From Nanoarchaeales archaeon (GTDB lineage: Archaea; Nanobdellota; Nanobdellia; Woesearchaeales; UBA583), in the NCBI GenBank assembly GCA_013215525.1, contig JABSQY010000011.1, positions 1 to 35,590 on the forward strand: a stretch of DNA of 35,590 nucleotides, in the 5' to 3' direction. Below are positions 1 to 35,590 of the stretch, piece after piece. Numbering within the stretch: position 1 is the stretch's first letter; each line of letters starts with the position of its first letter. The notes under the pieces are model-generated. The model worked only from the letters and a program-made list of their open reading frames with translations, was not told the origin of the DNA and did not search any database. Position numbers and translations under genes: made by a program.

Positions 1-2
1 AT

Positions 3-188
3 TTGAAAACATTTCAATTAAATTCAGCATTAAATCTACTAAATGAGGTTAATTCAAATAATTTAATTATATCTGATTTAATTATAAAACAAGAAAACAT
101 TATTCAAACTGTAGATAATAAAGTATTTTATGGAATGCTTTTATTATTTGTATCATTTTTTTTTTATATATTTTTGAGAAAAGAATAA
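3..188 (+). CDS. Small protein with C-terminal transmembrane helix; TTG start, possibly the 3' end of a gene continuing outside the window
   Basis: ORF 61 aa; hydrophobic C-terminus FYGMLLLFVSFFFYIFLRKE. Confidence 0.4.
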   Translation: MKTFQLNSALNLLNEVNSNNLIISDLIIKQENIIQTVDNKVFYGMLLLFVSFFFYIFLRKE

Positions 189-198
189 TATTATATTT

Positions 199-831
199 TT
201 AACTTTCTTTAAACAAAGGTTTAGTATCTAATTCAAATCTCATTCCTTCTTCATCAAGGTCGCTGTACCATTCTAATAATGTTTTAACAGTATCTCCAGT
301 ATTTTGTTGAACTGCTTTAATATCTCTTCCTGCTCTACGAGATAGCCTAATAAATGTGTGTCTGAACCAATGAGAACTAACTTTATCAGCAAACTTGAAT
401 TCTATATTATGACTCCATTTTTTTACTATCCTATTACAAGTTTTTTCACTATATGGAAACAATTCTCTACTCTTAATTTCTAATTTTTGTCTTTCTTTTA
501 ACCACATTTTTAACAAAGGAGTGATTGTAGTAGGAAAATAAACCCATCTCCATTCATCTTTTTTAAAATCATATGTTTCAATTCTATTATTATCCCAATC
601 TATTCTATCAATTTCTTGACCAAGGCTTCTAACTTTCCCCCTTTTTTTCTGTCCTACAATATCAGAGATTCTAATTCCGAGGTTGGAGTGCCAAGTCATA
701 TAAAATTTATCTCTAACATTATCTGGAGAATTTAATAATTTTGCTAAATTTTCAGAATTAAAATATTTGTCCGCTTTGAGTATTTTATTAGACACAACTA
801 ACTGATTTTTCATTTTATTTATAAACCTCAT
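199..831 (-). CDS. Tyrosine recombinase/integrase, catalytic domain only
   Basis: Arg-I region LGIRISDI, HxxR box SSHWFRHTF, terminal Tyr in LLEWYSD; no recognisable N-terminal core-binding domain. Confidence 0.75.
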   Translation of the reverse strand: MRFINKMKNQLVVSNKILKADKYFNSENLAKLLNSPDNVRDKFYMTWHSNLGIRISDIVGQKKRGKVRSLGQEIDRIDWDNNRIETYDFKKDEWRWVYFPTTITPLLKMWLKERQKLEIKSRELFPYSEKTCNRIVKKWSHNIEFKFADKVSSHWFRHTFIRLSRRAGRDIKAVQQNTGDTVKTLLEWYSDLDEEGMRFELDTKPLFKES

Positions 832-848
832 AAAAATTAGTTTGATTT

Positions 849-877
849 TTGTCCGTTTCTACAATAGAAACGGACAA
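849..877. repeat. Perfect 13-bp inverted repeat with 3-nt loop between the two integrase genes
   Basis: ttgtccgtttcta-caa-tagaaacggacaa; arms are exact reverse complements. Confidence 0.9.
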
Positions 878-894
878 TATATTTTTTACCATTT

Positions 895-2376
895 TTAAGC
901 CAGTTTACCAAATTCATTCTCCTTATGAATTTCTTCAAACTTTTCCCTAAGGAGTGGATTTTCCATTATTGAATTAATTAAACCATTATCTAGCCCTTTT
1001 GAAACATCTAGATTATTAAAAATTCCAGGACTCATTAAAATTTTCATAAATTTCAACTCATCTTCTTTTAGTTTATGTAATTTTTTTGCTTCATTTTCAT
1101 CTAATACAGCACCACAACCACAATATCTAACTTCTGGCGAATGTTCAAATAATTCTGGTCTCTCTGGAAATCTTTCTTCGCAAATAACACATATTCTTTT
1201 ATCCATTGCTGTATCTACTTTTTTTGTTTTATTAATATCAATACCGTGAAATTTTAAAATTTTATCACTTACTGCTTCTTCACCATAGTGAACATACCTT
1301 TTATACATATTAGAATTTTCACTCCATCCACTAAATATTCTTAAATCTCTTTCATTTAATCCTTGTGTTCTATATAGTGAATCTATTTTACTGTGTCTGA
1401 AAAAATGTAAATTTGTTTTCTTATTTAATTTAATTAATTTAGCAGAACGATTAATGATGTCTTGACAAGCAACATTAGAAAGCCTTCCAAATCTATTTTG
1501 ATAACACATAGATAAAAATAGAGGAGCATTTAATTCATCCTTATATTTATGTTCATTAATTAATTTCCTTATGTAAGGTAATGAATTAACTAATATAACT
1601 CTTCTTTCTCCAGTTTTTCCATCTAATTTAATAAATCCATATTTACCTAAATCTTCAATAGAACCAATGTTACAAGCAACTAATTCACCAATTCTTGCTC
1701 CACTTTCATATAATAATGAAATTATACATTTATTTCTAGCACCAACTGTTCCACCAATTAGATTTTTTATATCTTGAGGAGTTAATACTTCATTAGGTGC
1801 TATACTTTTAATATTATCAGAACTATTATTAATTTGTAGATTCGAAACTAATTTAGGGATTTTTCCCATTACAAAATTATCTTTGTTATATGACCAAATA
1901 TAAAACCTTTTAATAGTGATAAGGTATAAATCAATTGTTTTTTGAGAAATTTTAGGTGATTTATTTCTTTGTTTATGTGTTAATGGGTTTCTAGGAATTT
2001 CAATTCCAAAACTTTTTAATTTTTTTTCTCTTATTTCAATTCTTTGCTGTGTAGTTGTTTTTTTAAAATTAATTTTATAATTATCTATATCTTCTTTTGT
2101 AGCATCTATTAAATTTTTTTCAATATATTCTCCAAATTTAATTATATTATTTACATATCTAAGTATAGATTGTTTACTTCCAATTATTTTATAATCAAAT
2201 CTTCGACCATAATCATCAGTATATGTCTGTTTAGTTCTACTTTCCAAAAAATCAACATATAAATACATTTCTTTTTTATTATTTTCATTCAATAAGGGAT
2301 TTTTTTCAATTAAGTTTTCTATTCTCCTATTGTAAAATTCTTCTACTATATCTTTATACTCTTTGTGTTGCTTCAT
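895..2376 (-). CDS. Tyrosine recombinase/integrase with C-terminal zinc-ribbon-like tail
   Basis: YESGARIGELV (Arg I), LHFFRHSKID (HxxR), FSGWSENSNMYKRYVHY (W/H box plus Tyr), then CVIC...YCGCG cysteines. Confidence 0.88.
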   Translation of the reverse strand: MKQHKEYKDIVEEFYNRRIENLIEKNPLLNENNKKEMYLYVDFLESRTKQTYTDDYGRRFDYKIIGSKQSILRYVNNIIKFGEYIEKNLIDATKEDIDNYKINFKKTTTQQRIEIREKKLKSFGIEIPRNPLTHKQRNKSPKISQKTIDLYLITIKRFYIWSYNKDNFVMGKIPKLVSNLQINNSSDNIKSIAPNEVLTPQDIKNLIGGTVGARNKCIISLLYESGARIGELVACNIGSIEDLGKYGFIKLDGKTGERRVILVNSLPYIRKLINEHKYKDELNAPLFLSMCYQNRFGRLSNVACQDIINRSAKLIKLNKKTNLHFFRHSKIDSLYRTQGLNERDLRIFSGWSENSNMYKRYVHYGEEAVSDKILKFHGIDINKTKKVDTAMDKRICVICEERFPERPELFEHSPEVRYCGCGAVLDENEAKKLHKLKEDELKFMKILMSPGIFNNLDVSKGLDNGLINSIMENPLLREKFEEIHKENEFGKLA

Positions 2377-2541
2377 TTTTAATTATGTTAATACTTTATC
2401 ATAATTATATTTTTACTGGTTCTCACTGAGACCCACATATTATTGGGTATCAATATTGAAATTCAATCCTTACTTTCACAAAGCAGATGCTTATGAAATC
2501 AAAGATATTCACAAAGTATCAATTAAAAATTTTATTTAAAA

Positions 2542-3018
2542 TTATAATAATTCTTCAATGTATCTTTCTAATTTCTCTGGAACTGTTGTAGGTTTAAATC
2601 TGTTTACAGGTGTACCTTCTTTATCAATTAAAAACTTTGTAAAATTCCATTTGATTGAATTTGTTAATGCTCCTTGTTGCATTTCTTTTAGATATGTATA
2701 TAATGGATTTTCATTATTTCCATTTACTTCAATTTTTTCCATCATTGGAAAAGTTACACCAAAGTCAATCATACAACCTTCTTGAATTGCTTGAGAATTA
2801 CCAGGCTCTTGATTTCCAAATTGATTACATGGGAATCCAATTACTACGAAATCTTTTGATTTATATTTATTATATAATTTTTCTAATCCTTCGAATTGTT
2901 TTGTAAATCCACATTTACTTGCTGTATTCACAATTAAAACAACTTTACCTTTAAAATCATTTAATGAAATTTCTTCACCTTTAATATTCTGTACTTTGAA
3001 ATCATAAATTTTTGTCAT
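2542..3018 (-). CDS. Glutathione peroxidase family protein
   Basis: NTASKCGFTKQFEGLEKLY, GFPCNQFGNQEPG and WNFTKFLID motifs; start chosen at MTKIYDF inside the 165-aa ORF. Confidence 0.93.
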   Translation of the reverse strand: MTKIYDFKVQNIKGEEISLNDFKGKVVLIVNTASKCGFTKQFEGLEKLYNKYKSKDFVVIGFPCNQFGNQEPGNSQAIQEGCMIDFGVTFPMMEKIEVNGNNENPLYTYLKEMQQGALTNSIKWNFTKFLIDKEGTPVNRFKPTTVPEKLERYIEELL

Positions 3019-3130
3019 AAGAATAATTCCTTTTGACACTTAATAAAGATTTATCACTTTAATTATTTACAAGTAGTGTAACTCAAATTTTGTATAGATT
3101 AATATGTATTTAATTAAAGAAGTGAATTAT

Positions 3131-3496
3131 TTATCTTCTTCTTTTTGAATTAATTGCAACAGCTTGGTCTATATAGTACTTTAATATCTCTGTGTCTGCT
3201 TTGTGCATTATTAAACTACGCATTTCTCTTCCAGTTCCAGTTAATAGTTTGAATCTATCTTTCATTTTAATTCCTTTTAAAAATGTAATTTCTACAGTTT
3301 GCTTCATTGTTCTCATATTACAAATTGGTCCATTGTCGTCAGCGAATGTTGTAATGATTGATTTTTGTAGTTCTAACATTTGAGGGTATGATAATAATAC
3401 TTCTCTTATGTCTAGAAATAAATTCTTACTTGATGATTCTAAGTCTTTTTCGAACTGTGTTTGTGGTTCTTTGTATTTATCAAATTCTTCTTCCAT
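3131..3496 (-). CDS. Possible DUF1801-like protein
   Basis: 121-aa ORF; DIREVLLSYPQMLELQKSI... and DRFKLLTGTGREMRSLIMHKADTEILKYYIDQA resemble the DUF1801 arrangement. Confidence 0.5.
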   Translation of the reverse strand: MEEEFDKYKEPQTQFEKDLESSSKNLFLDIREVLLSYPQMLELQKSIITTFADDNGPICNMRTMKQTVEITFLKGIKMKDRFKLLTGTGREMRSLIMHKADTEILKYYIDQAVAINSKRRR

Positions 3497-3560
3497 TTTT
3501 ATTTATTTTATATATAATTATTTTTTATTACTATTTATGTGTTTATTTTTACTATTATTG

Positions 3561-3752
3561 TCAATATATTTCTTTTACTCTTCCAACTTGTCCACACTCA
3601 AGCATTACCTTGATGCCGTGGTGGTGATTTGGAGAATTAGTTAATATTTTAGATACACATCCTTTTGTAATCTTTCCAGAACGCTGGTCTTGTTTTAATA
3701 CAATTCCTACATCTAGACCAGATTTGATATTATCTCTAATTGTTCCACTCAT
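3561..3752 (-). CDS. ywbE: YwbE family protein (DUF2196)
   Basis: IRDNIKSGLDVGIVLKQDQRSGKITKGCVSKILTNSPNHHHGIKVMLECGQVGRVKEI matches the family signature. Confidence 0.92.
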   Translation of the reverse strand: MSGTIRDNIKSGLDVGIVLKQDQRSGKITKGCVSKILTNSPNHHHGIKVMLECGQVGRVKEIY

Positions 3753-3833
3753 AAATAATATATCTGTTTATTGTGTTATAAGTGTATGTTATTATTTAAT
3801 AAAATAGTATAAGTATGGTATACATATAGTATA

Positions 3834-3872
3834 ATTATATAGTAAAATTATATAGTAAAATTATATAGTAAA
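3834..3872. repeat. Three exact tandem copies of a 13-bp unit
   Basis: attatatagtaaa x3. Confidence 0.9.
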
Positions 3873-4077
3873 ATTAAATCATTTATTTTAAGTAGTTAGA
3901 ATTATTTGGTTTGCCAGACTACATAATGTAGAATTACAGGCAGATTGATGTGCAAAGCACAAGTAAAAAAAGTTTAATTTGTTTTATAAAAGTTGTTATT
4001 TTATAAGTAATTAAACAAATATTGAAATTATGAGTATTAAATGATATATTCATTAAATTAATTAAATAGTGTAACAA

Positions 4078-5244
4078 TTATAAATCAAGTGTTACTAATG
4101 GGACAAATCTTTCATCTTCATTAAATGCGCCGTGTGTTGCTTTTTGTATATTTGAGGTTGAATCAAATAATACATAGTTATCCCTCATGATTAGTATATA
4201 ATCTCCAACTCTGTCAAAAAGTTTCGGGTTTGGAGTTCCTAGTCCATAGAAATTATCATTTATTATATCTTCTCCTTTAATACACCAACAATATTTAGAT
4301 AATTTATTTTTTACTATTTTTAAAAATTTATCTACTTTATTTGGTTTTACATAACAATTTCTAACTCTTGGTTCTCCAGTTATTGGGATTGATAAACATT
4401 CCTCCAATCCTACTATATTTTCAATAAAAATTTGAGAGTCTTTATCATAATCTATCATTCCATGGTCTGATGTTATTATTAACTTTGTTTTTGTATTTTT
4501 AATATTTTTGGAAAGTTCTCTTATTTGATTATCTATTGTTTCAAAGAATAAATTTGTTTTAGGAGTCCCAACTCCTGAAATATGTTGAATTGAATCAAAT
4601 TCATCTAAATATGCGTGTATATATCTTCTATTTTTTGATTTTTGATTTATTAAATCTTTTAATTCAGGGAGGACATGTATGTCTGTTTCAGTTGGAATTA
4701 TTTTTGTGTTTGATGCTACATAATTTATAAATTTTCTTTTTGATTTTTCTTTTTCAATTATTGTGTAACAATCACTTTTAAAATCTTTATGATAAGATTC
4801 AATTTCTAATATGTTGTCTATTATTAAATTATTTTCTGATACTTGTTCATCATTATCATAATTAGTAAAAGGTAGTATTTTAACTATAGATTTTGTTTCT
4901 TTTAGATACATTGTCCATCCTGTAAGTCCGTGTTGTTGTGGTGGATATCCTACTTGGAAAGCAGTGTTTGCGCAGGTTGTTGCTGCTAAAAAAGTTGTTG
5001 AAAGTTTTGTTTTAAGATGTTTATATAAAAACGAGTCTTTTTGTGTTTTAAGATAGTTATATCCAAGACCATCAATCACAATTAATACAATATTATCATA
5101 TTTACTAAGTTCTCTTGAGTCTAATGCTTTTAGTTCATTATATTTATGTTTTTTTCCAAAATTATTTGAAATTGAACTCATTAAATTAATAATATTATTC
5201 TCTTTATAGTTTGGTTTTTCAAAGTCATACATTATAAAAAACAC
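4078..5244 (-). CDS. Alkaline phosphatase superfamily / type I phosphodiesterase-nucleotide pyrophosphatase-like protein
   Basis: NIVLIVIDGLGYNYL, LAATTCANTAFQVGYPPQQHGLTGW, IITSDHGMIDYD. Confidence 0.85.
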   Translation of the reverse strand: MFFIMYDFEKPNYKENNIINLMSSISNNFGKKHKYNELKALDSRELSKYDNIVLIVIDGLGYNYLKTQKDSFLYKHLKTKLSTTFLAATTCANTAFQVGYPPQQHGLTGWTMYLKETKSIVKILPFTNYDNDEQVSENNLIIDNILEIESYHKDFKSDCYTIIEKEKSKRKFINYVASNTKIIPTETDIHVLPELKDLINQKSKNRRYIHAYLDEFDSIQHISGVGTPKTNLFFETIDNQIRELSKNIKNTKTKLIITSDHGMIDYDKDSQIFIENIVGLEECLSIPITGEPRVRNCYVKPNKVDKFLKIVKNKLSKYCWCIKGEDIINDNFYGLGTPNPKLFDRVGDYILIMRDNYVLFDSTSNIQKATHGAFNEDERFVPLVTLDL

Positions 5245-5405
5245 TCTGAGATTATTCCTTTATAAGCTTATTTATTATTTGTATGTAGTAGATGAAATTT
5301 TCTAAAATAGTAATTATGAATTAAATAAAAAATAATTATATGGGAATATAATATTATTTTTATTAATAAATGTTAAATATTTTAGTTTATAATTTTATTA
5401 TTTTA

Positions 5406-6314
5406 TTATTCAAAGAAATCTTTTCCATTCATAATTTCTAATGGAAGATTTGGTTCTGGACCTTCAAGATAACTCTTTAAGTCTTTAGATTGTCTTCTTA
5501 GTTTTTCTTCGTGTCCTAATATTAATAATGTGTTTCCGCTGGCAAGCCCTAAATCCTTACATATTTTTCCCTCTCTATATAATCTTACATCACCAAGTGG
5601 CCCAGATCTATCGTCAACGTGATTTTCATTAAATTTCCATATGTCTACCATTCTGTCACCATCCATATCCCATATAATTGTAATTATGTATGTTGAATCG
5701 TCGTAGTATGAATCTGATTTTATTATGTTTACAATATAATCTTCTACTTCTTTTTTATTCATTCCTTTGTATGAATTTTTTGCATCTACATCAGGCCATA
5801 CAATTATTTGCATTTTATCATTAAAAAAGTCTAAACTATTGTAAAAGGAATGATTTGGTTTGTATTCGAATTCTAGGTTTGGTAGATGACCTTGTTCCCA
5901 TATACTTTTAAAAAGTTGTTTTTGAGATTTTGCAAATGATTCATCTTCTATTATTAATAATCTTTCAGAGTTGTATATTGCAACAGTATTGTCAAATATT
6001 AGTATTTCGTCATCAATTGTGTATATGTCTTTAGGAACGTATCTAAAGTTCATAAGTAGGTTTACAAATTCTTTGTTGCTTGTAAATTTTGCAACTGATT
6101 GTGTGTTTGTGATTTGGTTAAATTTGATGTTGTTATTTAGAAAATTCTTTCTTAGTGTTTCTGCTTTTTGTTTGTCAAATAAGTCTGACATGTCTGTTTT
6201 TTCAAATATAAATATTTCTTTATCTTTTGAGTTAGAAGATTTTAAAGTGATATCGTATAAGTCTTGCTGTGTTACAGGTTTTATTGTTGATATATAATTA
6301 TTCTGTTTTTTCAT
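5406..6314 (-). CDS. TrmB-like C-terminal (PLD-like) domain without HTH, fused to an uncharacterised C-terminal domain
   Basis: DEILIFDNTVAIYNSERLLIIEDESFAKSQKQLFKSIWEQG resembles the TrmB regulator domain; start chosen at MKKQNNY because the longer ORF overlaps the upstream gene. Confidence 0.6.
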   Translation of the reverse strand: MKKQNNYISTIKPVTQQDLYDITLKSSNSKDKEIFIFEKTDMSDLFDKQKAETLRKNFLNNNIKFNQITNTQSVAKFTSNKEFVNLLMNFRYVPKDIYTIDDEILIFDNTVAIYNSERLLIIEDESFAKSQKQLFKSIWEQGHLPNLEFEYKPNHSFYNSLDFFNDKMQIIVWPDVDAKNSYKGMNKKEVEDYIVNIIKSDSYYDDSTYIITIIWDMDGDRMVDIWKFNENHVDDRSGPLGDVRLYREGKICKDLGLASGNTLLILGHEEKLRRQSKDLKSYLEGPEPNLPLEIMNGKDFFE

Positions 6315-6372
6315 ATTAATTGAAATTGAATAATAATATATATTAATTGAGGTTGACAAAAATTTGTAGTTT

Positions 6373-6783
6373 TTATTTATTTCTAACACCACCTAATTCA
6401 TCAGCCCATTTTTCAGGATATGAATTTTCATATTGTTTATATGTGAATTTTTTATCTACACTTAATCTGATTGCTTGAAATACTGATGGAATTCCTATAA
6501 TTATAATATATAGTGGACCTGTGTAGTATCCTTGTAGTGTGTGTCCGTATTCGTGTTTTATAAGTTCATTATCTAATTTACTTTCATTAATAAAAATAAA
6601 TTTTCCTAAAGAAATTCCAATTAAAAGTTTTGTATCGCGTGTTGTAATTAATGTTATGTCTTTGTGTTGCGTAACATTTGCTATATCTTTTCTAAGTTTT
6701 AATATTATATATAATAAAATTCCCAATAAAGTCTGTGGAAGACACCAAGTCCAAAGTATAATATTTCTTAAAAAATAGTTCAT
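6373..6783 (-). CDS. Small membrane-associated protein with HExxH-type metalloprotease motif
   Basis: IKHEYGHTLQGYYTGPLYIIIIGIPS, ...EKWADELGG; N-terminal TM helix. Confidence 0.65.
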   Translation of the reverse strand: MNYFLRNIILWTWCLPQTLLGILLYIILKLRKDIANVTQHKDITLITTRDTKLLIGISLGKFIFINESKLDNELIKHEYGHTLQGYYTGPLYIIIIGIPSVFQAIRLSVDKKFTYKQYENSYPEKWADELGGVRNK

Positions 6784-6852
6784 AGTATAACCTTTTTTAC
6801 TTTTTATTATTTAAATTACTTTGTTATTAATTCAGATAGTTTTCTATGATTT

Positions 6853-7311
6853 CTATTGTAATATCTCTTGTGTGTTCATTCGTTTTGAATACCATACTTG
6901 GAAGCTTGTGATTGCTACTACAACCATCATCATTACTAGGAAACTTGTACCGAGAACAGAGTAACTGCCTGCGATTGCTTCAAGAACAAATGAGATTGCT
7001 GCTATAATTGCACTAAATATAAATACTGGAATTGCCCATGCTTTACGAAAAATCATTAGAACAGCACCGATGAATGCACCCCATGAACTTAGTGTAAATG
7101 CGATAATGTTAATAGTTGGAACGTTAAGAAAGAATTCAGCTTGCGTGATTGTCATACCTTGAGCAACTAAGCTTTCTACTGTCATACTGAAGAAGTCTAT
7201 ATTGTGGTATGCTCCCATTAGGTTCCAGATTAGTAATACTGCTGCAATTATCCAGAAGGATGTTGGTGTTATTGTACTTGTAGTTTTGTCATTATTTTTT
7301 AGTTTAGTCAT
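6853..7311 (-). CDS. Four-TM integral membrane protein, bacterial-like
   Basis: 152 aa with FWIIAAVLLIWNLMGAYHNIDFF and three further hydrophobic segments. Confidence 0.65.
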   Translation of the reverse strand: MTKLKNNDKTTSTITPTSFWIIAAVLLIWNLMGAYHNIDFFSMTVESLVAQGMTITQAEFFLNVPTINIIAFTLSSWGAFIGAVLMIFRKAWAIPVFIFSAIIAAISFVLEAIAGSYSVLGTSFLVMMMVVVAITSFQVWYSKRMNTQEILQ

Positions 7312-7393
7312 TAAATTAATTCTATTTAAATTGTTTATAAAGATTTATATTTAAAGTTCGTGTTCGCATTTTCTAATTGAATAATGCGAAAAA

Positions 7394-7972
7394 TTAAAAT
7401 ATTTTAAAATAATCATTTAAGTGTTTTACTCTATGGATTCCTGATGGGAGTTTATCTGAAGTTTGGTTCCAAGGTTTATCTATTAATACTATGTCTCTGT
7501 TTGGCGTTACACATGCTAAGGCGTGAGTTAAGGAGTCCTCTACTAATAAATCAATTCCTATTTTATCACATACATCTCTTTTTGATAAAGGTTTTGAGTT
7601 ATCTTTTGAATAACTATTTACCATATGTATTTCATCAAATTTGTTTGGGAAAAATTTATGTATTGAGTTATATGTTTGTTCTTTAATTTCGTTCTGTCTT
7701 GCAGTAATTATTTCTAAGTTGTGGTGTTTGGATAATTGAGTTATAATTCTTTGAGAGTTTTCAACAACTTGCGCTTGCTCGAAGAATTTTGAATTGTAAT
7801 GTTCAAACATTTTATTAATTGCTTGTTCTCTTGTTCCACCCCAAACTTTCCAGAAATCATAAGATATAAAATCATCAATTGTAAGTTTTGTGTTATAAGT
7901 ATGATTATGAAATTTTATGATAGCTGGAACGTGTTCAAATAAAACATCATCATAATCGAAACCTATTTTCAT
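7394..7972 (-). CDS. HAD-like 5'(3')-deoxyribonucleotidase family (NT5C type)
   Basis: MKIGFDYDDVL motif I, LEIITAR motif II, DLLVEDS motif IV. Confidence 0.75.
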   Translation of the reverse strand: MKIGFDYDDVLFEHVPAIIKFHNHTYNTKLTIDDFISYDFWKVWGGTREQAINKMFEHYNSKFFEQAQVVENSQRIITQLSKHHNLEIITARQNEIKEQTYNSIHKFFPNKFDEIHMVNSYSKDNSKPLSKRDVCDKIGIDLLVEDSLTHALACVTPNRDIVLIDKPWNQTSDKLPSGIHRVKHLNDYFKIF

Positions 7973-8104
7973 ACTTTGAATGTGTGTTTGCGCTTTATAT
8001 ATATTAGTATCTATATTATTTTAAAAGTGTGAACTAAATACTTTTACTAACTTGTCAAAGAATTAACACATCAGATTTAAAAAGTGTCACAGCGATTTTT
8101 ATAT

Positions 8105-10048
8105 ATGGAAACTTTCTTCGAAAAAATAAACTTCCCTTATGAAACCGTTCGAGCTGGTCAAGATAAATTTATTAAATATGTTTTTTTAACAATTAAAGAA
8201 CAAAAAAATTTAATGGTATCTGCGCCAACTGGTCTAGGTAAGACTGTGTCCGCACTTGCGCCTGCAATCGCCTATGCTCAAAAACATGAAAAAACTATTA
8301 TTTGTCTAACCTCACGTCAGACTCAAGCAAACCAAGTGATTAAAACTATTGCTGATATTAACCGAAAAGCAAAGTCACGTGGTAAGACTCGTCCTATTAG
8401 ATATATGGCATTCATTGGAAAACGTAATATGTGTGCTCACAAAGATAGAGATTTATATCCTGCATCTGATTTTAATGAATTTTGTAAAAAAACTCGTGAG
8501 ACTGGTAAATGTAAATTTTTTATTAATACTAAAAATGAAGATAATGCTGAACAAATTAAAGAAGTTATTGATGAGTCTACGCGTTCAGTTATGAATGTTG
8601 AAGGATTTGTAAATCTTGCTGGAGGTTGTAAGTTGTGTCCGTATGAAGTTGCAGGTAAGAAAGCGTTTAAAGCTGATGTTGTGATTTGCGATTATAATTA
8701 TTTATTTTCTGCAGGGATTCGTGAGAACTTTCTTGGAAAGATTGGACGTACGATTGATGAGTGTATTGTAATTGTTGATGAAGCTCACAATCTTCCTGAC
8801 AGAATCCGTTCTGCTCACAGTTATGGATTAACTACAGAATTACTTAAAAATGCGTTAAAAGAGTTACAGGCGTGTATTAAAGATGATAGTTATGATATAT
8901 ATATTAATAATATTCGTGGTGTGCTTCGTGATATTATGCTTGATAAGTTAGATTCTTCTACTACTGATTATTTGGTTTCAAAAGATGAATTTATTAAAAA
9001 TTTAACTTCACGATTTTTGAATACAAATATGCAAGATATTATTGATAAACTTGATGCTGCTGCAGCTCTTGTTAAAGAGGATAGAATTATTTCATTTGTT
9101 GAACGTGTTTCTCATTTTCTTGGAAGATGGTTTAAGGCTGATGAAGATAGTTATTTACGTATTTTAGAAAAGACTGTTAATAAAGGTGAGACTACACTTA
9201 GTTTACGTATTAAATGTATTGACCCTAGTACTATTTCTGGAGATATTTTAAATAAATCTTATTCAACTATTTTAATGTCTGGAACGCTTACGCCAATTAA
9301 GATGTATCGAGATATTTTAGGTGTTGCGAATTGCCGTACTCTTGAAGTTGAATCACCATTTTTATCTAAGAATCAGTTAACTATTGTTGATGATACTGTG
9401 ACATCGCGGTACGCTGAACGATCGGATGAAATGTTTAGTAAAATTGCTAAAAATATTGAAGATGCTTTGTTTGTTGCAAAAGATAAGAATACCATTGTGT
9501 TTTTTCCTAGTTATGATTTTTTAGATAAAATTGTATCTAAAATTAATCTTGTTGGTTTAAATAGGAAGGTTTTACGTGAACAACGTTATATGAATAAAGA
9601 AGATAAAGAAAAGTTTGTTGATAGTTTTAAGTCAACTGGAGCGTTTGATGATAAGGCTAAAGTATTGTTTGGGATTACTTCTGGAAGTTTTGCGGAAGGA
9701 TTAGATTTACCTGCTAAAGCGCTTGAGATGGTGCTTGTTGTTGGATTGCCGCTTGCAGTTCCTGATACTTTTACAAAAGCTGTAATCAAACATTTTGATA
9801 AGAAATTTGGGAAAGGACAAATGTATGGTTATATTTATCCTGCAATGAGTAAGATTATTCAGGCTGCTGGGCGTTGTATTCGTTCAGAACAAGATAAAGG
9901 TGTTGTTGTATTAATGGATAATAGGTTTATGAGTCCGTTGTATGCGCAGTGTTTTCCGTGGCAGAAGAGTATGTATGTTACAAAGGATTTGATGGGAGAT
10001 ATTGAAGGGTTCTTTGATTCCAATGATAAGGATTCTTTAGATATTTAA
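8105..10048 (+). CDS. XPD/Rad3-family Fe-S cluster DNA helicase
   Basis: APTGLGKT Walker A, VVDEAHNLPD (DEAH), cysteines MCAHKD...EFCKK..GKCKF...GGCKLCPYE, QAAGRCIRSEQDKG motif VI; start chosen at METFFEKINF. Confidence 0.95.
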   Translation: METFFEKINFPYETVRAGQDKFIKYVFLTIKEQKNLMVSAPTGLGKTVSALAPAIAYAQKHEKTIICLTSRQTQANQVIKTIADINRKAKSRGKTRPIRYMAFIGKRNMCAHKDRDLYPASDFNEFCKKTRETGKCKFFINTKNEDNAEQIKEVIDESTRSVMNVEGFVNLAGGCKLCPYEVAGKKAFKADVVICDYNYLFSAGIRENFLGKIGRTIDECIVIVDEAHNLPDRIRSAHSYGLTTELLKNALKELQACIKDDSYDIYINNIRGVLRDIMLDKLDSSTTDYLVSKDEFIKNLTSRFLNTNMQDIIDKLDAAAALVKEDRIISFVERVSHFLGRWFKADEDSYLRILEKTVNKGETTLSLRIKCIDPSTISGDILNKSYSTILMSGTLTPIKMYRDILGVANCRTLEVESPFLSKNQLTIVDDTVTSRYAERSDEMFSKIAKNIEDALFVAKDKNTIVFFPSYDFLDKIVSKINLVGLNRKVLREQRYMNKEDKEKFVDSFKSTGAFDDKAKVLFGITSGSFAEGLDLPAKALEMVLVVGLPLAVPDTFTKAVIKHFDKKFGKGQMYGYIYPAMSKIIQAAGRCIRSEQDKGVVVLMDNRFMSPLYAQCFPWQKSMYVTKDLMGDIEGFFDSNDKDSLDI

Positions 10049-10088
10049 TTTTTTATCTTGCTTTCACGATTTTCCATATTTTATCAAT

Positions 10089-10152
10089 AGCACTAAAATT
10101 AAGACACTAACCAATATAGCGATGCTATAATTGGGTGTCTGAATTTCAGCAC
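10089..10152. repeat. Hairpin element copy A (conserved stem-loop flanked by agcact direct repeats)
   Basis: aaattaagacac/gtgtctgaattt outer stem; ccaatatagc-gat-gctata(a)ttgg inner stem. Confidence 0.8.
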
Positions 10153-10235
10153 TCTTGAAAAAATCTGAAAAAGAATGTAGTCACTCTCAAGTTCGTTCGG
10201 GACACTGTAAACAAGATTTACAGAGTTTTGAATTG

Positions 10236-10260
10236 AAGCGAAAATTGGCTGTCACTTGTT
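10236..10260. repeat. Conserved 3' block of element A, matching 18293-18316
   Basis: aagcgaaaattggctgtcacttgt vs aagcgaaaagtggctgtcacgtgt. Confidence 0.75.
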
Positions 10261-10408
10261 TTTCTGATTTTACGTTTTTATTTTATCCGAACGTAGTGAG
10301 ATTATTTTTTGTGAAGCGGACTTTAATTTCCAGAGTGGAAATTTTATAATGTATATTTTACGAAGTAAAATTCTATTTTTTTATATTATTTATTATTTTT
10401 ATTATAAT

Positions 10409-11230
10409 TTAAATAAATAATAGTATACTTATTGATGCTATTATTATTGATGTTATTCCTAATCCAGGTAGGTTTGTTGTACTTGTTGTTGTACTTTGTG
10501 GAGTTATAGGTGTAGGTGTTTGTGTTGGGAATGTTATAATGTTTGCAAAGTTATCACAATTATTTACATCAAAGCAATGCGCGCCACTAAATGCTGTGTC
10601 GTTGTAGTATGTGTTTCCAATTCCTCCATAATCAAAGTTATTATTCCAGAATGGAAGACTATTATAAGTTATTTTGCTTATATTACCTAAATTATTATTA
10701 TATATTGTATTTGAAAATGGTCCTGCTGAACCTGCAGAAAAATATAAATTGTGTGTGTTGTTTGTAATATTATTTAATGTTATATTATTATTTAAACTTG
10801 ATGATAAACGAATCCCTATAAAATTATTAGTTAAATTATTTGATATAATATTATTACCATCTGAAGTTGTTACATCCATGGCATATACATTATCTGTTAT
10901 TTCATTATTTGATATATTATTAAAATCGGATGTTACCAACATTGCTTTTGAAAAATTAGAAACTACACAATTTTTGATTGTTGTAGAACTACTTGTTGTT
11001 GTAATTCCAAAACTTGTTCCAACTCCAATTATTGAATTTCCTTGACAGTCAAGTTCAACGTTTGCTCCATTTATACTTATGCAATGTCCACCTGCACTTG
11101 TAATTGGTCCAGTTAGTGTGTGTGTTCCTGTCGATAACACTGTACCGCAACTTGCAACCACAGCACTATATCCAACTGATAATGAAAAGAATATTATTAG
11201 AACAAATATAATTGAATATCTTTTAATCAT
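10409..11230 (-). CDS. Secreted, membrane-anchored right-handed beta-helix (NosD/CASH-like) protein
   Basis: N-terminal signal peptide; NNISNNEITDN / NNIISNNLTNNFIGIRL / NNITLNNITNNTHNLYF repeats; Thr/Pro-rich linker; C-terminal TM helix. Confidence 0.8.
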   Translation of the reverse strand: MIKRYSIIFVLIIFFSLSVGYSAVVASCGTVLSTGTHTLTGPITSAGGHCISINGANVELDCQGNSIIGVGTSFGITTTSSSTTIKNCVVSNFSKAMLVTSDFNNISNNEITDNVYAMDVTTSDGNNIISNNLTNNFIGIRLSSSLNNNITLNNITNNTHNLYFSAGSAGPFSNTIYNNNLGNISKITYNSLPFWNNNFDYGGIGNTYYNDTAFSGAHCFDVNNCDNFANIITFPTQTPTPITPQSTTTSTTNLPGLGITSIIIASISILLFI

Positions 11231-11483
11231 AATTTTTTATTCTGGTTTAAATTTATAAATTATTTTCATTATCTAATTGTAATGATTTTTAGTTTTTGCT
11301 TATTTCATTTATATACTAAATTTAAATTTAAATTCTTCCTTTTTAAATGATTTTTTACTTTTTTTAACTATTTTTCAGATACCTTTATAAAGAACCTTTT
11401 ACAAATATTTATTATTCATTTATAAACAAGTTCTTAAACGTGTGTTTTTGGCTTGTAGATAAAGAAAAATATTATATAAAAAA

Positions 11484-11759
11484 ATGGCCGATGTAATTGT
11501 AGCGTTTAGAGTAATGCCTGTTGATGGTGAAGTAGAGTATTCTGATTTAGAGAGTGCAGTTAAAAAAGTAGTTGAAGCATACGCAGAAGGTAAAGTTGAT
11601 ATTAGATCAATGGAATCTGAACCGGCAATGTTTGGAATGAGTAGTTGTATTTTTGAAATTCAATACGATGAAAACTTTGGTTGTGAAAATTTAGAAAACC
11701 AATTAGATGCATTAGAAGTTACTGGAACTGTTTCTGTAACTAAGATGGATAGAATGTAG
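11484..11759 (+). CDS. Translation elongation factor 1-beta (archaeal aEF-1B)
   Basis: VIVAFRVMPVDGEVEYSDLESAVKKVV...EPAMFGMSSCIFEIQYDE...LEVTGTVSVTKMDRM. Confidence 0.93.
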   Translation: MADVIVAFRVMPVDGEVEYSDLESAVKKVVEAYAEGKVDIRSMESEPAMFGMSSCIFEIQYDENFGCENLENQLDALEVTGTVSVTKMDRM

Positions 11760-11892
11760 TTATTTTAATAAATAATTATATACTAAAAAACAAATTAAAA
11801 AAAACAAATTAAAAAAAATGATACAGTCAAAAATTAAAAATTTTTTCGGTACAATTTTTTGATGTTTTTTTACAAATTAAAAAAATAAAAAA

Positions 11893-12507
11893 ATGGCATT
11901 AGCAAAAACAAAAATCGTGAATATTGTAATCTCTACTAGTTTAGATCACAAGATTCCTTTAGAAAGATTAATTATGGATTTACCTAATACAGAGTACAAT
12001 CCTGAACAGTTTCCTGGTTTAATCATGAAGATTCGTGAACCAAAGGCATCCTTTTTAATTTTCTCATCTGGGAAAGTTGTATGTACTGGAACTAAATCAT
12101 TAGATGAAGTTGAATTAGCTTTAGAAAAGTTAGTTGAGTATATGGCAAAAGTTGATATTACAATTACTATTAAACCTAAGGTTCGTGTAGAAAATGTTGT
12201 AGCATCATCTGATATCGATATGAAATTAGATTTAAATGAGTTAGCTATTAAGTTATCAAATGTTGAGTATGAACCTGAACAATTTCCAGGTTTAGTCTTT
12301 AAGATTCGTGATGAAACTAACGCTACATTTTTAATTTTCGGTAATGGAAAAATTGTTTGTACTGGAACTAAATCTGATAAAGATGTACATATTGCTATTA
12401 AGAATTTATTAGTGATTCTAAAGAGTGCAGGTATTAAGAATTATAAAACTAAAGAAGATTCTGAAATTGAAGAGAAAAAACTTCTAGAGAAGAAGAATAA
12501 GAAATAA
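11893..12507 (+). CDS. tbp: TATA-box-binding protein (TBP)
   Basis: Two-fold repeat: EYNPEQFPGLIMKIREPKASFLIFSSGKVVCTGTKS and EYEPEQFPGLVFKIRDETNATFLIFGNGKIVCTGTKS. Confidence 0.97.
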   Translation: MALAKTKIVNIVISTSLDHKIPLERLIMDLPNTEYNPEQFPGLIMKIREPKASFLIFSSGKVVCTGTKSLDEVELALEKLVEYMAKVDITITIKPKVRVENVVASSDIDMKLDLNELAIKLSNVEYEPEQFPGLVFKIRDETNATFLIFGNGKIVCTGTKSDKDVHIAIKNLLVILKSAGIKNYKTKEDSEIEEKKLLEKKNKK

Positions 12508-12686
12508 TTAGATTAATGTTTGCAATGGTGTTATTTTTTAACATCTTTTTTTAAAATCTGATTATAAAAATTATTATTATTATTTATTTCTAAATTGACT
12601 TATTATTGTGTTGTGTGAGTTTTATTATGTTTCTACTTATTTTGTTCTATTTTCTAATGATAAAGTATTTAAAGTAATAAATTCAT

Positions 12687-13427
12687 ATGTTACTTATGAA
12701 ATCAAGAATGGATAGTAGTTATTTAACTTTAAAAACACAAATTGGACCTGAATTAGCAATTACTGGTTTAGGATATACTGAATTTCCTTTATTGAGTTTT
12801 TTCCCACTCCCATCTAATTTAAGAGAACCTACTAGTTTACTTGGTAATGAAAAAATCAAAAATCAAATTATTAGATTTGTTTATTCATGTTTTGGTTTAA
12901 ATGCGAATAATTATGTTAATGGTGAAATTAGTTTAGATAAGTATACTTATGGAATAAAATCAATTCCGGAATTAATAGAAAAATATAACCCAGAAGGAGA
13001 ATATTCTAAAAAATTAATTAGTAAACTTAATTCTGGAACAATTAAGCTGGAGAATACTAAGTCTGTTAATGAAAAAATATCTCGTCTTAGGGAATTGGAA
13101 AAAACATTAAATTTATTTGATGGGAAAAATATACAAATTAATTCAATTAAACATAAAATTCGAGATTGTGGACATAGTGAATATTGTAGTTGTTGTGATA
13201 GTTATTTTGTGAAATTAACTGAAAAGGAAGTACTCCCATTAGTTGAATATGGATTAATGCCTGAATCTGAAATTAAAAATTCATTATCAGAAAATAAAAA
13301 TACTAGAGATAAAGTTATTCAATTAATTAAAAAAAATAAAAATAGTTCTGAATTTGTACGGGATGAAGCTAATTCTTTAAATGAATTTTTTATAATCTCT
13401 AATGAATTAACTAACTTATTTAATTAA
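12687..13427 (+). CDS. Hypothetical protein with Cys/His-rich motif CGHSEYCSCC
   Basis: 246-aa ORF; no family recognised. Confidence 0.65.
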   Translation: MLLMKSRMDSSYLTLKTQIGPELAITGLGYTEFPLLSFFPLPSNLREPTSLLGNEKIKNQIIRFVYSCFGLNANNYVNGEISLDKYTYGIKSIPELIEKYNPEGEYSKKLISKLNSGTIKLENTKSVNEKISRLRELEKTLNLFDGKNIQINSIKHKIRDCGHSEYCSCCDSYFVKLTEKEVLPLVEYGLMPESEIKNSLSENKNTRDKVIQLIKKNKNSSEFVRDEANSLNEFFIISNELTNLFN

Positions 13428-13438
13428 ATTAGTTAATT
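13405..13438. terminator. Inverted repeat at the convergent gene junction, candidate bidirectional terminator
   Basis: aattaactaa ... ttagttaatt (10-bp arms); second dyad aatatact...agtatatt at 13452-13478. Confidence 0.4.
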
Positions 13439-13479
13439 TAAGTACTTTTATAATATACTTATTTTGAATTAGTATATTT

Positions 13480-14532
13480 TTAATCTACACTATAACCTTC
13501 AGTGTATTGATTTACAAAAGAATCTGTTCTATTTTCTTCTAATGCTAAATATATATCTCTGAAATGATTAAGTTTAAATTCTAATATCTCTTGAAATACT
13601 GTTTTTGTTGAACCTTTAATTTTTGTTACTAAAGCTGGACACCCATAGTATGTAGTAGTATAATTATTAAAACCATGTTCCGAAAAATAATTTATAATTT
13701 CTTCAGTATTATTAGATAGTTCAGGATTTAAAGAAATTGTTTGTGTAGATTTATCATATATATTATTTACACCTATGATATCTTTATCTAATTTTAACTT
13801 ATGTTTATTTACATAACTCTCATATTCTTTCTCTCTAGCTGTCGAATGAACTGTGTGCTTACTTGCATCTTTTGCTAATTCTCGGATTGAATTTCTAATT
13901 ATTGTATCTAAATTATTTTTTGTTAAATTTGGTTGAGTTATTAAAGGATAAAATGTTCTTAATTCTGAATCTATAAACTGAGACATTAATGCAGGTTCTG
14001 CTTTATTTTTTCCAAATAGTCTATCCATCGAGTTTATTAATCTATAATTTAATTCAAGATCTGATAATTCTCCTATTGGTTTTGAACCTACATCTTCAAA
14101 TTGTTTATCCCAAGTATCGTATTGTTCTATTAATTCGTCTTCAAATGGTTCTTTTAGAAATAAGTATAAATCTTCTTTTTGTGTTGAACCTAAATTTGTA
14201 AGTTCTGTTACATTTGCTAACTTTGATATTAATTCTTGACGTTCTGAACTATTTTTTAAATTTTTTGATGTTTGTTCCCATAAATTTGTTAATAATTGAA
14301 TTGATGCGTTATGCATAAACATTCTATCTTTAGTTGTTGTTGAAGGTTTATTCTTTATTAAATTTTCTTTATGTGTTAATATTGAAAAACTTGATTCTTC
14401 TTTTTTTAATTTTTTTTCTAATAATTCTCTTGTTATATGTGTGTGTTTTTGTTTCTTAAAAGTTATATTTGATAGTTTTTTTAATAATTTAGAAAAAGGG
14501 CATTTATTTTGTGCTGGTTCAGGTACATTCAT
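13480..14532 (-). CDS. Hypothetical protein
   Basis: 350-aa ORF with coding-like composition; no family recognised. Confidence 0.65.
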   Translation of the reverse strand: MNVPEPAQNKCPFSKLLKKLSNITFKKQKHTHITRELLEKKLKKEESSFSILTHKENLIKNKPSTTTKDRMFMHNASIQLLTNLWEQTSKNLKNSSERQELISKLANVTELTNLGSTQKEDLYLFLKEPFEDELIEQYDTWDKQFEDVGSKPIGELSDLELNYRLINSMDRLFGKNKAEPALMSQFIDSELRTFYPLITQPNLTKNNLDTIIRNSIRELAKDASKHTVHSTAREKEYESYVNKHKLKLDKDIIGVNNIYDKSTQTISLNPELSNNTEEIINYFSEHGFNNYTTTYYGCPALVTKIKGSTKTVFQEILEFKLNHFRDIYLALEENRTDSFVNQYTEGYSVD

Positions 14533-14651
14533 AATTATTTTAAGTTTAATTTACTTATAAAACTATCTTATTGTTACAACTAGCAGTAAATAATATTGGG
14601 ATTGAATATCATTAGTTTTGATCGTAATATTTAATGTGTTTATCGTACGAA

Positions 14652-15194
14652 TTAAATTAAACTTTTAATTTCAATTACTTGATTTAATGGTTTATTTTCT
14701 ATATATGTTGATTTTAAAAATTGAGTATAAAAATCATTACCAAATTCTTTAGCACCTTCTAAACATATATCTAAATATTTTAGTTGAGCTTTACATTTAA
14801 AGTTAAATGTTCCATTATTCTTATTTGCACTAAATAAGTAACCACTTCCTATTATTTCATTTGATTCAAAATCATATATATTAGTTTCAATTAAGTTATA
14901 TTCTTTTTCCCTTAGTTTTAATTCTTCAAAGTGTGTGTTGTCCATTTGGAACATTACTCCATTTACAATAGAATCTTGTTTGGATATAGTTTGTACATCT
15001 AGCGCGCAATGTGGTACTCCCATTATTTCTTTTTCAACTTTTGTTTCTTTGAATCCAATTGGGTCCCAAAGGTTAAAGTTTCTTTCAAATCCTTTTATGT
15101 AACATGCTTTGATATGTGTTGCGTTACGTAATTTGCGTATCAATGAATTTGTGAATACTAAAGTTCCAAATCCAAATATGATTTTACTCTCCAT
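14652..15194 (-). CDS. Gamma-glutamylcyclotransferase-like (GGCT/AIG2) fold protein
   Basis: IIFGFGTLVFTNSL..., RNFNLWDPIGF, VMFQMDNTHFEELKLREKEYNLIE. Confidence 0.65.
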   Translation of the reverse strand: MESKIIFGFGTLVFTNSLIRKLRNATHIKACYIKGFERNFNLWDPIGFKETKVEKEIMGVPHCALDVQTISKQDSIVNGVMFQMDNTHFEELKLREKEYNLIETNIYDFESNEIIGSGYLFSANKNNGTFNFKCKAQLKYLDICLEGAKEFGNDFYTQFLKSTYIENKPLNQVIEIKSLI

Positions 15195-15280
15195 GTTCTA
15201 AATCTTCTAATTTTAGTTTAAGATTATATTTTTAATTATAGAGTAGTTAACTTTATAAATGTGTGAATTATATATATATT

Positions 15281-15727
15281 ATGTCAAAAAATTATGTTAC
15301 TATTATGGCGATAAATGAACCATTGTGTCAAAATGAACCAGAATTTAAATTTTTAGATGAAAAAATTTTAGGTTTACAAAAAATTTTAAATGATTCAAAA
15401 TTAGAAAAAGATACGAGAACAAATGCAATATTTAGGCAAACTAGAAATTATTATATTCAATGTTCAACTAAAGTTATTATAGATTATAATGAAAATAAAT
15501 ATTCACTTTCAAAAATTCTTAAAAGAGAATATGAAAATGAAGATATTTCTATAATTGGTTCAATAAAAGGATTTACTCATATACTAGTCCATTTATTATA
15601 CAAGAATGGTACTTTATCAATTGATCGAGAAGTTGAGAAATATAATCTAGGAATAAAAATTCATAAAACTATTAGAAATGGTTATCGATTACGCTCAAGA
15701 GCTACTAAAGAAAAATCAATTAATTAA
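15281..15727 (+). CDS. Hypothetical protein
   Basis: ORF; ATG at 15281 (MSKNYVTIMAINEP) preferred over the GTG at 15263. Confidence 0.6.
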   Translation: MSKNYVTIMAINEPLCQNEPEFKFLDEKILGLQKILNDSKLEKDTRTNAIFRQTRNYYIQCSTKVIIDYNENKYSLSKILKREYENEDISIIGSIKGFTHILVHLLYKNGTLSIDREVEKYNLGIKIHKTIRNGYRLRSRATKEKSIN

Positions 15728-15882
15728 ATTTTTATTTTATGGGAATTTATCTTTTTATTGAGTAAGTTTTATCAAAAGTTTAATTTTGTTCAATATAAAT
15801 GAATATTTATAAATTATACTTGTTTTATTTTTATTATATATACAAATGTATCAATACATTTTAAAAAACATATTCAATAAAA

Positions 15883-16293
15883 ATGAACAATTTAAATTTA
15901 GAATTAGATAAGATTAGGAATTCTTTTGGAGATTATTGTATTAATACTTGCAAGTCTAAGTGTTGTAAGTTTGGAAAACTTTTATTATTAAATAAGAAAG
16001 AAGTGAATTTATTTTCTCAAGATAATTCTGATTTTATTGAAAAGAGTACAAATGATGTTAATCACCATTATTTTAATTTTGAGAAAAATGGAGATAAGTG
16101 TAAATTTTTAGATAAGGAGGGGATGTGTAAAGTTTACAAAAATCCAAGTAAACCAAAAGTTTGTAATGATTTTCCTATTTTTAAGACTGGAGATTTTGTA
16201 CTTACAGCAGGCAGTTGTCCTGCTATTACTACAGGATTAGTTGATGATAAGCTAAAAGAATTATGTGAAAAACATAATTTGAAATTGATTTAA
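15883..16293 (+). CDS. YkgJ family cysteine cluster protein
   Basis: CINTCKSKCCKFG ... CKFLDKEGMCKVYKNPSKPKVCNDFP. Confidence 0.88.
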   Translation: MNNLNLELDKIRNSFGDYCINTCKSKCCKFGKLLLLNKKEVNLFSQDNSDFIEKSTNDVNHHYFNFEKNGDKCKFLDKEGMCKVYKNPSKPKVCNDFPIFKTGDFVLTAGSCPAITTGLVDDKLKELCEKHNLKLI

Positions 16294-16358
16294 TAAATAC
16301 TCATATTAGTAATTGGATAGTAGTTAATTATATAAAGTTTAAATATTATATACTTTTT

Positions 16359-16796
16359 ATGATTGAAGAATATGGATTAGAAGGTGTAATTACTTTTTTA
16401 AATGGAGAGATTAAAAAAATAACAGGAGAAGGAACATTAAAAAACTCAAGGTTATTTCTTGCACATATTGACTTGATAGATTCAAATAATGAAAAATCTC
16501 AAGAGAATATAATGGGAGCTCTTGTTAATACAGAAGTATTTTGTTATGGAACAGGAACAAATGAGAATTATTTAATTTTAGCCCATGAAGATTCTAATTC
16601 AGAATTACATTTAAGTTATTTAAGTAAAGATGGGCCTGAACTTTTTGGTCAGTATAAAGGTTTTTTTGATTTAGATGTTCTACCTAAAACTTATCAATTA
16701 AAACTTGATAAATTACAATATAGAGGACAATTTGTAAAAAATATACATGAAGTTTCTAATGTTGTTCCTATGACACTTACTATTTCTAAAAAATAG
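16359..16796 (+). CDS. Hypothetical protein
   Basis: 145-aa ORF. Confidence 0.6.
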   Translation: MIEEYGLEGVITFLNGEIKKITGEGTLKNSRLFLAHIDLIDSNNEKSQENIMGALVNTEVFCYGTGTNENYLILAHEDSNSELHLSYLSKDGPELFGQYKGFFDLDVLPKTYQLKLDKLQYRGQFVKNIHEVSNVVPMTLTISKK

Positions 16797-16816
16797 TTTA
16801 TATTATATTTTTTAGT

Positions 16817-17338
16817 TTGTTTTATAAAGCTGTGAATTCAGTATATGGTATGTTAAATATAAATATAAATCAAAAAAATGATGTGACAAATTATAAATAT
16901 GATAATCCATCAGTGTATTCTAATGAAGGATTTTCTGTCTGTGTTCCTTCAAGTAAAATAAAATTTTCAATTAATATGTCAGTTCATTCTCAAAATATTC
17001 CTCATGCTCCAAATAATTATATTGTGGTTAAGAGACCTCCTTTTTTAAATAAAGAAGATAACAGTAATTATAATGGGGATATTGATGACCAAGTACTAGT
17101 TAGATTTAAAGTTCATAATGATGGTGGTCTTGAAAGAATGTTTGAAAGAACACACGATTCAAATGGAAAAAAAATTATTGGAAAACAACTTCAAGGTCTA
17201 TGTGTTGAACTTCCTTTAGATAAAAATATGAACACGCTTAATGATATTTCAAATAATAATAAAGTTAGAGCTCCTCTTAAAGGTGTTATTGGTGGAACTG
17301 GAACTCCAATTAATTTACATTATAGACATTTAAATTAA
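16817..17338 (+). CDS. Hypothetical protein (start may be the ATG at 16850)
   Basis: 173-aa ORF, TTG start in the track. Confidence 0.55.
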   Translation: MFYKAVNSVYGMLNININQKNDVTNYKYDNPSVYSNEGFSVCVPSSKIKFSINMSVHSQNIPHAPNNYIVVKRPPFLNKEDNSNYNGDIDDQVLVRFKVHNDGGLERMFERTHDSNGKKIIGKQLQGLCVELPLDKNMNTLNDISNNNKVRAPLKGVIGGTGTPINLHYRHLN

Positions 17339-17360
17339 TTGTTTTTATTTTATTTTTATC

Positions 17361-18101
17361 TTATTTTATTTTCATATTCCACAAAAGTTCAAACTTTTGT
17401 CTATGAAAATCCGCATTTTCTTTTCCTCTCACAAGTACTACACTTGGTTCTTCATCGAGCCACAGTACAGTTGCAACGTTGTTTCCGTAAATATTTTGAG
17501 ATACTACACCATTATTAAAGTTTTCAATTAGTTTTATTTTTGTATGTTTTAATATTTTTAGTTTTGATATTACTTCTTTTGGTGTATTTTTATCAAATAT
17601 CATTCTTGTTTTTACTTTGTTATCATCACGTGTTTTTTTATATTTTGGAAAGAAAAATTTTATGATTGAGTCTGGGTCTTTTGATGTTGCTTCTATTAAT
17701 ACTTCTCCTTCAAAATTAATCATTTCTAGAAATAATTGTTTAATACCTGATTTTCCTCTGTAAAATAGTGTTTCTTTTTTGTCTTGCCATAATTTCATAT
17801 TTTCTTCAATTTGAGGAATAATTTGTTCCCAGTCAGATTGCTTTTGTTTTAGTTGTTCTAGGATTTTTGTTGGATTTTGTATTTGAAAGTATTTTAAGTT
17901 GTTTTCTTTGATGTATGCTAAGAATCCTTTGTTTACTAGTCTGTCGATTGCATCGTATACATTTCTTCTGTGGCTTCCGATTCTTCTTGCAATTTCTCCT
18001 GCTGGCGTTGGTCCTCTGACTACTAATAATTCGTATATTTTCGTTTCTAGTGTAGTTAGGTTTAAGTCTTCTAGTAGTTGTGTCAGTAAGTTTTGATTCA
18101 T
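17361..18101 (-). CDS. TrmB family transcriptional regulator
   Basis: LLEDLNLTTLETKIYELLVVRGPTPAGEIARRIGSHRRNVYDAIDRLVNKGFLAYIKENNLKYFQIQNP, then TrmB C-terminal domain; start chosen at MNQNLLTQLL. Confidence 0.92.
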   Translation of the reverse strand: MNQNLLTQLLEDLNLTTLETKIYELLVVRGPTPAGEIARRIGSHRRNVYDAIDRLVNKGFLAYIKENNLKYFQIQNPTKILEQLKQKQSDWEQIIPQIEENMKLWQDKKETLFYRGKSGIKQLFLEMINFEGEVLIEATSKDPDSIIKFFFPKYKKTRDDNKVKTRMIFDKNTPKEVISKLKILKHTKIKLIENFNNGVVSQNIYGNNVATVLWLDEEPSVVLVRGKENADFHRQKFELLWNMKIK

Positions 18102-18193
18102 TTTTTTGTTTTTTCTATTTTTTTCTTTGTTTTTCTGATTCTTTTTTTTATTCTTTTCTGTCTCGCTGTGCGGAGTTCTCACATTGTGCCACT

Positions 18194-18260
18194 AGCACTA
18201 AAATTAAGACACCATTCGATATAGCTACACTATTAATCGAGTGTCTTAATTTCAGCACTA
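18194..18260. repeat. Hairpin element copy B (same element as 10089-10152)
   Basis: aaattaagacac/gtgtcttaattt perfect 12-bp outer stem; tcgatatag.../ctattaatcga inner stem; flanking agcacta direct repeats. Confidence 0.85.
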
Positions 18261-18394
18261 TTGACAAAATCTGAAAACGAAGTTTCAAAATTAAGCGAAA
18301 AGTGGCTGTCACGTGTGTGTCTGCTTTTTCGTTTTAATTCTTTACTTTTTATTTTGTTATAGTCTATTTAGTTTTTTGAAGTTTATATATTTAA

Positions 18395-19054
18395 GTGTGT
18401 GTGGTTGTAGTTGGTGCCACGCTTGTTTATGTGTGCTTGTTTACTACTTATTGTATGTACGTTAGAGAAAGATATAAACTGGAAGAAGAATATAAAAGAA
18501 AAATATATGATGCGCTTCCTTGGCAACCTAGTAATACTTGTTCGTATAAAGAATTTGAAATTAAAAAAAAAGAACTTAATGATGAATTAGAGAAAAAAAT
18601 AAATGAATGTTATAAGAAGATGAATCTTACGTCTATTAAACGTCAAACTGAGAAAAATAATTTAATTAAACTATTAAAATCTTGTCAAGATATTAGTGAA
18701 ATTTTTAATAATGCTTCCGCAAGTAATCAAAAAAAAATTACATTTAGATATGATGTGACTCAAGATGATTATTTATTATGTGAAAAAACACCTGAATCTG
18801 AATTTCTAACAAGATTAGAATTTGAAACTGAATTAAGTACTCAAACAATTGCCAATAAGATTAAGGAAAATTCTGATTACGAATGCTATGTGCGTGGTGA
18901 TACATACATATTCGGCAAGGATAAAAAAAATGAAATCCACATTAGGGACTGGGGGAGAGTGAAATTTTCTAGTCAATCAAATCAGAAATTTGATTGTAAT
19001 ATATTATACTCAATTTTAGACCTTTATGAAAATGAATCAAAAATTAAAAATTAG
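18395..19054 (+). CDS. Hypothetical single-TM protein with coiled-coil-like segment
   Basis: 219-aa ORF; N-terminal hydrophobic stretch then KLEEEYKRKIYDAL... Confidence 0.55.
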   Translation: MCVVVVGATLVYVCLFTTYCMYVRERYKLEEEYKRKIYDALPWQPSNTCSYKEFEIKKKELNDELEKKINECYKKMNLTSIKRQTEKNNLIKLLKSCQDISEIFNNASASNQKKITFRYDVTQDDYLLCEKTPESEFLTRLEFETELSTQTIANKIKENSDYECYVRGDTYIFGKDKKNEIHIRDWGRVKFSSQSNQKFDCNILYSILDLYENESKIKN

Positions 19055-19089
19055 TTTATTTTATAAACTATTTTTGATTTATTAATTTT

Positions 19090-20106
19090 ATGACACAATT
19101 AAAACCAAAAACAACACAATCTGAATCTTCTGAAATTAAAAAACCTAATGTTTATGTGTACAAATTACTTAATGGTAAAAAACTTACTAAAAGCGAATTT
19201 ATACGTTATTTTGAGAATAAGGTATATAAAACTATTAAAAAGTTTAAATTGTTTGAATTAGACGATAAAATCGTGGTTGCTGTGAGTGGTGGGAAGGATT
19301 CTATTACTGTTCTTTATTTAGTTAGACAATATCTTGCTCGTAAGAATTTACATAAAAATATTACTGCTCTTGTGATTGATGAGGGGATTGCAGATTATCG
19401 TGAACATACTATTAAATTTTTAGAAAAATTTTGTAAAGAACTTGATGTTAATTTACATATTCATTCTTATAAGAAAAAATTTGGACAAACTCTTGATACA
19501 TCTGTTGAAGTTTTAAATAAGAAAGGTATGAATGTGTCGCCGTGTAATATTTGTGGTACTTTTAGACGTAATGCTCTTAATGTTGGTGCAAGAGAGTTAG
19601 GCGCTACAAAGGTTGTAACAGGACACAATCTAGATGATGAAACTCAAAATGTTTTATTAAATATTTTTAAAAATAATTATAAAATTCTTGCAAGACTTGG
19701 ACCTAATAATGGAGTTATTAAAAATTCAATGTTTATTCCTCGTGTTAAACCACTTTATTTGTGTACTGAGAAAGAAGTTCGTTTATATACAATTTTAATG
19801 GGGTTTGATGTTGGTTATGATGAGTGTCCGTATTCTAAAGGAAGTTTTCGTGACGAACTTGCAGATATTATTAATGTATTAGAAGATAATCATAAAGGTG
19901 TTAAGAATTCAATTATTAATTTCTTTTTAGAGATTAAACCTATGCTTGCGGAGAAATTTTTAAATGTAGAAGGTGGTAGTGATGTGAAGTTTTGTACTCA
20001 GTGTGGTGAGCCTTCTCAACGTGTTGTGTGTAATACTTGTGAGATGCAGGCGCTTGTATGTGATTTAGGCGATGATGAAGATGAATCTGAAACTATTGAG
20101 AAATAA
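19090..20106 (+). CDS. tRNA 2-thiolation enzyme, TIGR00269/NcsA-TtuA-like ATPase
   Basis: VAVSGGKDSITVLYL PP-loop; SPCNICGTFRRNALN; TGHNLDDE; ECPYSKGSFR; C-terminal CTQCGEPSQRVVCNTC zinc finger. Confidence 0.92.
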   Translation: MTQLKPKTTQSESSEIKKPNVYVYKLLNGKKLTKSEFIRYFENKVYKTIKKFKLFELDDKIVVAVSGGKDSITVLYLVRQYLARKNLHKNITALVIDEGIADYREHTIKFLEKFCKELDVNLHIHSYKKKFGQTLDTSVEVLNKKGMNVSPCNICGTFRRNALNVGARELGATKVVTGHNLDDETQNVLLNIFKNNYKILARLGPNNGVIKNSMFIPRVKPLYLCTEKEVRLYTILMGFDVGYDECPYSKGSFRDELADIINVLEDNHKGVKNSIINFFLEIKPMLAEKFLNVEGGSDVKFCTQCGEPSQRVVCNTCEMQALVCDLGDDEDESETIEK

Positions 20107-20161
20107 TCTATTTATCACTTAGGAGTAGATTTATAAATATTATTTCATTAATAATATTATA

Positions 20162-20875
20162 ATGGAAAATAAGACCATATTTGAAGTTAATTTTACAAAT
20201 CCTATATCTAAAAAAGATGTAAATATTAATTTTACTAGGGAAGATGTATGTGATATGACTGCTCAAAATTTTTTTGCAAATGCAGTTTTATCACTTTTAG
20301 AAACTAAAGTCTTCGGTTTAGATTTTCCACTTATAGAATATACTACACAACTAACTTATCAGGAATCTTTAGATTCAAGAGTTTTTGGAACAACTTTAGC
20401 TCTTGCTGGATTTAGTAAAGTTTATGCAAAAGGACAAGATTTTAGTCGTGAAAAATTTAATATTGATTTGAAAACGAGTTCTGAAGGATTGGTTACTCTA
20501 CATGATAGTTTATACTGTGGAGTATATTCTACCATATTTTCTGCGGTGTTATATAGTCTAACAACAGATATGAATTTTGTTAATGAAATTGTACCAAGTT
20601 CTGCTTTAATAGGTGTTGTAGCACTTCCTCTTGGAAGAGTTATTTCATATAATATGGATTCTTTTAGAGACTTTTTAGGATTTAAAGAAAATCCTAAATT
20701 ATTTAAACCAATAAAAAGATTAAATAAAACTAAAAAACTTGGATTAGCTGGATTACTTCTAACTGGGTATTTAACATCTACATATTATACTTTGGATAAA
20801 TTAGATAATTTGGAATTTAATTTTCCTTTGGAAAAACAAGTTACTCAACTGTATGAAAAAATTATTACTAAATAA
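20162..20875 (+). CDS. Hypothetical protein with hydrophobic segments
   Basis: 237-aa ORF. Confidence 0.6.
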   Translation: MENKTIFEVNFTNPISKKDVNINFTREDVCDMTAQNFFANAVLSLLETKVFGLDFPLIEYTTQLTYQESLDSRVFGTTLALAGFSKVYAKGQDFSREKFNIDLKTSSEGLVTLHDSLYCGVYSTIFSAVLYSLTTDMNFVNEIVPSSALIGVVALPLGRVISYNMDSFRDFLGFKENPKLFKPIKRLNKTKKLGLAGLLLTGYLTSTYYTLDKLDNLEFNFPLEKQVTQLYEKIITK

Positions 20876-20876
20876 A

Positions 20877-21857
20877 ATGGTGTTAAAGTTAGATAAGATA
20901 TTAATTACTGCACCAGCTGGTAGTCAGGGAGGCGATGTATTTTATTCTATGTAATATATTATTGATAATACAGAATTAACTAAATCTAAATTTAATAATA
21001 GATTATAAATTTTAATTGAAGAGTTTCCACTAGAATTTGAAATTTTTGATTCAGGACATATTAATAGTTTATCAAAAGGTATGGCTAAAAAATTATATTC
21101 TAAAAAAGGAATGATAGATAAAAGTAAATCTGGTTATGAACGAGTTCCTAGTGATTTATCAGAGATTAAAACTAAATTATGGCATTGTGCTGAGGAAATT
21201 AGATCTAAAAGTGATTTAAAATATAGAACAATTTGTAGAAGATTAACTGTTATTTCTAAAGAACATCCTAAATCTGTGATATTATCTAAAGTAGGGTATG
21301 ATTTAGCAGTTAAAGGTGAGTTTGTTGAAGAATTATTAAAACCTAAAAATTATGGTATTGCAGGTAGTAAAAAAAGAAAAAATGATTATCCTGAAATTCC
21401 GGATAATTATGGTGAATTAGATTTTAATTTAAAATATTGTGCTAAACATTTAAGAAAAGTTTCTGGAGTATCTCCAAGTAATATTAGTAATAGATTGGTT
21501 AAAGCGTATAATAAGTCTCCTGATAAATTTGTGAAATCTAAAAATGGTGAAATTATTGCAGTTAGTGCAGAATTGGTTGAAAAATTATCTAGAAAAAAAT
21601 ATGAACATTCTAAAAAAATGAGATTAACTTCAAATCAAAAACCAATCAGATTAGAAGATATTGTATTTATTGGTTCTAATGAGGTTGAACATTATCAATT
21701 CGAATATATTAAAACTCACACTAAATTAAATAATTCTCAATTTCAACAAAAGCTTAAAATGTATCAAAATGACTCTCCAACTGAATTTGATTATTCAAAA
21801 AATGGAGAAATATATAGTGTTTCAAAAACTGTGGCTAAAAAATTATTTTCATTATAA
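20877..21857 (+). pseudogene. Internally repeated protein gene (4 x ~65-aa units); first unit disrupted by two in-frame TAA; intact downstream ORF 21081..21857
   Basis: Same-frame translation MVLKLDKILITAPAGSQGGDVFYSM*YIIDNTELTKSKFNNRL*ILIEEFPLEFEIFDSGHINSLSKG then MAKKLYSKKG...; the disrupted unit aligns ungapped with the last repeat. Confidence 0.7.
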
Positions 21858-21961
21858 TGCTATTTTTTGTATATTTTTAATAGATAATTAAAAAAAATCT
21901 GACATTAGAATTAATGATAAAAATATGCATATAATAATATGATTTAAATATCAAAAAAAAA

Positions 21962-22675
21962 TTATTTAAATTTATTAATTTCAGATTCACTTAAACGTGT
22001 GAATTTCTCTTCAGTATCTAAAGTTACAACTTCTAGTCTTGATAAGTCAAAATTGTTATCTTGTACTTTTTTAAATGCGTTTAATCCTAATTTGATTGCA
22101 TCTTTAGTTGAAATATTTTCTTTATAATTTTCTTCTAAGTATTCATCCATTTTAGCTGAACCTGTACCAACTGATTTTGCTAAGTAGTTTAAGTACATTC
22201 CTGATGGTGTTGTTTGGTATAATTTAACTTTATTATCTTCAACAGCTCCAATTAGTAAACTTACTCCAAATGGTCGTACGCCTCCTGATTGCGAGTAGTG
22301 TTGTTTAATGTTTGCTAAATCTTTTACTAAAGATAAAACATCCATTTCTGTTTGGTATTTAATTCTGTGTTCTTGCGCAATTACTTGTGATTGTTCGATT
22401 AATCGTCTTCCATCACTCATTACACCAGCACCACTAATAATCATATGATTATCAACAGATACTACTTTTTTAATTGAATTCTTTACTAATAATTTAGATT
22501 TTAATCTTCTATCAGCAATATATACTAATCCATTCTTTGTTGTGATTGCTAAAACTGGCGCTCCAAGTGTTACCGCTTTTTCTGCGTATTCGATTTGTAG
22601 ATTAACTCCTGCCGGAGAAAACATACCGACCGACCGATCGTAACCCATTTCTTGGTGTTGTCTTGTGTTTTCCAT
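21962..22675 (-). CDS. psmA: Proteasome alpha subunit
   Basis: GYDRSVGMFSPAGVNLQIEYAEKAV...GAPVLAITTKNGLVYIADRR...GGVRPFGVSLLIG. Confidence 0.96.
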   Translation of the reverse strand: MENTRQHQEMGYDRSVGMFSPAGVNLQIEYAEKAVTLGAPVLAITTKNGLVYIADRRLKSKLLVKNSIKKVVSVDNHMIISGAGVMSDGRRLIEQSQVIAQEHRIKYQTEMDVLSLVKDLANIKQHYSQSGGVRPFGVSLLIGAVEDNKVKLYQTTPSGMYLNYLAKSVGTGSAKMDEYLEENYKENISTKDAIKLGLNAFKKVQDNNFDLSRLEVVTLDTEEKFTRLSESEINKFK

Positions 22676-22760
22676 AATACTACCTCTCTTATTTAGTTTA
22701 AAAACATTTGTTTGTATTGTATGATTATTTGTTCAATTTAAATGAAATGAAATGTTTGTT

Positions 22761-23171
22761 TTATTTTATTTTATTATTATTTAAATATGTTTCAATTGGT
22801 TCTGATTTATTATTTGTATAAGTTAATGTAGTTATACATGCCCCTCTGTAATGTTCTCCACACACATAAGAATTACTATCTCCTTTTTGTTCAATTAATC
22901 CCATTTCAATTAAATTTTTTAAAGTTTTAGAAGTTTGTTCTGTATTTAATATTTCAAATTCAGAGTTTCCATTATTTAATCCAATTAAGATCTTAAATTC
23001 CATTAATCCTATTTGTTTATTCTCTATTTTATTTTTAGTTTTAATTTCATAACTTAGTTCACATCCAATTAATTTTGGATTATGTTCTAGTATTTGAGTT
23101 AAATTTAGATGTTTAATTTTATGAACTGGCTTTTGTTGTATAGGATTATTTTGTCTTGATTCTCTTTTTAT
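22761..23171 (-). CDS. Hypothetical protein; likely N-terminally extended beyond the annotated ATG (23003) with a non-AUG start
   Basis: Frame is open upstream of 23003 and encodes IKRESRQNNPIQQKPVHKIKHLNLTQILEHNPKLIGCELSYEIKTKNKIENKQIGL; TATA-like TTTATAAATATAAAA just upstream. Confidence 0.5.
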   Translation of the reverse strand: MKRESRQNNPIQQKPVHKIKHLNLTQILEHNPKLIGCELSYEIKTKNKIENKQIGLMEFKILIGLNNGNSEFEILNTEQTSKTLKNLIEMGLIEQKGDSNSYVCGEHYRGACITTLTYTNNKSEPIETYLNNNKIK

Positions 23172-23236
23172 ATAATTATATACAATTTTTATATTTATAA
23201 ATGAGTGGTATCTTAAAATATACTTGGCGTAAATTG

Positions 23237-23281
23237 AACATAATTTAAAAACATAAATAGGTTTTTAAACTCAATTATGTT
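23237..23281. repeat. Imperfect inverted repeat in the divergent intergenic region
   Basis: aacataatttaaaaac ... gtttttaaactcaattatgtt. Confidence 0.75.
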
Positions 23282-23311
23282 TTTAAAACTATAGGTGATT
23301 TATCGCACATT

Positions 23312-24607
23312 ATGGAAATTATTATATTTATTGTTTTAGTATTATTGGTTATTGTTCTAAGTGGTCTTATTTCAGGTTCTGAGGCTGCATTGTTATCTAC
23401 TTCTTATCCAGAGATAAGAGATTATATTACTAATTCTAGTAATAAATCAGAAAAGAAAAGTGGAGAACTTTTATTATATATTAAAGAGAATATACAAAGA
23501 TATCTTACAACTATTGTAATTTTAAATAATATTGTAAATATTATTGGGTCAATGTTTATTGGTCTACTTGCGGCTCAAATTTTTAATAGTTCATTAATTG
23601 TAGGAGTTGTGTCTGGTTTGTTGACATTTTTAATTATTTTATTTTCAGAAATTATTCCAAAAGTTGTTGGAGAAAAACATTCTTTAAAGATATCATTAAT
23701 TATTGCATCACCATTAAAAGTTATTACTAAAATTATGCATATAGTTGTTGTTCTTTTAAATAAACTTACTAATTTGTTTGTTGATACTTCAAAGGTTGAA
23801 AATTTGGTATCTGAGGGAGTTATTAAAGAAATGGCTCTTATGGGTAAAGAAGAAGGTTCAATTAATAAGTATGAGAGTGAATTAATTAAAAATGTTTTTA
23901 GTATGGATGATACTGAAATTTATGATGTTATGGTTCCAAAGAATAAGGTTAATACTGTAACTAAAAAATCAAATTTTGCAGAAATTATTAAATTAACTTC
24001 AGAGACTGGACATACTAGATTTCCTGTAATTTCTGATGATGGAGAGTTTGAAGTTTTAGGTTTAATTAATGTTAAAGATTTGTTTAAGTTTAATGGTCGA
24101 GAGTTAAGTTTTAATGTTGATAAGATACTTCGTAAGATTGAATTTGCACCAGAAACTATGAAGTTATCAACTCTTGAGAAGAGATTACGTAGAAAGAGAA
24201 CTCATATGGCTGCTGTGTTTAATGAACATGGTGAAATGTCGGGAGTTGTAACTCTTGAAGATATTTTTGAAGAACTTGTTGGAGAGATTGAAGATGAGTT
24301 TGATTTTGAAGTTAAGACTGTAAAGAAGATTAAAAGTGGAGTTTTTATTGCTGAGGGGAGTTGCGAGATTACAGAATTAAATGAAGTGTCAGGACTTAAA
24401 TTGGATACTGAGGCTGATTATTCAACTGTTAATGGTATGATTGTTGCAAAGCTTGGAATTATCCCAACTATGTCACATAAAGCGATTAAGTTTGAAGGTT
24501 GCGAGATTACGATTTTAAGAAGTAATAGAAAACAAGTTTTATCTGTTCAGGTTAAAAAATTATCTCAAAAAGAGATTGATAAAGAAGCTGAGAAGGAAGA
24601 AGAATAA
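23312..24607 (+). CDS. CNNM/CorC-HlyC family membrane protein (DUF21-CBS-CorC_HlyC)
   Basis: LSGLISGSEAALLS, SEIIPKVVGEKHS, DVMVPKNKV, HTRFPVISDD, GVVTLEDIFEELVGEIEDEFD. Confidence 0.95.
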   Translation: MEIIIFIVLVLLVIVLSGLISGSEAALLSTSYPEIRDYITNSSNKSEKKSGELLLYIKENIQRYLTTIVILNNIVNIIGSMFIGLLAAQIFNSSLIVGVVSGLLTFLIILFSEIIPKVVGEKHSLKISLIIASPLKVITKIMHIVVVLLNKLTNLFVDTSKVENLVSEGVIKEMALMGKEEGSINKYESELIKNVFSMDDTEIYDVMVPKNKVNTVTKKSNFAEIIKLTSETGHTRFPVISDDGEFEVLGLINVKDLFKFNGRELSFNVDKILRKIEFAPETMKLSTLEKRLRRKRTHMAAVFNEHGEMSGVVTLEDIFEELVGEIEDEFDFEVKTVKKIKSGVFIAEGSCEITELNEVSGLKLDTEADYSTVNGMIVAKLGIIPTMSHKAIKFEGCEITILRSNRKQVLSVQVKKLSQKEIDKEAEKEEE

Positions 24608-24609
24608 AT

Positions 24610-25086
24610 ATGTTTGATTTTACTTCTGGTTTGAATAATAAGAAAATAGGAAAAATAGAATATGAGTTTAATTGTACTATTTTAACTCATACAGATGATG
24701 ATATCCCAAATAAGTTTAATGGGGGATTTATTCATTATTTATACTTTCAAGAAGATAACATTTTAGGTGATATGACTTTAGGTAGAAAAGATAGAGACAT
24801 AAACGGAGTATTTCTTAAATCAGGTGGTTTGAATATTGTTTCTTTTTTTACATCAGTTAATAGTGATAATGGAAGTACTTCAGAATCTATGTTTATTTTT
24901 GAAAAAGATAGTCATGTTGATTCTTATACTAATTGTGGTTTGTATCTTGGTTATATGTGTCCAGTTGATGAGAATTTTTCTGGAAAATCATATGCTGTGT
25001 CTAAAATGAAAAGTTACATTGAGACTAGAAAGAAAAAAGGATTAGTAGTTCATGGTTTAGAAATGATTTTAAGTTTAAATAATTAA
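24610..25086 (+). CDS. Hypothetical protein
   Basis: 158-aa ORF starting 3 nt after the upstream stop; likely co-transcribed. Confidence 0.6.
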   Translation: MFDFTSGLNNKKIGKIEYEFNCTILTHTDDDIPNKFNGGFIHYLYFQEDNILGDMTLGRKDRDINGVFLKSGGLNIVSFFTSVNSDNGSTSESMFIFEKDSHVDSYTNCGLYLGYMCPVDENFSGKSYAVSKMKSYIETRKKKGLVVHGLEMILSLNN

Positions 25087-25107
25087 TATAAAAAATAAAT
25101 TGATTAT

Positions 25108-26265
25108 TTAAAATAATAAAAATGCTAATGATGCAAACGCTCCTAGATAGTATGAAAATTCTATGTTTGAGAAAAATAGTATTAAGATTCCAAATAAAAA
25201 TATTCTTCCAAAGTATAATGAGAATTCTTTAAAGACTAAAAATTCTAAATGACTTTTGTGTTCTCTTGATTTCTTGTACAAATGCGTTTCGTATGGGAGA
25301 TTAATTAGTATGTTTACAAATCCAGATATTAGTGATAAATGTATTATATACTCGCTTTTTAGAAAGTATCCAATTAATATTAATAGTACAAATGTTAGTA
25401 ATGCTCCAATTTTTAATATTTTTGTGTAGCCGTGTCTGTTTGCAAGTTTACCTAAATAAATTGTAAATATTGCGCTGATTAACGAGATTGCACTTATAAA
25501 AATTCCTAACGAGATTATATTACTTGAATATAAATATAGTGTGATTGGAAGTATTAGTGAGAATACAAGTCCTGTGATTCCGTATGCCATTAGTAATAAG
25601 AATTCTTTTAGTTCTAGTTTTATTTCTTTAAATACTTTTAAGTTGAATTTTGGATGAGATATTTTTTGTTTTATTAAAAATATTGGAAATACTGATATGA
25701 ATAAAAATATTGATACAAGTGTTAGTAGAAATGAAAATCCAAAGTATGATGCAATTATTGCTCCAATTGTTGGACTTGCGATTGCGAAAATTCTTGGGTA
25801 TGACATAAATTTTGCTGTTTTTTCAGTTTGTTTTTTATTTCCCATATATTTTGCAAATAGTGAGGATATTGATAATGTGTACAGTGCTCCTGATGCCCCC
25901 ATTATAATTGGGATTATTAAATAATAGTTTCTTATAAGTGTTGATGTTTCTAATGAGAATAGTAACATTAGTCCAATTATTAGAAATGGTGTTCTTATAA
26001 GTATTATTTCTTTTAGTCCTAGTTTGTGTATTATTTTTCCATATAGTGGCGCAAGTAGTCCAAATAAAGTCCATTCCACTAATAAGTATAAAAATACTTG
26101 AGATAGTGTAAAATCAATTGTTAATAGATAAATTGGTACAAATACTGATATTAGTGATATTGCGAATGATTGTATTACAATGTGAGAATATAATAATCCT
26201 AGTTTATCTTTTAGATGGAAAAGTTTTGAAAAATGCGTATGTGTTTGGTTGTCGTGATTGTGCAT
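25108..26265 (-). CDS. MFS-type transporter
   Basis: 385 aa, about 10-12 hydrophobic helices; LAPLYGKIIHKLGLKEIILIRTP; His-rich N-terminus. Confidence 0.8.
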   Translation of the reverse strand: MHNHDNQTHTHFSKLFHLKDKLGLLYSHIVIQSFAISLISVFVPIYLLTIDFTLSQVFLYLLVEWTLFGLLAPLYGKIIHKLGLKEIILIRTPFLIIGLMLLFSLETSTLIRNYYLIIPIIMGASGALYTLSISSLFAKYMGNKKQTEKTAKFMSYPRIFAIASPTIGAIIASYFGFSFLLTLVSIFLFISVFPIFLIKQKISHPKFNLKVFKEIKLELKEFLLLMAYGITGLVFSLILPITLYLYSSNIISLGIFISAISLISAIFTIYLGKLANRHGYTKILKIGALLTFVLLILIGYFLKSEYIIHLSLISGFVNILINLPYETHLYKKSREHKSHLEFLVFKEFSLYFGRIFLFGILILFFSNIEFSYYLGAFASLAFLLF

Positions 26266-26361
26266 ATTACTTATGTTGAAAAGTATTTGTTTAAATAATT
26301 TTATATTTACTCTTGTTTATTTTTATGAAATATTATAAAGTTTTAATTTTAAATATAATTT

Positions 26362-26589
26362 ATGAATTCAAAAATTAATAAATCTAATCAAATAAGTGCT
26401 GACAAGTTGAGAAAATCTATTACTAAGTTATCTATTTATGTTGGTGCTTTTATGATTGTAATTACTTTATTTATTAAAAATACAAAGTTTGAAGATTATG
26501 GTTGGGAGATTATGTCTGTGCTTATATTTGTGTGGTTAATTCCATTTTTAAAAATGAGTAAAAAAATCTCTGAACTAGAAAAAAAATAG
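26362..26589 (+). CDS. Small two-TM membrane protein
   Basis: 75-aa ORF, two hydrophobic segments. Confidence 0.55.
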   Translation: MNSKINKSNQISADKLRKSITKLSIYVGAFMIVITLFIKNTKFEDYGWEIMSVLIFVWLIPFLKMSKKISELEKK

Positions 26590-26673
26590 TAATAGTATAA
26601 TTGAGGATGTTATTATTATAGTTACTTATAATTAAAACTTACTTTTTTAAAGACTGTATGTTTAAATAAAAGT

Positions 26674-27210
26674 ATGACTAATTTATGGCATGATGTAAAG
26701 AGAAAAAAAGTTGAAGAATTCAATGTGATTATTGAATGTCCAAAAGGGAGTAGAATTAAGTATGAAGTTGATAAAGAAACTGGATTAATTATGTTTGATA
26801 GAGTTTTATATTCTCCAATGCATTATGCTACAGATTATGGATTTGTTCCTCAAACTTTATGGGAAGATGGAGATGCTTTAGATGTGATGGTTTTAGGACA
26901 CGACCCGGTTGTTCCTGGTTGTTTAATTAGATGTCGTCCTCTTGCTTATTTAGAAATGATTGATGGTGGAGATTCTGATATTAAAGTATTAGCTGTGCCT
27001 GTTACAGATCCTAGATTTGAATACATTAAAACTATTAATGATGTTGATCCTCACTTATTAAAGGAAATTAAACATTTTTTCAAAGTATATAAAGATTTAC
27101 AAGAAAAGAAAGTTGAAGTTGGTGAATGGATTGGTTATGATGAAACTATCAAAGCTACTCAAAAATCATTTGATTTATATGATAAAGAGTTCCCAGGTAA
27201 AGCTGAATAA
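26674..27210 (+). CDS. ppa: Inorganic pyrophosphatase
   Basis: IECPKGSRIKYEVDKETG, YPMHYATDYGFVPQT-like segment, EDGDALDVMVLG. Confidence 0.97.
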   Translation: MTNLWHDVKRKKVEEFNVIIECPKGSRIKYEVDKETGLIMFDRVLYSPMHYATDYGFVPQTLWEDGDALDVMVLGHDPVVPGCLIRCRPLAYLEMIDGGDSDIKVLAVPVTDPRFEYIKTINDVDPHLLKEIKHFFKVYKDLQEKKVEVGEWIGYDETIKATQKSFDLYDKEFPGKAE

Positions 27211-27322
27211 TTTTTTTATTATTTACTTTAGTTTTTATTTCTAGATTATAGTTTAATATTTATTTCTAGATTATTATTTTTTGTTTTAATAGTTATACTA
27301 TTTTGTATGTTATTTTATGGTA

Positions 27323-27634
27323 TTATTTTTTAAAGTTTAAATATTTTATTTCTAAATTGTCAAATTCTTTACTTTTTCGTATATATTCATTAGCTAAATC
27401 TCTAGTTTTATTATTCATTGAATTTAGTTTAAACTTATATTTTTGATGTAAATTTTCTTTTGATAAATATGTGTGAGATATGTATAATGTTGGTAATAAC
27501 ACTACTTGGATGCTAAATACTAATTTTGTAATATCTGGATATTTATAAATTAATAATAAAAATATTATTCCTTGTAATGAAGATAACCATAATACAAATA
27601 AATCTAAATTTGTTTCAAAAATAATATCTTTCAT
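27323..27634 (-). CDS. Small two-TM membrane protein
   Basis: 103-aa ORF; start codon overlaps the stop of the 34-aa ORF 27634-27738. Confidence 0.55.
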   Translation of the reverse strand: MKDIIFETNLDLFVLWLSSLQGIIFLLLIYKYPDITKLVFSIQVVLLPTLYISHTYLSKENLHQKYKFKLNSMNNKTRDLANEYIRKSKEFDNLEIKYLNFKK

Positions 27635-27738
27635 TATCTATATCTTAAATCTGCAATTAAAGAATGTATTTCATTTGCAACTTTTAAAAAATTTTCTCTT
27701 TCTTTTCTTCCTTTTTCTCGGATTTCGGTTTCTGTCAT
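27634..27738 (-). CDS. Unlisted 34-aa small ORF, translationally coupled to 27323-27634
   Basis: MTETEIREKGRKERENFLKVANEIHSLIADLRYR*; TAA stop overlaps the downstream ATG (TAATG). Confidence 0.5.
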   Translation of the reverse strand: MTETEIREKGRKERENFLKVANEIHSLIADLRYR

Positions 27739-27871
27739 AATATTATATGGATAAATATGTATATAATTGTGTGGTTTCAAAGTTGGAATTAATTTGACTT
27801 TTAGTTTTAAAATTCAATATTATACCTTTGTTATTATTTTATTTATTTTTACTCCGACAGTTATACTATTT

Positions 27872-28519
27872 TCAAGGTATTATAATTTCATCATATGACT
27901 TTACTATTTGGTCTGCTTGTTGTAGTTTTGAACTTGGATATGTTGTTGTGATTGCAATACAGTACATTCCTGCTGCCTTTGCTGCTGCAATTCCGTGTGG
28001 CGCATCTTCAATTACTATACAATTTTCTGGACGTATCTCTAATTGTTTTGCTGAATATATAAATATTGCTGGATCTGGTTTTGATTTGCCTTGTACATCT
28101 TCAACACTATACACTTTATTTTTAAATAATTTATATAAACCTAATTTATCATCTACATCTTTTAATAATTTCTTGTTCATTGCTGTTGAAATGCATGTAT
28201 CATATCTTGTAATCATTTCTTTATGGAAGTCTTCAAATCCATCTATGAAGTTAATTTGTGTTTTAAATAAATCTAAAACAATTTCTAATCTTTCATCTGC
28301 TAGTATTTGATTATCTCCAACTAAATTTTCATAACCTTTTAATTGTTTCATAACTCGAACTCCATCAATTAGAGATTGTCCAGTTAATAATGGTTTTACT
28401 GCTTCTCTGTCATATTTTATTCCTCTTTTTTTTAAGAATGCTATTTGACTTTTATCCCAAATTCCTTCTGAGTCAATTACTATTCCTTCACAGTCATATA
28501 ATATTGCTTCAATTATAAT
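27872..28519 (-). CDS. HAD superfamily hydrolase (beta-PGM-like) with apparent non-AUG start
   Basis: Extended translation (I)(I)IEAILYDCEGIVIDSEGIWDKSQIAFLKKRGIKYDREAVKPLLTGQSLIDGVRVMKQL...; GKSKPDPAIFIYSAKQL and VIEDAPHGIAAAKAAGM motifs. Confidence 0.75.
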   Translation of the reverse strand: MIIEAILYDCEGIVIDSEGIWDKSQIAFLKKRGIKYDREAVKPLLTGQSLIDGVRVMKQLKGYENLVGDNQILADERLEIVLDLFKTQINFIDGFEDFHKEMITRYDTCISTAMNKKLLKDVDDKLGLYKLFKNKVYSVEDVQGKSKPDPAIFIYSAKQLEIRPENCIVIEDAPHGIAAAKAAGMYCIAITTTYPSSKLQQADQIVKSYDEIIIP

Positions 28520-28640
28520 TTATACATGTTTTTTATGTTTAAAAATGTTTCTAATAGTTATACTATTTTTATTTTTATTATAACTATTTTATTTACAAAT
28601 TCTAACAAATATATTTAAATAAGTTTTTTACAATTATACT

Positions 28641-29408
28641 ATGAAAGATTGGGAAATTGCACTTAATAAATTTATGAAGAAATGGGAGAATAATAAAGAT
28701 GTTACAGGCGCGCTTGTTTGTGGTAGTTTTGTAACTGGGAATCCTACTAAACATTCAGATATTGATTTACATATTGTGTTAAGTGATAAATGTGATTATC
28801 GAATTCGTGGAAATGAATATATTGATGGGATTTTGATTGAATATTTTATTAATCCTCCTAAACAATACTTAAAGTATCTTGAGTCTGATTATTCTAATAA
28901 TAGAAAAATTGATTCTCATATGTTTTCAACTGGTAAAATTCTTTTTGATAAAAATGGTGATGTTAAAAAGTTAGTTACTTTGTCTAAAAAGTATTTGAAA
29001 AAATCGTTTAAGAAAACTACTGGAGTTATGGTTGAGATTAATAAGTATCATTTGTGGGATAATTGTGATAATTTAGAAGAGGTGTACATGCGTAATAAGT
29101 CTGATATTTATTTTTGTTATTATAATTATCTAAATGAGTTGTTTAATGTTTATTCTAAGTTTTTAGGGTTTGAGAGTATTTCTTTTAATAAGATTAGAAG
29201 ATTTCTTGTTGAAAAAAAAGATATTAAAAAGTATAATGTGTCAGAGTTTTCTGATAAAAAATTTGTTAAAAAGTTTATTAAGTTATTAGATTTAAAAGAA
29301 CCACAAGTTATGTTAAAGGAGTTCAAAGCTTTGAATGAGTATGTGTTAAAGCAGATGGGTAGTCTGAGTGTTGATGGTTGGAAGATTAGAACTCCTGTAG
29401 AAAAATGA
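28641..29408 (+). CDS. Nucleotidyltransferase-fold protein
   Basis: GALVCGSFVTGNPTKHSDIDLHIVLSD (GS...DxD). Confidence 0.85.
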   Translation: MKDWEIALNKFMKKWENNKDVTGALVCGSFVTGNPTKHSDIDLHIVLSDKCDYRIRGNEYIDGILIEYFINPPKQYLKYLESDYSNNRKIDSHMFSTGKILFDKNGDVKKLVTLSKKYLKKSFKKTTGVMVEINKYHLWDNCDNLEEVYMRNKSDIYFCYYNYLNELFNVYSKFLGFESISFNKIRRFLVEKKDIKKYNVSEFSDKKFVKKFIKLLDLKEPQVMLKEFKALNEYVLKQMGSLSVDGWKIRTPVEK

Positions 29409-29512
29409 TAATTAATAATTTTCATATTATTTACATTAATTTAGAGTTATTACATTAATTTTATTTATTTATAATTAATAATATTTAAATACTAAATAAA
29501 TACTTTAAGAGT

Positions 29513-31066
29513 ATGATAAAACAAAATACTAAAACTATTGTTCTTGTAATTTTTGATGGTTTTGGGATTCGAGAAGATTCAAAGTATAACAGTGTCCTTA
29601 ATGCTAATATGAAAAATTATTTTAAGTTATGGAATAATTACCCTCATACACAAATTAATGCATCAGAGAAGTTTGTAGGTTTGCCTAAAGGACAAATAGG
29701 AAGTTCTGAGGTTGGACATTTGACAATGGGTGCTGGACGGCTTGTTAAACAACCGATTGTTCGAATTAATGAAGATATTAAATCTGGACATTTCTTATCT
29801 AATGTTAAATTGAATTCTGGATTTTCTAAAGTTGTAAAGTCTTCTGGAAATATTCATGTGATGGGTTTACTTGGGCCTGGTGGAGTTCATTCTCACCGTG
29901 ACCACTTGTATGCTTTATTAAAGTTTTATGATAAAAAGATATCTGATTCTAATTCTAAAAGAAATTCTAAATTTACTGGGAAAGTGTTTATTCATAATTT
30001 TTTAGATGGACGTGATTTAGCCCCTGATTCTGCAAAGTTATATATTAAACATTTAAATTTGCAACTTAAAAAATTAGTTAACAAGTCTTTGTTTGTAAAT
30101 TCAACTATGTGTGGAAGATACTTTGCAATGGATAGAGATAAGAGATGGACACGTACAAATGTTGCACTTAACATGCTTGTCTCCGGTAAAGGTGTGAACT
30201 CATCTTCTTTTGTTAAATCAATTGATGAAAGTTATTCTAGTTCTGTGTATGATGAGTTTATAACACCTGTGATTAATGAACTTGAAGTTGTTTGTAGTAA
30301 AGATTTATGTTTATTTTATAATTTTCGTTCAGATAGACCACGACAGTTAGTTAAGAAACTTCTTGATAAGTATCCAGATTTAAATATGCAAACTTTGACT
30401 CATTATTCTGATGAGTTTAAGTGTGATGTTATTTATCCAACAATTTATCCTAAAAACCCGCTTGGTGTTGTGTTAGCTAAGAAAGGCTTGTCGCAGTTGC
30501 GTATTTCTGAGTCTGAGAAATTTCCACATGTAACTTATTTTTTTAATGGTTTAAATTTTGATAAATCTTTAAATGAAGTTCAAGTTAAAATACCTTCTCC
30601 AAAAGTTGCCACATATGATTTACAACCTGAGATGAATGCTAAAGTTTTGTCTGATAAAGTATGTTCTAATGTTGAATCTAAAAAGTATGATTTTATTTTA
30701 GTTAATTTTGCTAATTCAGATATGGTTGGACATACAGGACATTACAAAGCGACAATTAAAGCTTTAAAGGTATTAGATAAATGTTTAGGAGATATTAAGA
30801 AATCTGTTGATTCTGTAGATAATTGTACTTTGTTATTTACATCTGATCATGGGAATTGCGAAATTATGAGAGATGAGAATGGAAAGCCTTTTACAAAACA
30901 TACAACTAATCTTGTGCCGTTCATTCTTTGTGATAAGAGTTACGAGTTACGTCAAGATTTTAAGAAAATTTCTTTATCAAATGTTGCTCCAACAATACTT
31001 GAATTGTTTGAGATTAAGAAAGGTGCTGTTATGACGTCTGATAGTTTGATTAAAAAGAAAAAATAG
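29513..31066 (+). CDS. gpmI: 2,3-bisphosphoglycerate-independent phosphoglycerate mutase (bacterial-type)
   Basis: VLVIFDGFGIRED, GQIGSSEVGHLTMGAGR, GLLGPGGVHSHRDHLY, HNFLDGRDLAP, NFANSDMVGHTG, FTSDHGNCE. Confidence 0.96.
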   Translation: MIKQNTKTIVLVIFDGFGIREDSKYNSVLNANMKNYFKLWNNYPHTQINASEKFVGLPKGQIGSSEVGHLTMGAGRLVKQPIVRINEDIKSGHFLSNVKLNSGFSKVVKSSGNIHVMGLLGPGGVHSHRDHLYALLKFYDKKISDSNSKRNSKFTGKVFIHNFLDGRDLAPDSAKLYIKHLNLQLKKLVNKSLFVNSTMCGRYFAMDRDKRWTRTNVALNMLVSGKGVNSSSFVKSIDESYSSSVYDEFITPVINELEVVCSKDLCLFYNFRSDRPRQLVKKLLDKYPDLNMQTLTHYSDEFKCDVIYPTIYPKNPLGVVLAKKGLSQLRISESEKFPHVTYFFNGLNFDKSLNEVQVKIPSPKVATYDLQPEMNAKVLSDKVCSNVESKKYDFILVNFANSDMVGHTGHYKATIKALKVLDKCLGDIKKSVDSVDNCTLLFTSDHGNCEIMRDENGKPFTKHTTNLVPFILCDKSYELRQDFKKISLSNVAPTILELFEIKKGAVMTSDSLIKKKK

Positions 31067-31092
31067 TTGTTTGGAAATAAATAATATATTAT

Positions 31093-31491
31093 TTACTTTT
31101 TATCATCAAGTTGGATTGCATCATATGGAACTGAAAAATTTCTAGTTTCATAATTATCTAAGTTAACTCCAATTAAAAGTCTATCTTGAGTATAACACAT
31201 ATTCATTTCACCTATTTTTCTCATATTACTACTATTTTTACTTATTTTTACTCCTAAAATATGAATCTCATTAGGTTTTCTACTACTATTAACTAAAGGA
31301 TTAAACTCAGTATTTATAATTCTTATACTTTTACTTAGTTCAGATTCATTTGCATGATTTAATACTAAACCAGTTAATATTGAACACAAAGTATCATGTA
31401 CATCTTTTCTTTTAAAATCCTCACCACCACTATTCAAAGAAGCTATAAGTCCAGTAGTTGCATCAATTTCATTTACATCAATAAATACCAT
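31093..31491 (-). CDS. Hypothetical protein
   Basis: 132-aa ORF. Confidence 0.55.
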   Translation of the reverse strand: MVFIDVNEIDATTGLIASLNSGGEDFKRKDVHDTLCSILTGLVLNHANESELSKSIRIINTEFNPLVNSSRKPNEIHILGVKISKNSSNMRKIGEMNMCYTQDRLLIGVNLDNYETRNFSVPYDAIQLDDKK

Positions 31492-31590
31492 TTTAAATAT
31501 ATTAATTAATAATCATTTATAAATGTTGTTAATTTGAGTAGTTACACCTGAAAATTAGGAAAAATAAGGTATTATGTCAAATATAAACGT

Positions 31591-32046
31591 TTAAAGAACG
31601 CTTAATAGGATTAACATAATTGTTAAGAATACAAATTTTACAAATTCAGTTTTAAGTTCTAATTTTTGATTTGTATTTTCTATAAATAATATCAGTATTG
31701 GAAATATTGTTATAAACATAAAACTTGATTCTAGGTATGTATATGAATACATAAAAGTTATACTATATAATAAAACATTATGAATTTGTTTTAGTGAATC
31801 TATTTTTTTAACTATACTTATTAGTTTGATTAATAGTAATATAATTGTTATAAATATAATAAAACCGTAACTTGATAAAAAGTATAATAATGAACCGTAA
31901 CTTAATAATAATAATGCATCTAATGTATATGTGATTGGTTTTTGTATTTCTTTTAGTTCATCAATTACAACTTCTTCTTTTGCTAATAAATATCCTAAGA
32001 ATGTTACAAAGTATGAAATATAAAAAATTAAAATATAATTAATCAT
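31591..32046 (-). CDS. Multi-TM membrane protein adjacent to the DsbA-like gene
   Basis: 151 aa, several hydrophobic segments, starts 3 nt after the upstream gene's stop. Confidence 0.6.
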   Translation of the reverse strand: MINYILIFYISYFVTFLGYLLAKEEVVIDELKEIQKPITYTLDALLLLSYGSLLYFLSSYGFIIFITIILLLIKLISIVKKIDSLKQIHNVLLYSITFMYSYTYLESSFMFITIFPILILFIENTNQKLELKTEFVKFVFLTIMLILLSVL

Positions 32047-32049
32047 TTT

Positions 32050-33384
32050 TTAATTATTTGATTTCTCAAGTTCTGATTCAATTACTGCGGAGAAAGTTTC
32101 AAAGTCTACAATTCCCGATATTACTTGTTTGTTTACAAAGTATGTTGGCGTTCCTGCAACTCCATATGGTAATGCTAATTCTATTTCCTTATCGATTTGA
32201 GTATTATATTTTTGAGATGTTAAACATTCTTTAAATTGTGATTTACTTAAGTCTAATGTTTGCGCGAATTCAATTAATACTTCCTCTGTATTGTTTACTC
32301 CAACCCAACTTTCTCTATCTGAATATAATATGTCTGAGTATGCTTTGAATTGTTCTTGCTCGTTTGCGCAAAGTGCTGCATTGTGAGCTTTTCTTGCTGA
32401 AGAGTGGATTCTATCAATTGGGAAGTTATAAAATACATACTTTACAAGTCCAGTGTCTATGTATTTCTCGAATACTTTTGGAATTGTAGCTTCTGTAAAT
32501 TCAGGGTTTTGTATTTTGTATCCCTCAAATAAGATTGGACTTCCTTTCATAATAGCGCAGACTGGACATTCAAAGTCACTAAATTCAACTAATGTTACTT
32601 TTGCATCTGGATTTCCAATTACAACTGCTGAGTCTAAAAGGATTACGTCTTCAATTAAAATTTTTGATTCTAAAACCATTGGATTTAATAAATAAAAGTC
32701 AGTGTTTGCAATGTTTACAGGAATTAATACATTTTCTAATTTTTCCCAATCATCTCTTAAGTCAATTGATTTTGAGAATAAGAATACTGGAGCAATTTTT
32801 ATTCCTAAGTTAGATGTTACAATTTGTCCTTCATGAGATGAGTATTCAATTTTTGTAACTACTAAATCTTTAATTAAATTAGCTTTAATTTGATCTGCAA
32901 AGTAATCTACATTACAATTCTCACATGTTGAATCTTCTACAATTAATAGTTCATATGTTGGAGTTGATGTGTTGTCATTGTTGTTTGTGTTTGTAATTGT
33001 ATTTGTTGGATTATTTAAATCATTTACTTTTTTGTTTAAGTCATCTTCAAATGTGTTATCAGATAAAGAACCATTAAAGAATCTTAGTCCAATTACTACT
33101 GCTAAAAATAATACTACTATTACTAATATGATTGATGAAATTTTCCATAAGTTTACATCTGAAACTCTTGTTTTTTTTTTATTAATTTTTATTTCTTTTT
33201 TAGTTTCAGTTTTTTTTACTAATTTTTTGTCAACTTTCTTTGTTGCTTTACTTGTTACTTTTGTTACAGTTTTTTTTGATTTAACTGCTATTTTTTTTTG
33301 AACTTTTACATCAGTTTTTTTTGTTGTTTTAACTGATTTATCTACTGTTTTTTTTACAGAAGATTTCTTTTTAGTTTCTACCAT
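32050..33384 (-). CDS. Membrane-anchored tandem thioredoxin-fold protein with DsbA-like C-terminal domain and Lys-rich N-terminal tail
   Basis: Lys/Thr/Val-rich tail, TM WKISSIILVIVVLFLAVVIGL, first domain DSTCENCN, second VTLVEFSDFECPVCAIM ... LPYGVAGTPTYFVNKQVISG. Confidence 0.85.
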   Translation of the reverse strand: MVETKKKSSVKKTVDKSVKTTKKTDVKVQKKIAVKSKKTVTKVTSKATKKVDKKLVKKTETKKEIKINKKKTRVSDVNLWKISSIILVIVVLFLAVVIGLRFFNGSLSDNTFEDDLNKKVNDLNNPTNTITNTNNNDNTSTPTYELLIVEDSTCENCNVDYFADQIKANLIKDLVVTKIEYSSHEGQIVTSNLGIKIAPVFLFSKSIDLRDDWEKLENVLIPVNIANTDFYLLNPMVLESKILIEDVILLDSAVVIGNPDAKVTLVEFSDFECPVCAIMKGSPILFEGYKIQNPEFTEATIPKVFEKYIDTGLVKYVFYNFPIDRIHSSARKAHNAALCANEQEQFKAYSDILYSDRESWVGVNNTEEVLIEFAQTLDLSKSQFKECLTSQKYNTQIDKEIELALPYGVAGTPTYFVNKQVISGIVDFETFSAVIESELEKSNN

Positions 33385-33509
33385 AACAATAAGTACAAAT
33401 TAACATTTATAAATATCCTCTGTCACATTGTGTTGTCTATACTATTTGTATGTATTTGTTTATAGTTTATATTACAAAAACTTATATTAAATTTAAGTAT
33501 AATTATATT

Positions 33510-34601
33510 ATGGAATTAAATTCTATTTTATTTTTTTTAGCATTTATGATAGTTATAATATTAGTATTATGTGTTTGTACGTTTCCTTTTGCATTGATGA
33601 TTAATAAACAATTTGTCAAGTGTCGTAAGACTAAAGTTTTATTGTATGTGTTTGGGTTTAATGTGATTTATAATATTTTATTTATTTTCTCACATCTTGT
33701 AGCAGTTGAAGTTACGCGAATTTTATCTTATTATTTAGGTATTATTGCAATGATGTTTACTGTGTCTGTTGCTTATTGGTTTATAGAGATTATATTGTGG
33801 ATGTTTAAAAAACGTGAACTTCTTGATTTAAAATATGTTAAACATAGTTTTGTGTTTGTGTTTGTGTTTTTAGTTATTCTTAGTATTTATAACTTTGAAA
33901 AGCCTTTGGCAGTTGAGAAATTTGAAATTGAATCAGATAAGCTTGATAAAAGTTATAGATTTGTACATATTTCAGATATTCAATATGGAACTGTTTCAAA
34001 AGAATATATGAATGATGTTTTAGATTTAGCTATTAGTCAGAACCCAGACTTTATTGTAATTACTGGTGATTTGATTGATTTTGAAAAGTATGAACAAACT
34101 GATTTTGATAAGTTTAAAACATTGCCTGTTCCTGTTTATTTTGAACGTGGGAATCATGAGTTTTATCATTTTCCAGATAAAATATTTAAGTATTTGTCTG
34201 ATATAGAAACTGTTACTGTTTTAGATAATAAGAAGATAAATTTTGAAGGGATTGAGATTGTAGGAATTGATTTTGATAATAGTAATAGATATTTTAAAGA
34301 ATATTTGTCTGAGTTTGAATTGGATGAAAATAAGTATTCAATGTTACTGTATCATAGTCCTTTGGATGTGGAGTTTGCAGCAGGTTATGGTTTTGATTTA
34401 TTATTATATGGACATACGCACGGTGGACAAATCTTTCCAGCAACTTTAATTGTTGATATGATATATGATTATCCTGGTGGGTTTTATGAAATCTTTGATA
34501 CTAAAGTTTATGTGACGGATGGTGCTGGACTTTGGGGTCCTAAAATGAGGCTTGGTTCTCAGAATGAGATTGCTGTGTTTGATTTGATTAAAGTTGAATG
34601 A
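33510..34601 (+). CDS. Membrane-anchored metallophosphoesterase (YkuE-like)
   Basis: RFVHISDIQYG, VITGDLID, ERGNHEFYH, LLLYGHTHGGQIF; four N-terminal TM helices; start chosen at MELNSILFF. Confidence 0.9.
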   Translation: MELNSILFFLAFMIVIILVLCVCTFPFALMINKQFVKCRKTKVLLYVFGFNVIYNILFIFSHLVAVEVTRILSYYLGIIAMMFTVSVAYWFIEIILWMFKKRELLDLKYVKHSFVFVFVFLVILSIYNFEKPLAVEKFEIESDKLDKSYRFVHISDIQYGTVSKEYMNDVLDLAISQNPDFIVITGDLIDFEKYEQTDFDKFKTLPVPVYFERGNHEFYHFPDKIFKYLSDIETVTVLDNKKINFEGIEIVGIDFDNSNRYFKEYLSEFELDENKYSMLLYHSPLDVEFAAGYGFDLLLYGHTHGGQIFPATLIVDMIYDYPGGFYEIFDTKVYVTDGAGLWGPKMRLGSQNEIAVFDLIKVE

Positions 34602-35338
34602 TTGTATATAAATAACTTATGATAATGTTCCTTAATATTTCTTCTTAAAATGTTATTATGTCTACATTTCCCACTATAATTTTTAGGTGGAAATAATAAA
34701 TAATTATTTTTTAATTTCATTAATTTAAATAATCCATAATCAAAGTATCCTTTGTCAGCAACAATTACAACATTTTTAAACTTAAATCGTTTAAAAAGTT
34801 TCCAAGTAACATAAATATCATGTCTTTGTTTCATCAAAAATGAAAAATCATAAATTTTCATTTTTCCATTCATATCAGCTATAATGTCCAATTTATGATA
34901 ATTAGATTTTGGTTTTCTACCAAATTCTTTTAATCGTTTTTCATAATATCTAGATTTAAAATGAGTATCAATGCCAGTTCCATCAATTCCCAATAGTTCA
35001 GGTTTTTCACCTGAATTTGTTTTATCTAAAACTTCTTTTAAAAAATCTAAATCAAATGATTTAACCCAATCATTTGATTTAGATTTTTTAATTTCATATT
35101 TTAGTTCTAACCAATTTGACCATTTAGTTTCTTTAAATTCTCTACAAAATGCAATTAATGATTTATGAGAATGAAAGTAAAGAATTACAACACTCAATCT
35201 TTGATCGGTTGTAAATTGTTTATTACCCATTTTATTAGGATATTTTGGAAGATTTAAACTTAAAATAATTTTATTTAATTCTTGACGAAATGAATTTTTA
35301 TGAGGAACTAATTGTTTTTGAACTAATTTGCGAATCAT
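34559..35338 (-). mobile_element. Truncated DDE transposase (IS4/IS5-like)
   Basis: LLGIDGTGIDTHFKSRYYEKR (first Asp), VVIVADKGYFDYGLFK (second Asp); ORF ends before a clear catalytic Glu block and its 3' end runs antisense over the metallophosphoesterase. Confidence 0.75.
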
Positions 35339-35368
35339 AAAATAAATAATCCTTACTCATTAATAAAA

Positions 35369-35385
35369 TTACTTCGGACAGAGCC
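35369..35385 (-). repeat. Candidate terminal inverted repeat of the IS remnant
   Basis: minus strand ggctctgtccgaagtaa, about 30 nt upstream of the transposase ATG; partner end not found. Confidence 0.35.
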
Positions 35386-35428
35386 ATATATTACAAAGAT
35401 TTATATATATTAAATTTAAAAAATAATT

Positions 35429-35590
35429 ATGTTTTTTGAAAATAAAAAATCATCATTTGAAAAAATGTTACAATTTTTATTAAATGAAAATGATATTCAA
35501 ACTAAATTATATAGTGAATTTCAAGAAAGTGATCAAAAGGAAAAAGTTAAAGAATTAATATTAAAATCTATCTCTAGACAAATAAGATAT
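35429..35590 (+). CDS. Partial CDS at the right edge, N-terminus only
   Basis: MFFENKKSSFEKMLQFLLNENDIQTKLYSEFQESDQKEKVKELILKSISRQIRY... open to the window end; missing from the ORF track. Confidence 0.6.
   Translation, partial: MFFENKKSSFEKMLQFLLNENDIQTKLYSEFQESDQKEKVKELILKSISRQIRY

Follow-up and report, generated by a model that had tools for sequence, protein, structure and literature searches.

Families of probably mobile hairpin elements with replication-linked orientation in a Nanoarchaeales archaeon

We have identified a multicopy family of hairpin elements in the genome of a Nanoarchaeales archaeon. Its paired structure is under selection on one strand, its spread is species-restricted, and it keeps one orientation per contig that follows nucleotide skew rather than genes. 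The same element occurs at unrelated sites in two species, and nested insertions are found without obvious target duplication. The family probably consists of non-autonomous mobile elements of ~180-190 nt, built around an imperfect hairpin of ~50 bp, that spread in single-stranded form and enter replication forks in a fixed strand sense. Insertion at the fork is the most economical explanation.

The window, i.e. the whole stretch of 35,590 nt that was analyzed (GenBank assembly GCA_013215525.1, contig JABSQY010000011.1), has genes, among them those for a TrmB regulator and a helicase of XPD type, from which the host was taken to be an archaeon, and it carries two copies of the element, designated family 1. 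An earlier note had described both as hairpins with a covarying inner stem, and both are present as described, with the hexamer AGCACT at 10089-10094 in copy A and at 18194-18199 in copy B. The true element is larger, at about 10050-10280 (copy A) and 18154-18340 (copy B), in both cases on the minus strand, which is the folding strand. Copy B is whole and uninterrupted (covariance-model match 18161-18315 minus, 143.4 bits), and its 187 nt fold at -61.3 kcal/mol (z -6.25) on the minus strand and at -46.0 kcal/mol (z -2.8) on the plus strand. The long imperfect hairpin, or arm, of copy B lies at 18175-18278 (minus; positions 35-137 of covariance model R1; -48.0 kcal/mol minus versus -26.0 plus), and its inner stem-loop, visible in the sequence at 18216-18240 (minus; helices 2-3), pairs TCGA (18216-18219) with TCGA (18237-18240). 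Copy A is likewise a whole element, interrupted by a small insert (covariance-model match 10056-10203 minus, 127.4 bits, and BLAST to sibling copies, with borders taken from flank conservation). Its 103-nt arm at 10070-10172 (minus; arm part of model R1) folds at -39.4 kcal/mol on the minus and -25.9 on the plus strand, and its inner stem-loop at 10111-10134 (minus), which is the covarying stem of the earlier note, pairs CCAAT (10111-10115) with ATTGG (10130-10134), with both sides changed at 4 of the 7 pairs in helices 2 and 3. The paired changes reported between the copies were confirmed: C-G becomes T-A, and A-T becomes G-C. A conserved downstream block that had also been pointed out is present, although in copy A it is broken by a 49-nt insertion at 10176-10224 (plus strand). 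This insert is a small hairpin of the type that we call family 5; it is missing in sibling copies, which read GAAGTTTTG or similar at that place, and a similar insert is found in the 5' hairpin of another copy (L022). The 5'-side domain of the folding strand in copy A, a GCGAAGCC..TTCGC hairpin with an AAAACG end, occupies 10225-10280 (minus; BLAST to siblings, border by flank conservation). Comparison with Rfam gave no match for the window and only chance-level matches for copy B. A fragment of a 57-nt double-hairpin element (family 3) lies at 2491-2519 (minus, the polarity of copies A and B; 90% identity over 29 nt, E 2.6e-6). Beside it are two adjoining tyrosine recombinase genes at 199-831 and 895-2376, one of 493 aa.

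The element had been presented as two-copy, which greatly understates it. Covariance model R1, built from a structure-blind alignment of 26 copies, found 42 strong copies at E <= 1.2e-12, plus weaker ones, in the source genome (G000; 1.746 Mb in 172 contigs, 88.6% complete), and BLAST with copy A gave 37 matches there. The unit of ~180-190 nt comprises a ~104-nt hairpin flanked by two small hairpin domains. Read on the strand of the window as given (the reader's strand), it begins with a small hairpin (e.g. CTCCTCACTTTGTGGAG), followed by the conserved block TTTCCATATTG and the remainder of the long arm; next come AATCTGAAAACGAAG, likewise a conserved block, another small hairpin (GCGAA..TTCGC) and finally TTTTTCGTTTT. 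Outside these borders the flanks are unrelated between copies. Arm identity between copies averages 70% with a minimum of 46%, and there are several subfamilies whose inner stems are wholly different in sequence with complementarity kept; nearly all copies, diverged ones included, retain the structure. One copy (L112) is a chimera with a family-1 outer frame and a family-2-like inner stem. This chimera suggests that elements swap their inner stem-loops, as modules, between AGCACT repeats.

Selection on structure, as the earlier note had proposed, is strongly supported by compensatory pairing far above that in shuffled and slid controls. The alignment of 26 copies (A1) is 97.4% paired over 38 pairs, compared to 80.9% (sd 0.8) when columns were shuffled and 41-46% when partners were slid by 1-3 columns. 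Covariation is extensive and goes well beyond the two pairs first noticed, with double-sided compensation at 22 pairs versus 14.8 in shuffles. Doubly changed cells number 136 against 41 expected; kinship of the copies inflates such compensation counts, and kinship is preserved in the slid control.

The plus strand, on which the hairpin had been read, is the wrong one for folding. The complementary (minus) strand folds better in 27/27 copies (mean -39.4 versus -22.4 kcal/mol, z -7.9 versus -4.0), an advantage also seen with DNA parameters, and a second long-hairpin family, family 2, shows the same preference in 18/18 true copies, four reverse-strand duplicates being left out. Mismatches at well-paired columns of the reader's strand comprise 27 A-C and 5 G-T (p about 1e-4, cells not independent). 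Since A-C on the reader's strand is G-U on the opposite strand, the opposite strand is the one that tolerates wobble. Wobbles are also conserved at pair 62-115 (GU 22, UG 4); AGCACT stands on both arms, and because this direct hexamer repeat may explain part of the wobble pattern, it was excluded as independent strand evidence. Around the elements, the reader's strand is rich in G and T, so that local mutation pressure would favor the opposite folding bias from that observed. Given the fold energies and the G-U mismatches, which run against mutation pressure, the functional strand in the window is minus. The minus-strand fold energies fit RNA and single-stranded DNA alike.

Template switching during replication can produce multi-base compensatory changes (PMC8794818), and it could in principle have generated the covariation by copying one arm onto the other, with polarity arising from selective loss of the less stable orientation. 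We regard this explanation as very improbable, since template switching yields Watson-Crick pairs only and would account neither for the G-U excess of one strand nor for the conserved wobbles.

Family 1 has companions that lie beside it or nested within it, namely family 2 (about 23 copies, found among the weak matches of model R1) and small double-hairpin families. Family 3 is a 57-nt double-hairpin element with the layout TCA-hairpin-AAGCCGT-hairpin-AAG and 38 matches in the source genome. It was found in the apical loops of five long-hairpin hosts of different subfamilies (L019, L026, L029, L112 and L113) and in the 5' hairpin of another (L025). Siblings of these hosts read straight through the insertion site and thus provide the empty sites. 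Under a simple model, 5 of 38 family-3 copies in such apices corresponds to p about 3e-7, a value that composites moving as a unit would weaken. At the nested sites an ambiguous T is the most that could be read as a duplication, and the left flanks of family 3 differ between copies, with no conserved tetranucleotide target and usually a T on the 3' (right) side. Family 4, a small double-hairpin insert (CAGTAAAAAT..GGCGTAT..), occurs in family-2 apices and in one family-1 element (L079, L080 and L031). Family 5 is rarer, with four matches of one polarity throughout in the part of the genome that was fetched. Compared with a classical, DDE-type MITE, the elements show no terminal inverted repeat beyond the internal hairpin and, at nested family-3 sites, no duplication past the ambiguous T.

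The orientation of the elements is uniform. The 106 copies of families 1-3 have a single orientation per contig in 29/29 multi-copy contigs, including copies 10-20 kb apart. All 68 of 68 orientation pairs agree, although some same-contig pairs are nested and so are not independent; 25 comparisons are within a family, none of them discordant. When 483 kb of sequence, chosen mostly around known copies, was scanned for repeats in an untargeted way, 90 linked regions emerged, every one with the same polarity. Over 324 kb away from listed copies, GC skew on the folding strand is negative in 17/18 contigs, and AT skew on that strand is positive in 17/18. The skew is very strong: at third codon positions, genes of the folding strand have a GC skew of -0.15 and those of the opposite strand +0.56, a difference that is a mark of replication-strand asymmetry. 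In congeners, 16 of 18 family-3 loci follow the same rule of orientation relative to skew. As a general rule, the G-rich strand is usually the leading one. We infer that the skew marks the leading strand here as well; with the G-rich strand taken as leading, the leading role would fall to the reader's strand, and the folding strand would be lagging in sense. Genes around the long elements are of mixed orientation (-- 14, +- 14, ++ 13, -+ 8) and placement is intergenic, so element direction tracks skew, in 17/18 contigs, and not gene orientation. The hairpins of family 3 are equally stable on both strands, with no folding-strand preference, yet family 3 is just as polar. Polarity is therefore not simply the loss of unstable orientations, which also counts against the template-switching account. 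One contig of the source genome (contig 84, 1-20000; L132) has a very long one-strand repetitive coding region with internal protein repeats and a GC skew of -0.44 in element orientation. Transcription terminators and riboswitches were rejected as identities for the elements, which occupy all gene configurations.

A uniformity of 100% is stricter than a mechanistic bias needs, and selection could be its cause. The elements might then be strand-polar chromosomal sites of use to the host, for example in lagging-strand priming, fork pausing or chromosome segregation, with orientation kept by selection. The complete uniformity, the intergenic placement and the retention of structure in diverged copies would all fit such sites. 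We nevertheless think them unlikely: three congeners (G001, G003 and G004) are without all three families, G002 has only three family-3 matches and G005 is without family 1, several different families share one polarity, and elements nest in each other.

Occurrence across genomes is narrow. With strict filters, a model search of 359 genomes of the order gave matches in two only, the source genome and the congener G005, and none in the 353 that lie outside the genus. G005 has a single family-2 copy (L065, contig 41) and no family 1. This copy is 96% identical to a copy in the source genome over ~150 nt, with unrelated flanks, although contamination of the assembly could account for it. Family 3 is present at about 17 distinct places in G005 and at three in G002, with none in G001, G003 or G004. 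No comparable large hairpin families came up when parts of G003, G004 and G005 were scanned for repeats, BLAST against phage and plasmid sequences gave no match, and a pattern scan of genome contigs gave one chance match, to a Cardiobacteriaceae contig from which the element is absent. No description of family 1 was found in the literature on double-hairpin elements, archaeal MITEs and small dispersed repeats. This distribution is the pattern of mobile DNA. The earlier note had left the choice between a small RNA and a MITE-like hairpin; a mobile hairpin is the better fit, because the elements are dispersed, multicopy, species-restricted and near-identical at unrelated sites in two species, and because they show nested insertions with empty sites in siblings and uniform orientation relative to a replication-type skew.

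The small RNA half of that proposal fares less well. Multicopy structured ncRNA genes, with transcription from the minus (folding) strand and maintenance through selection on the host, would account for the strong compensatory change, the G-U-tolerant strand and the maintenance of structure in nearly all copies. Alignment of flanks showed no promoter-like block conserved upstream on the folding strand, however, and 0/38 copies have a T6 run in the 60 nt that lie downstream on that strand, versus 13% in background. Family 1 is also confined to one species, with one copy of the related family 2 in a congener, and uniform replication polarity, common to family 3 with its lack of a folding-strand preference, is unexpected for such genes. 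On balance, ncRNA genes are a rather unlikely explanation, if a slightly better one than host sites.

Searches for candidate enzymes were carried out in the source genome, the assembly of which is 88.6% complete, so that absences are to be read accordingly. The Y1 transposase (PF01797) is absent from it and from G001-G005, with control genomes positive; the TnpB C-terminal domain (PF07282) and the reverse transcriptase RVT_1 (PF00078) are absent from the source genome. A TnpB guide-RNA family was set aside on the absence of PF07282, and a group II intron or retron retroelement on that of PF00078, with the reservation of the incomplete assembly. No match to a known IS end emerged for the types tested (Y1 transposase and TnpB). 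Each of the six genomes has a similar number of tyrosine recombinases, and these numbers do not track element copy number.

Several known systems resemble the elements in part. Integron attC sites are imperfect hairpins with one better-folding strand and the same orientation along a stretch, features shared here; on inspection of the alignments, however, no RYYYAAC...GTTRRRY ends were seen, and the copies lie kilobases apart among mixed-orientation genes rather than in a cassette array, and attC sites were rejected. BOX and ERIC-type repeats are modular intergenic repeats able to fold into structured transcripts. Compared by description only, they resemble the present elements in being modular and intergenic, and replication polarity is the distinctive feature here. 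Mitochondrial double-hairpin, or repetitive hairpin-forming, elements are like families 3-5 in their small double hairpins, loop variation and intergenic spread, but they are organellar, whereas an archaeal chromosome and a large hairpin class are involved here. REPs and REPINs with TnpA-REP (RAYT) are likewise dispersed, intergenic, high-copy, species-restricted imperfect palindromes. REPs, however, are 20-40 bp long, GTAG- or CGTC-tagged and often near each other in opposite orientation (PMC3733652); our unit is ~180 nt, inspection of the aligned copies recognized no conserved GTAG or CGTC tag, orientation is never opposite within a contig and no Y1 protein was found, and REP/RAYT was rejected as a class.

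The IS200/IS605 elements and their non-autonomous derivatives are a further system to be weighed and a precedent for replication-linked orientation, having hairpin-bearing ends, no obvious target duplication and an orientation that follows replication (PMC5371812, PMC6006769), as it does here. Degenerate elements of IS200/IS605 or REP type, moved by a Y1 HUH transposase that has been lost or is missing from the assembly, would explain these traits and the small double-hairpin families. Against this stand the lack of Y1_Tnp in the source genome and five congeners, the lack of a fixed tetranucleotide 5' of the element at family 3, the lagging sense of the better-folding strand, where IS200/IS605 use the lagging-strand template, and a single ~104-nt arm far larger than the two 20-25-nt subterminal hairpins of those elements. 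We consider a derivation of this kind improbable.

Under the preferred reading, insertion at forks, the element would spread in single-stranded form and then enter the chromosome at a replication fork in one strand sense, and orientation would be set at insertion. The lagging-strand template might receive reader-strand DNA, or the nascent lagging strand might receive the hairpin-forming strand; the two routes would give the same orientation. In the single-stranded intermediate, the hairpin would serve for recognition or protection, and the enzyme would presumably be supplied in trans. More tentatively, we raise a new mode of mobility that would need neither an HUH transposase nor a reverse transcriptase. 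Hairpin single strands of DNA or RNA would be built in at forks, for instance between the Okazaki fragments of the nascent lagging strand. Such a mode would give strictly strand-polar insertions without target duplication, and resident hairpin apices would be favored targets.

Strand-specific wobble statistics can reveal the functional strand of a repeat. If the fork-insertion reading is true, several tiny families of mobile hairpins are locked to replication direction in an archaeal genome in which the expected transposase types were not found. In uncultured archaea whose genomes are in fragments, the elements would then serve as markers of origin-to-terminus polarity, and they would point to a testable fork-coupled insertion pathway.
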